Shown: positions 1 to 64,000 of the stretch, piece after piece
Position numbering within the stretch: the first letter of the stretch is position 1
Layout of the letters: each line of letters begins with the position of its first letter
DNA from: Bacillota bacterium
GTDB lineage: Bacteria > Bacillota > Clostridia > Peptostreptococcales > Acidaminobacteraceae
DNA length: 64,000 bases
Assembly: GCA_025210655.1 (NCBI GenBank)
Contig: JAOARG010000015.1
Coordinates: forward strand, 1-64,000
Reading direction: 5' to 3'
Made by a program: the position numbers and the translations under genes
The notes under the pieces: model-generated
What the model was told of the DNA's origin: nothing
Databases searched by the model: none
Seen by the model: the letters and a program-made list of their open reading frames with translations, nothing else

Positions 1-290
1 CAAGAATAATAAATCCAGAAAGAAGTGCTTCATTTAGACATGGAGGATTCAGTGATATTGATGATAGTTGGGCTAAGGACTCGATTATGAAGTGCTATAG
101 ACTAGGTATTGTAAATGGATTTAAGGGCAAGTATGACCCACAAAGTTATGCAACAAGGGCAGAAGTAGTAACTATGGTGAATAATATTCTAAACAGACAC
201 GAAGATACAAGTAGTGTAAAGAACCCATTTAGTGATGTAAAGAAAGATCATTGGGCATATAGTGAAATACTGAATGCTATTCATTATTAA
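1..290 (+). CDS. S-layer homology (SLH) domain protein, C-terminal end
   Basis: Only the last 95 or so codons are in the window (reading frame 3); the gene begins upstream. The visible part holds the end of one SLH repeat and the start of another: an F-S-D-I-D-D-S-W-A segment, then Y-R-L-G-I-V-N-G-F, then the signature T-R-A-E at about base 152, and finally F-S-D-V-K-K-D-H-W-A-Y. SLH repeats bind pyruvylated cell-wall polymers and hold surface proteins on the envelope of Gram-positive bacteria. The stop codon is TAA at 288-290, with a terminator 25 bp later. The function of the missing N-terminal part cannot be told. Confidence 0.9.
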   Translation, partial: RIINPERSASFRHGGFSDIDDSWAKDSIMKCYRLGIVNGFKGKYDPQSYATRAEVVTMVNNILNRHEDTSSVKNPFSDVKKDHWAYSEILNAIHY

Positions 291-314
291 TAAAAGTTAA
301 ATAGCAAATTTTTT

Positions 315-348
315 AAACAGTCGTACATTTGTACGGCTGTTTATTTTT
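315..348 (+). terminator. Rho-independent terminator after the SLH gene
   Basis: A 12-bp stem (315-326 pairing with 331-342, one G-T pair) with a 4-base loop is followed by a T-rich run. It closes the SLH transcript. Confidence 0.85.
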
Positions 349-392
349 TGAGTGGATTATTAATTCGAACCTAGCATTTTAGGAGGAACAGG

Positions 393-411
393 TGTTGAGA
401 ATTTGTTGAGA
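393..411 (+). promoter_or_regulatory. Direct repeat TTGAGA-N5-TTGAGA, copy 1
   Basis: TTGAGA occurs at 395-400 and again at 406-411, an 11-bp (one helical turn) period, inside the longer unit TGTTGAGA. It lies upstream of the chemoreceptor gene. The same arrangement recurs at 2663 and 2890. Head-to-tail half sites at 11 bp are typical of OmpR/PhoB-type response regulators; that assignment is inference. Confidence 0.5.
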
Positions 412-541
412 GATAGATGTTAAAATATAAGTGATACTGTTATAAGAGTTTTAGATTTTTACATAAAGTTATAGGGAAGTTCGGACATAATAATCTTGTC
501 ACAGAGAAGAGTTATCAATAAAAAGAGGGGGAAGAAGGACA

Positions 542-2542
542 ATGAAAATGAGTTTGAAAGTAAAATTGGTGTTGATGTTTATGATATTCATTTCGGTACC
601 TATGATTGCATTGGGGTGGATTTCTAGTACCATGGCATCAGACTCTATGCAGAAGGCAACAGAGCATGAGTTGAGTGAATTCTCTCTCAATGCAAGCGGA
701 ATGATAGTCCAGCAGATGGAGGCACTTGATATGTACTTGGATGGATTGAGTCACAACAATCTTTATGCACAGGTTGCAGCTGGGCAGACTGAATTAGCGG
801 AAGAAGCTTTTGATATGTTGAAAGAGCTTCAGGCTAATAAGAGTGATAAAATCAATATGCTGGTTTTGTTGGATCATAATGCAGATGCAATTATGAATAA
901 TTTGAAGATTGATGTGACTAAAAATTATTCAGATAGAGAGTATGTGAAGAAGGCATTGAGCGGCACTCCGGGAAGAAGTTCTGTGATTATTTCAAAGACA
1001 ACTGGTGTGCCTGTGATTGCTATCGCATATCCCCTAAAGCTGGATGGTTCAATCGTCGGTGTCTTAATAGGTACGATTAACTTTGATATCTTCAGCGAGT
1101 ATCTTGAGAATATTCATGTAGGCGAAGGTGGTTATGCTTATATGGTAGACCGTGAGGGTCTGATTTTATACCACCCTAATGAGGATCACGTGCTAACATC
1201 CTCTCTTGAAGACTTTGGCATTCCAAATTTCGAAAATATAAGCAGTCAGATGAAATCGGGTACCGAAGGGCAAGGATATTATACCCAAAATGGAATTGAC
1301 AAATTTGTACACTTTGTTCCAGCAAATGATTGGACAGTTGCTATTGCGGCAGAGTATGATGAATATATGGCATCTGCTATTCATATTAAACGTATTACTT
1401 GGATAATTACAGGGGTGGCCCTGCTGATATCAGTATTCTTATCTCTGATGTTTTCATCACGAAATATTATCAAACCTATTGTTCAGCTGAATAAGCTGAT
1501 GACAAAAGCGGGGCAAGGTGATTTGAGAGTACGTTCAGAGATCAAGACAGGAGATGAAATTGAGGTGCTTGGAAATTATTTTAATGAAATGATAGACAGT
1601 CAATCTGATATTATCAGCAATGTTAGAAATGGTGCCATTGAGTTGTCGTCGGCTTCTGACGAGCTTTCGGCAGTGTCAGAGGAAATCAGTGTATCATCTG
1701 AACAAATTGCTACTAATATTTCAGATGTTGCGAGCAACACCAAGTATCAGAGCATCTCTATTGTGGAAACAGCAGAAGTGTTGGATCAATTGTCTAGACT
1801 AATCCAGAGTGCCCAAAAGTGTGCAAAAGATGCTCACAGTAATGCTGGTAATACTGTAGAGGCTGCTCAATATGGCCGAGACAATGTCGAAAAGACTATT
1901 GAAGCGATTGAAATTATAAGTCAGTCAGCGGGGGCAACAGCTGAAACACTGAATGTGTTGGATAATTTATCCCAGAAGGTCAGGGGGATTATCACGACTA
2001 TTAATGCCATTGCATCTCAGACCAACTTGTTGGCCCTTAACGCTAATATTGAGGCTGCAAGGGCAGGTGAGCATGGTAGAGGTTTCTCGGTTGTAGCCGA
2101 TGAGGTTAGAAAACTGTCTGAACAAACTAACAGTGAGTCCAATGAGATCGCTGTTGTTGTGAATGAAATGGTTGACCAGATAGAGAATGCAGTAATATCT
2201 ATGGCTGATGGGAGAAGTGCTGTTGATAACGGACTTATGATTGCCCGTAAGACAGATGAGTCTTTTGTGAAAATCATGGAATCAGTCAATCTGATTGGCC
2301 ATGATATTGAAGAAATCGTGGCTGTCACAAGGGAGGAAGTTGCAAGTTCGGACAAAATTTTGAAATTAATCGACGGTGTTGCATCAAGCACAGAAATGAC
2401 GGCTTCAAACAGCGAAGAAGTTGCAACCGCGGCTGAGGAACAAAGTTCAATCGTTCAGAACATGGCTGCAGGCTCCGAGAAAACATCTAACATGGCAAAT
2501 AGTTTAACAGATTTAGTTGAAAAGTACATTGTTCAGGAGTAG
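542..2542 (+). CDS. Methyl-accepting chemotaxis protein with extracytoplasmic dCache-type sensor
   Basis: A 666-residue transmembrane chemoreceptor. A first membrane helix (about residues 7-29) is followed by an extracytoplasmic Cache-like ligand-binding region (about 32-280, containing D-R-E-Y and G-Y-A-Y-M-V-D), a second helix (about 285-305), a HAMP linker (about 305-360) and the coiled-coil signalling domain. The conserved hairpin tip, with [19 protein letters not shown], sits at about residues 490-515. It would control CheA kinase; the ligand is unknown. A G-rich ribosome site lies before ATG 542; ATG 548 is an alternative start. Its base composition is unlike its neighbours: one 60-base line (661-720) is 45% G+C, against 25% in the next gene (3061-3120). 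This suggests acquisition from elsewhere. Confidence 0.95.
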   Translation: MKMSLKVKLVLMFMIFISVPMIALGWISSTMASDSMQKATEHELSEFSLNASGMIVQQMEALDMYLDGLSHNNLYAQVAAGQTELAEEAFDMLKELQANKSDKINMLVLLDHNADAIMNNLKIDVTKNYSDREYVKKALSGTPGRSSVIISKTTGVPVIAIAYPLKLDGSIVGVLIGTINFDIFSEYLENIHVGEGGYAYMVDREGLILYHPNEDHVLTSSLEDFGIPNFENISSQMKSGTEGQGYYTQNGIDKFVHFVPANDWTVAIAAEYDEYMASAIHIKRITWIITGVALLISVFLSLMFSSRNIIKPIVQLNKLMTKAGQGDLRVRSEIKTGDEIEVLGNYFNEMIDSQSDIISNVRNGAIELSSASDELSAVSEEISVSSEQIATNISDVASNTKYQSISIVETAEVLDQLSRLIQSAQKCAKDAHSNAGNTVEAAQYGRDNVEKTIEAIEIISQSAGATAETLNVLDNLSQKVRGIITTINAIASQTNLLALNANIEAARAGEHGRGFSVVADEVRKLSEQTNSESNEIAVVVNEMVDQIENAVISMADGRSAVDNGLMIARKTDESFVKIMESVNLIGHDIEEIVAVTREEVASSDKILKLIDGVASSTEMTASNSEEVATAAEEQSSIVQNMAAGSEKTSNMANSLTDLVEKYIVQE

Positions 2543-2662
2543 AGGATATGAAGCTTCAATAATCCATTTTAATCTAGTAGTAAGTTCTAATAAAAAGTAA
2601 ATATTCACAAGATAAGTTATAATCTTTAGAGCTAGACATAGTAATTTTAAATCTATCTAAGA

Positions 2663-2681
2663 TGTTGAGAAAATGTTGAGA
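2663..2681 (+). promoter_or_regulatory. Direct repeat TTGAGA-N5-TTGAGA, copy 2, with possible promoter
   Basis: TTGAGA at 2665-2670 and 2676-2681, again 11 bp apart. TATATT at 2698-2703 lies 16 bp after the second half site, so that half site could be the -35 box. No gene follows before the terminator at 2802-2840. Confidence 0.45.
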
Positions 2682-2709
2682 ACAAAATGTTACAATGTAT
2701 ATTGTAAAT

Positions 2710-2840
2710 GGTTTTAAGCGTAGTTTGTAAAGACCCTTAAGTTGTTGAACAAAATATAAATGCTCACAACATAATATAAATGGGTAAAAAAATAGACGAA
2801 AATATAATCAGTCAAAGACTTTGACTGGTTATATTTTTTT
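2710..2840 (+). ncRNA. Candidate small RNA between repeat-promoter and terminator
   Basis: If the putative promoter at 2676-2703 is active, its transcript would run about 130 nt to the strong terminator at 2802-2840 without a convincing reading frame. An ATG at 2707 opens only 10 codons and has no ribosome site. Candidate only: I see no known RNA family in it. The alternative is that the terminator simply ends the chemoreceptor transcript. Confidence 0.25.
2802..2840 (+). terminator. Rho-independent terminator
   Basis: A long stem (2802-2817 with 2819-2834, innermost pairs open) followed by a run of T. It ends either the chemoreceptor transcript or the candidate small RNA. Confidence 0.8.
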
Positions 2841-2889
2841 GTAAAAATAATTTAAAATATTAGAATAATATAAGTATTTATTAAAATAT

Positions 2890-2930
2890 TGTTGAGAATT
2901 TGTTGAGAAGTAAATGATAAAGTATATAAT
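2890..2930 (+). promoter_or_regulatory. Direct repeat copy 3 and promoter of the M23 peptidase gene
   Basis: TTGAGA at 2892-2897 and 2903-2908. A perfect TATAAT at 2925-2930 lies 16 bp after the second half site, giving a plausible promoter about 30 bp before the peptidase start. This is the clearest of the three copies. Confidence 0.55.
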
Positions 2931-2961
2931 ATAATGTATGTGATTAAGGTAGGTGAACTTA

Positions 2962-3978
2962 ATGAATTTTGTAAGAGTACTTATTATGTCAATTATTACT
3001 ATAATATCGGTTGGATTAGTTAGTCTAATGCTTAGTATATCGCTTTCATTTGGAGTTGAAAAAGAAATAGGCTTAGTTACCGAGAATATAATAGTTGATG
3101 AAAGTAATTATTTTGAAGATTTAACTATTGATTCAGAGTATGGGAAAATTGAAAATTTTAAAATTCTGAAGGTGTTAAACTGTAGAGATACTGGATATAT
3201 TTCAGGAAAACTTAAATCAAAATATAAGATTAAATCATTGAGATGGGGATTTTTTGATTCTGAAGGTAGTAAAATATTAATAGAAGAAAAGTTGAATTTG
3301 GATACTTATGAAATAAATTTGGAAGACTATTTGAGCTTATTTAGATTTTCAAGACTGGGTGTAGGTAATTATAGTTTTCGAATTTATATAACTACTGAAA
3401 ATGAAAGATTTGGACTAGATCCAATTTTAATTGATATTAAGCCAAGTATTAAGATCAATTATACGGATAATGCTATATTAGATATGAAGTATATAAATGT
3501 TTCACAAGGCATGAATATTGGAAGTCATAAAGGATCTTATGCTATAGACTTAGTAGGAATAGATAGAGGGATAGATGCTTTTTACGCACCTTTTGATGGA
3601 ACTATTAAGAAAATATACTCAGGAGATTATCAAGGAAATTTTGTATGGCTGGAAAGTAAGGAAAAGTATTTGTTTCCTGATGGTAGTTATGACTACATTA
3701 GTATTATGACAGGACATGATGACAATATTTCTGACTTGTATGTAGGGAAAGATATAAAAAAGGGTGAAAACTATTATCAAGAAGGAAATAGTGGTAAATC
3801 TACGGGAAATCATATTCATTTAGAAGTTGCTAAGGGTAAAACAACTAAAGGTGGTTGGCATATAAACAAAGAAGGCAAGTACCAAATTGATAATCCTGTT
3901 AGGCCGGATAAGCTATTATATATAAAAAACTCTTCTACAATTATAGATGATAAGGGGATAAAATTTCAATATCAGTAA
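2962..3978 (+). CDS. M23 family metallopeptidase, membrane-anchored
   Basis: A 338-residue protein with one N-terminal hydrophobic segment (about residues 3-30), so it is exported and probably membrane-anchored. The C-terminal half is a lysostaphin-type M23 domain: H189...D196 supplies the first zinc-ligand pair and H284-I-H286 the second. M23 enzymes cut peptide cross-links in peptidoglycan, or bind them when inactive. All expected ligands are visible, so activity is likely. The middle region (about 40-160) is not recognised. ATG 2962 is preferred over GTG 2953 because AGGTAGG sits just upstream at the right distance. It is a single gene between its own promoter and a terminator. Confidence 0.85.
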   Translation: MNFVRVLIMSIITIISVGLVSLMLSISLSFGVEKEIGLVTENIIVDESNYFEDLTIDSEYGKIENFKILKVLNCRDTGYISGKLKSKYKIKSLRWGFFDSEGSKILIEEKLNLDTYEINLEDYLSLFRFSRLGVGNYSFRIYITTENERFGLDPILIDIKPSIKINYTDNAILDMKYINVSQGMNIGSHKGSYAIDLVGIDRGIDAFYAPFDGTIKKIYSGDYQGNFVWLESKEKYLFPDGSYDYISIMTGHDDNISDLYVGKDIKKGENYYQEGNSGKSTGNHIHLEVAKGKTTKGGWHINKEGKYQIDNPVRPDKLLYIKNSSTIIDDKGIKFQYQ

Positions 3979-4052
3979 TCTATTTAGGGGCTTAAAGGTA
4001 GAAGTTATAGATAGTGTGTAGTGTAAAATCATAAATATAATTATTAGTAATC

Positions 4053-4096
4053 AAGAAAACATCAATTTTTAAAAATTTTGGTGTTTTCTTTTTTGT
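4053..4096 (+). terminator. Rho-independent terminator after M23 gene
   Basis: A 13-bp stem (4053-4065 with 4078-4090, one G-T pair), an AT loop and a following T run. The rest of the 3979-4291 gap shows only AT-rich leader sequence for the next gene. Confidence 0.8.
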
Positions 4097-4291
4097 TTTA
4101 GTAGAATTTATCATTTAGATTTATTATAAAGGCAGTCGTTTATAACAGATAGAGGGATTTAAAATCTATTCTTATTCAAAAGCAAGGAACTGAACTTACA
4201 AAATATAAGCTGTTAACATATAATTATACATCTATATTGAATGATATGTTGAAAGTAAGGGTAAAAATCAGATAAATATAGGAGAATAATT

Positions 4292-6112
4292 ATGAGGGAT
4301 TATAATAAATTGCTTCAAGAACGAATTGATAGAAAATTTAATATAGCCTTGATAGCGGCTGCTATAATAGCTTTTACTGGATCTGTAATATTATATTTTG
4401 CAGATATTCCGGTAATTTATTCTGTTTTGAATTTTATTACTGCTGTAATTATGCTGCTTTTAACACTGATGGCGGATAAAGTCAAAACTACTTATAAGAT
4501 TATGGTGATGATTTTAGTAACAAGTATTATTGCTATTGCATCATATATTGGTGGTGGATTTGCTAGTGCTTTTATTATTTTAATTGCTGTATCAAATGTT
4601 GTTGCTGTGCTGTTTTTGAATAGAGTAGAGAGTAAAATTGTTTCTACAGTTACTGTGATTGTTTTATCTAGTTTATGTATTTATTCATACTATATGGATG
4701 AGAATAATTATGCCATTGATTTTATATTTACTTGGAGTTTGATAATAGTTGCATTTATTTTATTCATTATTGTTTTACATGTTTCAGTCCATGCTACTAA
4801 ACAGTACTTGATGGAGAATATTGAAGCTTTGGAGCTTGCAAATGAGTATTCTAATAAGTTGGCTTATTTTGATCAACTTACTGCTTTGCCGAATGCCCAT
4901 ATGTTTGAAAAGGATGTGAAATGTAGAATTGAGTCACTGGATACAGTAGGATTTTTGATTTTTATTAATCTAAAAAGTCTTCGATCAATAAACTCTACAA
5001 TGGGTCATTCTTTTGGAAATAAAGCCTTAATATCAGCGGCTGAAACTATAAGTGAAATGAATGTTGAAAACCTTATTGTAGCAAGAACATCAGGAAATGA
5101 ATTTGCAATTTGGGTTGAGGATATTGAGGAAAAAGAATTGCAAATTATGTTAAGGGACTTGATGAACAAAATAAAAGTACAAAGTTTTGTGGTAAAGAAA
5201 AAATCAGAATTTTATTCAGGATATTCTAAGTTTGATATAGAAAAAGATAGTTATGAAAGATGTGTTCAAAAAGCTGCTACGGCTTTAGCCTACGCAAAGG
5301 ATCAAAATATTACTTCCATAGTCCCTTATAAAGGGGAGCTGGATGCAATATTAAGGAGAAAAGAAGCTTTGAAGGACCATATTGAGTTAGCCTTAGAAAA
5401 TAATGAATTCACACTTTGGTATCAGCCAAAGACAAATACACAAAATGGTAAAGTTATTGGAGTTGAGGCTCTGGCTAGATGGAACAATGAAGAGTTGGGA
5501 ACGGTATTTCCTTATGAGTTTATTCCTATAATTGAATCAATTAATATGGCAAAGAATTTTGGAGACTTTGTTATTAAGAAGGCATGTGAAGATTATTCAA
5601 AACTAAAAGAAAAATATAATAAGGATATAAGTATATCTGTCAATATATCTCCTTCGCATATTATGGAGAGGGATATTGTAAGTTCAATTAAAAGCTCTCT
5701 AGAAGAGCATGATGTGTCTCCAGAAAAATTTATTGTGGAAATAACCGAGGAGATTACCATAGAAGACATAGATATTGTAGTACCTATTCTAAATGATCTT
5801 AGAGATCTTAAAATAAAAATTTCTTTAGATGACTTTGGTACAGGTTATTCATCACTAAATTATCTTACAAAACTATCCCTAGATGAGATAAAAATAGATA
5901 AGTCATTTGTAGACCAAATTGGAAAAGAAAAAGGTATTGAGCATTTACTTGAAAGTATTATTAGGCTTTCTAAGCAGTTTGATTTAAATGTAGTTGCAGA
6001 AGGGGTAGAAAGGGAAGAGCAGTTAATTGTACTAAATAATTTAGGTTGCTACAATATACAAGGATATTATTATGCCAAGGCAGAACCTTTGATAGAAAGC
6101 ATTAGTATGTAA
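4292..6112 (+). CDS. Membrane GGDEF/EAL protein, probable c-di-GMP phosphodiesterase
   Basis: A 606-residue protein. Residues about 15-165 hold five or six membrane helices with little outside them. A GGDEF-type domain follows (about 195-345) whose signature is degenerate: S-G-N-E-F at about residues 266-270 instead of G-G-D-E-F, so cyclase activity is unlikely. The C-terminal EAL domain (about 360-600) is intact: E-A-L-A-R-W near residue 390, D-D-F-G-T-G-Y-S-S, K-I-D-K-S-F-V and A-E-G-V-E. The likely net activity is hydrolysis of c-di-GMP, with the GGDEF remnant perhaps a GTP sensor. The start has AGGAG 8 bp upstream. Ends in a terminator that overlaps the stop codon. Confidence 0.92.
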   Translation: MRDYNKLLQERIDRKFNIALIAAAIIAFTGSVILYFADIPVIYSVLNFITAVIMLLLTLMADKVKTTYKIMVMILVTSIIAIASYIGGGFASAFIILIAVSNVVAVLFLNRVESKIVSTVTVIVLSSLCIYSYYMDENNYAIDFIFTWSLIIVAFILFIIVLHVSVHATKQYLMENIEALELANEYSNKLAYFDQLTALPNAHMFEKDVKCRIESLDTVGFLIFINLKSLRSINSTMGHSFGNKALISAAETISEMNVENLIVARTSGNEFAIWVEDIEEKELQIMLRDLMNKIKVQSFVVKKKSEFYSGYSKFDIEKDSYERCVQKAATALAYAKDQNITSIVPYKGELDAILRRKEALKDHIELALENNEFTLWYQPKTNTQNGKVIGVEALARWNNEELGTVFPYEFIPIIESINMAKNFGDFVIKKACEDYSKLKEKYNKDISISVNISPSHIMERDIVSSIKSSLEEHDVSPEKFIVEITEEITIEDIDIVVPILNDLRDLKIKISLDDFGTGYSSLNYLTKLSLDEIKIDKSFVDQIGKEKGIEHLLESIIRLSKQFDLNVVAEGVEREEQLIVLNNLGCYNIQGYYYAKAEPLIESISM

Positions 6113-6131
6113 AATGTACTAATGCTTTTTG
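6096..6131 (+). terminator. Terminator overlapping the stop of the GGDEF/EAL gene
   Basis: A 12-bp stem (6096-6107 with 6117-6128) followed by T-rich sequence. The 5' arm lies inside the last codons of the gene. Confidence 0.8.
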
Positions 6132-6341
6132 TTTTATTGTAAATGTAAGGATGAGGATAATAAAAGGTGATGTTTATGATCTATAAAACTATTGACATAG
6201 ACCTTACTCTATTTGTTAATATAATTTAAAGTTTATTTCTGGAGAAAGTTAAGAATATGAAATGTGTCATATTGTTGATATAAAGCTATATGTTATTATC
6301 TTATCGTTATTAATTAATGGAGTAATTTAGGAGTCGAATTT

Positions 6342-6854
6342 ATGAATAAAAGTGAAGCAATAAAAAAATTTCCTATGTATGAGTTTTTACTTGAAGGGGC
6401 ACCTGTAGAAATAAATTTTTCTGTTGAAAATTTTCCAAAGGGTACGGCTATAATTCAAAAGGGCGAAGAGATAGAAAAAGTTATGATAGTAGTGTCTGGT
6501 GAGTTGCTAGTATACAATGAATATGTTGACGGAGAGGTAATATACGTTCAAAGTGAGGATGTATCATTTATAGGGGATATAGAACTAATATCTAATCAAA
6601 ATACATATGTGTGTTCAGTATCTGCGAAGAACAATTGTAAATTATTATGTATGACGAAAGATGACTATATAAATTGGTTTGATAATGATACAGGATTAAT
6701 GAGAGAAATGGTAGTAAGATTAGCAATGCGAAATTGTAAGCAGAGTAGTAGAGTAGGCTCCTTAAAATATTTAAGCACAGAAGAAAGGGTAATAAAATTT
6801 CTGTTAGACAGGTTTGAAAGATTTAGTTTTACCCATGAAGATAAAAGAAAATAG
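6342..6854 (+). pseudogene. CRP/FNR-type regulator truncated before its DNA-binding domain
   Basis: 170 residues against the usual 220 or so. The cyclic-nucleotide-binding-type beta barrel (about residues 20-115) and the dimerisation helix (about 118-150) are present, but the winged-helix DNA-binding domain is missing. Family similarity stops around T-E-E-R-V-I-K-F-L followed by F-T-H-E-D, where the helix-turn-helix normally begins. The last codons run into the broken end of an opposing MATE gene. The simplest reading is one deletion that removed the 3' ends of two convergent genes, leaving this protein unable to bind DNA. A good start and ribosome site remain, so a stable truncated product is possible. 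Confidence 0.75.
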
Positions 6855-7143
6855 TATTTGTAAAAAATGTATTAGCTTCTTCTTTTTTGTTTTCGCCGAG
6901 TTTAATGGAAATTAAATTCGAACCTCCTCTTCCTATTAGAACAGCTCCAGCAAAGACTATATACATTATTGGATAGGAAATAGTTAAGCCTGCAAGTGCA
7001 TTTTCACCAACATAATGTCCTATGAATACTCTATCTACAATATTATAGATAGAGTTGACTAGTAGTGCTATGAAAGCTGGCATAGAAAAACTCATAATTA
7101 AAGAAAAAATTGATTTTGTTGCCATACTATTAGTATTGCTCAT
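6829..7143 (-). pseudogene. MATE family efflux protein, N-terminal fragment
   Basis: 104 codons of a protein normally near 450 residues. The N-terminal MATE pattern is clear: S-M-P-A-F-I-A-L-L-V-N-S-I-Y-N-I-V-D-R-V-F-I-G, then A-L-A-G-L-T-I-S-Y-P, then G-R-G-G-S-N-L-I-S-I-K-L-G-E. It stops abruptly after helix two, where it meets the truncated CRP-like gene at about 6840-6855. The start has a strong GGAGG site. It cannot make a working transporter. The intact MATE gene at 13840 is a different family member. Confidence 0.85.
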
Positions 7144-7208
7144 GATATACCTCCGGATTATAGTAGATAATTAATAAAGTTTGTATGTTTAAAAACATAA
7201 GTATACAA

Positions 7209-7303
7209 GTGAGTAACTTTTATCAAAGTATAGCAGTGAAATTTAGTTAATGCAATAAAAATTGATAAAGTTACTCACCTAAAGTGTTGTGAGTAACTTT
7301 ATC
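7209..7303. repeat. Three copies of GTGAGTAACTTT, two forming a perfect inverted repeat
   Basis: The 12-mer occurs directly at 7209-7220 and 7289-7300 and inverted at 7267-7278. The last two extend to a perfect 15-bp inverted repeat (7264-7278 with 7289-7303, 10-base spacer). No T run follows, so a simple terminator is unlikely. Position upstream of the MATE fragment suggests operators for its regulator; not proven. Confidence 0.6.
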
Positions 7304-7469
7304 CTTATCTTACTTATTGACTTATAGTAAACACTAATTGTTAAAATAGGTACTAGTAATAAATTCGAAGGTGAAGAATAAGATAGTTCAGCTAGCAGTA
7401 ATAATTTAAAGAGTATTGCATAAAAAGAAAAGAAATTAAACAACGATATAAAAATGCTTGAAACACAGC

Positions 7470-7512
7470 ACTAAAAGTAGCTTATCTATTTTGGTAAGCT
7501 ACTTTTAGTATT
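7470..7512. terminator. Perfect 15-bp inverted repeat, terminator-like
   Basis: 7470-7484 pairs perfectly with 7495-7509 around a 10-base loop, followed by an AT-rich stretch. No intact gene precedes it on either side, so it probably ended a gene that has been lost. Confidence 0.6.
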
Positions 7513-7622
7513 TAAAAATTATAATAATAACAATTATCTACATGTACAATTCAATAATATTCTATGTTTCGAAATTTCTTTCATATAGAATAAAACCAAA
7601 GTTAAAGAATATGGAGGTAATT

Positions 7623-7922
7623 ATGAAAAATAGAGTTGTTTTGATAACCGGTGGAAATAGAGGAATAGGATATGCAGCAGCTAAGAAATTTCTTGAAGAA
7701 GGTGAGACTGTAATCCTTACAGCTAGAAATATGGAAGCAAATAATTTATATGGAAGTAATATATTAATAAATTCATTATGCCCAGGATGGGTACGCACAG
7801 ACATGGGTGGAAAGAGTGCAACAAGAAGCTCTTATGAAGCGGCATCGGATATTTATGAACTTTCAAACAATGATAATTTACAAGGTAAGTTTGTTAGATA
7901 TGGTAAGGTGATTAAGTTTTAA
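7623..7922 (+). pseudogene. Short-chain dehydrogenase/reductase with internal in-frame deletion
   Basis: 99 codons instead of about 240. The first 35 residues are a normal SDR start, with the cofactor motif T-G-G-N-R-G-I-G and the L-T-A-R turn. The protein then jumps to the C-terminal third: N-I-L-I-N-S-L-C-P-G-W-V-R-T-D-M-G-G. The middle of the Rossmann fold, with the catalytic Ser and the Y-x-x-x-K pair, is missing, yet the frame is preserved. The junction lies near base 7735. The ribosome site GGAGG precedes ATG 7623. Almost certainly inactive. It resembles carbonyl-reductase-like SDRs. Confidence 0.85.
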
Positions 7923-7972
7923 TAATGGATTAATATAGGCTAGGGATAATCATAAATTTCAAATTTTTATAA

Positions 7973-8018
7973 ATACTAAAACCTTGATTTAATAGTTGAA
8001 TCAAGGTTTTAGTATTTT
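7973..8018 (+). terminator. Rho-independent terminator after the SDR remnant
   Basis: A 16-bp stem (7973-7988 with 7999-8015, loop about 10 bases) followed by TTTTAT. Confidence 0.8.
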
Positions 8019-8039
8019 ATTTCCGAAGAGATGTGCTTA

Positions 8040-8320
8040 GTATGGATTTACTTTAACAGTACAAGGAAGTAATTTCTATGGAGTCAAACTACTTTGTGGG
8101 TGGGGCATCTCTTTATGGAGAAAAGCAGTTGGTATGGGGTCAGTTGATAGTACTTTTTAGGGCGAAGTCACTCCATATAGATGTCAGGGCTATGCGGATA
8201 GGGGCGACTTGAACTTAGGTCTTCAAGAAAAATAGACCCGGACATAAGTCAGGCCTGTCCGTAGAGTAAAGCTAATATATGGCCTGATTTGTCCTGCAAG
8301 GCATTTCTCTTATAGTAAAA
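8040..8320. other. Gene-free stretch with raised G+C, nature unknown
   Basis: Between the SDR terminator and the DUF4177 remnant lies about 280 bp with visibly more G+C than its surroundings. It has a short hairpin (CGGACA...TGTCCG, about 8237-8259). The only open frame (from ATG 8079, 44 codons or so) has no ribosome site and no recognisable protein. It could be debris of a lost gene or a structured RNA. Confidence 0.4.
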
Positions 8321-8325
8321 CCACT

Positions 8326-8495
8326 CTATTCATCGATTTCTCTCATAAATATAGCAACCCCATTACCCCAAGAGCAAAACTTCCAACCCTGTTGACCAAG
8401 TTCATTTCACTCTTTTTCTAGAGAAGCGCATTTTTTTCGAAATCAAAACCTAATTTAGTCTTACTTACTAAAAACTTGTATTCGTATTTTTTCAT
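8326..8495 (-). pseudogene. DUF4177-like small protein, frameshifted
   Basis: Read on the minus strand from ATG 8495, after a clear AAGGAG site, the product starts M-K-K-Y-E-Y-K-F and continues to F-D-F-E-K-N-A, typical of the roughly 55-residue DUF4177 family. The frame then hits TAG. In another frame the expected C-terminal half follows: N-E-L-G-Q-Q-G-W-K-F-C-S-W, then V-A-I-F-M-R-E-I, ending at TAG (8326-8328). A frameshift plus one in-frame TGA separate the halves. The function of DUF4177 is unknown. Confidence 0.6.
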
Positions 8496-8703
8496 ATGTA
8501 AATCTCCTTAATAATAAATTGTATTTATAAATATATTATAGGACTTATATAAATATGTGTAAAATATGCATTTTTATCAGATATATGTTCATTCATATCA
8601 AGGACCATTGATTATATTATAAAGACAAGAAGAGTGCTTGTAGTAAGTGGAAGTTTAATAGTTAAATTTCTTATCCCTTAACTACTTATAAGGAGGTCAC
8701 ATA

Positions 8704-10149
8704 ATGGTGAACATTAATACTAACGGAATTGAAGAGGCTAAAAGAATATTTTCTATACAAAAGGAAGGGTATAATAAGTCCCATATTGTTTCATATGATA
8801 GTAGGATAGATAGAATAAATCGTATTGAGAATATGATTCGAGACAATAGGGATGAAATAGCTAAAGCTATAGAAGCAGATTTTGGTACTAGAAACTCTGA
8901 TTATGTATTTATAGCGGATATTTATCCGGTGCTATCCCATGCTAAACATGTAAAAAAGCATTTAAGAAAATGGATGAAGAGGGAAAAAACATCTACTATA
9001 TTAGAGGGCTTTATTGGACAAAAGACTTATATTATTAATGAACCTATGGGTGTAGTTGGTGTAATGTCTCCATTTAATGCTCCAGTAAGTCTGGCTTTTG
9101 ATCCTGCAATCGAAGCTTTAGCAGCGGGTAATAGGGTAATGATAAAGTTTTCTGAATCTACTCCAAACACGGCTAGTTTGATGAAAGGATTAGTATCAAA
9201 GTATTTTAAGGAAGAAGAGTTAGCTGTTGTTACAGGTGATTTAGAAGTTTCTAAGGTGTTTTCAGCCCTTCCTTGGGATAAGTTCTTTTTTACTGGGGGT
9301 TCAGAGGTTGGCAAAAAAATACTTGAGGCTGCATCAAATAATCTTACTCCTGTAATTTTAGAACTAGGAGGTAAATCTCCATGTGTAGTTTTAGAAGATG
9401 CTGATCTAGATCTTGCGGCAGAAAAAATAGCTAAAGTAAGGTTGATGAATTCAGGGCAAGTGTGTATCTCTGGGGATTATGTACTTATTCCGGATAATAA
9501 ATTAGAAAAATTCCTTAAAAAAGTAGTTGAAAGTGCAGAGTCAGTTTATCCTAAAGTACTTGATAATCCTGACTATGTATCTATAATTAATGACAGGGAA
9601 TATGAAAGAATAATTTCTTATATTGATGAAGCGAAGGCATCTGGATGCAAGTTAATTCAAGTGAATCCTGGAAATGAAGAACTCCCGAATAAAGAAAAAA
9701 GAAAAATACCTTTAACTATTGCCATTAATCCAGATAAAAATCTTAAGCTTGCCCAAAATGAAATATTCGGGCCTATATTAACTATTTTTACCTATGATAA
9801 GTTAGATGATGCAATTGCGAGTATTAATGAGAGAGAGAAAGCACTTGCTTTATATATATTTGGTAAAAATAATAGTGATATTAATAAAGTAGTAAATCAG
9901 ACATCCAGTGGTGGAGTGACAATAAATGATATGCTCCTTCATGCTGGTTCCAATACAATGGGATTTGGTGGTGTTGGTTATAGTGGTATGGGAAGATACA
10001 AGGGTGGATTTATTGGATATCAAGCATTTACAAACCCAAAGGCAGTATACCAACAAGGTATTCTAAGAAAATTCACAACATCTTTTTTACCTCCTAGTAA
10101 AAATCAGCGTATGACAAAAATGTTAAAAGCTCAAGTTGGAATTAAGTAA
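8704..10149 (+). CDS. Aldehyde dehydrogenase (class-3/coniferyl-aldehyde type)
   Basis: A 481-residue NAD(P)-dependent aldehyde dehydrogenase that oxidises an aldehyde to the acid in the cytoplasm. The general base E220 lies in L-E-L-G-G-K-S-P and the nucleophile C254 in S-G-Q-V-C-I-S. The N-terminal half carries P-x-N-A-P and the cofactor loop F-T-G-G-S-E-V-G. Length and the basic, hydrophobic C-terminal tail fit the class-3 (fatty or aromatic aldehyde) group; the natural substrate is unknown. AGGAGG precedes ATG 8704. An AraC regulator follows 57 bp later in the same direction and probably controls or is co-transcribed with it. Confidence 0.93.
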   Translation: MVNINTNGIEEAKRIFSIQKEGYNKSHIVSYDSRIDRINRIENMIRDNRDEIAKAIEADFGTRNSDYVFIADIYPVLSHAKHVKKHLRKWMKREKTSTILEGFIGQKTYIINEPMGVVGVMSPFNAPVSLAFDPAIEALAAGNRVMIKFSESTPNTASLMKGLVSKYFKEEELAVVTGDLEVSKVFSALPWDKFFFTGGSEVGKKILEAASNNLTPVILELGGKSPCVVLEDADLDLAAEKIAKVRLMNSGQVCISGDYVLIPDNKLEKFLKKVVESAESVYPKVLDNPDYVSIINDREYERIISYIDEAKASGCKLIQVNPGNEELPNKEKRKIPLTIAINPDKNLKLAQNEIFGPILTIFTYDKLDDAIASINEREKALALYIFGKNNSDINKVVNQTSSGGVTINDMLLHAGSNTMGFGGVGYSGMGRYKGGFIGYQAFTNPKAVYQQGILRKFTTSFLPPSKNQRMTKMLKAQVGIK

Positions 10150-10206
10150 AGTATTTCACGATTTTAGGGGTATATGATAGATATAGACTAATTTGTGGAG
10201 GTATCT

Positions 10207-11127
10207 ATGAAGGATATTTTTGAAGTAAAAACAATAAATCAGATACATCAAATGTTAGGGGATAAAAAGCCGGACCATCCACTTATTACAGTTGTTGATG
10301 TAGAAAAAATAGCAGTGTTTGATAGACCGGGAAATATAAAATATAAAACAGGATTTTATACTATAGCCCTAAAAACAGGTGGGGAGTGTGAGATTAAGTA
10401 TGGAAGAAAAAGCTATGATTTCAATGAAGGGAGTTTGGTTTTTTCTAAGCCTAGTCAAGTATCAGAAGTAGTATCAAGTGGAAGTGGTAAAAAACCTAAG
10501 GGCTGGATACTGTGTTTTCATCCTGATTTAATAAGAGGAACAAGTCTAGCTAATAAAATTCATGACTACACTTATTTCGAGTATAACAACAATGAGGCCC
10601 TTCATTTGTCTCAAAAAGAAAAAGATACTATAAGTTCAATTGTTTCAATAATTGAAACAGAGTTTTCTATGAATCTGGATAACTATTCCAACAAATTAAT
10701 TCTATCGAATTTAGAAACTTTATTGAACTATTGTGAAAGGTATTATGGGCGACAATTTATAACAAGAAGGAACGTTAATCAAGAGGGAATAAGTAAATTT
10801 GAATTACTATTGAAAAAGAGAATGGAAGAGGAGTCTTTGGAAAAACTAGGAATACCGACTGTTAAAGAATTTGCAGAGGATATGGGTTATTCTCAAAACT
10901 ATCTTAGTGATATGTTGATGAAAGAAACAGGTATGAGACCACTTGACTATATTCATGAAGCAATAATAGAAAAAGCTAAAAATTTATTATTAGGCTCTGA
11001 TAGTAATATAGCAGATATTGCATATATATTAGGATATGATTACCCAGAACATTTTTCAAAATTTTTTAAGAAGAAGACAGGGATGTCACCACTAAAATTT
11101 AGGAATGAACAGTCTAGGACTTGTTAG
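10207..11127 (+). CDS. AraC family transcriptional regulator
   Basis: 306 residues. An N-terminal cupin-like sensing region (about 25-150) is followed by two helix-turn-helix motifs (about 215-300): F-A-E-D-M-G-Y-S-Q-N-Y-L-S-D, then I-A-D-I-A-Y-I-L-G-Y-D-Y-P-E-H-F-S-K-F-F, ending in G-M-S-P-L-K-F-R. ATG 10207 is preferred because GTGGAGG (10195-10201) is its ribosome site. Placed right after the aldehyde dehydrogenase, it is likely that gene's regulator; no operator is recognised. Confidence 0.92.
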   Translation: MKDIFEVKTINQIHQMLGDKKPDHPLITVVDVEKIAVFDRPGNIKYKTGFYTIALKTGGECEIKYGRKSYDFNEGSLVFSKPSQVSEVVSSGSGKKPKGWILCFHPDLIRGTSLANKIHDYTYFEYNNNEALHLSQKEKDTISSIVSIIETEFSMNLDNYSNKLILSNLETLLNYCERYYGRQFITRRNVNQEGISKFELLLKKRMEEESLEKLGIPTVKEFAEDMGYSQNYLSDMLMKETGMRPLDYIHEAIIEKAKNLLLGSDSNIADIAYILGYDYPEHFSKFFKKKTGMSPLKFRNEQSRTC

Positions 11128-11253
11128 AAAAGTCTAGGTACTTCATCGATCAAATCTAGGGAATAAATGAACTGCATTTATCATCTAGGGATAGACGTTT
11201 CATAGACAAGCATGGAAATTTTGTTTTCGTAAAAATTAAATTCAAAGAGTAGT

Positions 11254-11297
11254 AAGGTCTTTTAGAGAGTTAAATCCTAAAAGGCCTTATTTTTTTA
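11254..11297 (+). terminator. Rho-independent terminator after the AraC gene
   Basis: A 12-bp stem (11254-11265 with 11277-11288, one G-T pair) followed by a long T run. Confidence 0.85.
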
Positions 11298-11357
11298 CTA
11301 AGATTTTTGACCCTAGTTTAAATCGGGGTCTCACCATAGAGATATGACTATTATTGA

Positions 11358-11924
11358 GGCCTGATTTCACCCTGGGGTCCTTGTTTATTTAGTGTGTTTG
11401 GAAGTTTTACATACTCAGGTAAGCTTGTTGAAGAATTTACAGGCTTTAATATATTGATAGTAGGTCTTATATTAGCTTTATTTGGAGTAGGTACAGTTTT
11501 AGGAGGACGAATTGCTCCAAAACTTAGAAGTAAATTGAAAAATGCTTTTCTTGTTTTCGCAGGTATTTTAGGTTTTCTTTCTCTATTTGAGATATCAGAT
11601 CCCCACAGTATACTAACTTTATCTTTAGGATTTTTAGGATTTGGAATAGCATTTATATTCCTACAATCCACTTTAGTAGCTACTGTACAAGAGAAACTAC
11701 CTCATATGCGTGGTACAGCAATGTCAATGGCATCATTTAATATGTTTGTAGGTGGTGCTGTAGGAACATCTGTAAATGGTATAATAATGAAATCTTATGG
11801 GAGTTCTAGAATATTCTACAATACCTCCTTTGTTATTTTGATAGTTGGTATTGTAGCAGCATCACTTATAGCTAGCTTTGAAATGAGAAAAAAAGCAAGG
11901 TTGGGAAAAGAAATTTTAGAATAA
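11358..11924 (+). pseudogene. MFS transporter, C-terminal fragment
   Basis: An open frame from 11358 encodes the last five membrane helices of a drug-type MFS permease. The helices include N-I-L-I-V-G-L-I-L-A-L-F-G-V-G-T and S-L-G-F-L-G-F-G-I-A-F-I-F. About the first 200 residues are missing, there is no ribosome site, and the only possible start is GTG 11394. Recognisable similarity begins near 11385. The lost 5' end lies at a junction with unrelated sequence containing GGCCTGATTT, a string also found at 8281. Confidence 0.8.
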
Positions 11925-12025
11925 TTGTGATTTCATATATTTTAGTAGGACTAATTTCTCAAAAGGAAATTAATAAATTATATATTAACGCAGAAACATT
12001 ATTATTTATTTAAGGAGGACAAATA

Positions 12026-12265
12026 ATGTCAAAGAATTGGTATCCAGTAATTAGTCAAGAAGAATGTACAGAGTGTGGGTCTTGTGTAGAAAAGTGTAGC
12101 CATGGAGTTTATGAAGTAGGAGTGAAGAAACCTATTATAGTAAATCCAGACGAATGTGTTGATGGATGTAGAGGCTGTCAAAATATATGCCCATCAGGCG
12201 CTATTTCATATTTTGGTGATACAGGACAAGAAGTATCTGCATGTGGATGTTGTTCATGTAGTTAG
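12026..12265 (+). CDS. Small ferredoxin, two 4Fe-4S clusters
   Basis: A 79-residue electron carrier. The first motif is C-T-E-C-G-S-C-V-E-K-C and the second C-V-D-G-C-R-G-C-Q-N-I-C-P, the latter with one extra residue between its first two Cys. The tail C-G-C-C-S-C adds four more cysteines. AGGAGG stands 9 bp before ATG. It lies downstream of the MFS remnant and upstream of an HxlR gene. Its redox partner is not apparent, although the reductases further downstream are possible clients. Confidence 0.88.
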   Translation: MSKNWYPVISQEECTECGSCVEKCSHGVYEVGVKKPIIVNPDECVDGCRGCQNICPSGAISYFGDTGQEVSACGCCSCS

Positions 12266-12546
12266 GCTATTCATAGCTATATCTGTGTTGAGTATAAAAT
12301 AATGTTAAGATGTATTTAAAATTTATAAGTTAGAAAGTTATATTAGATTATATGAAAAATAAAAATTTGACACAGTTAAATTTCTATTTTAAAATACTCA
12401 ATAAGTAACAGGTCACTAAAAAAGTCAAATTTGAAGTTCTTACACCTAATATGTATCTTCTTTTCAACTATTGAACCCAGCGTATTGTAGACAAGAATCA
12501 ATTGAGTTTCTTTTTGTAGTGGCTTCATAAGTAGATGGAGGTTTTT

Positions 12547-12885
12547 ATGAAAATAAGAAAAGAAATCACATGTCCCTTGGAGGTGACTCACGATATAATT
12601 AAAGGTAAGTGGAAAACTGTTATTCTATACCAACTTAAGTACTACGGTAGATCATCTTTGTCACAATTAGAGAAGGGAATAAATGGAATAAGTCAAAAAA
12701 TGCTACTTCAACAATTAAAGGAATTAATTGATTTTGGATTAGTTGAAAAAGAAACTTTTGCAGGATATCCTTTAAGAGTTGAATATTTTATTTCCGAAGG
12801 TAGAGGAAGAAAACTCCTTGAAGCTTTGGAAATAATGCAAGAAGTAGGTCAAGAGTATCTGGACGATGAAGAAGACAAAGAGTAG
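12547..12885 (+). CDS. HxlR family winged-helix regulator
   Basis: 112 residues. The fold is recognised from C-P-L-E-V-T near the start, then I-K-G-K-W-K-T-V-I-L-Y-Q-L, then G-I-S-Q-K-M-L-L-Q-Q-L-K-E-L and the wing V-E-Y-F-I-S-E-G-R-G. HxlR proteins sense aldehydes, disulfide or thiol stress or small molecules, several through the N-terminal Cys, which is present here. ATG 12547 is chosen because GGAGG lies inside the upstream in-frame extension from 12535. Followed by its own terminator. Confidence 0.93.
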   Translation: MKIRKEITCPLEVTHDIIKGKWKTVILYQLKYYGRSSLSQLEKGINGISQKMLLQQLKELIDFGLVEKETFAGYPLRVEYFISEGRGRKLLEALEIMQEVGQEYLDDEEDKE

Positions 12886-12896
12886 GAATATATAGG

Positions 12897-12945
12897 CAAT
12901 CTGTATATAATGAATTAAGTATGCAGATTGTTTTCTTTGTTTTTG
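12897..12945 (+). terminator. Terminator after the HxlR gene
   Basis: CAATCTG (12897-12903) pairs with CAGATTG (12924-12930) around an AT loop, followed by TTTTCTTTGTTTTT. Confidence 0.65.
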
Positions 12946-12952
12946 ATATATC

Positions 12953-12981
12953 TTGACTTTAATCGAATGCTTGTTTAATAT
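12953..12981 (+). promoter_or_regulatory. Promoter of TetR gene 1 with embedded operator
   Basis: TTGACT (12953-12958), a 17-bp spacer and TAATAT (12976-12981). The operator TAATCGAATGCTTGTTTA (12960-12977) fills the spacer. It belongs to a four-member set in this window with consensus TAAWCGAWYRNTYGWTTA, so TetR autoregulation is likely. Confidence 0.75.
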
Positions 12982-13000
12982 AAGTTTAGGAGGTAGTATT

Positions 13001-13570
13001 TTGAGAAGAAAAGATGAACAAAAATCACAAAATATAAAAAATTCAGTAATAAAATTAACAAAAGATTATGGTTTTCAAGGAATATCAATGTCAAAAATTG
13101 CAAAAGACTGCGGTGTTTCTTCATCAACTATATATACTTATTATGAAAATAAAAGTGAAATGATCCATAGTATATATCATGAACTAAGGGAGAAAAGACA
13201 TAATAATATTTATAATTCTATAAATGAAAACATGAATGCTGAAGAGACTCTTAGGGCTATTTTTATAGATTTTTACAATTACCTTATAGAGAATGAGGAT
13301 GAGTATTACTATATTAGGCAGTTTGCAAGTTGTCAGTGTTTGCATGAAGAGATGCGGGGAAAATTATATAATACAACCATTGATGATATATTAAGTAGGT
13401 TTGTGAAAACTGGAGAGATAGTGGATGTAGATACAACAATAATCCACGCTATGCTTGCTCCTCCAATAGAAAGAATAGCTGAAAATTACTTTGTAGATAA
13501 GAAAAAGCTATCAGATGAAGAAATACACAAAACTTTCGATTTAATATGGAAAGGGATAAGAAATGATTAG
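13001..13570 (+). CDS. TetR family regulator 1
   Basis: 189 residues from a TTG start with AGGAGG 7 bp upstream. The N-terminal helix-turn-helix is F-Q-G-I-S-M-S-K-I-A-K-D-C-G-V-S, then T-I-Y-T-Y-Y-E-N-K-S-E-M-I-H. It is a clear paralogue of the TetR at 17814: the region from G-F-Q-G-I-S-M to I-R/L-R-E-K-R is nearly identical. The ligand-binding part (about 60-189) holds a C-Q-C at about residues 108-110. Its own promoter carries the operator at 12960. Likely a repressor of the nearby pump and reductase genes, sensing a xenobiotic or reactive compound; the ligand is not predictable. Confidence 0.92.
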   Translation: MRRKDEQKSQNIKNSVIKLTKDYGFQGISMSKIAKDCGVSSSTIYTYYENKSEMIHSIYHELREKRHNNIYNSINENMNAEETLRAIFIDFYNYLIENEDEYYYIRQFASCQCLHEEMRGKLYNTTIDDILSRFVKTGEIVDVDTTIIHAMLAPPIERIAENYFVDKKKLSDEEIHKTFDLIWKGIRND

Positions 13571-13603
13571 AAACTGGGCCTCATGTGGGCTCAGTTTTTT
13601 CTT
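13571..13603 (+). terminator. Terminator after TetR gene 1
   Basis: A roughly 9-10-bp stem around a 4-6-base loop directly after the stop codon, followed by TTTTTT. Confidence 0.75.
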
Positions 13604-13640
13604 ATGTATAATAAAGATTACTTGTGTGGTGATAATACGA

Positions 13641-13669
13641 TTGATTATAAACGATTGTTCGATTATAAT
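13641..13669 (+). promoter_or_regulatory. Promoter with TetR operator, upstream of the TetR remnant and MATE gene
   Basis: TTGATT (13641-13646), a 17-bp spacer and a perfect TATAAT (13664-13669). The operator TAAACGATTGTTCGATTA (13648-13665) again occupies the spacer. It should drive the short TetR remnant and, by read-through, the MATE gene. Confidence 0.7.
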
Positions 13670-13692
13670 GTATTGTGGAAGGGGGCATTATA

Positions 13693-13743
13693 TTGAGAAA
13701 GGTAAATAACTTAAGAGTTGGTATAATAAAAAAAATAGTTTGA
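13693..13743 (+). pseudogene. Stump of a third TetR gene
   Basis: After a GGAAGGGGG site, TTG 13693 opens a 16-codon frame, L-R-K-V-N-N-L-R-V-G-I-I-K-K-I-V, then TGA. This matches the first residues of the two TetR paralogues (R-R-K/R-K-K at the start, I-K-K-T-V at the same spacing). With promoter, operator, ribosome site and start all in place, it looks like the 5' end of a deleted third paralogue. Alternatively it is a short leader peptide for the MATE gene. Confidence 0.5.
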
Positions 13744-13754
13744 TAAATCTCTTG

Positions 13755-13795
13755 TTGTAATTAAGTGTAAATATTCTAAGGACATTTAATTACAA
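13755..13795 (+). repeat. 10-bp inverted repeat before the MATE gene
   Basis: TTGTAATTAA (13755-13764) and TTAATTACAA (13786-13795) form a perfect inverted repeat with a 21-base spacer. It could be an attenuator or an operator for the MATE gene 45 bp downstream. Confidence 0.4.
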
Positions 13796-13839
13796 ATATT
13801 TTACTAAAAAATTAACCATGAAAGAAAGGTTGGAATATT

Positions 13840-15219
13840 ATGAAGTTACAACATGAGATTATCGGAGAAAACAAATTGGCTGTAATGCCGATAAAAAAGC
13901 TTATTTTAAATATATCAATACCTATAATGATATCGATGCTATTACAAGGTCTTTATAATATTATTGATAGTTTGTTTATAGCACGTATTCCTTTAAGTGG
14001 TGAGCAGGCAATAAATGCACTCACTCTTGCATTTCCAATACAGATGTTTATTGTATCTGTATGTGTTGGTACTGGAGTGGGGCTTAATGCTATATTGGCA
14101 AAAACTCTTGGTCAAAAGAATCATATGAAGGCGAATAATGTTGCCTGTAACGGAATTATCATAGGAGTCATTACCTATGTTTTTTTTCTTTTGTTTGGAG
14201 TATTTGCAATTAAAATGTATTTCAATACTCAAACTAACAATCCCTTAATTAGCTCCATGGGAATAAAGTATTTGACTATTATTTCAGTATTTTCATTTGG
14301 TCAAATTGGCCAGCTGATTTTTGAGAGGATGCTTCAAGCTACTGGAAAGAGTTTTTATACAATGATTACTCAGGGCACCGGGGCCATAATCAATGTAATT
14401 TTAGATCCTATATTAATATTTGGATATTTTAAATGTCCAGCACTAGGAGTTGCTGGAGCTGCATATGCTACTGTAATAGGCCAAATATGTGCCTGCGGAT
14501 TAGCTATTTTCTTTAACTTGAAGTTTAATAAAGAGATTGCTATTAATTTTAAAGCCTTTAAAACTAATTTTAAAATCATTAAAGAAATATATAAGATTAG
14601 TTTGCCAGCGATTGTAATGTTGTCCTTAACCTCTATAATGACATATGGAATGAACATTATTCTAGGTATTATTTCTGAAACAGCAGTATCGGCCTATGGA
14701 TTATATTTTAGAATACAGAGCTTTATTTTTATGCCAGTACTTGGATTAAGTGATGGAGTTGCCCCAATAACAGCTTATAATTATGGAGCTCAAAATAAAA
14801 AGCGGATATTAAGTACAATAAAGTTTTCATTGATTTTTTCTACAATCATTATGATTATTGGTTTTATCGTTTTTCAAATTTTTACGAGTCAAATTATTAG
14901 TATTTTTAATGTTTCGGGTGAACTTGAAAAGATAAGTATAATCGCTATGAAGATAATATCCGTAAGTTTTGTTTTTGTAGGAGTAAATTTTATTATGCAA
15001 AGCGTTTTTCAAGCAATTGGAAAGGGCGGACATAGTCTAAGCATATCTCTCCTTAGGGTGATTTCTATTTTAGGAGTTGCAAGTTACTTAATTAAGTTAC
15101 ATGAATCAGTAAAGTATATATGGTGGGCGATACCGGCAGCAGAACTAGTTACTATTGCAGGTACTATATATTTATATAGAATAAACTATATTGAGAAGAT
15201 TGATGGAATAATGAATTGA
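13840..15219 (+). CDS. MATE family multidrug/Na+ antiporter
   Basis: A full-length 459-residue MATE protein with about 12 membrane helices in two homologous halves. The N-terminal signature is I-S-M-L-L-Q-G-L-Y-N-I-I-D-S-L-F-I-A-R, and G-T-G-V-G-L-N-A-I-L-A-K-T-L-G-Q follows. MATE proteins export organic cations and drugs using Na+ or H+ gradients. It begins with ATG after GAAAGG. The promoter with TetR operator lies about 170 bp upstream, past the TetR stump, and suggests derepression by the same ligand as the rest of the island. It ends against a bidirectional terminator shared with the opposing operon. Confidence 0.93.
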   Translation: MKLQHEIIGENKLAVMPIKKLILNISIPIMISMLLQGLYNIIDSLFIARIPLSGEQAINALTLAFPIQMFIVSVCVGTGVGLNAILAKTLGQKNHMKANNVACNGIIIGVITYVFFLLFGVFAIKMYFNTQTNNPLISSMGIKYLTIISVFSFGQIGQLIFERMLQATGKSFYTMITQGTGAIINVILDPILIFGYFKCPALGVAGAAYATVIGQICACGLAIFFNLKFNKEIAINFKAFKTNFKIIKEIYKISLPAIVMLSLTSIMTYGMNIILGIISETAVSAYGLYFRIQSFIFMPVLGLSDGVAPITAYNYGAQNKKRILSTIKFSLIFSTIIMIIGFIVFQIFTSQIISIFNVSGELEKISIIAMKIISVSFVFVGVNFIMQSVFQAIGKGGHSLSISLLRVISILGVASYLIKLHESVKYIWWAIPAAELVTIAGTIYLYRINYIEKIDGIMN

Positions 15220-15220
15220 G

Positions 15221-15250
15221 AAGGGGCAGTCTATTAACGACTGCCCCCTT
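15221..15250. terminator. Bidirectional terminator GGGGCAGTC type, copy 1
   Basis: An 11-bp stem with core GGGGCAGTC/GACTGCCCC, serving the convergent MATE and minus-strand genes. Close relatives of the same hairpin stand at 22591 and 43924, both also at convergent junctions. Confidence 0.85.
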
Positions 15251-15251
15251 T

Positions 15252-15830
15252 CTATTCTTCTGATCTCCAGTTTTCTGAAAATGCTAATGCTCCAGTACTG
15301 AAGGCTTTACCGTCAAGTTCCATAGGCCATATTGAGCCACTTGCAGCTTTTCCGTTCAGAGTTAACTGCGCACTGGAAGCTGGTATCATTACTGCACTTA
15401 CTCCATAAGGTCTCCCAGGTTCACTAATTTTTTCATCTTGAACAAGTAGTGGATCACTCATTGTTTTCCAGTTCATGATGATTTCATCAAGTTCACTTTG
15501 GATTACTTGTGTCCATGAATTTTTTACATCTCCGTGTCTTGAAAATGCTGCATCAATAATAGGTATTGAATCATCAGATGTTTCAGGATTAAGCATTCCC
15601 TGAACTGTTGATTGCATCCACCTTGTCATGTCGGCATTGTCAGTATATATTCTCCACTTATTGTTGGTAAGTTCGCTCTTTATAAAAAGAGCATGACCAG
15701 ATCCTTTTTCTGAGTAAGTTATTGTCCAGATACTCGCCTCTGTGGTCATCGGACTCCCTTGCTTTTCTGATAACCATATAAATGGATTTTCACCATTTAC
15801 TATTACTTTTCCTTTTTTTACACTTGGCAT
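15252..15830 (-). CDS. Conserved-looking protein of unknown function
   Basis: 192 residues, no signal peptide or membrane helix. I do not recognise the family. It is rich in W and S and is probably a beta-rich cytoplasmic protein (W-T-I-T-Y-S-E-K-G-S-G-H-A-L-F-I-K; F-S-R-H-G-D-V-K-N-S-W). The start has AGGAGG upstream. It is the last gene of a minus-strand run: MBL protein (17639-16833), MBL lipoprotein (16768-15857), then this, 26 bp later. Its role is therefore probably linked to the metallo-hydrolases. Confidence 0.8.
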   Translation of the reverse strand: MPSVKKGKVIVNGENPFIWLSEKQGSPMTTEASIWTITYSEKGSGHALFIKSELTNNKWRIYTDNADMTRWMQSTVQGMLNPETSDDSIPIIDAAFSRHGDVKNSWTQVIQSELDEIIMNWKTMSDPLLVQDEKISEPGRPYGVSAVMIPASSAQLTLNGKAASGSIWPMELDGKAFSTGALAFSENWRSEE

Positions 15831-15856
15831 AATCGAACCTCCTATTATCTACTATA

Positions 15857-16768
15857 CTAGAATTTAATTGTTTCACCATCTTCAGGAATGATTAATCTAT
15901 CTTCAGATATTCCCGCTTCATTTGCTTTTTCTCTTAGACCTTCCCTTGTAACAGGACAATGGTCAAGGGATTCCATATGAATTGCGATAATTTTAGCTTG
16001 AGGTGCTATATTTGCTATTTCAATTGCGTCTTCAGCATCCATAACAAGTTTGGAAACATTTCCTTGATTATCGATAGGCAGTTGAGCTCCACCAGTATGA
16101 GCTATGATTATATCAGGAGAGAGTTTTTTTATGACTTCTTTTATTTCATCAGTTAATAGTACATCTCCTGTCCATAGAACTGTTGGATATCCATCTGCTT
16201 CAAAAACATATCCAGAACTTTCACCTACTATTGGTAATAAAGCATCTACATCAGCATGAACTCCTTCGAAACGAGTTACTTTAATTCCATCAATTACTAT
16301 GCTATCTTCGATTGCTGTTACGTCATTAAATCCTACACGTCTAATTCCAGCGGCATCAAATGGTTGAATATATATTGGCATATCTTTAGAAATATTTTCA
16401 ATAGCAGCAGAATCGAAATGATCAGAAGGTCCTGCTGGTACATCTTCAGCTGGTATGTGGGTATGGGTTACAAAGATTGTTTCAACATCTGCTAAGATTT
16501 CCTCAACAGAAACAGGTAGATCAGCAGTTGGATTTGAAAGCTCAGCATTATTCAAAAATCCAGGCAGAGACTCTTTTTCTGAAAGCATCGGATCAGTCAG
16601 AAATGTTTTGCCTGCGTAGCTTATTTTCATAGTTGCATTTCTAATAAATTGGATTTCAGTAGCAGTATCCTTTTTAGAATCTACACTGACAACTTTTTCT
16701 TCCTGTGTTGAACAAGCTGCTAAAAGCAGTGATAATAGTAAAGCTGTTACGATTAATATTTTTTTCAT
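15857..16768 (-). CDS. MBL-fold metallo-hydrolase, lipoprotein form
   Basis: 303 residues with a lipoprotein signal (L-L-L-A-A-C, lipidated Cys at 19), so it works outside the membrane. The mature part is a UlaG-like metallo-beta-lactamase fold: T-D-P-M-L near residue 60, T-H-T-H, then an 11-residue insert before D-H-F-D where the family normally has H-x-H-x-D-H, then W-T-G-D, A-H-T-G-G-A and A-I-H-M-E-S-L-D-H-C. It is the paralogue of the next gene, which lacks the signal. It probably hydrolyses an ester, amide or lactone; the substrate is unknown. Confidence 0.88.
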   Translation of the reverse strand: MKKILIVTALLLSLLLAACSTQEEKVVSVDSKKDTATEIQFIRNATMKISYAGKTFLTDPMLSEKESLPGFLNNAELSNPTADLPVSVEEILADVETIFVTHTHIPAEDVPAGPSDHFDSAAIENISKDMPIYIQPFDAAGIRRVGFNDVTAIEDSIVIDGIKVTRFEGVHADVDALLPIVGESSGYVFEADGYPTVLWTGDVLLTDEIKEVIKKLSPDIIIAHTGGAQLPIDNQGNVSKLVMDAEDAIEIANIAPQAKIIAIHMESLDHCPVTREGLREKANEAGISEDRLIIPEDGETIKF

Positions 16769-16832
16769 AATATATTCTCCTATGTTTTAATTTTTTTGTA
16801 TTGACGATGTGTATCTGTTGTTAGGTATGCAC

Positions 16833-17639
16833 TTATAATGATATTTCCTCTCCATCATCTGGTATAAATAGTCGGTCTTTTGGAATACCGGCAATTTTTG
16901 ATTTCTCTGAAAGTTCTTGTCTAGTTATTGGACAATGATCTAAAGCCTCCATATGAATAGACACTATTTTTGATTTAGGTACTAGTTGTGCAATTTTTAT
17001 TGTATCATCAGCATCCATTACTAATTTCACCACATTACCTTCTGCATCTATAGGCATTTGTGCTCCGCCAGAGTGGGTAATGATGATGTCTGGAGTGTAT
17101 TTTTCAATAGTTGCTAAAACTTCATTAGTAATGATAGTATCTCCAGTCCAGAGAATTGTTGGATAGCCATCAGCCTCAAAGACAAATCCTGAAACATCTC
17201 CAACCATTGGTAAAAAGTCTTCTATATCTGTGTGAAGACCATCAAATCTTGTAATTTTAATATTGTCGACTGTAATACTATCTTCAATTTCATGAACATT
17301 ATTAAATCCTACAGCTCTTACTCCTTCAGCATCGCAAGCTTGGATATAAATAGGCATGCTTTTATCAATTTCTTTTATAGCTGTAGCATCAAAATGATCA
17401 GAAGGACCTCCTTTGCCATCTGCTGGGATATGACTGTGGGAAACTAAAATGCAGTCTACACCATCCATAATTTCGTCAATACTCATAGGCAATGGAGCAG
17501 TAGGATTTACTAATTGATCTCTATATAAAAATCCTGTATAAGCTCCTTTAGATGCAAGCATTGGGTCTGTTAAGAAAGTTTTTCCTCCATAGTTTATTTT
17601 CATTGTCGCATTTCTAATGTACTGAATCTTTGTACTCAT
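16833..17639 (-). CDS. MBL-fold metallo-hydrolase, cytoplasmic form
   Basis: 268 residues, a close paralogue of the lipoprotein encoded downstream but without a signal peptide. Motifs: T-D-P-M-L-A, S-H-S-H followed ten residues later by D-H-F-D, L-W-T-G-D-T, I-T-H-S-G-G-A-Q-M and S-I-H-M-E-A-L-D-H-C. The insertion splitting H-x-H from D-H is shared by both copies. First gene of the minus-strand operon and divergent from TetR gene 2; the 174-bp gap holds the TetR operator at 17773, which may also control this side. A cytoplasmic and an exported form suggest the same compound is handled on both sides of the membrane. Confidence 0.88.
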   Translation of the reverse strand: MSTKIQYIRNATMKINYGGKTFLTDPMLASKGAYTGFLYRDQLVNPTAPLPMSIDEIMDGVDCILVSHSHIPADGKGGPSDHFDATAIKEIDKSMPIYIQACDAEGVRAVGFNNVHEIEDSITVDNIKITRFDGLHTDIEDFLPMVGDVSGFVFEADGYPTILWTGDTIITNEVLATIEKYTPDIIITHSGGAQMPIDAEGNVVKLVMDADDTIKIAQLVPKSKIVSIHMEALDHCPITRQELSEKSKIAGIPKDRLFIPDDGEEISL

Positions 17640-17765
17640 GATTATTCTCCTTTATGTTTATTCGTTTTGTGTTAAGGCCTTGTAAACAAAATATCATCTG
17701 GAAAAACGAAAGTAAATTACCCACTTTTTTGTGGGTATGTATTTTTTAAAAAAGAAAATGTCTTC

Positions 17766-17794
17766 TTGACAATAACCGAACGGTCGTTTATTAT
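17766..17794 (+). promoter_or_regulatory. Promoter of TetR gene 2 with embedded operator
   Basis: TTGACA (17766-17771), exactly 17 bp, TATTAT (17789-17794). The operator TAACCGAACGGTCGTTTA (17773-17790) fills the spacer. Same design as at 12953 and 13641. Confidence 0.8.
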
Positions 17795-17813
17795 AGAAGG
17801 TGAGGAGAGACTT

Positions 17814-18386
17814 ATGAGAAAAAAAAGTGTCGAAAAAGAAGAGAAAATAAAAAAAACTGTGATCAAGTTAACAAGGGAGTTTGGTTTTCAAGGAATATCT
17901 ATGTCAAAGATTGCAAATGAATGCGGAATATCACCTTCTAGTATTTATACTTACTATAATAGTAAGAGTGAGATGATTCATAGTATTTATCATGAAATCA
18001 GAGAAAAAAGATTCAGAGATATAGTTGAGCAAGTAGACTCTTCTATTGTAGAGAAGGTTACTCTTTACGAGATATTTAGAGGATACTACTTTTATCTTAT
18101 AGGTAATGAAGATGAATATTACTTTATAAAGCAGTTTTCTAGTTGCCCTTGTCTAATTGAAGAAATAAAACTTAAGAAGTATGAAATATCTGAAAGTAGT
18201 GTAATTGATAAATTTATTAAGGATAAGAAAATTATCGATTTTGATAAAGGAATACTTCATTCTCTTTTGGCATCACCAATAGAGAGAATGGCTGAAAATT
18301 ATTATATACATGGTACCTTGTTGAATGAAAAAGAAGTGAAATTCACTTTTGACCTGATCTGGAAGGGAATATGTAATAATAGCTAA
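17814..18386 (+). CDS. TetR family regulator 2
   Basis: 190 residues. The helix-turn-helix is G-F-Q-G-I-S-M-S-K-I-A-N-E-C-G-I-S, then S-I-Y-T-Y-Y-N-S-K-S-E-M-I-H. It is a paralogue of TetR 1, with C-P-C where that has C-Q-C; paired Cys in the ligand domain make thiol or redox sensing possible. ATG 17814 follows GAGGAG. The longer in-frame extension from 17766 would translate the promoter and is rejected. Autoregulated through the operator in its promoter and positioned to control the reductase operon 75 bp downstream. Confidence 0.92.
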   Translation: MRKKSVEKEEKIKKTVIKLTREFGFQGISMSKIANECGISPSSIYTYYNSKSEMIHSIYHEIREKRFRDIVEQVDSSIVEKVTLYEIFRGYYFYLIGNEDEYYFIKQFSSCPCLIEEIKLKKYEISESSVIDKFIKDKKIIDFDKGILHSLLASPIERMAENYYIHGTLLNEKEVKFTFDLIWKGICNNS

Positions 18387-18428
18387 TGGGTTCTATTTTA
18401 TATAGAGCTCTATATTAGGAAAATATAT

Positions 18429-18446
18429 TAAACGAACATTCGATTA
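18429..18446 (+). promoter_or_regulatory. TetR operator before the reductase operon
   Basis: TAAACGAACATTCGATTA, the most symmetrical of the four operators, ends 5 bp before the AGGAGG ribosome site of the Old Yellow Enzyme gene. Placed in the leader, it would block an approaching polymerase or a promoter with -10 near TATATT (18424-18429). Confidence 0.7.
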
Positions 18447-18460
18447 AAAAGGAGGATTAT

Positions 18461-19540
18461 ATGGGAAGAAAAGCATTTGTTAAAAATATTATCGGAAAAG
18501 TAACAGTAAAAAATAGGTTAGTAAGGAGTGCAGCTGGTTCGGGAGTTGCTTCAAAAGAAGGTTATGTGACAGATGATGTGAGGAAGTGGTATGAGAAGGT
18601 TGCAGATGGTGGTGCTGGACTTATTATTTCTGAGATGATGACTGCTTGGGATGATGGGAACTTTCCTGAGAATTATCTAAGGATAGATGATGATGTTTAT
18701 ATAGATGGTTTGACAAGTGTTGCTGATATTGTGCACAAACGTAATAGCAAGATTATTGCTCAAATTGGAAACTACGGATCTCTCCTTCATTGGGAAGCTA
18801 ATAAGCCACCAGTAGGGCCGTCAAAGATAAAAGATGAAATAAGTGGAATTACAGCGAAAGCTCTTTCTGAGAAAGAAATAAGGGAAATAATTAATTATTT
18901 TATTGATGCTGCTATCCGTGCAGAAAAAGCGGGGTTTGATGGAGTTCAAATTCATGCTGCACATGGCTTTTTACTGAATAAGTTCATCAATCCATACTAT
19001 AACAGAAGAAATGATGCTTATGGTAAAGATACTGAGGGAAGATCAAAGATAATTGTTGATATTCATAATGGTATTAGTAAAGCTTGTGGTGATAAGTTTT
19101 TAGTGCTATTAAAAATTAATAGTTCGGACTTTATAGATGATGATTATGGATTTAAGTTCGATGAAAGTAGAAAAGTGTGCAATTATTTATCAAGTGTAGG
19201 TTTTGATGCAATAGAAATAAGTAGTGGATTAGCTGGAGGGAAAATAACACCTGCTAGACCTATAAATGAAGTAGCATATAACCTTGAACATACTAAAATT
19301 ATATCTGAAGATATTCAAACACCAGTGATTTTAGTAGGTGGAATACGTTCGTTTGATATTGCTGAAGAGATATTGAGCAGTACTTCAATACACAGCATTG
19401 CAATGACAAGGGCTTTGACTTATGAACCAGAATTGATTAAGAGATGGGAAGAAGAAGGAAAAGTAAAATCAAAATGTATTGCATGCAATAAATGCTTTAC
19501 AACAGAAGGGCAGATGTGTGTATTTAATATTGGAAAATAA
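18461..19540 (+). CDS. Old Yellow Enzyme family NADH:flavin oxidoreductase (short form)
   Basis: A 359-residue FMN-dependent TIM-barrel ene-reductase that reduces activated C=C bonds of enones, quinones or nitro compounds. Marks: V-K-N-R-L-V-R-S-A near the start, the catalytic-site segment G-F-D-G-V-Q-I-H-A-A-H-G-F-L-L-N-K-F (about 160-177), then I-L-V-G-G-I-R. The tail C-I-A-C-N-K-C begins a 4Fe-4S motif like that of the longer 2,4-dienoyl-CoA-reductase relatives, but the protein ends there with no FAD/NAD(P) domain. First gene of a probable four-gene operon: this gene, the selenoperoxiredoxin, a long OYE and an NTF2-like protein. Controlled by the operator at 18429. Confidence 0.92.
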   Translation: MGRKAFVKNIIGKVTVKNRLVRSAAGSGVASKEGYVTDDVRKWYEKVADGGAGLIISEMMTAWDDGNFPENYLRIDDDVYIDGLTSVADIVHKRNSKIIAQIGNYGSLLHWEANKPPVGPSKIKDEISGITAKALSEKEIREIINYFIDAAIRAEKAGFDGVQIHAAHGFLLNKFINPYYNRRNDAYGKDTEGRSKIIVDIHNGISKACGDKFLVLLKINSSDFIDDDYGFKFDESRKVCNYLSSVGFDAIEISSGLAGGKITPARPINEVAYNLEHTKIISEDIQTPVILVGGIRSFDIAEEILSSTSIHSIAMTRALTYEPELIKRWEEEGKVKSKCIACNKCFTTEGQMCVFNIGK

Positions 19541-19565
19541 AAAATGAAATGAAGGGAGTTTGATT

Positions 19566-20198
19566 ATGATTACAGAATCATTAGAAGCTTTAAGAAACAA
19601 TTTTTATGATAACGCTCCAAAAGAAATTATTCAAACAATTGAAAACCATTTTGCAGAGTTAGTAGAGGATAAATTAGTTGAAAATGCACTGAAAGTTGGT
19701 GATTTAATGCCAGAATTTGAACTAAGAAACTCTATAGGTGAAGTTTTATCATCTAAAACTTTACTAAGTGAGGGACCAATAGTATTAAATTTTTATAGAG
19801 GGGCTTGGTGACCTTTTTGTAATTTAGAGCTTGGAGGTTACCAAGACATATTGAAAGATATTCACAAAAAAGGAGCACAGTTAGTTGCAATATCACCAGA
19901 ACTACCAGATGAGTCCTTATCCTTGCAAGAAAAAATGGATTTAGATTTTGAAGTACTCACAGATTTGAACAATGATTTTTCTAAAAAGTTAGGAATTGCT
20001 TTTTCTATGAAGGAAGATTTAATTGAACTATATAAGCATTTTGGAATTGACTTAGTTGAAAAACATGGGAATGAGGACTATGTAATGCCTGTTCCAGCAA
20101 CATTTGTAGTTAATAGAGATGGGAGATTAGTCCTTTCACATATTGGTATCGATTATACAAAGAGGATGGAACCAAAGGAAGTTTTAAAGTATTTGTAG
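19566..20198 (+). CDS. prxU: Selenocysteine-containing peroxiredoxin-like protein (UGA decoded as Sec)
   Basis: One 210-residue gene with an in-frame TGA at 19809-19811 (residue 82) read as selenocysteine. Sequence before it ends N-F-Y-R-G-A-W; directly after, in the same frame, come P-F-C-N-L-E-L. Cys-containing homologues have R-G-x-W-C-P-Y-C-N at this point, so Sec replaces the peroxidatic Cys in a U-x-x-C motif with resolving C85. The thioredoxin fold continues through A-I-S-P-E and V-P-A-T-F-V-V-N. It reduces H2O2 or organic peroxides using a thiol partner. Sec in the UxxC position is established for PrxU of Eubacterium acidaminophilum. ATG 19566 follows GAAGGGAG. A standard gene caller would split this into two ORFs. 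Sec-insertion genes (selABCD) are not in the window. Confidence 0.92.
19804..19845 (+). promoter_or_regulatory. Candidate bacterial SECIS hairpin at the Sec codon
   Basis: CTTGGTGACC (19804-19813), which contains the TGA, pairs with GGTTACCAAG (19836-19845) over ten positions with one G-T pair; the loop is 22 bases. Bacterial SECIS elements lie at or directly after the UGA, as here, and recruit SelB. The apical SelB-contact bases cannot be assigned by eye. Confidence 0.65.
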
Positions 20199-20224
20199 AT
20201 GAAGAAATGTAGAAGGTGATTGAA

Positions 20225-22150
20225 ATGTTAAGGAAAATTTTTGAACCTATTAAAATAGGTTCATTAGATATAAAAAATAGACTTGTTGTACCACCTATGG
20301 TAGTTAATTATGTAAATGAAGATGGAAGAGCTAATGAAAGATTTATATCTTATTTAGAAGAAAAGGCTAAGGGTGGTTGGGGGCTTATTATACCAGAAAA
20401 TTATGCAATTTCCCCTGAAGCAAGAGGCTTCGATTGTTTGCCGGGATTATGGAATGATGAACAAATTGATAGCCATAGACTATTAACAGATAGGCTTCAT
20501 AAACATGGAAGTAAAGTTTTTGTTCAATTAAATCACGCAGGAAGACAAACATCGAGACAAATAACTGGTGTTCAATCAGTTGCACCATCAGCAATTCCAG
20601 ATCCAGTTGTTGGTGAAATGCCTAGAATGTTGGATGAAGAAGAAATAAAAGAAATAATAGAAATGTTTGGAGATGCAGCACTAAGAGCAAAGAAGGCTGG
20701 CTTTGATGGTATAGAAGTTCATGGTTGCCATGGCTACTTGATAAATCAATTTATGTCTCCTTTTTCAAACAAGAGAAATGATAAATATGGTGGAAGTATT
20801 GAAAATAGAGCACGTTTTGCAGTTGAGATCATAAATGATATTAAGAGAAAAACAGGTGAAGATTATCCAATAATTTATAGGATGACAGTAAATGAATTCG
20901 TACCTGGAGGCCTTAATACTAATGACAGTAAGGTAATAGCTATGATACTTGAAGAAGCAGGTGTAGACGCAATCCATTGTACAAATGGTATATATGCAAG
21001 TAAAGAATATATAATTCCCCCTGCTGCAGTTGAACATGGTTGGAGTTCTGATATTACTGCTGAAATAAAGAGTGTTGTATCTATACCTGTTATTACTGTG
21101 GGTAGGATAAATAATCCAATGACAGCTGAGAGTATTTTACTATCAGGCAAGGCAGACTTAATTGCCATGGGAAGAGCTTCTTTGGCTGACCCCCATATGC
21201 CTAATAAAGCTAAAGATGGTGACTTCGAAGAGATAATAAAATGTATAGGATGTCTTCAAGGTTGTTCCGGTAGAAATTCCAAGCAGTTACCAGTAAAGTG
21301 TCTTGTTAATCCTATGACTGGTAACGAGAGTATTTATGATTTAGGGAAATCTGTACTAAGGAAAAAAGTACTAATAGCAGGTGGTGGAATTGCAGGCATG
21401 GAGGCAGCTATTGTTGCAGCAAAGAGAGGTCACTATGTACATTTATTCGAAAAATCCAACCTACTTGGTGGGCAATGGCTTATTGCATCAGTACCTCCTT
21501 ATAAGGAAGAACTGAGTAGTCTTATAAACTGGCAAAAACATCAACTTACACAACTAGGTGTAAAAGTGTATTTGAATAAAACACTGACTAGAGATATTGT
21601 AGATTTCGAGAAGCCAGATGGGGTAATAATAGCTACAGGATCTGAAGCAAAAAAGCTAAACTTTATGTCTATTAGAGGTGATTTAGTGATATCAGCAAAC
21701 CGAATTCTCAGTGGCGAGGTTGAAACTGGTCAAAATATACTTGTTATTGGTGGAGGATCTATAGGTGTTGAGACCGCGGTATATCTTGCAGCTCATGATA
21801 AAAAAGTTACTATTATTGAAGCTGGAGATGATTTGATGAGGGATGGTGAATCTGTTGTAAATCATTATCTTTTTAAGGAACTAATAAAGTTTGATATACA
21901 GGTGCTAAAAAATGCTCATGTTAAAACTATATCTGAAAATAAAGTAGTAACATATGACATAGACGGAAATATGAAGAGAATGAAAAACATAGATACTATT
22001 ATTTCTGCAATTGGTTCGATGTCAGTTAATAATTTGTCAAAAGAACTTAAGAACATTGAAGCTGATGTAATTATAGTAGGTGATGCTCTCAAGGTCAGAA
22101 AAGGACTTGAGGCTGTTGATGAAGGTTTTAAGGCAGGTTTATTAATATAA
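20225..22150 (+). CDS. NADH:flavin oxidoreductase / 2,4-dienoyl-CoA reductase family, Fe-S flavoprotein
   Basis: 641 residues with the full three-part architecture. An FMN-binding Old Yellow Enzyme barrel (about 1-330, with G-F-D-G-I-E-V-H-G-C-H-G-Y-L-I-N-Q-F) is followed by a 4Fe-4S site C340-x2-C343-x3-C347-x11-C359 and an FAD/NAD(P)H domain (about 380-641, with A-G-G-G-I-A-G-M-E-A and G-G-G-S-I-G-V-E-T). Electrons pass NAD(P)H to FAD, Fe-S, FMN and then an alpha,beta-unsaturated substrate. Dienoyl-CoA, enoate and bile-acid reductases share this layout, so the substrate is open. ATG 20225 is used because AAGGTG precedes it; GTG 20216 is an alternative. Confidence 0.93.
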   Translation: MLRKIFEPIKIGSLDIKNRLVVPPMVVNYVNEDGRANERFISYLEEKAKGGWGLIIPENYAISPEARGFDCLPGLWNDEQIDSHRLLTDRLHKHGSKVFVQLNHAGRQTSRQITGVQSVAPSAIPDPVVGEMPRMLDEEEIKEIIEMFGDAALRAKKAGFDGIEVHGCHGYLINQFMSPFSNKRNDKYGGSIENRARFAVEIINDIKRKTGEDYPIIYRMTVNEFVPGGLNTNDSKVIAMILEEAGVDAIHCTNGIYASKEYIIPPAAVEHGWSSDITAEIKSVVSIPVITVGRINNPMTAESILLSGKADLIAMGRASLADPHMPNKAKDGDFEEIIKCIGCLQGCSGRNSKQLPVKCLVNPMTGNESIYDLGKSVLRKKVLIAGGGIAGMEAAIVAAKRGHYVHLFEKSNLLGGQWLIASVPPYKEELSSLINWQKHQLTQLGVKVYLNKTLTRDIVDFEKPDGVIIATGSEAKKLNFMSIRGDLVISANRILSGEVETGQNILVIGGGSIGVETAVYLAAHDKKVTIIEAGDDLMRDGESVVNHYLFKELIKFDIQVLKNAHVKTISENKVVTYDIDGNMKRMKNIDTIISAIGSMSVNNLSKELKNIEADVIIVGDALKVRKGLEAVDEGFKAGLLI

Positions 22151-22175
22151 GGAAATTATAAAGGAGGATTTTATT

Positions 22176-22577
22176 ATGACAAAAGGAACACATACAAATG
22201 AGGCGATTAGGGAGGCTATGGATCATCTGATTGATCGTGCAACTAATTTTGATATTGAAGCACTAAATACAATTTATCACGATGACTTTCATACAACACT
22301 TGTGATGCCTGATGATACAGTTGTGACATACAATAAAGAGGAGTTTAAAACTCATTTTGCAAAACAAGCTAAAGAAGGAAAGACACAACTTAACACATGG
22401 GCTAAGTGGCACGATTTTCATGTTTTAGGTGATAGTGCTGTTTGTGTTCTAACTAGAAAACATAGTGGAATGAATGGGGAAGAAATGTATCTATTATGTA
22501 ATATTGAACTTCGTTATGAAGATAATCGCTGGCAAGTAATTCGTGAGGCAATATATCTTCGTCCGTTGGATAATTAA
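22176..22577 (+). CDS. NTF2-like (SnoaL/DUF4440-type) protein
   Basis: 133 residues forming a cone-shaped NTF2-like fold: a helical start with A-M-D-H-L-I-D-R-A-T-N-F-D-I-E-A-L-N-T-I-Y-like spacing, then beta strands ending R-W-Q-V-I-R-E-A. Members include small dehydratases, isomerases and ligand carriers; the role here cannot be set by sequence. AAAGGAGG precedes ATG, 25 bp after the long reductase, so it is the last gene of the operon and may act on the product or substrate of the reductases. Confidence 0.75.
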   Translation: MTKGTHTNEAIREAMDHLIDRATNFDIEALNTIYHDDFHTTLVMPDDTVVTYNKEEFKTHFAKQAKEGKTQLNTWAKWHDFHVLGDSAVCVLTRKHSGMNGEEMYLLCNIELRYEDNRWQVIREAIYLRPLDN

Positions 22578-22590
22578 AACTTTATCGTAG

Positions 22591-22620
22591 TAATGGGGCA
22601 GTCTAATGACTGCCCCATTA
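22591..22620. terminator. Bidirectional terminator GGGGCAGTC type, copy 2
   Basis: A perfect 13-bp stem (22591-22603 with 22608-22620) around TAAT, between the convergent NTF2-like and IclR genes. Same core sequence as at 15221 and 43924. Confidence 0.88.
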
Positions 22621-22626
22621 TTAATC

Positions 22627-23406
22627 TTAATTTCCCGTTAACTCTTTTGTTATCTTCTTACTATATTCCATCATATCTTTAATCATATCTTTAGTCTGAT
22701 GTTTCAACTGTTCAACAGATCCTGTTATACTAAGAACTCCAACCATACTTACACCGTCATAAATTGGACATGCAACAGAATATATACCTATTTCAATTTC
22801 TTCATCTTCTATACAGTAACCATTTTCTCGGTTCATTTTTGCATCAGCAAAAACATCATTTTTATCAACAAGGGTCTTCTCTGTATATTTTTCGAAAGAT
22901 TGATATTTTAAATACTGGTCTAATTCTTCCAGTGTCATATTGGATAATACCATTTTACCTGAAGCTGTTGCATTTAAAGGTATAGGATATCCTGTTACAG
23001 AAGAAATTGTATAATATGAGTTAGTAGGTTTAATCATTTCTAGAAAAATCAGCCTATTATTTTTAAATGAAAATAATCTACTTGAAGCTTTGTATTTTAG
23101 ACTCAACTCTTTTAAATAATATGATCCAATTTCTTTAAGTCGTATAGACATTGAATCGAAAACAAGTTGGTATTTTCCTAATAACTTTGGACTTAATAAA
23201 TACTTACCATTGCTAATATTTTGATCAATATATTCATTCACACTTAAGGTTTTGATAATTCCGTGAACGGTACTTTTGTTCAAACCTAATTTATGGCTAA
23301 TTTCACTTAAAGTCAATTCTCTATTTATTTCATCAAAACATTCTATAATGTCAAGAGCTCTTTGAACAGATTGAATGACCCTTGGTTTACTATCTTTCTC
23401 ACTCAT
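22627..23406 (-). CDS. IclR family transcriptional regulator
   Basis: 259 residues. The N-terminal winged helix contains L-T-L-S-E-I-S-H-K-L-G-L-N-K-S-T-V-H-G-I-I (about 33-55). The C-terminal GAF-like effector domain has N-A-T-A-S-G-K-M-V-L and G-V-L-S-I-T-G. IclR proteins usually control catabolic genes in response to a pathway metabolite. It is transcribed away from the PLP-enzyme/symporter operon, with about 800 bp between them, and is the nearest regulator to it; a link is plausible but unproven. The start has AAGGAG. Confidence 0.92.
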   Translation of the reverse strand: MSEKDSKPRVIQSVQRALDIIECFDEINRELTLSEISHKLGLNKSTVHGIIKTLSVNEYIDQNISNGKYLLSPKLLGKYQLVFDSMSIRLKEIGSYYLKELSLKYKASSRLFSFKNNRLIFLEMIKPTNSYYTISSVTGYPIPLNATASGKMVLSNMTLEELDQYLKYQSFEKYTEKTLVDKNDVFADAKMNRENGYCIEDEEIEIGIYSVACPIYDGVSMVGVLSITGSVEQLKHQTKDMIKDMMEYSKKITKELTGN

Positions 23407-24146
23407 TTTTTATTCTCCTTCCCAATTTATAAATCCAAATTAGAAATTTCATTAAACACAAAAATGATATCCCGTTATGATTTGCAAGAGGATATCTAGG
23501 TATCTTGATTAAATAGTAAGCAAAACTAACTCTAATGGAGCAAAAGTACTTAATATATATCCTAATTAATAATGAATTTCATAAATCTATAAATAAAAAC
23601 TAGTTTATCAACTATAGATTGTACTATTTAATAATATAAACTAGAGTTTGGTATTTTTTCTCATTATATTATAAGGATATGGAAATTGCAACTATTGAGA
23701 GCTTTTGCTTTGGCTTTTCTGACACTGTTTTACTAGATTCGTTAAATAAAGTTGTCTTTATTAGTTATATGAGTTTAGAAATTGGGGTGCAAATAATTGC
23801 ATGGTATATTATTATAAATATAATACACAATACATTCGTTTAGTTGTTGACAAACAACAAAAAATGAATGAAAAACCTTGACATCTAAAAAGTAATGGCT
23901 TATTCTATTAAAGATTTGGCTTTGAGTTTGAAGTATATTCAGTGTAAGTTGTTTGTGTTTTTAAAATTTCTATTACAGTTTATTTACTAGTTTTCATATG
24001 AAAAAGTAGTATAAAGTACAATATTTTATAAAATCTATAATAATAATCACTTATGACAAAAGTAGCTGTAGACCGCTTTATTACAATGATATATATGTTA
24101 AGGGATAAATAAACTTTATAAAACGTATGATATTATCAAATAGCGT
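23407..24146. other. Long AT-rich intergenic region, no gene seen
   Basis: About 740 bp without a credible reading frame on either strand. It holds divergent regulatory sequence for IclR and the lyase operon. GATATCC at about 23469 and GGATATC at about 23489 form a loose inverted repeat. No known riboswitch or RNA gene was recognised. Confidence 0.5.
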
Positions 24147-24194
24147 TTGACATTATCAAGCGCAGCTTGTATAATGAACTTGTAAACGATTTCA
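24147..24194 (+). promoter_or_regulatory. Promoter and CcpA cre box of lyase/symporter operon 1
   Basis: TTGACA (24147-24152), 17 bp, TATAAT (24170-24175). TGTAAACGATTTCA (24181-24194) matches the cre consensus TGWAARCGNTNWCA at every position and lies at the start of transcription, where CcpA binding represses. Confidence 0.85.
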
Positions 24195-24222
24195 AAAAAC
24201 ATATTATCAGGAGGAGATTATT

Positions 24223-25377
24223 ATGAAAAAAGAACTTTACGGATTTGCAACTAATGCAGTACAGGCTGGGGAGCTTGTTGATCCTACTACTAGGGCCTTA
24301 AATACACCTATTTATCAAACTGCTACTTTTGCATTTGATACTACTAAGGAAAAAGAAGCTGCTGTAGATAATGGTATGAACTGGGTTCCAGATACTTATT
24401 TTTATAGTCGTACAGCTAATCCTACGACTGCTGCTTTAGAGCAAAAGTTAAAATCTATGGAGGGTGCTGAGGATGTTACTATTACAGCTTGTGGTATGTC
24501 AGCTGTAACTACAGCACTTTTAAGTATTCTTGATTCAGGAGATCACTTTATTGGATCAGAAGACTTATTCACTGTTACAAAGATTGCAATAGATGATGTT
24601 TTTACTAAGAAGGGAATTGAATCTACAAGACTTGATACAAATGATTTAGAAAGTGTTAAGAAGAGCATTAAGCCAAACACAAAACTTATCTATGTTGAGT
24701 CTTTATCAAATCCACATCTTATTGTTACTGATATAAAAGGACTTGCTGAATTAGCACATGACAATGGATTACTTTTAATAGTAGACAATACTTTCTTATC
24801 TCCATATTTATTAAGACCACTTGAGTTAGGTGCTGATATGGTTGTTCATTCTGCTACTAAATACATTTGTGGACACGGTGATGCTCTAGGTGGAGTAGTT
24901 GCTGGAAGAAAAGAACTTATCAATGAAGTTCGTTATTATGGAGATTGTTTTGGTACAGTAATCAGTCCATTCAACTCTTGGTTAATATTAAGAGGTCTTC
25001 GTACACTTCACCTAAGAATGCAGGCTCATTCACACAATGCTCAAAAAATAGCTGAATTCCTTGAGTCGAGACCAGAAGTTGAAGAAGTAATCTATCCAGG
25101 ACTTGCTAGTCATCCAGCGCATGATATGGCTAATGAGCTGTTACCTGATGGTAAGGGTGGTATGGTTTCATTCTACTTAAAAGGTGGCGGACCGGCTATG
25201 GAGAAATTAGGAGAATACTTAAACCTTTATTCTATCGGTGTAAGTCTTGGAGATGTAAGAAGTCTTTACTATCCTAATCCTAAGAAAAACAACTTAGTAC
25301 GTCTTTCAGTGGGCTGTGAAGATGTTAGAGATTTAATTGCTGACTTAGAGCAAGGACTAGACAAATTAGATAAGTAA
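24223..25377 (+). CDS. Methionine gamma-lyase-like PLP enzyme, copy 1
   Basis: A 384-residue Cys/Met-metabolism PLP enzyme. PLP lysine K213 in S-A-T-K-Y-I-C-G-H-G-D; Y-S-R-T-A-N-P-T binds the cofactor phosphate; the substrate-carboxylate Arg is in L-V-R-L-S-V-G. Overall closest in layout to methionine gamma-lyase, which splits Met to methanethiol, ammonia and 2-oxobutyrate. Oddities: the usual L-Y-G-G/C-T segment, whose Tyr stacks on PLP and acts as acid, reads L-F116-T-V-T, and the loop before the final Arg is shortened (S-L-G-D-V-R-S-L-Y-Y-P-N-P). Substrate or reaction may therefore differ. Paired with an amino-acid symporter; cre-controlled; nearly identical to the gene at 27127. Confidence 0.85.
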   Translation: MKKELYGFATNAVQAGELVDPTTRALNTPIYQTATFAFDTTKEKEAAVDNGMNWVPDTYFYSRTANPTTAALEQKLKSMEGAEDVTITACGMSAVTTALLSILDSGDHFIGSEDLFTVTKIAIDDVFTKKGIESTRLDTNDLESVKKSIKPNTKLIYVESLSNPHLIVTDIKGLAELAHDNGLLLIVDNTFLSPYLLRPLELGADMVVHSATKYICGHGDALGGVVAGRKELINEVRYYGDCFGTVISPFNSWLILRGLRTLHLRMQAHSHNAQKIAEFLESRPEVEEVIYPGLASHPAHDMANELLPDGKGGMVSFYLKGGGPAMEKLGEYLNLYSIGVSLGDVRSLYYPNPKKNNLVRLSVGCEDVRDLIADLEQGLDKLDK

Positions 25378-25395
25378 GATATATTATAGAAAAAA

Positions 25396-25460
25396 GCTAA
25401 CAACCTAGAGGGAAAATATTTTTTAAATCAGAAGGGGGGAAGTTAGCGATACTTGCTAAC
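25396..25460 (+). promoter_or_regulatory. Symporter leader with two mutually exclusive hairpins, copy 1
   Basis: The only good ribosome site (AGAAGGGGGGA, 25430-25440) is 30 bp before ATG 25470. Between them GTTAGC-N7-GCTAAC (25442-25460) folds a hairpin that would bring the site to about 10 bases from the start. Upstream GCTAAC-AA-CCT (25396-25406) can instead pair with GGG-AA-GTTAGC and hide the site. All parts recur in copy 2. Confidence 0.55.
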
Positions 25461-25469
25461 GAAAAGCTA

Positions 25470-26894
25470 ATGAATAATTTGATGGATGGGTTATTGAATA
25501 TTTTTAATTCTATAAATGGTGTGTTCTGGGGAAACTTTATGATATACATTCTATTAGGTACAGGGGTATACTTCTCTGTTAGAATGGGATTCCCACAGTT
25601 AAGAAGAATAAAAGATGCTTTTCTTGTTACTTTTGGAGATTTAGATTTAAAAGAAAAGGCTAATAAGGATGGAATGAGTTCATGGCAGTCTTTAACTACT
25701 GCCATTGCAGGACAGGTAGGTACAGGAAATATTGCTGGACCTGCAACAGCTATTATGGCTGGTGGTCCAGGTGCAGTATTTTGGATTTGGATTAGTGCAT
25801 TCTTAGGAATGGGTACTATATTCTCAGAGGCAACTGCTGCTCAAAAATATAAGGCAACATTATCAGATGGTTCTGTGACTGGTGGACCTGCTTATTACAT
25901 TAAAGCAGCTTTCCCAGGAAAATTCGGTGATGTCTTATCTAAATCATTTTCAATATTCTTAATTATTGGATTTGGTATGGCAGCGGCAATGATTCAAGGT
26001 AATACAATATCTGATGCTATGAATAACTCTTTTGGAATTCCTAAAATAGTTACAGGTATAGTAGTTGCTTCTTTATTACTTATAATAGTAGCAGGTGGAA
26101 TAAGTAGAATTACATCAACAATTTCAAAGATTATTCCTATTATGGCTTTGTTCTATACAGCTTGTGGAATATATATTCTTATATTAAATATAGGTAATGT
26201 ACCTGAAGCCTTTGGAATGATATTCAAAAGTGCATTTTCACCAAAGGCGATTGCCGGTGGATTTACAGGTATAGGTGTAAGACAAGCAATGCAATATGGT
26301 ATAGCAAGGGGATTGTTTTCAAATGAAGCTGGTATGGGTTCTACACCACATGCCCATGCAGTAGCAAAAGTTAAACATCCGTGTGATCAAGGTCTTGCAG
26401 CAATGATGTCAGTTGTTATAGATTCATTTATTATCTTGACAATATCATGTGTTTTAATATTATCTACTGGTGCATACTCTAGTGGAGCACAAGGTATTGG
26501 TGTTATCCAAGGTGCATATGAAACTGTATTTGGGCATGCAGGATCAGTAATGATTGCAATTAATATCTTCTTCTTCTGTTTCTCGACTATTATTGCAGCT
26601 TACTTCTATGGTGAGCAGAACTTCAAGAAGATGTTTGGAGTAAAATCTACTCCTGTATATGTAGCTTTCATAGTATTCTTTGTTGTATTTGGTTCGATTG
26701 CAACAGTAAAGTTAGTATGGGCTATTTGTGATACATTTAATGGTTTAATGGTATTCACAAACCTTATTGGACTTTACGGAGTTAGTGGAGTACTTGTTAA
26801 GCTTTGGAAAGACTATGAAGCAGGTGGATCAGAGCTGGATACTACTTTAAATACAATTAAGAAAAAAAGAGCTCAGAAAAAAGCAGCAAACTAG
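25470..26894 (+). CDS. AGCS family sodium:amino-acid symporter, copy 1
   Basis: A 474-residue membrane protein of the alanine/glycine:cation symporter family (AlsT/DagA type) with about 11 helices. Family marks: the segment G-Q-V-G-T-G-N-I-A-G-P-A-T-A-I near residues 80-95, then G-G-P-G-A-V-F-W-I-W, then G-L-F-S-N-E-A-G-M-G-S-T-P-H-A-H-A. It imports a small amino acid with Na+. Co-transcribed with the PLP lyase 92 bp upstream, so it probably brings in that enzyme's substrate, which need not be alanine. Ends at a strong terminator. Confidence 0.93.
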   Translation: MNNLMDGLLNIFNSINGVFWGNFMIYILLGTGVYFSVRMGFPQLRRIKDAFLVTFGDLDLKEKANKDGMSSWQSLTTAIAGQVGTGNIAGPATAIMAGGPGAVFWIWISAFLGMGTIFSEATAAQKYKATLSDGSVTGGPAYYIKAAFPGKFGDVLSKSFSIFLIIGFGMAAAMIQGNTISDAMNNSFGIPKIVTGIVVASLLLIIVAGGISRITSTISKIIPIMALFYTACGIYILILNIGNVPEAFGMIFKSAFSPKAIAGGFTGIGVRQAMQYGIARGLFSNEAGMGSTPHAHAVAKVKHPCDQGLAAMMSVVIDSFIILTISCVLILSTGAYSSGAQGIGVIQGAYETVFGHAGSVMIAINIFFFCFSTIIAAYFYGEQNFKKMFGVKSTPVYVAFIVFFVVFGSIATVKLVWAICDTFNGLMVFTNLIGLYGVSGVLVKLWKDYEAGGSELDTTLNTIKKKRAQKKAAN

Positions 26895-26935
26895 AAAAGG
26901 CGCAGAAAAAATTTATATAATTAGTGAGTTAATGG

Positions 26936-26975
26936 GCAAAGGGACAGTTGTAATTAGACTGTCCCTTTGCTATTT
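26936..26975 (+). terminator. Rho-independent terminator of operon 1
   Basis: A 13-bp perfect stem (26936-26948 with 26958-26970) followed by TATTTTAC. Confidence 0.88.
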
Positions 26976-27050
26976 TACTATTTTCTTAAAGAAAAGGAGT
27001 AGAATATAAAAAATATTCTGAAAAAAGTGTGCGATAATAACAAATAGTGT

Positions 27051-27098
27051 TTGACATTATCGAGCGGTGAATATATAATAAAGGTGAAAACGATTTCA
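27051..27098 (+). promoter_or_regulatory. Promoter and CcpA cre box of lyase/symporter operon 2
   Basis: TTGACA (27051-27056), 17 bp, TATAAT (27074-27079). TGAAAACGATTTCA (27085-27098) is again a full cre match. The stretch just upstream of the -35 (CAAATAG-Y-G) is also conserved with operon 1, hinting at a second regulator. Confidence 0.85.
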
Positions 27099-27126
27099 AG
27101 TACATATATTTTAGGAGGAGATTATT

Positions 27127-28275
27127 ATGAAGAAAGAACTATACGGTATAGCAACTAATGCAGTTCAAGCAGGTGAACTTGTTGATCCAACAACGAGAGC
27201 TTTAAATACACCTATTTATCAAACTGCTACTTTTGCATTTGATACTACAAAAGAAAAAGAAGCTGCTGTAGACAATGGTATGAACTGGGTTCCGGAAACA
27301 TATTTTTATAGTCGTACTGCTAACCCTACTACTGCTGCCTTAGAGAAAAAATTGGCTGCTATGGAAGGTGCTGAGGATGTTACTATTACAGCTTGTGGTA
27401 TGTCAGCTGTAACTACAGCACTTTTAAGTATTCTTGATTCGGGAGATCACTTTATTGGATCAGAAGACTTATTCACAGTTACAAAGATTGCAATAGATGA
27501 TGTTTTAACTAAGAAGGGAATTGAATCTACTAGACTTGATACAAATGATTTAGAGAGTGTTAAGAAGAGCATAAAGCCAAACACAAAGCTTATCTATGTT
27601 GAGTCTTTATCAAATCCACATCTTATTGTTACTGATATAAAAGGACTTGCTAAATTAGCACATGACAATGGATTACTTTTAATAGTAGATAATACTTTCC
27701 TATCAACATACTTGTTAAGACCACTTGAGTTAGGTGCTGATATGGTTGTTCATTCTGCTACTAAATACATTTGTGGACACGGTGATGCTCTAGGTGGAGT
27801 AGTTGCTGGAAAGAAAGAACTTATCAATGAAGTTCGTTATTATGGAGACTGTTTAGGTACAGTAATCAGTCCATTTAACTCTTGGTTAATATTAAGAGGT
27901 CTTCGTACACTTCACCTAAGAATGCAGGCTCATTCACATAATGCTCAAAAGATAGCTGAATTCCTTGAGTCAAGACCAGAAGTTGAAGAAGTAATTTATC
28001 CAGGACTTCCAAGTCATCCAGCACATGAAATGGCTAATGAGCTTTTACCTGATGGTAAGGGTGGTATGGTTTCCTTCTACTTAAAAGGTGGCGGACCAGC
28101 TATGGAGAAATTAGGAGAATACTTAAACCTTTATTCTATCGGTGTAAGTCTTGGAGACGTAAGAAGTCTTTACTATCCTAATCCTAAGAAAAACAACTTA
28201 GTACGTCTTTCAGTGGGCTGTGAAGATGTTAGAGACTTAATTGCTGACTTAGAGCAAGGACTTGATAAACTATAA
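27127..28275 (+). CDS. Methionine gamma-lyase-like PLP enzyme, copy 2
   Basis: A 382-residue near-duplicate of the protein at 24223, with only scattered substitutions (for example I for F at residue 8, S-T-Y-L for S-P-Y-L, K-K-E-L for R-K-E-L). It keeps PLP lysine K213, the altered L-F-T-V-T active-site segment and the shortened C-terminal loop, so the unusual residues are not a one-off mutation. Same cofactor, likely same reaction. Its own promoter and cre box precede it, and it ends two codons earlier than copy 1. Long runs are identical at DNA level, pointing to recent duplication or gene conversion. Confidence 0.85.
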   Translation: MKKELYGIATNAVQAGELVDPTTRALNTPIYQTATFAFDTTKEKEAAVDNGMNWVPETYFYSRTANPTTAALEKKLAAMEGAEDVTITACGMSAVTTALLSILDSGDHFIGSEDLFTVTKIAIDDVLTKKGIESTRLDTNDLESVKKSIKPNTKLIYVESLSNPHLIVTDIKGLAKLAHDNGLLLIVDNTFLSTYLLRPLELGADMVVHSATKYICGHGDALGGVVAGKKELINEVRYYGDCLGTVISPFNSWLILRGLRTLHLRMQAHSHNAQKIAEFLESRPEVEEVIYPGLPSHPAHEMANELLPDGKGGMVSFYLKGGGPAMEKLGEYLNLYSIGVSLGDVRSLYYPNPKKNNLVRLSVGCEDVRDLIADLEQGLDKL

Positions 28276-28293
28276 AAGTTAATAGATACAAAA

Positions 28294-28522
28294 GCTAACA
28301 ACCTAAATGAAATATTCTAAAAATTTGTCAACAAATTGAGGAAATGTGGAAAATGTAAGGAATGTTAAAGCCGCTGGATAAGTGAGTTAAAGAATAATTA
28401 CTTCAAGACTTTTGGAGAGGTAAGTGAAGTATATATGAAAATTTGACGGAATTTTTCCAGTGGCCTGAAAAAATTATATTTTTTAAAAATCAGAAGGGGG
28501 GAAGTTAGCGATACTTGCTAAC
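28294..28522 (+). promoter_or_regulatory. Symporter leader with two mutually exclusive hairpins, copy 2
   Basis: Upstream arm GCTAACAACCT (28294-28304), ribosome site AGAAGGGGGGA ending at 28502, hairpin GTTAGC-N7-GCTAAC (28504-28522), then ATG 28532. The segments are identical to copy 1, although here about 200 bp, including an inserted inverted-repeat element, separate the arm from the hairpin. Confidence 0.5.
28370..28473. repeat. Small inverted-repeat element inserted in the operon-2 leader
   Basis: Bounded by GCCGCTGGATAA and TTTTTCCAGTGGC, imperfect inverted ends, and absent from the otherwise matching leader of operon 1. The ends resemble those of the 127-bp units at 37121 (GCCGCTGAAAAAGT...ACTTTTTCAGTGGC followed by CTGA). 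Probably a non-coding mobile repeat of MITE type. Confidence 0.55.
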
Positions 28523-28531
28523 GAAAAGCGA

Positions 28532-29974
28532 ATGAATAATTTAATGGATGGGTTATTAAATGTTTTTAATTCAATTAATGGTGTATTTTGGGGAAACTTT
28601 ATGATCTACATTCTAGTTGGTACGGGAATTTATTTCTCTATTAGAATGGGATTCCCTCAGTTAAGAAGAATTAAAGATGCTTTTCTTGTTACTTTTGGAG
28701 ATTTAGACTTAAAAGAAAAGGCTAATAAGGACGGAATGAGTTCATGGCAGTCACTTACTACTGCTATTGCTGGTCAGGTAGGTACAGGAAATATAGCGGG
28801 ACCTGCTACAGCAATAATGGCTGGTGGACCTGGTGCTGTTTTCTGGATTTGGATTAGTGCTTTCTTAGGAATGGGAACAATTTTTTCTGAGGCGACTGCA
28901 GCTCAGAAGTATAAAACAACATTATCTGACGGATCAGTTACTGGTGGACCTGCTTACTATATCAAAGCAGCATTCCCAGGCAAGTTTGGTGACTTTTTAT
29001 CGAAATCATTCTCTATTTTCTTAATAATTGGTTTTGGTATGGCTGCAGCAATGATTCAAGGTAATACAATATCTGATGCGATGAATAACTCTTTTGGAAT
29101 TCCAAAGATAGCTACAGGTTTAGTAGTTGCAGCATTGTTACTTTTAATAGTAGCAGGTGGAATAACTAGAATTACATCAACAATTTCTAAGATTATTCCT
29201 ATTATGGCAATATTCTATACAGTATGCGGTCTTTATATATTAATATTAAATATAGGTAATGTACCTGAAGCTTTCGGAATGATATTCCAAAGTGCATTCT
29301 CGCCAAAGGCAATTGCCGGTGGTTTCACTGGTATAGGTGTAAGACAAGCAATGCAATATGGTGTAGCAAGGGGATTATTTTCTAATGAGGCTGGTATGGG
29401 TTCTACACCACATGCCCATGCAGTAGCAAAAGTTAAGCATCCTTGTGATCAAGGTCTTGCAGCGATGATGTCAGTTGTTATAGATTCATTTATTATCTTA
29501 ACAATTTCTTGTGTATTAATATTAGCTACTGGAGCTTACTCAACTGGAGCACAAGGTATTGGTGTTATCCAGGGAGCATATGAAACAGTATTCGGACATG
29601 CTGGTTCAGTTATGATTGCAATTAATATCTTCTTCTTCTGTTTCTCAACAATTATAGCAGCTTATTTCTATGGTGAGCAGAACTTCAAGAAGATGTTCGG
29701 AGTAAAATCAACTCCCGTTTATATTGTGTTCATTCTATTCTTCGTTGTATTTGGTTCAGTTGCAACTGTAAGTCTTGTTTGGGCAATATGTGATACATTC
29801 AATGGATTAATGGTATTTACAAACCTTATTGGACTTTACGGAGTTAGTGGAGTACTTGTTAAGCTTTGGAAAGATTACGAAGCTGGCGGTTCTGAACTAG
29901 ACACTACTTTAAATGATATTAAGAGAAAAAGAGCTCAAAAGAAAAATGGAATGCCGGAAGGTAATGCAGAATAA
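28532..29974 (+). CDS. AGCS family sodium:amino-acid symporter, copy 2
   Basis: A 480-residue near-copy of the symporter at 25470, with the same G-T-G-N-I-A-G-P-A-T-A-I and N-E-A-G-M-G-S-T-P-H-A-H-A motifs. Changes are concentrated in some membrane helices (A-T-G-L-V-V-A-A-L-L-L against V-T-G-I-V-V-A-S-L-L-L) and in a six-residue-longer C-terminal tail. The small differences could tune affinity. Second gene of operon 2, terminated against the convergent chemoreceptor. Confidence 0.93.
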   Translation: MNNLMDGLLNVFNSINGVFWGNFMIYILVGTGIYFSIRMGFPQLRRIKDAFLVTFGDLDLKEKANKDGMSSWQSLTTAIAGQVGTGNIAGPATAIMAGGPGAVFWIWISAFLGMGTIFSEATAAQKYKTTLSDGSVTGGPAYYIKAAFPGKFGDFLSKSFSIFLIIGFGMAAAMIQGNTISDAMNNSFGIPKIATGLVVAALLLLIVAGGITRITSTISKIIPIMAIFYTVCGLYILILNIGNVPEAFGMIFQSAFSPKAIAGGFTGIGVRQAMQYGVARGLFSNEAGMGSTPHAHAVAKVKHPCDQGLAAMMSVVIDSFIILTISCVLILATGAYSTGAQGIGVIQGAYETVFGHAGSVMIAINIFFFCFSTIIAAYFYGEQNFKKMFGVKSTPVYIVFILFFVVFGSVATVSLVWAICDTFNGLMVFTNLIGLYGVSGVLVKLWKDYEAGGSELDTTLNDIKRKRAQKKNGMPEGNAE

Positions 29975-29981
29975 GAATAAA

Positions 29982-30009
29982 AAAAGGAAGTCGATTTCGA
30001 CTTCCTTTT
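29982..30009. terminator. Bidirectional terminator between symporter 2 and chemoreceptor
   Basis: A perfect 12-bp stem (29982-29993 with 29998-30009) with loop ATTT, flanked by A and T runs on the proper sides. Confidence 0.9.
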
Positions 30010-30016
30010 AACATGT

Positions 30017-32065
30017 CTATATTTTAAATACTTCAATTTGCTTATTTAAATCATGGGAAAGATTATTAAGTCTTTCGGCACTTTTTGCAACTTCAGCAAC
30101 AGCATTGGTTTGTTCTGACATTGATACATTTACCTGATCTGTAGCTGCGGCAGTTTCTTCGGATACTGCTGAGATATTGTTTACTATCTCGACTATATCA
30201 TTCTTATTATCATTAAGTCCATTTAGTTCTTCGGTTACACTTTCGATTTGACTTGTAATGCCATCAACAGCACTGAATATTTTATTGAATGATTCTGTAA
30301 CATTGTTTACTGCAATATTCTGTTCATTACTTATTTCACTTACTTCATTCATAATATTTACTGTTTCTCGACTCTCGTCTTGTATTCGGAGTACGATGTC
30401 CCTTATTTCATTAGCTGCAGAACTTGAATCTTCAGCCAGTTTTCTGATTTCATCAGCAACTACAGCAAAGCCTTTACCAGCTTCTCCAGCACGGGCAGCT
30501 TCAATTGATGCATTAAGAGCTAGTAAGTTAGTTTGCTCAGCTATTGAAGATATTGTTGAGATGATATCTGTGATTGCATTTGCCCTTTCATCTAGATTTT
30601 GAACAGCAGATACTACTTTACTATTTGAAGCTTTACTAGTTTCAGATTTTTCTTTAAGATCTTCTAGAGCTTCAAGTCCCACTTTATTCATCTCTATTGC
30701 AGTTCCTGCATTATCCTTCATGGCATCACTATTGCTCATAAGGACATTAAATTTTTGATCGATGTCATTAGCAACCATGGCACCTTTTTCAGCATCCTGA
30801 GCAGTATCTTGAGTACCCCTAGTGATTTCTGTTACTGTGTTAGCAACCTGGTCTACTGTAGCAGTAGTTTCTTCTGCCATTGATGCTAGATTTGATGCTG
30901 CATCAAGCATTTCTACTGATACGTCCCTAGTTTCCGTAATTAATCCCTTTACACTTTTAGTCATAGTATTAAGACTGTCTGCAAGTAGTTTAGTTTCATC
31001 TTTTGATTTAACATTTACATTTACAGTAAAGTCTCCAGCACTTATTTTTTCTGTAGCTTCAACAACTTGACGTATTGGTTTACTGATGCTACTACCGACA
31101 ATTCTTGAAATAATAAATGACACGATAAGTGCTAATACACCGATAGCGACAAGTAGTTTTACTATAAAGTTCAGAATTTTCAGTACTTCATCTTCTGGAA
31201 TACTTGAACCTATTATCCATCCATTATCAAGATGGGAATATGCAGATAATACATTTTTACCGTCATCTCTTGCATAAGTTGCAAAACCACTATGATTATC
31301 TTCCATTTCATCTAATAGGAATTGGAAGTCACCAGCGTCTAGAATACTTGTGTCAAATTCCATTCTTGGATGAACTAATACTTTTCCTTCTGCTGTCATC
31401 ATATAGAGGTATCCTGAATCAAATACTTTTATACTACTTAAAGTTTCAGCAATTTCATCGAGATATAAATCCATACCAACAAGTGCTATTATTTCTCCAT
31501 TTTTTTTGACTGGCTTTAAGTAAGACGTGATTAGAGATCCCTTAGAAGACATATAAGGATACACCCATAATGTTTTTCCATTATCGATTGGCTCGCTATA
31601 CCAAGGATGATAATCATTATAATAATCCATTCCAAATGAATCTTGAAGAGTGTAATTACCACTCCCGTCATTAAGAATCCACATGTCAGCTTCATAATTA
31701 AAAAGGCCAACATTATAATATACATAGATACTATTGGTTAAATTAGTGTTCTCACCAAGAGTTATTAAATAAGGTGTTAGTTCAGCTTTTAATTCTTCAA
31801 GATACAATGGATCTTCCTTTGCTTTTTCAACATCTGTACGAACAATTACATCATTAACTAATACATCAACAGCAGTTTCAAGTTTTGTAAAGTCCTGCTG
31901 AAATTTGTTAACAGCAGACTCAACTTGCCCCAGTGCCATTTTTCTTGCTTCACTACCAACATCTCTATTGAGTAAAAACCCCATTACTCCGCCGATTACA
32001 AGTACAATAATTAGATTTGTAGCAATGATTGACATTGCAATCTTTTTAGATATTTTTCCTCTCAT
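30017..32065 (-). CDS. Methyl-accepting chemotaxis protein, dCache-type
   Basis: 682 residues from ATG 32065 (GGGGGAG upstream; the longer extension to 32098 lacks a ribosome site). A membrane helix (about 8-32) precedes an extracytoplasmic double-Cache domain (about 35-275, with the Y-Y-N-D-Y-H-P-W-Y and L-V-G-M-D-L-Y strands typical of amino-acid-sensing dCache). A second helix, HAMP and the signalling coiled coil follow ([21 protein letters not shown] near 505-525). It could sense the amino acids imported by the neighbouring operons, but that is only positional. Composition is normal for the window, unlike the chemoreceptor at 542. Confidence 0.95.
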
Positions 32066-32327
32066 ATGTATCTCCCCCTTAGGATTTTTACGCCTCAATA
32101 TCTATATACCACATAGTTATTTTATCGAAACTAACAATAATATCCAAATAAAACCTTTTAAATGTTTTTTTACAATTACTAGTGTGAAAACTACTTCTTA
32201 TGATATAATTATTCCTGTATTGGATATAAATTGTATATTTTGTTTTGCGGTAAAGTATAATACATAAATTACATTAATTCCTATATTAGTTTTGTGAAAT
32301 TATTAATACATATAACAGGAGGACAAA

Positions 32328-34634
32328 ATGTCTAGTTGCGGAATATTCGACTATAAAGAACTAATGCATCAGGTTTGTTTGATTGCAGGGAATAGGGATA
32401 GTTTTAAAGAGTTTTTGGATGAAAGTTTTAGTAAAATAGGAAGAACTTTAGATTTGAGTAGGGTATATTATTTTAGCTATAATAGGGCTAGTAGGATTTT
32501 TAATAATGATCACGAATGGGTTGCTGATGGTATTTCAAAGCAAAAAGACTTTCTTCAAAACATTCCTTTAAATGAAATTACATGGTTCTATGAATCTATG
32601 GTAGATAACAAAATATTAAAGTATAAAGATATTGAAGATATAGATGATGAAAATGTGAAAGATATTTTAAGATATCAGGATATAAAATCAATAATGGTTG
32701 TTCCTGTTTATGTGGAAAATGAATATGAAGGATTCATTGGATTTGATTATTGTAAAGCTTATAGGGAATGGAATGAGTTAGATGAAATGATTCTTTATAC
32801 CTTAGCAGTAATGGGGGCCCAGGGAATTAGGGAAAAGAAACTTCAAGATGAAGTTAAGAAGAAGTATGATGATTTACTTAGCTTAGTAGACAACATAGGT
32901 GGTTTATGTTATGCGATAGATATTGAAAGTCACGAGATAGTTTATGCTAATAATAATCTTAAGGTAATATTCAATGATAGTCTTGAAGGTAAAACATGTT
33001 ATGATGTTTTGCAAGGTAAGGATAAACCTTGTGAGTTTTGTACAAATAAGTATATTTTAAATAATAATGACACTTATACTTGGGAGTACTTTAATGAAAA
33101 ATTAAATAAAGAATATCATTTGATTGATAAGTTGATTGAAATGCCCAATGGAAAAAAAGTCAGGTTTGAAGTTGCTGTAGATATAACAGAAAGAAAAATT
33201 GCTGAAAAACAGTTGTTTGAAGAGAAAGAATTTATGAATGTAACTTTGATGTCTATTGGAGATGGTGTAATTACCACAGATGTAAAAGGAAATATTCTAA
33301 TGGTAAATAAGGTTGCTGAAAGTATCTTAGGATATGAAAAGGATGATATCATTGGAAAAGCACTTGACTCTTTTTTTATAACATGTATACATAGAACTGG
33401 AGAAATATGTGATAATCCAGTTACACATGTCCTTAAATATAAAACTGAAGAGTTGACACAGAACAATAGAGCAATCTACGATAAATTTGGTAATTATAAA
33501 AATATTAGAAGCATAGCAAGATTAATGCATGGTCCAAATGAAGAAGTGATTGGATCTGTTCTGGTATTTGGTGATATAACTGAAGATGTAAAAAAGGACG
33601 AGCAGATAGAATATTTGAGTAAGTATGATAAGGTTACAAATCTATATACTAGAAATTATTGTGAAAGTATTATTGAAGATATGAATAAACCTGATAATTT
33701 ACCTATAGCTGTAGTGCTAGGTGATGTAAATGGTTTGAAAATAGTAAATGACAGTTATGGTCATGGACATGGGGATAATGTATTAAAAAGCATAGGAAAT
33801 ATAATAAATGAAGCCTGTGATGAAAAATCTATTTCTGGAAGATGGGGTGGGGATGAATTTATTATAATTCGCCCGAACAGCTCCTTAACAGAAGCAAACG
33901 AAATCTGTAGGAATATAAAATTTTTATGTGACAAATCAGATGATAATCAAATTTTTTCAGACAGTATTTCTCTTGGCTACGCAGTATTAGATGAGAATCA
34001 ATTTGATATTGATGAAGTTTTAAAAGAAGCTGAAGACTATATGTATAAGAATAAGTTGATGGAGAGTAAAAGTTTAAGAAGTTCTGTAATTAATTCTATT
34101 CAGCAAACACTCCATGAAAAAAGTTTTGAAACAGAAGCACATGGAATGAGGCTTGGCAAGTTGAGTGAGTATATTGGAGAAAAGATAGGATTATCAAGAA
34201 AAGAGCTAGATGATTTGGCTTTAGTCTCAATGCTACATGATATTGGAAAAATAACTGTTAGCAATGATATATTAGAAAAGAATGGACCTTTAACTGGGGA
34301 GGAATGGAAAAGTATTAAGGAACACAGTGAGTCGGGCTATAGAATACTAAAAGCGATTCCTGAATTATCACATGTTGCAGAATATGTTCTTTCACATCAT
34401 GAAAGATGGGATGGACTCGGATATCCTGAAGGACTTAAGGAAGAAAGAATTCCTATTCTTTCAAGGATAATAAGTGTAGTTGATGCGTATGATGCCATGA
34501 CAAATGATAGGGTATACAGAAAGGCAATTGATAAAGATTTGGCTGTAAAGGAAATAGTAAATAATTCAGGTACTCAGTTTGATCCCAAAATTGTGGAACT
34601 TTTCACTTCTGTTATTTATGAGTTTAATGAATAA
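32328..34634 (+). CDS. GAF-PAS-PAS-GGDEF-HD-GYP signalling protein
   Basis: A 768-residue soluble c-di-GMP enzyme. N-terminal GAF (about 15-170), a PAS with a cysteine group (C-Y-D-V, then P-C-E-F-C, about 225-240) that might hold a metal or Fe-S centre, a second PAS (about 300-420), an intact GGDEF (R-W-G-G-D-E-F near 505) and an HD-GYP phosphodiesterase (L-H-D-I-G-K near 634; H-H-E-R-W-D-G-L-G-Y-P near 690). Both synthesis and breakdown of c-di-GMP are possible, switched by the sensors. AGGAGG precedes ATG. Monocistronic, with its own terminator. Confidence 0.93.
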   Translation: MSSCGIFDYKELMHQVCLIAGNRDSFKEFLDESFSKIGRTLDLSRVYYFSYNRASRIFNNDHEWVADGISKQKDFLQNIPLNEITWFYESMVDNKILKYKDIEDIDDENVKDILRYQDIKSIMVVPVYVENEYEGFIGFDYCKAYREWNELDEMILYTLAVMGAQGIREKKLQDEVKKKYDDLLSLVDNIGGLCYAIDIESHEIVYANNNLKVIFNDSLEGKTCYDVLQGKDKPCEFCTNKYILNNNDTYTWEYFNEKLNKEYHLIDKLIEMPNGKKVRFEVAVDITERKIAEKQLFEEKEFMNVTLMSIGDGVITTDVKGNILMVNKVAESILGYEKDDIIGKALDSFFITCIHRTGEICDNPVTHVLKYKTEELTQNNRAIYDKFGNYKNIRSIARLMHGPNEEVIGSVLVFGDITEDVKKDEQIEYLSKYDKVTNLYTRNYCESIIEDMNKPDNLPIAVVLGDVNGLKIVNDSYGHGHGDNVLKSIGNIINEACDEKSISGRWGGDEFIIIRPNSSLTEANEICRNIKFLCDKSDDNQIFSDSISLGYAVLDENQFDIDEVLKEAEDYMYKNKLMESKSLRSSVINSIQQTLHEKSFETEAHGMRLGKLSEYIGEKIGLSRKELDDLALVSMLHDIGKITVSNDILEKNGPLTGEEWKSIKEHSESGYRILKAIPELSHVAEYVLSHHERWDGLGYPEGLKEERIPILSRIISVVDAYDAMTNDRVYRKAIDKDLAVKEIVNNSGTQFDPKIVELFTSVIYEFNE

Positions 34635-34710
34635 ATGCCAGAGGATAAATTAGAACAATTTGTTTGTATACTTTGCTCTCTATATGTATTATATTAATAT
34701 GAATATTGTG

Positions 34711-34747
34711 TGGATGTCTCGAAACTATGCTGAGACATCCACTTTTT
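34711..34747 (+). terminator. Terminator after the GGDEF/HD-GYP gene
   Basis: A 10-bp stem (34711-34720 with 34732-34741) and CTTTTTC. Confidence 0.8.
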
Positions 34748-34776
34748 CATTTTAGGAGGATTGTTATATTTATTGA

Positions 34777-34941
34777 CAGGATAATTTTAGACAGTATAGC
34801 TTAATTGGTTTTATTAGCTCAAACTTAAGCTTTTGGGTATTCCCTTATATTATAGCTGGATTATCTATATCGTTAATAATCTTGAATAGGCAATTAAATA
34901 ATAGATTTAAAAATGGCAGAGAATTAGTAGAAAATACTTAA
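34777..34941 (+). pseudogene. Remnant of a membrane permease gene, possibly FecCD-type
   Basis: 54 codons open after TGA 34774, with no start codon or ribosome site in frame. The translation has one strong membrane segment (F-P-Y-I-I-A-G-L-S-I-S-L-I-I-L) followed by N-R-Q-L-N-N and G-R-E-L-V-E. This pattern resembles the middle of FecCD siderophore permeases (helix, then R-x-L-N, then G-x-E-x-A). Assignment is tentative; the rest of the gene is absent. Confidence 0.3.
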
Positions 34942-34949
34942 TAAAAATA

Positions 34950-35858
34950 TTATTTTTTGCTTTTATGGTACTTTTTTCTGAAGGCATTTGGAGTAAGAGC
35001 GTATACTTCTTTGAACTTTTTAGAAAAATATGATGAACTTCCGAAGCCTGAGTCTAAAGATATTTCCAATATACTTTTGTTTGTTTCAGCTAGGTCTATT
35101 GTAGCAACACTTAGGCGGTGATTGAGCAAATATTCATTTGGTGTTAGATTAAGTGTCTTATTAAATAGTCTATAACATTCGCTTTCGCTGATACTTGCTA
35201 TTTTTCCTAACTGAGGAATAGTAATTTTATTACCATAGTTTTTATGGATGAAGCTTATGATTTTATCAAGACGAACTTTATTTTCTGTAGGACTATAGTT
35301 ATCTATGTTTAATAGTTGTGGTTTGTTTTTACACATTGTTCTCCATGCATCAAGCAAATTGGATTTTACTTCAAGTTCATAGCATATATCGCTCTTAATA
35401 AAAGCGTCAAATGCAATACGAATCTTAGATGTTATTTCACTTTCACATGGAATTTTGCTAGAGAACTTAATGGCATAAAGACAAGTATTTGTACATATTG
35501 GTTTAATATAGTCATTGTAGATTCTACTATCTAGTCTACCACCTAGAAAATCTTCTTTGAGTACAAAATTGATTATGTGACAGTCTGAGTCACTGATTTG
35601 AGTAAGTCTATGGAGTGTATTACAATTAATAAAAACACCATCATTTGTATCTAGTATTAAAGAAGCACCGAAATATTCTAGCCTACAAGATCCCTCAAGT
35701 ACAACAATTAGTTCGAGTTCTTCATGCCAATGCCATGGAACTTCTTTTAGGGGGAACTGAGAAAAATATTCATCATATGCTGCTATTGGAAAAAAACTGT
35801 CTCCGTGTTTTTTTAATTCTCTTTGGTTCTGGTCTATTTCAATATTATAATTTTGCAT
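34950..35858 (-). CDS. AraC family regulator with N-terminal cupin
   Basis: 302 residues. A cupin sensing domain (about 20-140) with H-W-H-E-E-L-E-L precedes two helix-turn-helix motifs (about 200-300: I-P-Q-L-G-K-I-A-S-I-S-E-S-E-C-Y-R-L-F, then I-L-E-I-S-L-D-S-G-F-G-S-S-S-Y-F-S-K-K-F), ending L-T-P-N-A-F-R-K-K-Y. A sugar- or small-molecule-responsive activator by family; the target is unknown. Divergent from the VOC gene 112 bp away, which it may regulate. AAGGAGG upstream. Confidence 0.92.
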   Translation of the reverse strand: MQNYNIEIDQNQRELKKHGDSFFPIAAYDEYFSQFPLKEVPWHWHEELELIVVLEGSCRLEYFGASLILDTNDGVFINCNTLHRLTQISDSDCHIINFVLKEDFLGGRLDSRIYNDYIKPICTNTCLYAIKFSSKIPCESEITSKIRIAFDAFIKSDICYELEVKSNLLDAWRTMCKNKPQLLNIDNYSPTENKVRLDKIISFIHKNYGNKITIPQLGKIASISESECYRLFNKTLNLTPNEYLLNHRLSVATIDLAETNKSILEISLDSGFGSSSYFSKKFKEVYALTPNAFRKKYHKSKK

Positions 35859-35970
35859 ACATCCTCCTTGGGTAGAATAGTTATATTATAGTACAGTAAA
35901 ATTATATAATTTTAAGTTATTCTACAGTATTATTATATCATAGTATTATAGATTATATAGGAGGTCGAAA

Positions 35971-36357
35971 ATGAAAATTGAGCATATTGCAATTTGGTCA
36001 CCTGATATAGATAGATTAAGGGATTTTTATATTAAGTATTTTAATGCTAAAGCCAATAAGAAATATGAGAATAAAAAAACAGGATTTTCATCCTACTTTC
36101 TAGAATTTGAAGGTGCTTCTAGACTAGAGATTATGAATATTAGCAATTTGTCATCTTCTAAGAACTTAGAAGATAGACAATATGGCTACTGTCATTTGGC
36201 CATAGCTGTTGGCACTATGTTCAGAGTAATGAAATTGACAAAGCTTTTATATGAAGATGGATATGAAGTTGTTTCACAGCCAAGGATGACTGGTGATGGA
36301 TATATAGAAAGTGTCATATTGGATCCTGATGGAAATAGAATAGAAATAACAAAGTGA
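35971..36357 (+). CDS. VOC family (glyoxalase/bleomycin-resistance fold) protein
   Basis: 128 residues, two beta-alpha-beta-beta-beta halves. Possible metal ligands are H5 (E-H-I-A-I-W), E near 53 (R-L-E-I-M), H near 75 (Y-C-H-L-A-I-A-V-G) and the C-terminal E (R-I-E-I-T). The arrangement fits a lactoylglutathione-lyase-like metalloenzyme or a binding protein; substrate unknown. AGGAGG 8 bp before ATG. Divergent from the AraC gene. Confidence 0.88.
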   Translation: MKIEHIAIWSPDIDRLRDFYIKYFNAKANKKYENKKTGFSSYFLEFEGASRLEIMNISNLSSSKNLEDRQYGYCHLAIAVGTMFRVMKLTKLLYEDGYEVVSQPRMTGDGYIESVILDPDGNRIEITK

Positions 36358-36424
36358 TTAAGTGTTTAGTATAATAAATATGATAAAATAAATTAGAAGA
36401 AAAAGTGAAATTGTGAGGTATAGA

Positions 36425-37027
36425 ATGAGGCTAATTACTATCCAAAGCATCGAGGCATATGATTATTTATTTAATCACAAAGAGTTAATTACAGATGGAA
36501 ATAGTCCATTATTTAATAGGGATTTTTTAGATGCTTATAAATGGATGTCTAGTAAAATGAAAGATAGAAATTGTATAGCTAGAGAAAAGGAGATATATCC
36601 TCTATGGGCATGGAAAAGCTGGGAAGGAAAATCTTTAGTTGCTGATTTAGATTTCTATATTAATTCTGAGAATAAATATGTTTTACTCACAATCGAACTT
36701 GAGGAAGATGAGTTTCTATTATCAGATTTTGATCTATTCCACTATGTTTTAAATTATTGGTACTTACCAATAAATGAAAAAGATGAAGAAGACTTTGAAT
36801 ATGAATATAAATCCCACGGATATACTTGGGATGATCTTAGTAATTTTGAAATAAATGATAGTAATATGATAGAAATAAGGAAAAAGATTGAAGATAGCTG
36901 GGATAGGATATTTGATATAGCCAAGGAAGATGAAAATCTTTATTATGGGAAGCTTGAAGATAAATCTATTCAAGCATGCTTTTGGCGATTGAGTATTGAT
37001 CAAGTAGTTGATGTTAAGTATATTTAA
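36425..37027 (+). CDS. DUF3841-like protein
   Basis: 200 residues, acidic, cytoplasmic. N-terminal M-R-L-I-T-I-Q-S, then Y-P-L-W-A-W, and a W/Y-rich second half (R-I-F-D, then Q-A-C-F-W-R-L) match what I know of DUF3841, whose function is unknown. ATG 36425 has GTGAGG upstream; GTG 36413 is the alternative. Single gene with a terminator after it. Confidence 0.65.
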   Translation: MRLITIQSIEAYDYLFNHKELITDGNSPLFNRDFLDAYKWMSSKMKDRNCIAREKEIYPLWAWKSWEGKSLVADLDFYINSENKYVLLTIELEEDEFLLSDFDLFHYVLNYWYLPINEKDEEDFEYEYKSHGYTWDDLSNFEINDSNMIEIRKKIEDSWDRIFDIAKEDENLYYGKLEDKSIQACFWRLSIDQVVDVKYI

Positions 37028-37052
37028 ATCATATACAATTATGGAGAAGTTA

Positions 37053-37098
37053 AATAAGCCAAACACATAAAGGGGTATGTTTGGCTTATTAAAATTTT
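37053..37098 (+). terminator. Terminator after the DUF3841 gene
   Basis: A 13-bp stem (37053-37065 with 37078-37090) followed by AAAATTTTTG. A second small hairpin (AACAGG/CCTGTT, 37101-37121) follows. Confidence 0.8.
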
Positions 37099-37120
37099 TG
37101 AACAGGTTTAAAAAGCCTGT

Positions 37121-37380
37121 TCTTGACGAAGCCGCTGAAAAAGTACATAAAGTTGATTCTTATCTATAATATGTTGGGTTCCATAATTGAAAGAAAGATA
37201 TATATTGTGGTATAAGAATTTTAAATCGGACTTTTTCAATGGCCTGATCTTGACGAAGCCGCTGAAAAAGTACATAAAGTTGATTCTTATCTACAATATG
37301 TTGGGTTACATAATTGAAAGAAAGATACATATTGTGGAATAAGAATTTTAAATCGGACTTTTTCAGTGGCCTGATCTTGA
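37121..37380. repeat. 127-bp tandem repeat, two units, each a long imperfect hairpin
   Basis: TCTTGAC starts units at 37121 and 37248, and TCTTGA recurs at 37375, an exact 127-bp period. Each unit has inverted ends (GCCGCTGAAAAAGT against ACTTTTTCARTGGC), and the interiors are also largely self-complementary (ATTCTTAT and ATAAGAAT arms). Few differences separate the units. The end sequences link them to the element at 28370. The minus-strand frame across them is judged not to be a gene. Confidence 0.85.
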
Positions 37381-37522
37381 CCAAATTTTATTGAAGGTAT
37401 AATAAGAGTTGAAAAAGGTGTTATTGTAACAATATAATTTTTTTGTTAGGACCATTGAAAGATTATTAGAGATTGAGAGGAATGGCTTTTGAAAATAATA
37501 ATTTTTCGATGGTTAAAAATAA

Positions 37523-37551
37523 TTGACAATGATTCAAAATTGAACTATAAT
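37523..37551 (+). promoter_or_regulatory. Promoter of the flavin reductase gene with MarR-type operator
   Basis: TTGACA (37523-37528), 17 bp, TATAAT (37546-37551). The palindrome TTCAAAATTGAA (37533-37544) sits in the spacer; the same 12-mer is in the MarR promoter. Confidence 0.8.
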
Positions 37552-37606
37552 ACGAAATGTAAGTAATTCATGTGTATTTGGCTAAAGCCAAAAAAATTTA
37601 AATAAT

Positions 37607-37624
37607 TTGTTCAACATTGAACAA
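37607..37624 (+). promoter_or_regulatory. Second MarR-type operator, in the leader
   Basis: TTGTTCAACATTGAACAA, a near-perfect palindrome whose core differs by one base from TTCAAAATTGAA. It abuts the AGGAGG site of the flavin reductase, so binding would block transcription elongation. Confidence 0.65.
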
Positions 37625-37637
37625 AAGGAGGAGAAAA

Positions 37638-38195
37638 ATGTTAAAGAATATTGGTAAAGTAGTGGGATTATATCCAATGCCTGTAACGATTGTTGGTACA
37701 GAGATAGACGGTATTATAAACTGGATAAACATTGCCCACGTAGGTATTGTAGGTAATGACTGTATGATGCTAAGTATGGGTAAAGTTCATCATTCAAATA
37801 TTGGAATTAGAAAAAATAAAACATTATCTGTTAGTTTAATTAATCAAGATATGGTTGAAGCAGCAGATTATGTAGGATTGGTATCTGGAAAGAAAGCAAA
37901 TAAGGCGGATGTATTTGATTATTTTAAAGGTGATTTGGAAGGTGCTCCGATGATCAAAAATGCACCCCTTACTATGGAATGTGAAGTTGTTGATGTTTAT
38001 GAAACTGAGTATCATGAACAATTTATTATCAGACCAGTTAATACATTTGTACAAGAAGAATTATTAGACGAAGATGGAAAAATAGATTTTGTAAAATTAA
38101 GTCCAGTATTATTTGAAATGCAAAAGAGAAGATATCTTTCTGTTGGAGATCAAATTTCAGATTGTTGGAGTGTTGGGAATAATTATTCGAAATAA
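37638..38195 (+). CDS. Flavin reductase-like (FMN-binding split-barrel) protein
   Basis: 185 residues of the flavin reductase-like domain family. The N-terminal P-M-P-V-T-I-V-G-T, then I-A-H-V-G-I-V and S-M-G-K-V-H-H-S-N, form the FMN pocket. It reduces or binds flavin, or uses FMN to reduce small molecules. The last half is helical-tailed (L-L-D-E-D-G-K-I-D-F). AAAAGGAGG precedes ATG 37638. Regulated by the MarR protein encoded next through operators at 37533 and 37610. A truncated paralogue lies at 38909. Confidence 0.88.
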   Translation: MLKNIGKVVGLYPMPVTIVGTEIDGIINWINIAHVGIVGNDCMMLSMGKVHHSNIGIRKNKTLSVSLINQDMVEAADYVGLVSGKKANKADVFDYFKGDLEGAPMIKNAPLTMECEVVDVYETEYHEQFIIRPVNTFVQEELLDEDGKIDFVKLSPVLFEMQKRRYLSVGDQISDCWSVGNNYSK

Positions 38196-38245
38196 GATTT
38201 AATTTTGTTCTTAACATAACTATTACTTCATATCTCTCTTAACAC

Positions 38246-38275
38246 TTGACAATATGTTCAAAATTGAAGTAATAT
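38246..38275 (+). promoter_or_regulatory. Promoter of the MarR gene with its operator
   Basis: TTGACA (38246-38251), 18 bp, TAATAT (38270-38275), with TTCAAAATTGAA at 38257-38268 in the spacer, implying autorepression. Confidence 0.75.
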
Positions 38276-38291
38276 AAAAGTGGTGATTAAT

Positions 38292-38726
38292 ATGAAGGAA
38301 AATTATAGAGGTACCGCAACCTTTAATTCAATTTTAAGAACTAATATAAATGAGTTCTTGAGATTGAAACTAAAGGAGTATGGAAGATCTGAGTTGGTTC
38401 CTAGTTATGGATCAGTCTTGTCGGTAGTTTTTGAGAATGGTGGAAAGGTTCAGATTAAAGTAATATATGACCTAATTCAAAAAAGAAAATCCACGATTAC
38501 AGAAATGATTAATAGATTGGTTAAATTAGGTTACCTAGAGAAAGAGAAAAGTGAAGAAGATAAAAGGGTTACTTATGTAGTGGCAACTCAAAAGGCACTT
38601 GATTTCAAAGAAGATTTTCATGAAATTTCTAATGAGCTTTTTGAAAAATTATTCAAAAATTTTTCTGAAGAAGAAAAAATACTATTTGCTGATTTAATAG
38701 TAAAAGCAATAGGAAATTTTGAATAA
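38292..38726 (+). CDS. MarR family transcriptional regulator
   Basis: 144 residues. The winged helix has I-Q-K-R-K-S-T-I-T-E-M-I-N-R-L-V-K-L-G-Y-L-E, then the wing E-E-D-K-R-V-T-Y-V. Long N- and C-terminal helices form the dimer. It probably represses itself and the flavin reductase via the 12-bp palindromes in both promoters, and is released by an aromatic or oxidising ligand. ATG 38292 chosen; in-frame GTG codons lie 9 and 12 bases upstream. Confidence 0.92.
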   Translation: MKENYRGTATFNSILRTNINEFLRLKLKEYGRSELVPSYGSVLSVVFENGGKVQIKVIYDLIQKRKSTITEMINRLVKLGYLEKEKSEEDKRVTYVVATQKALDFKEDFHEISNELFEKLFKNFSEEEKILFADLIVKAIGNFE

Positions 38727-38740
38727 TAAAGAGTAGTTAT

Positions 38741-38786
38741 AAAAAGGTGATATATCATAGTGTTTTATGATATATCACCTTTTTTA
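38741..38786 (+). terminator. Terminator after the MarR gene
   Basis: A roughly 19-bp perfect stem (38741-38759 with 38766-38784) with a short loop and trailing T run. Confidence 0.88.
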
Positions 38787-38908
38787 ATGACTAAAATAAG
38801 CAATAATATTCACTCAAAAGCTAAATAATATACAAGAGAATTTTTACATTAGTCATTATAATATAAATAACAAAATTAATAATCAATGACTAGAGAGTGG
38901 GGAATATT

Positions 38909-39184
38909 ATGAGTAAAATTAAATTAGGTAGCCAGTCGAGCTTATATCCTTATCCAGCAACTGTAATTTCTGTGGAAGTCGATGGGAAAAAGAATTTTAT
39001 GCAGTTGGGTTTTATAGGCATAGTAAATGCCAATCCAGGTATGATAGGATTTGGAATTGGAAAACACCATCATACGACCAAGGCCATGGAGAAGGGAATG
39101 GTTTTTGCCCTTGCGATAGCTGATGAAGATATGCTTATAAAAGCTGATTATGTTGGAATTAGACCAGGTGATAAAAAGGTTTAA
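38909..39184 (+). pseudogene. Flavin reductase-like protein, truncated
   Basis: 91 residues matching only the N-terminal half of the paralogue at 37638: Y-P-Y-P-A-T-V-I-S-V, then G-F-I-G-I-V, then G-I-G-K-H-H-H-T-T and A-D-Y-V-G-I. It stops at TAA 39182, where the paralogue continues with K-A-N-K-A-D. The sequence after the stop does not restore flavin reductase in any frame, so this is a true truncation. GTGGGG ribosome site before ATG 38909. The FMN-binding core may be retained. Confidence 0.8.
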
Positions 39185-39375
39185 ACCATGACTTAAATTT
39201 TTTCGATGCTAAACAAATTAAGAAAAATATTTATGAAATAAAATTCACAGTTGAAACATCTGGTGAAATGAAAGACGGAATAAGATTCAAAGTCCTAGTT
39301 GAAGAAGAATGGATAGTTAAGAAAGAAGATGAGTCATATGTATTTATTTCATATAGAACTAAAACAATTGGATAA
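39175..39375 (+). pseudogene. 3' fragment of another gene, possibly NTF2-like
   Basis: A second frame, open from 39175 to TAA 39373, gives 66 residues with no start. The end reads G-E-M-K-D-G-I-R-F, then E-E-E-W-I-V-K-K, then Y-V-F-I-S-Y-R-T-K-T-I-G. Alternating strands ending in a W-x-V strand resemble the C-terminal sheet of NTF2-like proteins such as that at 22176, but the assignment is weak. It overlaps the end of the flavin reductase fragment, so the two remnants were joined by a deletion. Confidence 0.45.
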
Positions 39376-39396
39376 AAAATAGTTCTTCTATGTTGT

Positions 39397-39426
39397 GATG
39401 CTCATTAAAAGTGAGCATCTTTTCTT
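39397..39426 (+). terminator. Rho-independent terminator
   Basis: GATGCTCA/TGAGCATC stem (39397-39404, 39412-39419) followed by TTTTCTT. Confidence 0.75.
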
Positions 39427-39502
39427 GATATATAGTGTATTGATGTTACAATTATAAAAGAAAGATTTGAAGGTTAAATTGTAAGATCAAAAAGGAGGTA
39501 CT

Positions 39503-40108
39503 ATGGTAAAAGTAAAAAATAAAAGAAAATCACGGGAAGAAAGAATAGAAGAAATTAGGGTAGCTGCAATTGAGTCTTTTATAAAGAAAGGATATCAGAA
39601 TACTACTATGGAAGATATAATAAGCCTTACAGAACTTTCTAAGGGTGGATTTTATCATTATTATAGTAGTAAAAAAGAAATATTATTAGATATAATGAAG
39701 GACAGCAATATTTTATATATTAACTATGATGAAAATATGGTTAAACTTAATAAGGATTTGTCTTTTGATGAAAAGAAAAAAATACTAATAGATGCTATTC
39801 TTGATAAATTTATTTATACTTCAGATTTAAAACTTCTATATACAATATTTGCATGTGAAATACATGTTGATCCTGAATTGTTGGAAGCTTTTATGGAATT
39901 TGAGAATACTTTTTTTAAGTTTTTAGGAGAAAAAATTGGTGTAAATGTTGATGAAAATATAGAGATTTTTAAATTAGTAAGCAGGAGTTTAAATGGTCTG
40001 ATCTTTAGTCAAAACTTATTTAAGGAAACTGATATTTTTTCCAACAATAGAGAAGCTTTTAAGAAATTTTATGAACCAATAATAGATGATATTTTAAAGA
40101 GAACTTGA
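39503..40108 (+). CDS. TetR/AcrR family regulator
   Basis: 201 residues. The helix-turn-helix is Y-Q-N-T-T-M-E-D-I-I-S-L-T-E-L-S-K-G-G-F, then Y-H-Y-Y-S-S-K-K-E-I-L, preceded by a basic K-x-K-R-K-S-R-E-E-R start. Not close to the two TetR paralogues at 13001 and 17814. AAAGGAGG precedes ATG. Directly upstream of two ABC half-transporters; its stop codon overlaps their promoter -35 box, so it is probably their local regulator alongside Fur. Confidence 0.92.
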   Translation: MVKVKNKRKSREERIEEIRVAAIESFIKKGYQNTTMEDIISLTELSKGGFYHYYSSKKEILLDIMKDSNILYINYDENMVKLNKDLSFDEKKKILIDAILDKFIYTSDLKLLYTIFACEIHVDPELLEAFMEFENTFFKFLGEKIGVNVDENIEIFKLVSRSLNGLIFSQNLFKETDIFSNNREAFKKFYEPIIDDILKRT

Positions 40109-40152
40109 CAAGTTAAATTTTTATTATTAAAATGAGAATGAAAATCATTCTC
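40105..40152 (+). promoter_or_regulatory. Promoter and Fur-type iron box of the ABC pair
   Basis: TTGACA (40105-40110), 17 bp, TAAAAT (40128-40133). The inverted repeat GAGAATGA-AAA-TCATTCTC (40134-40152) begins directly after the -10 and resembles classic Fur boxes, suggesting iron repression. Confidence 0.75.
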
Positions 40153-40197
40153 GAACTATTTTGTGGTATATTGGTCCTTTGGACCTTTTATTTCCCT

Positions 40198-40223
40198 CAC
40201 AACCGACGAGTTCGTCGGTTGTG
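40198..40223 (+). promoter_or_regulatory. GC-rich perfect 12-bp inverted repeat in the ABC leader
   Basis: CACAACCGACGA-GT-TCGTCGGTTGTG. The composition stands out in this AT-rich gap. It has no T run, so an operator (for instance for the preceding TetR protein) or an mRNA-stabilising hairpin is more likely than a terminator. A short GGTCC-TTT-GGACC hairpin (40173-40185) precedes it. Confidence 0.6.
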
Positions 40224-40282
40224 GGAGGTGTAAAGCTTTTGAATTAGAATGATAGAAAAATTATATTATCTAGGAGGTTGAA

Positions 40283-42106
40283 ATGATAAAGGAAAAAAAG
40301 AAACACATTCTTAAAAGATTTGTTCCCTATATGGGAAAGAAAAAAAGATTATTGCCATTGGCATTAGTTTTATCAGGAGGATCTGCAATACTCAATATAA
40401 TCCCATACATATTTGTGTGGCAAATATCTAGAGATATATTGTCTCATCCCAGAGGTTTTTCGCTTTCTAATGTTAGTTTTTATGCATGGGGGGCTTTTAC
40501 AAGTGCAGTTTTAGGGATTGTACTATATTTTTTAGGATTACTGTGCTCGCATCTTGCAGCATTTAGAGTTGAAACAGGAATGCAAAAGGTTGGGATGAGA
40601 AAGATTTTGGATATGCCCCTCGGGTTTTTTGACAACAATTCAAGTGGAAGAATAAGAAAAATTGTAAATGATGGTGCAGGGACTACCCATAGTTTTATAG
40701 CACATCAATTACCGGATATGGCAGGTAGTATTATTTCTCCAGTGATATTGTTAGTACTTTTATTTGTTGTTGATTGGCGAATGGGTTTGGTCTCTTTAAT
40801 ACCGATTCTTTTAGGTTTCTCAACAATGAAGTTTATGACAACATCTGAAGGTGAGCGATTTCAACGTCTATATTTTGATTCTTTGGAAGAAATGAGCTCA
40901 CAGTCTGTAGAGTATATTAGGGGTATACCGGTTGTGAAGACTTTTGGACAAACGATTTTTTCCTTTGAAAAATTTTATAACAGTATAGTTAAGTACAAGG
41001 AAATGGTATACGCTTATACTCTTTTATGGAGAAGGCCAATGTCATTTTATACTGTTATTATGCAGTCTACTGCATTCTTCTTAATACCAATAACGATTTT
41101 TTTAGTTGGCAGTTCTAATAATATAGGCTTGGTATTTGCTGATTTCATATTCTATTTAATGATATCTCCTATCTTTACTATGTTGTTAATGAAATCAATG
41201 CACTTCCAGCAGAATGTATTAATTGCAACTCAAGCAATTGAACGTTTCGACAATCTTTTGGATTATCCCCAAATGGAATCAGGGAAATCACAAGAAAAAT
41301 CTGTGAGTAATGAAATAGAATTTAATAATGTATCTTTCTCATATGATAGTAAGGATAAAAAAGCTATTGATGGGATAAGTTTCAGGGTTAAAGAGGGGGA
41401 AACAATTGCTTTAGTAGGCCCATCTGGTGGTGGAAAGACTACTATCGCAAGATTAGCAGCTAGATTTTGGGACGCTGATGAAGGGGAAGTACTTATTGGA
41501 GGAATGAATGTTAAAGACATAAATAAAGAAAAATTGATGAAGAAAATATCTTTTATTTTTCAGAATACAAAATTATTCAAAGATACTTTAATGAATAACA
41601 TTGTTTTTGGCGAAGAGAATATAAGTATGGATAGAATTGATAAGGCAATAATGTCGTCCCAGTCTAAAGAAATAATTGATAATTTTCCGGATGGTTTAGA
41701 CACAGTAATAGGCTCAAAGGGAACTTATTTATCTGGAGGCGAACAGCAGAGAATTGCATTAGCTAGAGCTATTGTAAAGGATTCGCCAATAGTATTGCTT
41801 GATGAGGCTACAGCTTTCGCTGATCCAGAAAATGAACACCTTATTCAAAAAGCTTTGAAAGAAGTTAGTAAAGGGAAAACAACTCTTATGATTGCCCATA
41901 GACTAACTAGTGTGATGGATGTAGATAGAATATTAGTGGTTAATGAAGGAAAGATAGTTGAATCAGGTAGCCATAATGAGCTATTGAATAAAGATGGATT
42001 ATATAAGCGTATGTGGAACGAGTACCAACAATCAATAAATTGGAAAATAGAAAACATTGCTACTGTTATTGAGGGAGGTAAAAATGATAAATATATTGCA
42101 AAATAG
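40283..42106 (+). CDS. ABC transporter, fused permease/ATPase half 1 (iron-siderophore type)
   Basis: A 607-residue half-transporter: six membrane helices (about 20-310), then an ATPase with Walker A G-P-S-G-G-G-K-T-T, signature L-S-G-G-E-Q-Q-R, Walker B I-V-L-L-D-E-A-T and switch A-H-R. Paired with half 2, whose gene overlaps by 23 bp. Exporter-like folds of this kind (YbtPQ/IrtAB) import ferric siderophores. The Fur box upstream supports that here, though drug export cannot be excluded. AGGAGG before ATG. The D-loop reads A-F-A-D rather than the usual S-x-L-D, hinting at asymmetry between halves. Confidence 0.9.
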   Translation: MIKEKKKHILKRFVPYMGKKKRLLPLALVLSGGSAILNIIPYIFVWQISRDILSHPRGFSLSNVSFYAWGAFTSAVLGIVLYFLGLLCSHLAAFRVETGMQKVGMRKILDMPLGFFDNNSSGRIRKIVNDGAGTTHSFIAHQLPDMAGSIISPVILLVLLFVVDWRMGLVSLIPILLGFSTMKFMTTSEGERFQRLYFDSLEEMSSQSVEYIRGIPVVKTFGQTIFSFEKFYNSIVKYKEMVYAYTLLWRRPMSFYTVIMQSTAFFLIPITIFLVGSSNNIGLVFADFIFYLMISPIFTMLLMKSMHFQQNVLIATQAIERFDNLLDYPQMESGKSQEKSVSNEIEFNNVSFSYDSKDKKAIDGISFRVKEGETIALVGPSGGGKTTIARLAARFWDADEGEVLIGGMNVKDINKEKLMKKISFIFQNTKLFKDTLMNNIVFGEENISMDRIDKAIMSSQSKEIIDNFPDGLDTVIGSKGTYLSGGEQQRIALARAIVKDSPIVLLDEATAFADPENEHLIQKALKEVSKGKTTLMIAHRLTSVMDVDRILVVNEGKIVESGSHNELLNKDGLYKRMWNEYQQSINWKIENIATVIEGGKNDKYIAK

Positions 42107-43808
42107 ATATGCAATGTCAAAAAAAGGTGCTAAAGATCTAATGAGCTCTATTATTTGGACACTATTATTAGACTTTTCTTTCATGCTACCTGTGATTATT
42201 TCTTTTAAATATATAGATGAAACTTTATTTAATGATAGTATAAAAAGTCAAGGCAGTAGGCTGATTTATTATATTGGAATTTCTCTAGTATTTTTTATTA
42301 TTATGTATGTAATAGCATATTATCAGTATGATTCTACATATACTAAAATTTATGAGGAAAGTGCTAAAAGAAGGATTAGTTTAGCAGAGAAGCTAAGAAA
42401 ACTACCTTTAGCTTTTTTTGGTAAAAAAGATATATCGGATCTGAGTTCGACTATTATGGAAGATGCTACTCAGATAGAGACATTATTCTCCCACGCAGTT
42501 CCTCAGATATATGGAGCTATTTTATCAGTTTTAGTTATGGGAATTATGATGTTTTTTTACAATTGGAGATTATCATTAGCTATATTCTGGGTTGTACCTG
42601 TGGCAGCAATTATTTTTTACTTGTCAAAAGGACTACAAAAGAAAATGCATGAAAATTTGTACTATGTAAAAAGAGATATAAGTGATATTATTCAGGAACA
42701 ACTAGATTCAGCTCAGGAGATTAAAGCATATAATAGGGAAAATGATTTTTCAAATGATTTAGATAAGGAGCTTGATGGATATGAAAAGCTTATGATAAGA
42801 GGGGAATTATTAATAGGTGCTACTATTAATCTCTCATATGTATTTTTGAAATTAGGTCTTCCGAGTGTTGTAGTATATGGAGCCCATCTACTTTCTATTG
42901 AGAAGATTGATATATTTACGTATTTAGTTTTCCTAGTTGTGGCATCAAGAATTTACAATCCAATTATGGATGTAATGAGTAATTTTGCATTACTAAATTT
43001 TTTGGATGTTAGGATAAATAGAATGAAGGAAATGGATAATATGCCTGTACAAGAAGGAAATTCAGATTTTGAACCTAAGCATTTTGATATAGAATTTAAA
43101 GATGTTGATTTTTCATATCAAGAAGATGTTCAAACCCTTAAAAATGTTAGTTTTAAAGCAAAGCAAGGGGAAGTTACTGCTTTAGTTGGTCCATCAGGTG
43201 GAGGTAAAAGTACTGTAGCCAAGTTATCAGCAAGATTTTGGGATACTGATAATGGCAGAATAACACTTGGAGGGGAAGATATTTCCAAAGTTGATCCCGA
43301 GACTCTTCTTGACAGCTATTCGATTGTATTTCAAGATGTAACCCTTTTTAATTCTAGTGTGTTTGATAATATAAAAATAGGGAAAAAATCTGCCAGCGAA
43401 AGTGAAGTAAGAAGAGCGGCAAAGTTAGCACAGTGTGATGAGTTTATTTGTAAGCTACCAGATGGTTACAATACTTATATAGGAGAAAATGGTGAAAGGT
43501 TATCAGGTGGTGAAAGACAGAGGATATCTATAGCAAGGGCTATATTGAAAGATTCACCGATAATTCTTTTAGATGAAGCAACAGCATCTCTTGATGCAGA
43601 AAATGAAAGTAAGATTCAAATGGCCCTTAGTGAATTGGTAAAGGATAAGACTGTTATGATCATAGCCCATAGAATGAGAACAGTTCTAGAAGCTGATAAC
43701 ATAGTAGTACTTAAGGATGGAGAGATAAAAGAAATAGGCAGTCCATCTGAACTAAGGAGTAAGAATGGAATATTTAACTCAATGGTTGAGAAACAATATA
43801 TGAGTTAG
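42084..43808 (+). CDS. ABC transporter, fused permease/ATPase half 2
   Basis: 574 residues from ATG 42084 (GGGAGG just upstream, inside half 1). Six helices (about 20-300), then ATPase with G-P-S-G-G-G-K-S-T, L-S-G-G-E-R-Q-R, I-I-L-L-D-E-A-T-A-S-L-D and A-H-R-M. All catalytic elements are canonical. Translationally coupled to half 1; together they form a heterodimer. The G-P-S-G-G-G-K-S-T-V-A-K-L style of Walker A is common in the YbtPQ/IrtAB group. Confidence 0.9.
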   Translation: MINILQNRYAMSKKGAKDLMSSIIWTLLLDFSFMLPVIISFKYIDETLFNDSIKSQGSRLIYYIGISLVFFIIMYVIAYYQYDSTYTKIYEESAKRRISLAEKLRKLPLAFFGKKDISDLSSTIMEDATQIETLFSHAVPQIYGAILSVLVMGIMMFFYNWRLSLAIFWVVPVAAIIFYLSKGLQKKMHENLYYVKRDISDIIQEQLDSAQEIKAYNRENDFSNDLDKELDGYEKLMIRGELLIGATINLSYVFLKLGLPSVVVYGAHLLSIEKIDIFTYLVFLVVASRIYNPIMDVMSNFALLNFLDVRINRMKEMDNMPVQEGNSDFEPKHFDIEFKDVDFSYQEDVQTLKNVSFKAKQGEVTALVGPSGGGKSTVAKLSARFWDTDNGRITLGGEDISKVDPETLLDSYSIVFQDVTLFNSSVFDNIKIGKKSASESEVRRAAKLAQCDEFICKLPDGYNTYIGENGERLSGGERQRISIARAILKDSPIILLDEATASLDAENESKIQMALSELVKDKTVMIIAHRMRTVLEADNIVVLKDGEIKEIGSPSELRSKNGIFNSMVEKQYMS

Positions 43809-43923
43809 AAAGAAGAAGCCTATAAAAATCCACCTTGTTTGGTATCTTTTATGACTAATTCAGCCATTATTGGCAGTGATTTAGAAGTCCTTAGAGATAA
43901 GGGGATATTTAAGATAAGCTTAT

Positions 43924-43953
43924 AAGGGGCAGTCTATTTAATGACTGCCTCTT
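43924..43953. terminator. Bidirectional terminator GGGGCAGTC type, copy 3
   Basis: AAGGGGCAGTC pairs with GACTGCCTCTT (11 bp, one G-T pair) between convergent genes. Same family as 15221 and 22591. Confidence 0.82.
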
Positions 43954-43964
43954 ATTTTATGATT

Positions 43965-44813
43965 TTAAGGAAAAATATAAGGATTTTCAGGCTTAGTAAT
44001 ATTTTTTTGCTCGATAACTACTATTTTCGGTAAAGGATATTTTTCTCCCGTATTTGGATCATTGTATTCAAATATTTCTATTTTTCCAAATACATCTATC
44101 CAAGTATTGTCCTCTAATGTATTACCTTCATCATAGTCACAGACTAGACCTGTAAGCTGAGCGTCAGCAGCACAGCAAACCATTACTAATCGAGAAATTA
44201 CGAATTCTTTTGTAGACATATTTTTTTCTCTGAAAACAAATCCTCTTGTGTGAATTTGTTTTCCCTTGTAATATTCCATATCTGCATGAATATCTTGAAG
44301 GAGTTCTAAATAATTTTCATCATTTATCTCTATTATTTCACTATCTTCTATAGTATCTAGATTAATTTCAGAATCATTTATATCCTTCAAAGAATCTTTT
44401 TCTTTTGAAAGATAAGTATTGTCAGGGGTATTATCTGATAAAATCTTTTCTTTATCAATGCTTTTGTTGATACTGGAAATTGAATTAGTGAAAGATTTGT
44501 TTATACTACTTGATTTGCTACTTATTTCATTTGGATTTATTTTATGTGGATTTGCATTAAAAGCGAAAATTAATGTAATGATGAAAATAAGTAATCCGGG
44601 CTTTATTCCATTAGTATTTTCAATCTGAAAGATATATTTTATCTCGATATATGCAAGAATAATTAGCATTATTAATGAAAATACTACGTACTTAGTCATT
44701 TTAGGATGTACAAACATTAATAATTCCCTTGATATAATCAAATTTATTATTAGAGTAATGAAAGAGAGTAATATTACTATCCATATTAATTTGTTTATGT
44801 TTAGTCTTTTCAT
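43965..44813 (-). CDS. TIGR03943/YcgQ family membrane protein
   Basis: 282 residues. Three N-terminal helices (about 8-90), a polar Ser/Asn-rich linker (about 95-165), then a conserved extracytoplasmic domain with K-G-F-V-F-like strands (H-T-R-G-F-V-F), a V-C-C-A-A-D motif, and I-D-V-F-G-K. This family is always found beside DUF318/YcgR permeases, as here (10 bp gap), and is Zur-controlled in several Firmicutes. Proposed part of a metal-dependent transport or chaperone complex; exact role unknown. The paired Cys in V-C-C-A could bind zinc. Confidence 0.88.
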   Translation of the reverse strand: MKRLNINKLIWIVILLSFITLIINLIISRELLMFVHPKMTKYVVFSLIMLIILAYIEIKYIFQIENTNGIKPGLLIFIITLIFAFNANPHKINPNEISSKSSSINKSFTNSISSINKSIDKEKILSDNTPDNTYLSKEKDSLKDINDSEINLDTIEDSEIIEINDENYLELLQDIHADMEYYKGKQIHTRGFVFREKNMSTKEFVISRLVMVCCAADAQLTGLVCDYDEGNTLEDNTWIDVFGKIEIFEYNDPNTGEKYPLPKIVVIEQKNITKPENPYIFP

Positions 44814-44823
44814 ATTTAATCAC

Positions 44824-45924
44824 CTATATTCCTATAAAATTTACTAGAAGTGAAAGTACAAAACTAACCAAAGTAATTAGTGATATTAGTTTTATTACAA
44901 ATGATTTTTCAAAAGTACCGGCTAACATAATAGTATTTTTAATATCTATCATAGGTCCAAAAATTAAAAATCCTACTATTGAACCATTTGTAAATTGCCC
45001 TATAAACGTTCTTGCGATAAATGCGTCAGCTTCTGAACATATTGATAAAATAAAGGCAAGAGTCATTAGAACTAGTATCGAAAGTATATTGTTTGATCCC
45101 ATTGAAAGGAGAATATTTCTAGGCATGAAGGTTTGCATAAGAGCAGAAATAAATGCTCCTGCGATTAAAAAGCGACCTACAAAATATAATTTTGAGCTAG
45201 TGTGTCTTAATACAGACTCTATAGACTGGCTAAAGTCTTGCTTTATATCATGGTCACTGGAACATCCACAAGAGTTTTCATGACTATGTTTATGGTCGTG
45301 CTCGCATCCACAAGAATTATCATTGTGACTATGATCCTGTCCGCACCCACAGGAAGAATGATTACTCAAATGGATCTCTTTTAGGGGGCTTTTATTATTT
45401 GATAAAAGACTGATAAGAAATCCAACTGTAATTGCTCCAATCATACCAAGAAGTGTTCTTAAAATAACAAATTCTATATTACCTGTAAAAGCACTATAGG
45501 TAGACAGTATAACAACAGGGTTTACTATAGGAACCGCCAACATAAATGTAATAGCAATATGAAGAGGTACTCCTTTCTTATGAAGACTTCTCATAATCGG
45601 AACTATGGCACATTCACATACAGGAAAAACAAATCCCACTAGAGAAGCAAAGAAAAGACCTAAAAATTTATTTTTAGGAATAATTCTGCTGATTAAACTT
45701 TCAGGAATTAGAATACTAATTATAGATGATACTAATGCACCTAGAATAATGAAGGGAAGTGCCTCTAAAACTATACTGAAGAAAATAATAGCAAAGTTAT
45801 TGATTTTATCTGAATAGTTAATAAGTGATGAAAAACTGAGAATCAATAGAATTATTGATAAACAGTAAATAATAGGTGTAGTTATATTGTTTTCTATTTT
45901 TGATGATGTATAATTGTTGTCCAA
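44824..45924 (-). CDS. YcgR/DUF318 family permease with His/Cys-rich loop
   Basis: 366 residues, eight or so membrane helices, from a TTG start with GGAGG 7 bp before it. Conserved E-C-A-I-V-P-I-M-R-S-L and A-V-P-I-V-N-P-V-V mark the family. The central cytoplasmic loop (about 190-225) is packed with metal ligands: C-G-C-G-Q-D-H-S-H, then C-G-C-E-H-D-H-K-H-S-H, then C-G-C-S-S-D-H-D, three tandem-like C-G-C/H-x-H units. A zinc-linked transporter or sensor is likely. Lies between the zinc-binding lipoprotein gene and its TIGR03943 partner, same strand. Confidence 0.9.
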   Translation of the reverse strand: MDNNYTSSKIENNITTPIIYCLSIILLILSFSSLINYSDKINNFAIIFFSIVLEALPFIILGALVSSIISILIPESLISRIIPKNKFLGLFFASLVGFVFPVCECAIVPIMRSLHKKGVPLHIAITFMLAVPIVNPVVILSTYSAFTGNIEFVILRTLLGMIGAITVGFLISLLSNNKSPLKEIHLSNHSSCGCGQDHSHNDNSCGCEHDHKHSHENSCGCSSDHDIKQDFSQSIESVLRHTSSKLYFVGRFLIAGAFISALMQTFMPRNILLSMGSNNILSILVLMTLAFILSICSEADAFIARTFIGQFTNGSIVGFLIFGPMIDIKNTIMLAGTFEKSFVIKLISLITLVSFVLSLLVNFIGI

Positions 45925-45956
45925 TGTCGATCCTCCTAAATTAATAATAAAATCAG

Positions 45957-45990
45957 AAAAAGGGGGAAGAATAAAATCTATCCCCCTTTG
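45957..45990. terminator. Hairpin between zinc lipoprotein and permease genes
   Basis: AAAGGGGGA (45959-45967) pairs with TCCCCCTTT (45981-45989). On the minus strand it would partly terminate the lipoprotein mRNA before the permease gene, setting unequal expression. Confidence 0.7.
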
Positions 45991-46004
45991 AGTATATTAT
46001 TTTA

Positions 46005-47057
46005 CTAATATTCTTTTAATTTTGAAGACATATACTTTAAATTATCTATATAGTTTGGAGAAAGGGGCGCAACTTTGATAGTTACACCATTTATTTCTTT
46101 AGCTATTGTTTCTGCTTGTTGATTGTCAAACTCTTCTTGGTAGAATATAAACCTGATATCATTTTCTTTAGCATAATCAATAATTTCAATAATTCTTTTT
46201 GCTGTTGCACTTTTTCCGTCTTCTTCAATTGCAACCATTGTTAGGCCGTAGTCGTCAGCAAAATATCCATATGAAGGATGGTGGATTATGAAAGATTTAT
46301 CTTCAATATGACTTAAGGTATCTTTTATTTCTAAGTCTACTGCATCTAATTCCTTTATATAATTTGATGCATTTTCCTCATAAGTATCTTTATTTTCAGG
46401 GTCAAGAATAATTAATTCATTCTTAATAGTTTCTACAATAATCTTTACTCTTTTTGGTGATAACCATATATGTGGATCTCTTCCTTCATGGTGATGGTGA
46501 CTCTCTTCTTCGTGATCAACATCTTCATGATCGTGTTCTTCATGGTCAGCAACCTCATGATTGTGTTCTTCATGGTCAGCATCTCCATGGTCGTGTTCTT
46601 CGTGATTAGCATTTTCATGGTTAGTATCTTCTTCATGTTCCTGTGCATCAAGGAATCTATGGGGATAAACTTCACCAACTATATTTGCAAGATTTATCAC
46701 TTTTATGTCTTTACTAAAATCGGCAACTTTAGGTAAAATATTTGCTTCTTCAGTAGGTACACCTATTGAAAAATATACTTTTGAGTCACTAAACTTTGCG
46801 ATTTCCTTAGGGCTTGGTTGATAATTTGCTGGACTATTTCCAGGTGGTATAAGGGTAACGACGTCAACTAGATCTCCAGCAACCGCCTTCACAAAAGTTT
46901 CTTCTGGGACAATAGATACTGCAACGACAATCTTCTCATTATTTTCCTCAATCCCATTGTTTTCTTCATCTTGAACTATGTTATTGTTTCCACAGCCAAG
47001 AAGAGATAAAGAAATTAGTAGCACTAAAATACTGATTATTAATCTTATGTACTTCAT
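46005..47057 (-). CDS. znuA: Zinc ABC transporter substrate-binding lipoprotein (ZnuA/AdcA type)
   Basis: A 350-residue lipoprotein (L-L-G-C, lipidated Cys at about 22). Cluster A-1 solute-binding fold: I-P-P-G-N-S-P-A-N-Y-Q-P-S-P, then D-P-H-I-W-L-S-P, then H-H-P-S-Y-G-Y-F, then Y-Q-E-E-F-D-N-Q. Conserved metal ligands are H in D-P-H-I-W, H in I-H-H-P and E/D further on. A long acidic His loop (about 130-185) is made of ten-residue repeats of D-H-E-E-H-D-H type, 30 bp at DNA level (for example 46531, 46561, 46591), ending in H-H-H-H. Such loops gather zinc. Cognate znuB/znuC genes are not adjacent; the Zur box at 47090 lies in its promoter. Confidence 0.92.
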   Translation of the reverse strand: MKYIRLIISILVLLISLSLLGCGNNNIVQDEENNGIEENNEKIVVAVSIVPEETFVKAVAGDLVDVVTLIPPGNSPANYQPSPKEIAKFSDSKVYFSIGVPTEEANILPKVADFSKDIKVINLANIVGEVYPHRFLDAQEHEEDTNHENANHEEHDHGDADHEEHNHEVADHEEHDHEDVDHEEESHHHHEGRDPHIWLSPKRVKIIVETIKNELIILDPENKDTYEENASNYIKELDAVDLEIKDTLSHIEDKSFIIHHPSYGYFADDYGLTMVAIEEDGKSATAKRIIEIIDYAKENDIRFIFYQEEFDNQQAETIAKEINGVTIKVAPLSPNYIDNLKYMSSKLKEY

Positions 47058-47089
47058 ATAAGCCTCCTATTATTTTTCCAAAGTTTTGA

Positions 47090-47110
47090 AAATGCATATC
47101 ATTTGCATTT
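47090..47110. promoter_or_regulatory. Zur-type box between zinc lipoprotein and fur/zur genes
   Basis: AAATGCA-N7-TGCATTT, a perfect inverted repeat containing ATATCATTTGCATT, placed in the divergent gap between the zinc-binding gene and the Fur-family gene. It can control both. Confidence 0.65.
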
Positions 47111-47210
47111 ACACTATAAGTTTAATATTATTCTAAGTAACTGTCAACAGTGGAAATTTACTAATTATTTGATATGATATATATAGATAAAAAATTTTAG
47201 GAGTAATTAA

Positions 47211-47642
47211 ATGAAAATTGAGGATGTTTTAGAATTAATCAGAAAAGAAGGATATAAAGTAACGAATCAAAGAAAAGCTATTATTCAAGTTCTTATAGAG
47301 AATAGGGATTTTTTACTTTCGGCAGAAGAGTTGTTGGAAAAAAGCAAACTAATATACCCTAAAACAAATATGTCTACCATTTACAGAAATATAGAAATAC
47401 TAAGTAATGCTAATATACTTTTTAGTGATATAGATAAGAATAATATAGCAATTTATAAGCTTATTTGCAGTAATAATCATCATCATCATCTTATATGTAA
47501 GTCATGTGGGAGGACGGAGGCAATCGATTACTGTCCCATTAAAGCAATAGAAGAAATTACAAAAGAAAAAAACTATATTTTACTTGACCATAAGTTTGAG
47601 ATTTATGGTTATTGTGAAGATTGTCAAAATAAGGGTACGTAA
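47211..47642 (+). CDS. zur: Fur family metalloregulator, probably Zur
   Basis: 143 residues. Winged helix V-T-N-Q-R-K-A-I-I-Q-V-L, then M-S-T-I-Y-R-N-I-E-I-L; metal-sensing site around H-H-H-H-L-I-C-K-S-C-G and the structural C-E-D-C near the end. Both C-x-x-C pairs of the family are present. Zur identity is inferred from the divergent zinc-binding gene and the box between them. When zinc-loaded it should repress the zinc genes. ATG 47211 follows TAGGAG. Confidence 0.85.
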   Translation: MKIEDVLELIRKEGYKVTNQRKAIIQVLIENRDFLLSAEELLEKSKLIYPKTNMSTIYRNIEILSNANILFSDIDKNNIAIYKLICSNNHHHHLICKSCGRTEAIDYCPIKAIEEITKEKNYILLDHKFEIYGYCEDCQNKGT

Positions 47643-47653
47643 TATTTATAATA

Positions 47654-47693
47654 AATACCTTAATGAGTTCATGTATTCATTAAGGTATTTTAT
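47654..47693 (+). terminator. Terminator after the Zur gene
   Basis: A 13-bp stem (47654-47666 with 47678-47690) with ATTTTATG tail. Confidence 0.75.
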
Positions 47694-47792
47694 GTATTAA
47701 ATATTTCATTTCATGATAATTGTGATTAATTTTTATATGTCATCAAATATAATTAGCCACGAGGGATTAATAATTACATTTTAGGAGGACAT

Positions 47793-49208
47793 ATGATTAC
47801 TTTTATTTTAGCTATTGCGGTTTTAGTTTTAGGCTACTTATTTTATGGTAAGTATGTGGAAAAGGTTTTCGGGATTGATGATAACAATTCTACTCCAGCA
47901 GTTTCAATGGAAGATGGTGTAGACTATATTCCAATGAGTTGGCCGAGAATTTTTCTAATTCAGTTTCTGAATATCGCAGGATTAGGACCAATCTACGGTG
48001 CCGTGGCAGGTGCTTTATGGGGTCCAGCAGCTTTCCTTTGGATTGTATTTGGTTGTATTTTTGCAGGAGCAGTTCATGACTACTTCTCAGGTATGTTATC
48101 TATTCGTCATAAGGGTACAAGTATCTCAGAAATTGTTGGTATTTACCTAGGTGACACAGCTAAAGCAGTTATGAGAGTCTTTAGTGTGGTATTACTAATA
48201 CTTGTTGGTGTTGTTTTCGTAATGGGACCTGCTGGTCTTCTTTCTAACCTAACAGGACTTAGTAAAACTGTTTTAATTGCTATTATTATTATTTATTATT
48301 TACTTGCAACAGTATTACCTGTTGATAAGCTTATCGGTAAGATATACCCAATATTTGGAGCTTCATTAATGATCATGGCTGTAGGTATTGGTTTTGGAAT
48401 AATTGCTAAGGGATATACAATTCCTGAGCTTACTTTAGCTAATCTTCACCCTAAGGGAACACCTATATTCCCATTCTTATTTATTACAATTGCTTGTGGT
48501 GCTATTTCAGGTTTCCATGCTACTCAGTCACCACTTATGGCTAGATGTGTTAGAAAAGAGAGTGAAGGAAGAAGAATATTCTACGGATCAATGATTGCTG
48601 AAGGTATTATTGCAATTATCTGGGCTGCAGCTTCAATGGCATTCTTCGGTGGAACTGAAGGTCTTGCTGCTACACTTGCAAATGGTGGACCTGGAGTTGT
48701 TGTTAATGAGATTTCTACTTCATTATTAGGAACAGTGGGTGGAGTACTTGCAATGCTAGGTGTTGTTGCTTGTCCAATAACATCTGGAGATACAGCATTT
48801 AGAAGTGCAAGACTTGTTATTGCTGATGCAATTAACTTAAAGCAGGAAAAAACAGTAAACAGATTTTATATTGCAATTCCTTTATTTGCAATAGGTGTAG
48901 CACTTACAAGAATAAACTTTGGCGTAGTATGGAGATACTTCTCATGGTCAAACCAAACTTTAGCAATGATCGTACTTTGGGCGGCAGCTACTTACCTTGT
49001 ACAAAAAGGTAAAAATCACTGGTTGGCAAGTATACCAGCTACGTTTATGACTGGTGTAACTACAGCTTACATCTTACAAGCAAAAGAAGGTTTCAAAATG
49101 GCAGCTTCAATATCAAATACAGCAGGTATAGCTTTAGCTTTAATTTTCTTCGGACTTTTTATTGCAAAAGCTAGAAAAACTCAAAGTAGTGATGAAGAGA
49201 TTGCATGA
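47793..49208 (+). CDS. CstA family transporter (carbon-starvation protein, short form)
   Basis: A 471-residue membrane protein with about 13 helices. Marks: G-Y-L-F-Y-G-K-Y at the start, Q-F-L-N-I-A-G-L-G-P-I-Y-G-A, then V-H-D-Y-F-S-G-M-L-S-I-R, G-F-H-A-T-Q-S-P-L-M-A-R and I-T-S-G-D-T-A-F-R-S-A-R. CstA-family proteins import pyruvate or peptides; short clostridial forms of this size are common. Single gene with AGGAGG before ATG and its own terminator. Confidence 0.92.
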   Translation: MITFILAIAVLVLGYLFYGKYVEKVFGIDDNNSTPAVSMEDGVDYIPMSWPRIFLIQFLNIAGLGPIYGAVAGALWGPAAFLWIVFGCIFAGAVHDYFSGMLSIRHKGTSISEIVGIYLGDTAKAVMRVFSVVLLILVGVVFVMGPAGLLSNLTGLSKTVLIAIIIIYYLLATVLPVDKLIGKIYPIFGASLMIMAVGIGFGIIAKGYTIPELTLANLHPKGTPIFPFLFITIACGAISGFHATQSPLMARCVRKESEGRRIFYGSMIAEGIIAIIWAAASMAFFGGTEGLAATLANGGPGVVVNEISTSLLGTVGGVLAMLGVVACPITSGDTAFRSARLVIADAINLKQEKTVNRFYIAIPLFAIGVALTRINFGVVWRYFSWSNQTLAMIVLWAAATYLVQKGKNHWLASIPATFMTGVTTAYILQAKEGFKMAASISNTAGIALALIFFGLFIAKARKTQSSDEEIA

Positions 49209-49225
49209 TTAAATAAAATATTATA

Positions 49226-49266
49226 AGTAGACAAGCTGTTAATAGCTTGTCTACTTTCTATTTTTT
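49226..49266 (+). terminator. Terminator after the CstA-type gene
   Basis: A 12-bp stem (49226-49237 with 49244-49255) and a T-rich tail. Confidence 0.85.
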
Positions 49267-49312
49267 GAATAGTATTGTATTATAGATATAATTATAAGGG
49301 AGGTAGAAAATA

Positions 49313-49786
49313 GTGAAATTTAAATGTTCTTTATTTGCAGTTGAGAATATAGATTTATCACGAAGATTTTATGAAGAAATACTAGAGCAAAAAGTGAAAT
49401 ACGATTTTGGAGAAAATGTTACCTTTCATGGAGATTTTGCTATTCAAGAAACTAAACATTATTCTAATATGGTCAAAATTGATAGGAATGAGATAATAAG
49501 AAAGTCAAACAGTTGTGAACTATACTTTGAAACAGAAGCTTTAGATGAAGCATACATAAGATTAAAAGAAAGTGATTTTAATATAGAATTTATACATAAT
49601 ATTATTGAACATCCATGGGGGCAAAGGGTAATCCGTTTTTATGACCCCAACTCAATAATTATAGAAGTCGGAGAGAGCATGGAATCAGTGGTTAGGAGAA
49701 TGAATAGTCAAGGATATACTCTTGAAGAAATTGTAGAAAAGTCTCAACACCCCTTAGAGTTTGTAAAAAATGCTATAGGGATATAA
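49313..49786 (+). CDS. VOC family protein with C-terminal helical extension
   Basis: 157 residues from a GTG start, with GGGAGG 10 bp upstream. Glyoxalase-fold: E-N-I-D-L-S-R-R-F-Y-E-E-I-L, then F-Y-D-P-N-S-I-I-I-E-V-G-E. After the fold the tail R-R-M-N-S-Q-G-Y-T-L-E-E-I is helical and is shared by a subgroup of VOC proteins in Firmicutes. Usual metal ligands are incomplete, so a binding role is possible. Confidence 0.88.
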   Translation: MKFKCSLFAVENIDLSRRFYEEILEQKVKYDFGENVTFHGDFAIQETKHYSNMVKIDRNEIIRKSNSCELYFETEALDEAYIRLKESDFNIEFIHNIIEHPWGQRVIRFYDPNSIIIEVGESMESVVRRMNSQGYTLEEIVEKSQHPLEFVKNAIGI

Positions 49787-49787
49787 T

Positions 49788-49819
49788 AAAGAAGTCTCAA
49801 ATTTTGAGACTTCTTTATT
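49788..49819. terminator. Bidirectional terminator between VOC and DegV genes
   Basis: A perfect 14-bp stem (49788-49801 with 49803-49816, inner pairs open) flanked by A and T tracts for both convergent genes. Confidence 0.85.
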
Positions 49820-49825
49820 AGTTAT

Positions 49826-50827
49826 TTATCTTCTATTTATAAAATGTTTGTCACTAAGTTCTTTTAAATGTTTGTCTTTGAGTTCTTTAAATCTACTTGA
49901 GAACTTATTTTTTCTTTCTTTGAAATCTTGTAGCTCATTGAAGAATAAACCATCATGTCTATCACCAGTTTCTATGAAATAGAATGACAATCCTCCCATA
50001 CCTACATGGGTACCTACAGAAACACCCATTTGCATTATATATATATCACCGTCAAAGTCGGTTTTTTCTCTTATGGCTATTTCAAGGGACTCAGCCTTAG
50101 TTCTGTCAGAGGTATAACCGATAATTAAGAAATCTGTTAAAAGTCTGTCCGCTCTTATGCCAAACTCTTTAATATAATGGGATATTACTTTTTTATTTGA
50201 ACGTACTTTAGCTACTATAGCTCCTTTTCCATTTCTCATGGACATAAGAGGTTTGATGTTAAGTATTTTACCAATCATTGCAGATACGTTAGTTAGTCTA
50301 CCTGATTTGATCAAATTATCTAAGTCATCTACTGCCAAGAAGTGTTTAACGTTCATCTTAAATGTTTCATTAAATTCAACGATTTCTTCGTAACCAATAC
50401 CATCCTCTATTAATTGAGCACTTTTCATAAGTAAATAACCACTTCCATGACTCATGCATTTAGAATCTACTATGTGAATTTTTACCTTTGAGTCAGGATT
50501 GTCTTCATAATAATCAGTTTTAGCAAGCATGGCAGAATGGAAAGAACCACTAGTGCCAGAAGACATTGCTATACAAATTAGTTCATCAAAGCCATTCTCG
50601 ACAGCTTCATCAATTATTTTTCTAAAATCAAGGGGACTAGGCATACTTGTTGTTGGTAAAGTATCTAGAGTCGGAAGAAGCTTATAAAAATCTTCTGGAA
50701 AAATATCAATTCGATCCTTATATGTTTTTCCGTTTATTAGTATTGATAATGGGGCAATAGAGATGTTATATTTCTTTATTATTTCATCACTTAAATCACA
50801 AGTGGAATCTGCTAGTAGTTTTATCAT
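49826..50827 (-). CDS. DegV family fatty-acid-binding protein
   Basis: 333 residues, about 45 longer than the usual DegV. Starts I-K-L-L-A-D-S-T-C-D-L-S; the fatty-acid-headgroup loop is S-S-G-T-S-G-S-F-H-S-A, preceded by T-T-S-M-P-S-P. DegV/FakB proteins present fatty acids to the FakA kinase for phospholipid synthesis. The extra C-terminal part (about 290-333) is a charged helix rich in K/E/F (F-K-E-R-K-N-K-F-S-S-R-F-K-E-L). No fakA in the window. Confidence 0.9.
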   Translation of the reverse strand: MIKLLADSTCDLSDEIIKKYNISIAPLSILINGKTYKDRIDIFPEDFYKLLPTLDTLPTTSMPSPLDFRKIIDEAVENGFDELICIAMSSGTSGSFHSAMLAKTDYYEDNPDSKVKIHIVDSKCMSHGSGYLLMKSAQLIEDGIGYEEIVEFNETFKMNVKHFLAVDDLDNLIKSGRLTNVSAMIGKILNIKPLMSMRNGKGAIVAKVRSNKKVISHYIKEFGIRADRLLTDFLIIGYTSDRTKAESLEIAIREKTDFDGDIYIMQMGVSVGTHVGMGGLSFYFIETGDRHDGLFFNELQDFKERKNKFSSRFKELKDKHLKELSDKHFINRR

Positions 50828-50993
50828 AAAATACTCTCACTCCTCAATTTATTAATACATATACTTCATTTTTCATAATATCATAAAAAGGTTTAATTTT
50901 ATGAAAAAAGAGAAAAGTTTACACATAATTAATAAAATCTATACAAAATATATTATTATGTAGTTAGAAATCATTATTATGGGAGTGAAAAAT

Positions 50994-51890
50994 TTGAAAA
51001 TTGATAGACTTTTTTCTATAGTTCATATTTTAATTAATAAGGGGCATGTTACTGCAAAAGAGCTTGCAGATCAGTTTGAAGTATCAAGTAGAACTATTTA
51101 CAGAGATATAGACACATTATCTATGGCTGGTATCCCAATATATACAGATAGGGGGAGCGGTGGAGGAATAAGTATTCTTGATAATTTTGTTCTGAATAAG
51201 ACTGTTATATCTGAAGAGGAGAAGAGTAGTATATTGTTAGGGCTCGACGTGATAAAAGCTACTAACTATGGTGGAAATCATATTGCAATGGAAAAACTAC
51301 GCCATTTATTTCAAGGAAAAGATGGAAGTTTTGTTGAGGTTGATTTTTCAGGCTTTGAAAACGAGACCCAGTCAATGGTTTTTGAAGATATAAAGGATTC
51401 ATTAAAAAAGAGTAGAAGTCTAAAATTATCATATATAAATACTAAAAGTGAGAAATCTGTGAGAGTTGTTAATCCATTAAAACTAGTATTTAAAAAGCAA
51501 AGATGGTACCTAATAGCCTATTGCAATATGAGAAAGGAAATAAGGTCTTTCAGGATTTCAAGAGTTGTTGAAACTGAAAAGACGGATAATCTTTTCACTA
51601 GGAAAAATTATGATATAGAAGGATTTCAACTTAAATCCCATACAATAAATAACTTAGAAAATATAAGGTTAATACTTCATAAGGGTGCCCTTCTAAGGGT
51701 ACAAGAAGAATTTCAAATGAGTATGATTAATGAAAGGGAGGATAATTCAATTATAGTGGAATTTGAAGCAGAGATTGATGAATGGCTATGCAATTATATG
51801 ATGTCTTATGCAGACTATTTTATTGATGTTTTGCCCCTTACTTTAAAAAGTAAACTTAAAGAAAAAGCAGAAAAAATAATGAAATTATAA
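50994..51890 (+). CDS. WYL-domain (YafY/DeoR-type) transcriptional regulator
   Basis: 298 residues from TTG 50994 with GGGAGTG upstream (the in-frame ATG 50979 overlaps the ribosome site). Helix-turn-helix V-T-A-K-E-L-A-D-Q-F-E-V-S-S-R-T-I-Y-R-D-I; WYL domain (about 140-205) with R-W-Y-L-I-A-Y in place of W-Y-L and F-R-I-S-R; a WCX-like C-terminal region. Ligand unknown. Probably controls the two small genes following on the same strand, an AraC-effector-type protein and a YciI-like protein. Confidence 0.92.
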   Translation: MKIDRLFSIVHILINKGHVTAKELADQFEVSSRTIYRDIDTLSMAGIPIYTDRGSGGGISILDNFVLNKTVISEEEKSSILLGLDVIKATNYGGNHIAMEKLRHLFQGKDGSFVEVDFSGFENETQSMVFEDIKDSLKKSRSLKLSYINTKSEKSVRVVNPLKLVFKKQRWYLIAYCNMRKEIRSFRISRVVETEKTDNLFTRKNYDIEGFQLKSHTINNLENIRLILHKGALLRVQEEFQMSMINEREDNSIIVEFEAEIDEWLCNYMMSYADYFIDVLPLTLKSKLKEKAEKIMKL

Positions 51891-51952
51891 ACTAATATGA
51901 CATGCAGTTGTCATATTACATCTTCTATAATAAATATAAGGAGATGATAAAT

Positions 51953-52408
51953 ATGAATTACGAAATAGTTTTTTTAGAAGAAAAATTAGTTGTTGGTAAG
52001 TCTATCGTTACAAGTAATGAAGGAGGCAAAGCAATAGGTGATATTGCTGATCTTTGGCAAAACTTTATCGGAGATGGTATATTTGATGGAATTAAAAATA
52101 AGCAGTCTAGCACGGGAATAGGTCTATATACTGACTATGAGGGGGATTTTACAAAGCCCTACAGATTTATGTGCTGTACAGAGATTTTAAGTTTTGATAA
52201 TCCTGACTTGGAGTTGAGAAAAATAAGTGCTGGAAAGTATGCTAAGTTTACTGTTAAAGGTGATGTGCAAATTGATATAGGAAAGGCTTGGGGAGAAATT
52301 TGGAAAATGGATCTAGCAAGGAAGTATAGCAATGATTTTGAACATTACTTATATGATAGTGATGACATGAAAAATCAAACTGTGGAAATATACATAGCAA
52401 TAAAGTAG
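51953..52408 (+). CDS. GyrI-like/AraC effector-binding domain protein
   Basis: 151 residues from ATG 51953 (AAGGAG 10 bp upstream). Stand-alone small-molecule-binding domain of the SOUL/GyrI type: E-E-K-L-V-V-G-K-S, then I-G-L-Y-T-D-Y-E-G-D-F-T, then S-A-G-K-Y-A-K-F-T-V-K-G and a closing V-E-I-Y-I-A-I. Such proteins bind drugs or act as ligand sinks. 62 bp downstream of the WYL gene, a frequent pairing. Confidence 0.85.
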   Translation: MNYEIVFLEEKLVVGKSIVTSNEGGKAIGDIADLWQNFIGDGIFDGIKNKQSSTGIGLYTDYEGDFTKPYRFMCCTEILSFDNPDLELRKISAGKYAKFTVKGDVQIDIGKAWGEIWKMDLARKYSNDFEHYLYDSDDMKNQTVEIYIAIK

Positions 52409-52438
52409 GTAAAACTGACCTTAATAAAGGAGAATAAA

Positions 52439-52753
52439 ATGAATAAATATGTAGTAAGACTCTCAGAAAAACAAAGGGAACTTATGAGTAAAGACTTAAT
52501 ACTTGGTCATGTAAAGCATTTAAAAAAGCTAAAGATGAAAGGACTTCTTCCTATATGTGGTCCTTGTAATGATGGTACAGCTATAATGATATTTCAAGCC
52601 AATAGTATTAGGGAAGTAGAAAAGTATTTGGAAGAAGATCCTTTTTCAAAGGCAAATTATTATCAGAAAAGAGAAATTGTAGAGTTAAGTGAAGCAACAA
52701 TAGAAAATAATTTTTTATTAGACGATGTTATTGAATACATTGAAAATAAATAG
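52439..52753 (+). CDS. YciI-like protein
   Basis: 104 residues of the YCII ferredoxin-like fold: M-N-K-Y-V-V-R-L, then H-V-K-H-L-K-K-L-K-M-K-G-L-L-P-I-C-G-P, then the F-S-K-A-N-Y-Y motif of the presumed active site. The family contains small enzymes, including dehalogenase-like ones, of mostly unknown role. AAGGAG before ATG, 30 bp after the GyrI-like gene; likely same transcript. Confidence 0.8.
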   Translation: MNKYVVRLSEKQRELMSKDLILGHVKHLKKLKMKGLLPICGPCNDGTAIMIFQANSIREVEKYLEEDPFSKANYYQKREIVELSEATIENNFLLDDVIEYIENK

Positions 52754-52759
52754 TTTATG

Positions 52760-52789
52760 AGCATTCCCAATTTTGGGAATGCTTTTTTA
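52760..52789 (+). terminator. Terminator after the YciI gene
   Basis: An 11-bp perfect stem (52760-52770 with 52773-52783) followed by TTTTTATT. Confidence 0.88.
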
Positions 52790-52795
52790 TTGACT

Positions 52796-52878
52796 AGGAA
52801 ATTATATTTATAATTTCCTTCGGACAGGTTAAACAATCCCGCTATACGGGACCAGCAAATCCTTTCTTAAAAGGATTT
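52796..52878 (+). repeat. Row of three further hairpins before the arsenic operon
   Basis: AGGAAATTATA/TATAATTTCCT (52796-52819), CCCG/CGGG (52838-52850) and AAATCCTT/AAGGATTT (52857-52878) follow one another within 85 bp, after the terminator and before the ars promoter. None has a T run. It may be an RNA leader remnant or an insulator-like structure; nothing known is recognised. Confidence 0.4.
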
Positions 52879-52901
52879 GACTTTGTTCTTTGTAAAAGGT
52901 A

Positions 52902-52960
52902 TTGACAAAGTAATCAATCCACATTACTATATGAGTATATAGGAATATATGCATATATCT
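52902..52960 (+). promoter_or_regulatory. Promoter and ArsR operator of the arsenic operon
   Basis: TTGACA (52902-52907), 17 bp, TACTAT (52925-52930). Downstream the palindrome ATATATGCATATAT (52947-52960) and the flanking ATATA repeats resemble ArsR/SmtB operators. Confidence 0.7.
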
Positions 52961-52976
52961 ATTGGAGGTGTTTTAT

Positions 52977-53357
52977 ATGGCAGAACTTTTTAAAGCACTT
53001 GGAGATGAGAATAGGTTGAGGATTTTAAATCTATTATCAGAATTCAGGCTTTGTGTTTGTGAAATTGAAATGGTTCTTAATTTGTCCCAATCCAATGTTT
53101 CTAGACATCTTTCTAAACTAAAGAATATTGGAATAATATCAGGGGATAAGGATGGACAATGGATTCATTATGAGATAAGTGATAAATTTCTTTCAGAAAA
53201 TGAGTTGCTTTATAAATATTTAAAAGAAGTAACTTTTGAGGACAGAAATTATCAAGAGGATTATAGGGTATGTAAGGAATATGTAGACAGTCCATATGAT
53301 TGTCAGACCATAACTAACAAGAAAGAATTTATGATGAAATTCTTACATGATAAGTAG
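52977..53357 (+). CDS. arsR: ArsR family arsenic-responsive repressor
   Basis: 126 residues. L-F-K-A-L-G-D-E-N-R-L-R-I-L-N-L-L opens the winged helix. The metalloid site is L-C-V-C-E-I-E in the recognition region, the classical C-x-C of ArsR; further Cys occur at Y-R-V-C and Y-D-C. Recognition helix L-S-Q-S-N-V-S-R-H-L-S-K-L. Arsenite binding should release it from the operator at 52947. ATG 52977 after GGAGG. First gene of the ars operon. Confidence 0.92.
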   Translation: MAELFKALGDENRLRILNLLSEFRLCVCEIEMVLNLSQSNVSRHLSKLKNIGIISGDKDGQWIHYEISDKFLSENELLYKYLKEVTFEDRNYQEDYRVCKEYVDSPYDCQTITNKKEFMMKFLHDK

Positions 53358-53391
53358 TTTAAGAATTTTTATGATTTTAGAGGAGAGAATT

Positions 53392-54450
53392 ATGAGTAAA
53401 CAAAAGTTAGAAGGCATTAGTTTCTTTGAAAGATATCTTACGATTTGGGTTGCTATTTGTATGGTAGCAGGGGTTGCTATAGGAAAGTATATTCCTCAAA
53501 TTCCTGATTTTTTAGGTAGATTTGAGTATGCAAAAGTATCTATTCCTATTGCAATACTAATATGGTTGATGATTTATCCAATGATGCTAAAAGTTGATTT
53601 TACTAGTATTAAAAATGTAGGAAAGAATCCAAAAGGTCTATATATAACATGGATTACTAACTGGTTAATAAAACCATTTACTATGTTTGGGATAGCATAC
53701 TTCTTCTTTTATGTAGTATTTAAAGGAATTATTCCAGCAGATCTAGCTAAGCAGTATCTTTCTGGAGCAATACTTCTTGGAGCTGCTCCATGTACAGCTA
53801 TGGTCTTTGTATGGAGTCATCTTACTAAAGGAAATCCAGCATATACTGTTGTTCAGGTTGCTACAAATGACTTAATTATACTACTAGCATTTACACCAAT
53901 AGTAGCCTTTTTACTTGGTGTAGGTGGAGTTTCAATACCTTGGGATACTCTAATACTTTCAGTAGTACTATTTGTAGTTATTCCTCTGGCTGGTGGAGTA
54001 ATAACTAGAAGCAATGTAGTTAAAAAACATGGTATGGATTATTTCACTAATGAATTTATACCAAAATTCAACAATATAACTATTGTAGGATTACTATTAA
54101 CTTTGGTAATAATATTCTCTTTCCAGGGAAATGTTATTCTTGAAAATCCACTTCACATTGTTTTAATAGCAATACCTTTGACTATACAAACATTCTTGAT
54201 ATTCTTTATCGCATATCTTGGAAGTAAGGCTGTAAAACTGCCTCATAACATAGCAGCTCCTGCTGGTATGATTGGTGCATCAAATTTCTTTGAACTGGCA
54301 GTTGCAGTTGCGATTTCTTTATTCGGTACACATAGTCCAGTTGCCCTAGCAACAATAGTAGGGGTTTTGGTTGAAGTACCTGTAATGCTTATGCTTGTTA
54401 AAATAGCTAATAATACAAGATCTTGGTTTAAAAAGGAACAATCTGCGTAA
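53392..54450 (+). CDS. arsB: ACR3 family arsenite efflux transporter
   Basis: 352 residues, ten membrane helices, of the ACR3 (BART) arsenite exporter group, not the E. coli ArsB type. Key Cys in G-A-A-P-C-T-A-M-V-F-V-W-S; S-F-F-E-R-Y-L-T-I-W-V at the start; the late motif A-A-P-A-G-M-I-G-A-S-N-F-F-E-L-A-V-A. It exports As(III) or Sb(III). ATG 53392 has GGAGAG upstream; 34 bp after arsR. Often called acr3 or arsB. Confidence 0.93.
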   Translation: MSKQKLEGISFFERYLTIWVAICMVAGVAIGKYIPQIPDFLGRFEYAKVSIPIAILIWLMIYPMMLKVDFTSIKNVGKNPKGLYITWITNWLIKPFTMFGIAYFFFYVVFKGIIPADLAKQYLSGAILLGAAPCTAMVFVWSHLTKGNPAYTVVQVATNDLIILLAFTPIVAFLLGVGGVSIPWDTLILSVVLFVVIPLAGGVITRSNVVKKHGMDYFTNEFIPKFNNITIVGLLLTLVIIFSFQGNVILENPLHIVLIAIPLTIQTFLIFFIAYLGSKAVKLPHNIAAPAGMIGASNFFELAVAVAISLFGTHSPVALATIVGVLVEVPVMLMLVKIANNTRSWFKKEQSA

Positions 54451-54470
54451 AAATATAAGGAGGACTTAGT

Positions 54471-54641
54471 ATGACTAGAAGTAATAGCCCTTATGGCTCA
54501 AATTATAGTGATGTAATTAAAAATAAATTGGATGAAAAAAACGAAAGAAAAGAAACTAATATATTATTAAGGCAAATTGTTGATGAACTGAAGGTTCTAT
54601 CTTCTTCAGTTGAAAAGCTGTCTAATAATAGTATTAAATAG
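54471..54641 (+). CDS. Small protein of the arsenic operon, unknown function
   Basis: 56 residues, starting M-T-R-S-N-S-P-Y-G, with AAGGAGG exactly placed before ATG 54471. Charged and Asn-rich; the second half (I-L-L-R-Q-I-V-D-E-L-K-V-L-S-S-S) is a likely amphipathic helix or short coiled coil. No Cys, no membrane segment. It sits 20 bp after ACR3 and 14 bp before the oxidoreductase, so it is co-transcribed. No family recognised. Confidence 0.75.
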   Translation: MTRSNSPYGSNYSDVIKNKLDEKNERKETNILLRQIVDELKVLSSSVEKLSNNSIK

Positions 54642-54655
54642 TAGGGGGAAAATAC

Positions 54656-56290
54656 ATGAGGATTATTGTTATTGGAGCAGTAGCTGCTGGGACATCAGCA
54701 GCAGCGAAGGCAAGAAGAAATAATGATATGGCAGAAATCGTAATATATGAGAAGGACATAAATATTTCATATTCAGGATGTGGCCTTCCATATTTTATAG
54801 GAGATGATATTAAGGATATTTCTGAACTTACACCAAGGGATCCGGCATTTTTTAAGAAGAAATATAATATAGATATTAAGATTTCCCATGAAGTTATGTC
54901 AATAGATCCTAAAGTTAAGAAGCTAATTATTAAGGAACTAAGTACTGGGGAAGTATTTGAGGATAATTATGATAAATTAGTAATATCTACTGGAGCAAAT
55001 GTATTTGTACCTAATATTAAGGGAATTGATAGTGAAAATGTATTTTTCATTAGAAATGTTAGGGATGCTGTAAGGATGAAGGCTTTTGTAGATAATAATA
55101 ATCCTAAAGAAGTTATAATAGCAGGATCTGGTTTTATCGGTCTTGAAATGGTTGAAAATATGGTTCACCGTGGAGCTAATGTAAAACTGGTAGAACTTAA
55201 GGATAATATTTCACCAAATCTTGATAAGGATATGTCAGTTTATCTTGAGAAAAAGATAAAAGAAAAGGGTGTAGAAGTAGTTACTTCAAAGAGTATTTCT
55301 GCTATTGATGGTAAAACAGTTATATTGAGTGATAGAAGTGTACTTGATTCAGACATGATTATCATGGCTACTGGCGTAAGACCTAATACAAAGATTGCAG
55401 TAGAAGCTGGTCTAGCTGTTGGTGAGACTGGTGGAATAATTGTCGATGAATATATGAAAACTAGTACTGAAGATATTTATGCATGTGGTGACTGTATTGA
55501 GACATTTTCATCAATCACTGGAAGGTCTGTATATCAACCACTTGGTTCAACTGCCAATAAAACAGGAAGAATTGCCGGTGACGCTATTACAGGTGGAAGG
55601 TTAAAGTATAAGGGTAATCTTGGAACTGGTATATATAGATTGTTTGATTTAGCAGTTGCAAAAACAGGACTTACTGAAAAAGAAGCAATAGCAAATGGAT
55701 ATGATGTGATAGTTAATCATAATATAAAACCTGATAAACCAGCTTATTTTGACGGGGAAGAAATGCTTATTAAAGCTATCGCTGAAAGGGATACGGGAAG
55801 GCTTCTAGGAGCTCAAATAATTGGTATTAATGGTGTAGATAAGAGAATTGATGTACTTGCTACTTTAATTACTTACAAAGCAAATGTTGATGAACTTTTC
55901 CATCTTGATTTAGCTTATTCACCCGCATTTTCTACAACAAAAGATCCTATTCATTATACTGGTATGATACTTGAAAATGCACTTTATAATGAAAGGCCAC
56001 TGATTACATCTGAGAAAATAAGAGGAAATGAAGAGGAGTATCAGATAGTTGATGCTAGAAGTAATTCAGATTATACGAAAAAAGGTCATGTTAGAACAGC
56101 GAATAACCATCCACACGCAGAACTAAGGGATCATTTGAAAAATTTAGATCCAGAAAAAACTACTATTACTTACTGTAATAAGGGTGTGACGGGGAATGCC
56201 GCTCAAAATATTTTGATTAATCATGGCTTTAAGAAAGTATATAATCTTTCGGGTGGGCATAGATTTTACAAGGAAACAAGTGAAAAATAA
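54656..56290 (+). CDS. CoA-disulfide reductase-like flavoprotein with C-terminal rhodanese domain
   Basis: 544 residues. FAD domain G-A-V-A-A-G-T-S-A-A-A-K-A-R-R, active Cys C42 in S-Y-S-G-C-G-L-P-Y, NAD(P) motif G-S-G-F-I-G-L-E-M, and A-C-G-D-C-I-E. The C-terminal rhodanese (about 455-544) has catalytic C507 in Y-C-N-K-G-V-T-G. CoADR-RHD fusions reduce CoA disulfide, persulfides or polysulfide with NAD(P)H. In an arsenic operon it could supply reduced thiols or handle thio-arsenicals; that is inference from context. Last gene of the operon, followed by a terminator. Confidence 0.92.
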   Translation: MRIIVIGAVAAGTSAAAKARRNNDMAEIVIYEKDINISYSGCGLPYFIGDDIKDISELTPRDPAFFKKKYNIDIKISHEVMSIDPKVKKLIIKELSTGEVFEDNYDKLVISTGANVFVPNIKGIDSENVFFIRNVRDAVRMKAFVDNNNPKEVIIAGSGFIGLEMVENMVHRGANVKLVELKDNISPNLDKDMSVYLEKKIKEKGVEVVTSKSISAIDGKTVILSDRSVLDSDMIIMATGVRPNTKIAVEAGLAVGETGGIIVDEYMKTSTEDIYACGDCIETFSSITGRSVYQPLGSTANKTGRIAGDAITGGRLKYKGNLGTGIYRLFDLAVAKTGLTEKEAIANGYDVIVNHNIKPDKPAYFDGEEMLIKAIAERDTGRLLGAQIIGINGVDKRIDVLATLITYKANVDELFHLDLAYSPAFSTTKDPIHYTGMILENALYNERPLITSEKIRGNEEEYQIVDARSNSDYTKKGHVRTANNHPHAELRDHLKNLDPEKTTITYCNKGVTGNAAQNILINHGFKKVYNLSGGHRFYKETSEK

Positions 56291-56308
56291 ATTTAGTCAT
56301 TTATAGAG

Positions 56309-56337
56309 ATTGCTATCATATTGATAGCAATTTTTTT
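56309..56337 (+). terminator. Terminator of the arsenic operon
   Basis: A 10-bp stem (56309-56318 with 56322-56331) and a run of seven T. Confidence 0.88.
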
Positions 56338-56423
56338 AATTATTAATTTATTTGTGAAAGATTTAGGAATACTACTTTAGGGTACATATTAATAGTTGAA
56401 TAATTTCTATGGAGGTGCGTATT

Positions 56424-56840
56424 ATGTTTAGGTTGAAAGATGGATATGAGACTGGAATTGAAAGAATAGATAAAGAACATAAGGAAATTATTGATGCATT
56501 TGAGGAATTATATAACCGCATGCATAGGGGTGAAGGACATAATTATTATGATGATTTGTTAGAATTTTTAGACAAGTATGTAGATGAACATTTTAAAAAT
56601 GAGGAAGACTTACAAGAAGAAATTGATTATCCAGATATAGAAGAACACAAAAATATTCATAAATCATTTAGGGATACTATTCTATCAATCGAAGAAAAAC
56701 ATAAGAACAAAGAAGTAACAAATAAAGATCTTATTGAGATAAATCTAATGATTAAGGAATGGTTGGTTAATCATATTTTAGTTGAGGATAAAAAATTAGC
56801 TGGATATATTAAATCAAATAATATTTCTATTGAAGAATAG
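56424..56840 (+). CDS. Bacteriohemerythrin
   Basis: 138 residues, a four-helix O2-binding di-iron protein. Ligand motifs: G-I-E-R-I-D-K-E-H (His), then H-F-K-N-E-E (His and Glu), then H-K-N-I-H (His pair), and W-L-V-N-H-I-L-V-E-D near the end (His and Asp). All usual ligands are visible. It may sense or scavenge oxygen or NO in this anaerobe. ATG 56424; GGAGG lies in the rejected upstream extension. Confidence 0.92.
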   Translation: MFRLKDGYETGIERIDKEHKEIIDAFEELYNRMHRGEGHNYYDDLLEFLDKYVDEHFKNEEDLQEEIDYPDIEEHKNIHKSFRDTILSIEEKHKNKEVTNKDLIEINLMIKEWLVNHILVEDKKLAGYIKSNNISIEE

Positions 56841-57031
56841 AGTAATAACAATAGAATATAAAGTTTATATTTTCATTAGAGTTGAGGATAGTATTAATTA
56901 AACAGATTGAGTTATAAAATAAACTAGTTAATTTTATATTCTTTATTAAGATCTCATTGTGTCTATTTCTGTAGTACTATAGAATTTGTGTGTATATTTT
57001 CCCAGTCGCCTGGAGCTTTGGAGGTTTTTTC

Positions 57032-59479
57032 ATGCTGAGTAAACTGTCAATTAAAAATAGATTTGTTACAACTGGAGTATTTATTTTAACATTACTTGTA
57101 TCATTCATGATATTTCTTATTATTATGATAAATCAGTTAGCTGAAGTGCCTCTAAAAATAGTGGATCATCCATTGCAAGTTTCTAATGCAGCTTATTTCG
57201 CCAATATTGAAGTGTTGAGGATGCAAAACAACTTAGATGATATAATACTTGCCGATGAGGGGTATGAGATTAGTATATTGATAGATAAAATAAATAGTTC
57301 AGAGGAGAGGGTATATGAATCCCTTGAACTTATCGAAAGTTTTATTCTTGGAGTAGAGGGTAAAGTGCTTCAAGCAGAAGCGAAAAGACTCCTTCAATCA
57401 TGGAAACCAATTAGAGTTGAGTTAATTGAAGCAGTAAAATCAGGAGATGAGCAAAAGGCTTTAAGAATACTAAAGACACGAGATGATGAGCATGCTGAAA
57501 ATTTAGAAAGAAAATTAGTTGAATTAAATAGCTATGCGAGGAATAAGGCAAATCAATTCCAAGAAGAGGTATTACAGTTGGAGGAAAGATTAAAATTTTG
57601 GTCAATTTTCGGAATAGTTTTAGTAATTACAGGTGTGTTTATCGGTATTATTCAAATTGGTAGTAGTGTGTTGTTTAGTATTGGTAGCCTGAGTACTCAA
57701 CTTAAAAACATTATGACAAGTGGTGAGATGAAAAAAGTTTCACTTAGTGGTAATGATGAACTAGTTGAGCTGAGTGATATTTTTAATGATTTAGTTTCCT
57801 CATTGAATAATCAGTTATGGGTTAAAGAGGGGAATAAGAGATTGTTTACTATTCTTAACAGAATAGAATTACCTGAAAATATTCTGAACGATTATATAAT
57901 CGAGTTGTCAAGTTATTGCGATTTCATTTCATGCGCCTATTACCATTCGGATGGTGAGAAGTTGAAGATAAGATCCACACAGAATAGACTCTTATTTATG
58001 GAGGATGAATTTGATATTGGAAGTGGAATAATAGGTGAATGTGCTCGTAGAAATGTAGTTAATACAATAGATTATTCTCAGAAGCTTATTTCTATGAAAA
58101 GAGATTTTCCGTACAACTATATTTCAGTAATACCTGTAAGCTCTGAACATAAGGTTTATGGTGTATTGGTAGTAGTGACTATGGAAAAGCTTTCACTAAT
58201 TGAAAATGAGTACTTGGATTCAGGTATAAAGGATTTGAGAATTTATCTTGAAAATATAGAGCAAAGAAAGCAAATCGATTCATTACTTGAAGATTCAATT
58301 AAAACGAATCAAGAGTTGGTAATAAGGCAAGAGGAGTTAGAACAGTTTAACAATTATAAAAATCAATTTTTTGCAAATGTATCCCATGAGTTAAAGACAC
58401 CTCTTAATTCAATAATTATTTTATCTAATATTCTTAACTCTAAAAAGGTATCAAATTTTGTTGAAGAGGATAATGAAAAAATAGAAATAATTAATAATGC
58501 AGCAATTGAGTTACTAAAGATAATTAATAATATTCTTGATTTATCAAAAATTGAGAGTGGAAAAATAGAAAAGAATGAAGAGATTTTTTCTGTAAATAAG
58601 TTTATGGATAAACTTGAGAATTTATATAGACCTATAATAAACGATAAAGGATTAAAGTGTAATTTTATAGTTCAAGAAGACTGTACTTTATATGGGGATC
58701 AAGAAAAAATATATCATATTGTGTCTAATTTAATATCAAATGCAATTAAGTTTACTGATAAAGGATCTGTAGAAATAATATTCAGAATTGAGTATGATGA
58801 TTATCCAGTGAAATTTGAAGTAATAGATACGGGTATTGGTATAGCAGAAGATAAGAAAAATCTAATTTTTGATGAGTTTATTCAGTCAGATGGTACGATA
58901 AGTAGAACTTATGGTGGTACTGGTTTAGGTCTCTCCATTTGTAAAAGTTATGCAAGTCTTCTTGAGGGAAAAGTTGAAGTTTCAAGTGAACTAGGTGTTG
59001 GAAGTACTTTTGTCTTAATGTTACCGGACTATTATATTGCTAGTAAAGATAGCAACAATGAGATTATTATTGATAATAATGATAAAGATTATGAAGTACA
59101 TGTAGGCGAGTATACTGATAAAAAAATTGTTGTATGTGACGATGAACCATACAATCTTTTTGCTATAGCATCTATTTTAGAAGATTTTGGTGTTGAACCT
59201 ATTACCGTTTCAAATGTATATGACGCTATTGAGAAGCTGGATACTAATACTGTAGATATGATATTTATGGACTTAATGATGCCTGAACACGATGGACTTG
59301 AAGCTCTAGAAATGATAAAAGAAAGAAAAAGTGATTTAAATATACCAATGGTTATAGTTACTGCTGCTGAGGTTACCGCAACTGATTTAGAGACCATTAA
59401 TAGCAGCGGTTATAGGATAATAAAAAAACCAATTGTTCCAAAGGATATAATTAATTTACTAGATGAATTTTTTAGCTAA
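57032..59479 (+). CDS. Hybrid sensor histidine kinase (TM sensor-HAMP-GAF-HisKA-HATPase-REC)
   Basis: 815 residues from ATG 57032 with TTTGGAGG upstream. Two helices (about 10-33 and 190-212) flank a helical extracytoplasmic sensor of four-helix-bundle type; then HAMP, GAF (about 270-410), a coiled coil, phospho-acceptor H452 in S-H-E-L-K-T-P-L-N-S, the ATP-binding domain with D-T-G-I-G-I and G-G-T-G-L-G-L-S, and a C-terminal receiver with D-D-E-P, phospho-acceptor D747 and K-K-P. First gene of a signalling operon that continues into two more proteins and a further response regulator. Confidence 0.94.
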   Translation: MLSKLSIKNRFVTTGVFILTLLVSFMIFLIIMINQLAEVPLKIVDHPLQVSNAAYFANIEVLRMQNNLDDIILADEGYEISILIDKINSSEERVYESLELIESFILGVEGKVLQAEAKRLLQSWKPIRVELIEAVKSGDEQKALRILKTRDDEHAENLERKLVELNSYARNKANQFQEEVLQLEERLKFWSIFGIVLVITGVFIGIIQIGSSVLFSIGSLSTQLKNIMTSGEMKKVSLSGNDELVELSDIFNDLVSSLNNQLWVKEGNKRLFTILNRIELPENILNDYIIELSSYCDFISCAYYHSDGEKLKIRSTQNRLLFMEDEFDIGSGIIGECARRNVVNTIDYSQKLISMKRDFPYNYISVIPVSSEHKVYGVLVVVTMEKLSLIENEYLDSGIKDLRIYLENIEQRKQIDSLLEDSIKTNQELVIRQEELEQFNNYKNQFFANVSHELKTPLNSIIILSNILNSKKVSNFVEEDNEKIEIINNAAIELLKIINNILDLSKIESGKIEKNEEIFSVNKFMDKLENLYRPIINDKGLKCNFIVQEDCTLYGDQEKIYHIVSNLISNAIKFTDKGSVEIIFRIEYDDYPVKFEVIDTGIGIAEDKKNLIFDEFIQSDGTISRTYGGTGLGLSICKSYASLLEGKVEVSSELGVGSTFVLMLPDYYIASKDSNNEIIIDNNDKDYEVHVGEYTDKKIVVCDDEPYNLFAIASILEDFGVEPITVSNVYDAIEKLDTNTVDMIFMDLMMPEHDGLEALEMIKERKSDLNIPMVIVTAAEVTATDLETINSSGYRIIKKPIVPKDIINLLDEFFS

Positions 59480-59510
59480 CTAGGTTAATACTTCTTGGGG
59501 AGGGATGAAA

Positions 59511-60188
59511 ATGTTTAATATTCTTGTTGTGGATGATGATAAAAATAATAGGTTTAGTATAGGAGCATTACTTGAAGAGTTAAGTGTAAATGTTATTGAA
59601 GCAGAAGATGGTGAAAGTGCATTAGGAAAACTGATGGAGAAGAAAATTGATTTGATAATTTTGGATGTCCAATTGCCGGATTACAATGGTTTTCAACTTG
59701 CCAAGATGATTAAGAGTAGAAAAAGCACAAAAGAAATACCTATTATTCTTGCTACAGCTGTTTTTAAGGCTCAGGTTTTTGTTGAACAAGGCTTTGAGGC
59801 TGGTGCAATCGATTATGTTCTAAAACCTATAAACAATAAAATTTTAACATCTAAAGTTAAATATTATATTAAACTTGATGATGAAAAGAATGCTATTATT
59901 CTTGAAAGAAATATGTACAAGAATGCTATAGATAAAATTTGTAAGTCTTCAAATTATATTGTAAGAATATATGGGCCTAAATTGATATATTCAAATGATG
60001 AAGATATGGATAATGATATTAGGGATACCATTGATGAAGCGCAGATTGATGAAATGGTAAATGAAGCTCTTGAAAAAGGAAGATCATACAAGGAAGATAT
60101 TCGTTTAAAAGATATAAAACTCCGATATGAGGCGATAAATCTTGATAAAGATAAGCAAATACTTTTGTTAGTAAGAGTGATTTCTTAA
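59511..60188 (+). CDS. Response regulator receiver protein with unrecognised output region
   Basis: 225 residues. Receiver (about 1-120): V-V-D-D-D at the start, phospho-acceptor D52 in I-I-L-D-V-Q-L-P, and L-K-P-I. Residues 125-225 form no DNA-binding domain I know; they are charged, partly helical, and include an A-I-D-K-I-C-K-S-S-N-Y-I-V-R-I-Y segment. It could relay phosphate between the flanking kinases. ATG 59511 is preferred over 59505, which touches the GGGGAGGG ribosome site. Confidence 0.85.
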   Translation: MFNILVVDDDKNNRFSIGALLEELSVNVIEAEDGESALGKLMEKKIDLIILDVQLPDYNGFQLAKMIKSRKSTKEIPIILATAVFKAQVFVEQGFEAGAIDYVLKPINNKILTSKVKYYIKLDDEKNAIILERNMYKNAIDKICKSSNYIVRIYGPKLIYSNDEDMDNDIRDTIDEAQIDEMVNEALEKGRSYKEDIRLKDIKLRYEAINLDKDKQILLLVRVIS

Positions 60189-60212
60189 TATGTATTTTGG
60201 GGGATGATTACT

Positions 60213-63200
60213 ATGAACTATTTACAAGAAGATAGTAATAGACTGATAGAGATAGTCAATGGTGTTGACGAAGCAATAATTATATTTAAGTTAGAAAAGA
60301 ATACAGGAAATAATGAGTTGTTTTTCATTAATCCAACATGTAAAGAAGTAATGAGTGAATACTATCATGGAAGTTTCAATAATATAAAATTAGAAGATAT
60401 TTTTGGATTATCTAGGGAAGAGCTTATAGTATTTACAAATAAGAAGATTGAAGGAAATGAATTGCATGAAGAAAGAACCCTATTTTCCTTATCGGATAAT
60501 AGTGAAATATATAATCTGACTTATAATATATATAATTATTCTGATGAAATGTTAATTCAAATTACAATAAAAACAGTTAAAGCTAACCAATACATGAGTG
60601 ATTTAAGCAGACTTGAAAAAAGTGTTGATAAGATGATATTCAATAAGGGGTATGTAGTATTGTTAGCAGTTAAAAATTATGAACAAATCTGTAGTTTGTA
60701 TGGTATAGATTCATGTAAAGCTGTGATGAATACTATTGAAAGAGAAGTATTAAAAAACTCTTGTAAAAGTAGTAGTTTTGATAGAGCTTTTAAGACATTA
60801 GTATTCGTTTTAAGTGAATCATATGAAAAACCGAGTTTTTTCATTAACGATTTATTAAGTAGAGTTCATAAGAGTATTATTGATAGTGGTATTAACATAT
60901 TGTGTGACTTGAAAATAGGTATGTCTTCATTATCAAGTAATAGATATAAAGCTTTTAAAGAGGCTAAATATGCAATTAATGAAATCTATAGTAGTGACAA
61001 AATAATAAATGATTATGCCGCATTAAAAGATCATCAGATGTTGGAGTATATAATAAAAAACGATTTACCATATGCAATTGATAAGGATGAGTTTGAGGTT
61101 TATTTTCAAGGAGTATTTGATACAAGTACTTCTCAGTTATTCGGTTTTGAGGTTCTGATTAGATGGACACACGGAAAATTAGGTAGTATTTCACCTGCGG
61201 AATTTATTCCAATAGCTGAAGATTTGGATCTTATTTCAAAGATAGATTTATGGGTGATTAATAAAGCATTAAAGGAATTTGAAGAAATGAATATTAATAA
61301 TAAGGATTCCTTAAAACTGAATTTTAATATATCCCCCAAAGACTTATTGAAGACAGACTTTATTGATAATGCCATAGAGTTAATCGAAAACAGAGTAGTT
61401 GATTATAACAATATTATTTTTGAAATAACAGAGACTTTAAACCTACTACCTGAAAAAGAAGGAATAAAGAAATTAAAAAGTAAAGGTATACTGATAGCAT
61501 TAGATGATTTTGGAACAGGATTTTCTTCCTTATCACAGATAAAATATTATGATATCGACTATTTGAAAATAGATATCTCTTTTATTAGGGATATAAATAA
61601 AAACTATGATAACACCTTAATTACTAATGCTATACTTGCTTTAGCCAAAAGTCTTAAGATAAAGGTAATTGCAGAAGGTGTTGAAGAGTTGGAACAAATT
61701 GATTTTTTAAGGTTTAAAAAATGTGATTATCTTCAGGGATATATGTTACACAAACCTTCAGACAAGGATAGTATCGTAAATGATTTGTCAAAGGAAGCAT
61801 ATATTAAATTTAGCCAAAAAAATAATGATATGAAGTATAAAGACTATGTTGGATTTTATCAATATGGGAAATTAATATACCTTTCAACAGACTATCAGGG
61901 GGAAATTATTAATTGTAGTGGATTGCTTTCTAAAACTATTGATTATGAAATAAGACCCGGAGAATTTATTGAATCTATAATAATCAATAGCTATGTGGAG
62001 AGTTTTAGAAAACACATTATAGAATTAAAGGAAACGGGTAAAAATAAAAGTTTTATGACAGAACTAGTTGGATTAAAGGAAAGTATACCAGTTAAAGTAA
62101 CTATGATGAAAGATACTGAATCTAGCACCATTGATATTTTCTTAGAAGACTATAGGGAAAAGAGAGAGGATTTTTTAAGAACAAGAAATGTCTACAACAG
62201 ATATGACTTAGTCTTTTCAAACATTAATACGGCAATTATCATATCTGATTCTAATTTAATAATCCATGATTGGAATAAAAAAGCTGAAGAGGTTTTTGGA
62301 TATAAAAGGGAAGAGGTAATAGGAGAGAATATGATTAAACTACTTGTAGGTGAGTATTTACAAGATGATATAAGTGTAATTGCATACAATACTTTACAAG
62401 GTAATGTTACTGAGAATATCAATGAAAACATAACAAAGAATAATGAAAGAATAGTATGTAGATGGAAAAATACTTTGCTACCAAATGACAGTGGTGAAAC
62501 CGTTGGTTTTATTAGTTGGGTTGAGGATATAACAGAAAAACTTCGTATTGAAGAGGAAATCAATACTTTATCTACAGTTATCAAGCAAAAACCTAATCCA
62601 GTTGTAATTACAAATTTGGATGGTGAGATAGAGTATGTTAACAATGCTTTTACCAAACTTACTGGTTATTCATATGAAGAGGTAATTGGTCAGAACCCTA
62701 GGATACTTTCTAGTGGATATCAGTCAAAGGATTATTATAAAAAGTTATGGGATACTATAGAGTCTGGTAAGTTGTGGGAGGGTGAGTTTAAGAATAAAAA
62801 GAAGAACGGCGAAATATATATTACAGAATCAAGGGTCTTTCCTATAAAAAATGAAGATGGGAATATAATAAAATATTGTAGTATACAGCAAGATGTTACA
62901 AAAGATATAGAGAAAGATAATATAATCAGAGAAATCAATAATACACTTGAAAATCAAGAAAGATTATCTATGGTGGGTCAGATGGCAGCTGGTATAATTC
63001 ATGAAATAAATAACCCTCTTTCATATGTGGATATGAATGTTGAATCAATGGTGTCATTTATTAAAATGATTGAAGATGGTAAAAATGTTAGTGAAGCTAT
63101 TAGTGAATTGTATGAGTTACAGGATGATCTTAAAGAAGGAATTGACAGTATTAAAGAAATAGCTTCAGGATTAAAAAAATTTGCATATAAAGGTCGCACA

Positions 63201-63668
63201 CGTAAATTTGATATGGTTAATTTAAATGAAGAAATACAGACCATTTCGGTAGTTACTAAAAATGAGTATAAGTATTACTGTGAAATGGAAATAATTGAAG
63301 GTGATATCTCTGAAATATATGGAGATGCAGGAAAGATAAAACAAGTGTTGCTTAATCTTTTAATTAATGCAGTCTATGCAATTAAAGATAAGGGCGATGG
63401 TTGGGGTAAAATTACGATTAGGACATATGAAGAAGATGATTTTGTATGTTGTGATGTAGAAGATAATGGAAAAGGAATACCTGAAGAGATACAGGATATG
63501 ATATTTGAAAGTTTTTTTACTACAAAAGAAGAAGGTGTAGGAACAGGTTTAGGTCTGAGTTTGTCAAAGAAGATTATTGAAGTGGATCATAAAGGGATAC
63601 TAACTTTTAATTCAGTAGAAAATAAGGGTACAACTTTTAGCTTGAAGTTTAAAAAGGGTGTCCAATGA
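60213..63668 (+). CDS. EAL-PAS-PAS-histidine kinase fusion protein
   Basis: 1151 residues, soluble. The N-terminal 280 residues have a PAS-like start (residues 8-110) and a GGDEF-like fold without its motif (about 140-270). An EAL domain follows (about 280-525): E313-V-L-I-R-W, F-N-I-S-P, E-I-T-E-T, D-D-F-G-T-G-F-S-S, K-I-D-I-S-F and A-E-G-V-E-E. The metal ligands are kept although E-A-L reads E-V-L. A linker, two PAS domains (about 660-780 and 785-905), a HisKA with H930 in I-I-H-E-I-N-N-P-L and an HATPase (N-L-L-I-N-A, G-T-G-L-G-L-S) complete it. It couples c-di-GMP breakdown or sensing to phospho-transfer. GGGGG precedes ATG 60213. Confidence 0.93.
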   Translation: MNYLQEDSNRLIEIVNGVDEAIIIFKLEKNTGNNELFFINPTCKEVMSEYYHGSFNNIKLEDIFGLSREELIVFTNKKIEGNELHEERTLFSLSDNSEIYNLTYNIYNYSDEMLIQITIKTVKANQYMSDLSRLEKSVDKMIFNKGYVVLLAVKNYEQICSLYGIDSCKAVMNTIEREVLKNSCKSSSFDRAFKTLVFVLSESYEKPSFFINDLLSRVHKSIIDSGINILCDLKIGMSSLSSNRYKAFKEAKYAINEIYSSDKIINDYAALKDHQMLEYIIKNDLPYAIDKDEFEVYFQGVFDTSTSQLFGFEVLIRWTHGKLGSISPAEFIPIAEDLDLISKIDLWVINKALKEFEEMNINNKDSLKLNFNISPKDLLKTDFIDNAIELIENRVVDYNNIIFEITETLNLLPEKEGIKKLKSKGILIALDDFGTGFSSLSQIKYYDIDYLKIDISFIRDINKNYDNTLITNAILALAKSLKIKVIAEGVEELEQIDFLRFKKCDYLQGYMLHKPSDKDSIVNDLSKEAYIKFSQKNNDMKYKDYVGFYQYGKLIYLSTDYQGEIINCSGLLSKTIDYEIRPGEFIESIIINSYVESFRKHIIELKETGKNKSFMTELVGLKESIPVKVTMMKDTESSTIDIFLEDYREKREDFLRTRNVYNRYDLVFSNINTAIIISDSNLIIHDWNKKAEEVFGYKREEVIGENMIKLLVGEYLQDDISVIAYNTLQGNVTENINENITKNNERIVCRWKNTLLPNDSGETVGFISWVEDITEKLRIEEEINTLSTVIKQKPNPVVITNLDGEIEYVNNAFTKLTGYSYEEVIGQNPRILSSGYQSKDYYKKLWDTIESGKLWEGEFKNKKKNGEIYITESRVFPIKNEDGNIIKYCSIQQDVTKDIEKDNIIREINNTLENQERLSMVGQMAAGIIHEINNPLSYVDMNVESMVSFIKMIEDGKNVSEAISELYELQDDLKEGIDSIKEIASGLKKFAYKGRTRKFDMVNLNEEIQTISVVTKNEYKYYCEMEIIEGDISEIYGDAGKIKQVLLNLLINAVYAIKDKGDGWGKITIRTYEEDDFVCCDVEDNGKGIPEEIQDMIFESFFTTKEEGVGTGLGLSLSKKIIEVDHKGILTFNSVENKGTTFSLKFKKGVQ

Positions 63669-63689
63669 CCTGATAAAGGGGGAGAGTGA

Positions 63690-64000
63690 ATGGATAACAA
63701 TGTATTGTTTGTAGATGATGAAATCCATATTCTTAAGGCTATAAAAAGAGGATTAAGGGATGAAAGTTTTAATAAATTTTATGCAACATCTGGCAAGGAT
63801 GCAATCGATATTCTAAAATCAGAAGATATCCATGTAATTGTTACAGATATGAAAATGCCTAAAATGACAGGATTGGAGTTATTAACATATGTGAAAGAAA
63901 ATCATCCTGATATTGTAAAAGTAATACTCTCTGGATACACCCAACTACAGCAAATTCTTGTCACTATAAATCGAATTGATATTTATAAATTTCTAACCAA
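63690..64000 (+). CDS. Response regulator, N-terminal part (runs off the window)
   Basis: The first 103 codons of a receiver domain: L-F-V-D-D-E at the start, phospho-acceptor in V-T-D-M-K-M-P, S-G-Y at the switch position and the beginning of Y-K-F-L-T before the window ends. This style of receiver commonly fronts an HD-GYP (RpfG-type) output and partners PAS-histidine kinases like the one just upstream (22 bp gap, GGGGGAG site). The output domain is outside the window. Confidence 0.88.
   Translation, partial: MDNNVLFVDDEIHILKAIKRGLRDESFNKFYATSGKDAIDILKSEDIHVIVTDMKMPKMTGLELLTYVKENHPDIVKVILSGYTQLQQILVTINRIDIYKFLT

Follow-up and report, generated by a model that had tools for sequence, protein, structure and literature searches.

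Between positions 19566 and 20198 of the window analyzed here (the whole 64,000-nucleotide stretch), a mechanical ORF caller reports two open reading frames, 19560-19811 and 19851-20198. Are these the halves of a broken gene or a single gene for a selenoprotein and, if the latter, what might that protein do among its neighbors? On the forward strand, 19566-20198 constitutes one frame of 210 sense codons running from an ATG at 19566 to a TAG ending at 20198, and its sole interruption is a TGA at codon 82 (19809-19811), followed by a C (UGAC). Read as selenocysteine (Sec), this codon yields the motif FYRGAWUPFC, of the UxxC type, in a gene that stop-to-stop gene callers would annotate as two fragments.

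Conservation of the TGA codon and selenocysteine decoding

The preliminary description had proposed an in-frame TGA within a UxxC motif, and comparison with homologs bears out both elements. Three homologous genes carry TGA at the same codon (G031:C64, 62% identity; L033, 53%; G031:C105, 41%), and TGC or TGT occupies it in 82 Cys homologs; in the alignment, U82 matches the invariant first Cys of these CxxC proteins and Cys85 is itself invariant. Genome G031 belongs to another genus, its 41%-identical gene being a paralog separate from the 62%-identical one, and L033 is a gene from a Bacillota metagenome-assembled genome. A Binatota gene (L087; 39% identity) also presents the TGA, and WCPYC or WCPFC is found in the remaining 78 of 80 loci. 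The gene is scarce near the organism: counting its own genome in each case, relatives were detected in 6 of 41 genomes of the family (E <= 1e-10), in 1 of 391 genomes of the class (1e-25) and in 3 of 398 at the phylum level (1e-20). The scan of genome contigs relied on a single peptide pattern containing a Cys codon and hence under-counts Sec homologs. In viral contigs, the DNA pattern for FYRGxWUP(F/Y)C had no match.

The same genome encodes tRNA-Sec (selC; 75 bits, above cut-off), SelA (584 bits) and SelB (386 bits), the latter two adjacent on contig C82, as well as SelD (400 bits). The presence of all four components excludes a genome devoid of Sec machinery, the circumstance that the preliminary description had held against a selenoprotein; tRNA-Sec is present in G031 as well. 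The SelD gene (L032; G000:C80:361-1287) contains an in-frame TGA of its own in an SGUxxK motif (SGUAAK) and, as written, is a selenoprotein too, so that it serves well as a positive control for the decoding of Sec.

An in-frame stop and two reported ORFs are also what a pseudogene or a sequencing error would produce, with a TGC to TGA change leaving only an 81-residue fragment. We rejected this reading, which we hold to be highly improbable, on the grounds that TGA is kept in three further genes from independent assemblies; against it stand also the complete Sec machinery of the genome and the remainder of the frame, which is intact and retains its conserved residues. The conserved TGA and the full machinery thus agree with the earlier call of a selenocysteine gene rather than a broken one. 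The apparent two-piece gene is very probably a single working gene encoding a Sec-containing, thioredoxin-like relative of the peroxiredoxins; we consider the assignment of codon 82 as Sec highly probable, and we infer that Sec is incorporated at this residue in the cell.

A putative SECIS-like hairpin, CTTGG-AGGTTA-CCAAG, starts 21 nt past the first base of the UGA. The bSECIS model specifies a stem of 4-16 bp, a loop of 3-9 nt with a G in the first two positions, a spacing of 16-37 nt and a minimum free energy <= -7.5 (PMC13188914). The stem (5 bp), loop (AGGTTA) and spacing (23 nt) of the window hairpin lie within these limits, while its folding energy (-6.1 in a constrained fold; range -5.4 to -7.1 kcal/mol) does not clearly reach the threshold, and a competing fold at -8.3 in the window takes in the UGA. 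Random coding given the peptide and codon usage yields the stem in about 24-29% of cases. All 5 pairs are nonetheless formed in 4 of 4 clostridial Sec genes, compared with at most 3 of 5 in all 82 Cys homologs, and the stem of the G031 paralog (CTTGA/TCAAG) differs by one compensatory change. Where residues are unchanged between the window and G031, codons 84-95 are identical in 11 of 11 cases, against 62 of 120 outside codons 83-95. Furthermore, those clostridial Sec genes encode GG, GS or DS at residues 90-91, where most Cys homologs read R/K-A, as if the peptide had yielded to an RNA loop. The hairpin is best described as putative and weak, and as partly explained by the encoded peptide. 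The Binatota gene, with its TGA at the same codon, forms just 2 of the 5 pairs and has a different hairpin. Not every member of the protein family thus shares the stem, and the difference suggests that the signal for Sec insertion in this gene is of separate origin or has diverged.

A thioredoxin-like active site on a peroxiredoxin fold

The protein contains a PF00578 (AhpC-TSA) domain (86 bits against a cut-off of 26), and its AlphaFold model (51 sequences; pLDDT 94) adopts a peroxiredoxin (Prx) fold that is nearest to AhpE and Bcp4 (Z 19.6, RMSD 1.6-2.1 over 145-151 residues). The preliminary description had placed the TGA exactly where the peroxidatic Cys belongs, and this proved to be wrong. 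In single-sequence and profile alignments to solved Prx chains, Sec82 pairs with the Thr of PxxxTxxC, and it is Cys85 that matches the peroxidatic Cys, so that the TGA lies three residues before that position; Sec at the peroxidatic position was rejected on these two alignments. The position of the Prx-motif Pro is occupied by Arg78, which together with Arg200 is invariant across the 51 sequences of the alignment. MPVPATF is the sequence of the strand bearing the Prx Arg, the Arg position being taken by a cis-Pro-like VPATF motif; we take this segment to resemble the cis-Pro loop of ResA/TlpA-type proteins. Hence, of the canonical motif (PxxxT/SxxC-P and a catalytic Arg), with R78, U82 and C85 aligned, the Pro and Thr are absent.

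Taken together, the alignments indicate that the active site is thioredoxin-like, and that the Sec protein probably combines a Prx fold with the function of a thiol:disulfide oxidoreductase, peroxidase activity being possible but not to be taken for granted. As the preliminary description had stated, selenoproteins with a UxxC motif are already known: the sections of published surveys drawn on here describe UxxC Prx-like forms (Zhang et al. 2005, PMC1088965; Zhang et al. 2006, PMC1794560; a 2026 review, PMC13188914) and place them as thiol:disulfide oxidoreductase-like (PMC1088965, PMC1794560), the Sargasso Sea survey drawing the same distinction between thioredoxin-like UXXC and TXXU (PMC1088965). 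By its sequence, the window protein belongs with these "Prx-like thiol:disulfide oxidoreductase" selenoproteins, with which it shares the PF00578 domain, the thioredoxin-like UxxC, known Cys homologs and bacterial Sec decoding; unlike them, it has Old Yellow Enzyme (OYE) and TetR partners, none being reported in those sections (PMC1088965, PMC1794560, PMC13188914). The WCPYC branch found here may be a subfamily separate from the UxxC representatives of the surveys. With the Sec peroxiredoxin of the Eubacterium acidaminophilum type, the protein has in common a peroxiredoxin fold, an active-site Sec and an origin in anaerobic clostridia, but in that type Sec is the peroxidatic residue (TxxU), whereas in the UxxC form it stands three residues earlier (PMC9312934).

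A true peroxidase, in which Sec82 would attack peroxide as in glutathione peroxidases (UxxT), Cys85 would resolve and the operon would answer peroxides and enones jointly, strikes us as rather unlikely. The fold is that of a peroxiredoxin, Sec favors peroxide reduction, and the invariant Arg78 and Arg200 could activate peroxide. Yet the residue of the Prx motif that aligns with Sec is the Thr rather than the peroxidatic Cys, neither the Pro nor the Arg of a Prx stands in its usual place, and the surveys, in the sections cited above, class UxxC forms with the thiol:disulfide oxidoreductases.

The tetR-led operon and its candidate operators

The Sec gene sits between two OYE-type reductase genes in an operon that begins with a gene encoding a TetR_N domain and reads tetR-OYE1-Prx(Sec)-OYE2-SnoaL; a strong terminator-like hairpin (22588-22623) lies 3' of the last gene (Table 1). 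G031 retains the order tetR-OYE1-Prx(Sec)-SnoaL (54%, 67%, 62% and 86% identity, respectively), with no copy of OYE2 in its operon. The reported placement between two OYEs under a TetR therefore stands in part: an operon with OYE-type reductases exists and its order is kept in a second genus, indicative of a real link, but the two-OYE arrangement is not, G031 having OYE1 only. In L033, the Sec gene lies between a TetR gene and a Flavodoxin_2 quinone-reductase-like gene. When the proteins of the operon, OYE1 and OYE2 among them, were searched by tblastn against the flanks of 80 relatives in the genome contigs, no OYE neighbor was revealed; among the Pfam families counted in 78 adjacent ORFs, the 25 commonest included no OYE, and TetR neighbors numbered only four. 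A general linkage of the family to OYE genes is thus unsupported, the association having been seen in two genomes only.

OYE2 has the two-domain layout and Fe-S Cys motif of the BaiCD, 2,4-dienoyl-CoA reductase and bilirubin reductase OYEs but, unlike them, scores below all equivalog cut-offs; its matches to the BaiCD, bilirubin reductase and mycofactocin OYE models are full length. The OYE1 C-terminus (CIACNKCF-x4-GQxC, kept in G031) presents a shortened version of the two-domain OYE Fe-S Cys motif, the second domain being missing. Two tandem metallo-beta-lactamase-fold paralogs (15857-17639, reverse strand) diverge from the tetR operon and do so in G031 as well (L027, 10833-13820), where a transporter gene lies between them; beside them in the window, a 192-aa ORF (15252-15830, reverse strand) has no Pfam match. 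A perfect 7-bp inverted repeat between the divergent genes (TACCCAC-TTTTTT-GTGGGTA, 17718-17737), also kept in G031, may be either a terminator or another binding site.

Table 1. Features of the selenoprotein operon and of its upstream region in window coordinates.
Feature	Position	Strand	Evidence
One-mismatch operator-like site (fourth site), promoter of paralogous TetR gene	12960..12977		
Paralogous TetR (TetR2)	12998..13570	+	53% identical to TetR1
Candidate operator O3, TAAACGATTGTTCGATTA, upstream of MATE gene	13648..13665		Palindrome match
MATE-family efflux transporter	13840..15219	+	MatE 3.1e-42
Sigma70-type promoter TTGACA-N17-TATTAT of tetR-led operon	17766..17794	+	11/12 matches; same layout in G031
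Candidate operator O1, TAACCGAACGGTCGTTTA, in promoter spacer	17773..17790		Conserved in G031
TetR-family regulator (TetR1; approximate start codon), Cys113/Cys115 (SSCPCL)	17808..18386	+	TetR_N; 52-53% identical to G031 TetR and to second TetR in window
Candidate operator O2, TAAACGAACATTCGATTA, just before OYE1 ribosome-binding site	18429..18446		Same place in G031
OYE1, Old Yellow Enzyme-type flavin oxidoreductase, 359 aa	18461..19540	+	Oxidored_FMN 2.1e-48; 67% identical copy in G031 operon
Predicted Sec-containing peroxiredoxin-like protein (UxxC), 210 residues with TGA read as Sec	19566..20198	+	Pfam AhpC-TSA 2.4e-24, Redoxin 6e-18; AlphaFold model
In-frame TGA, read as Sec82	19809..19811	+	Same-codon TGA in L033 and in both G031 genes; 82 further distinct homologs have Cys
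Putative bacterial SECIS upper stem-loop, CTTGG-AGGTTA-CCAAG	19830..19845	+	Loop begins 23 nt after UGA; fits stem, loop and spacing criteria of bSECIS model, energy not clearly
OYE2, two-domain FadH/BaiCD-like ene-reductase, 640 aa, CxxCxxxC-x11-C motif	20228..22150	+	Oxidored_FMN 8.6e-90 and Pyr_redox_2
SnoaL/DUF4440-like protein, last gene of operon	22176..22577	+	In G031, Prx(Sec) is followed immediately by an 86% identical copy

The TetR operator suggested by the preliminary description has a counterpart in a candidate palindrome, TAAnCGAnnnnTCGnTTA, whose sequence is conserved in G031. Exactly three sites are present in the genome (3.9 Mb), and a single 4.8-kb part of the window contains them all, in the tetR promoter, before OYE1 and upstream of the MATE efflux gene; the palindrome of the tetR promoter, searched with up to 2 mismatches, yields three occurrences in 3.9 Mb, all in the window, and the generalized TAAnCGAnnnnTCGnTTA returns the same three places. 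As a control, the reversed TAAnCGAnnnnTCGnTTA pattern gave at most 1 match per strand. G031 contains just two sites, one within the tetR promoter and the other separating tetR from OYE1, so that tetR is bracketed. These palindromes are good operator candidates, to which we infer that the repressor binds; regulation of the operon by TetR is well supported by sequence, and the MATE gene is possibly part of the same regulon. Furthermore, all three TetR proteins (TetR1, TetR2 and the G031 TetR) share Cys113 and Cys115, which could form a thiol sensor. Two smaller features were noted upstream: a short frame downstream of O3 (13648-13760), starting TTGAGAAAGGTAAATAAC, resembles the start of tetR and is perhaps a remnant, and the TetR2 region (12953-13570) has an operator-like promoter of its own.

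A possible role in electrophile and quinone stress

The closest working analog of this locus is E. coli nemR-nemA-gloA, in which NemR, a TetR-family protein that detects electrophiles and quinones by means of Cys residues, controls the OYE NemA (PMC3739934, PMC7464077). Gene order and sequence reveal the same layout here, with a TetR repressor gene first and an operator-like palindrome at its own promoter, an OYE-type reductase second and a detoxifying enzyme next (PMC3739934, PMC7464077). The third enzyme is a glyoxalase in E. coli and a selenoprotein in the window, where the setting is clostridial and two candidate operators bracket tetR; the window TetR is likened to NemR by gene order, not by orthology.

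As a whole, the explanation that we favor, with some reserve, is that of a selenoprotein made by the cell's own SelA/SelB/SelC/SelD within a TetR-repressed, nemRA-like electrophile/quinone-stress operon. In this scheme, the UGA would be translated as Sec82 by these four factors, and TetR would repress tetR-OYE1-Prx(Sec)-OYE2-SnoaL until released by an inducer, perhaps a reactive electrophile or quinone sensed via the conserved Cys pair. The OYE enzymes would then reduce activated C=C bonds or quinones, and the Sec82-Cys85 pair would reduce oxidized thiols or selected peroxides via a selenenyl-sulfide intermediate, with the upstream MATE pump possibly co-regulated. A joint response to peroxides and to enones or quinones, as the preliminary description suggested, would be plausible. 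Substrates and inducer are guesses from gene content; the TetR-Prx(Sec)-Flavodoxin_2 order of L033 provides an independent hint of a quinone/electrophile role.

A different view of the same genes, and one that we regard as improbable, is that of a catabolic or respiratory operon in which one particular natural enoate, steroid or tetrapyrrole would be the substrate of the OYEs, and in which the Sec protein would serve as an electron-transfer or maintenance partner rather than as a stress enzyme. OYE2 would then act upon an enone of the steroid, bile-acid or tetrapyrrole type. The full-length, below-cut-off OYE2 matches described above and the SnoaL-like gene at the operon end are consistent with it, and TetR regulators often sense pathway ligands. 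However, the second conserved operon lacks OYE2, one copy of the palindrome precedes an efflux gene, and the Sec gene of L033 has, instead, a quinone-reductase-like neighbor.

Within the open-access literature searched, we found no relevant paper combining a selenoprotein with an Old Yellow Enzyme or ene-reductase, and the operon setting appears to be new there, the selenoprotein family itself being known. Tentatively, and with more doubt than confidence, the stress-operon reading extends to a dedicated selenium-dependent electrophile/quinone defense branch in anaerobic clostridia, in which a Cys-sensing TetR with few local operators would couple ene-reductases to an efflux pump and to thiol repair by a Sec enzyme. 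To our knowledge, most bacterial UxxC Prx-like selenoproteins have no assigned role, and the conserved operon, with its TetR, flavin reductases and sharply local operators, offers a testable physiological setting in which the inducer would lead to the substrate.
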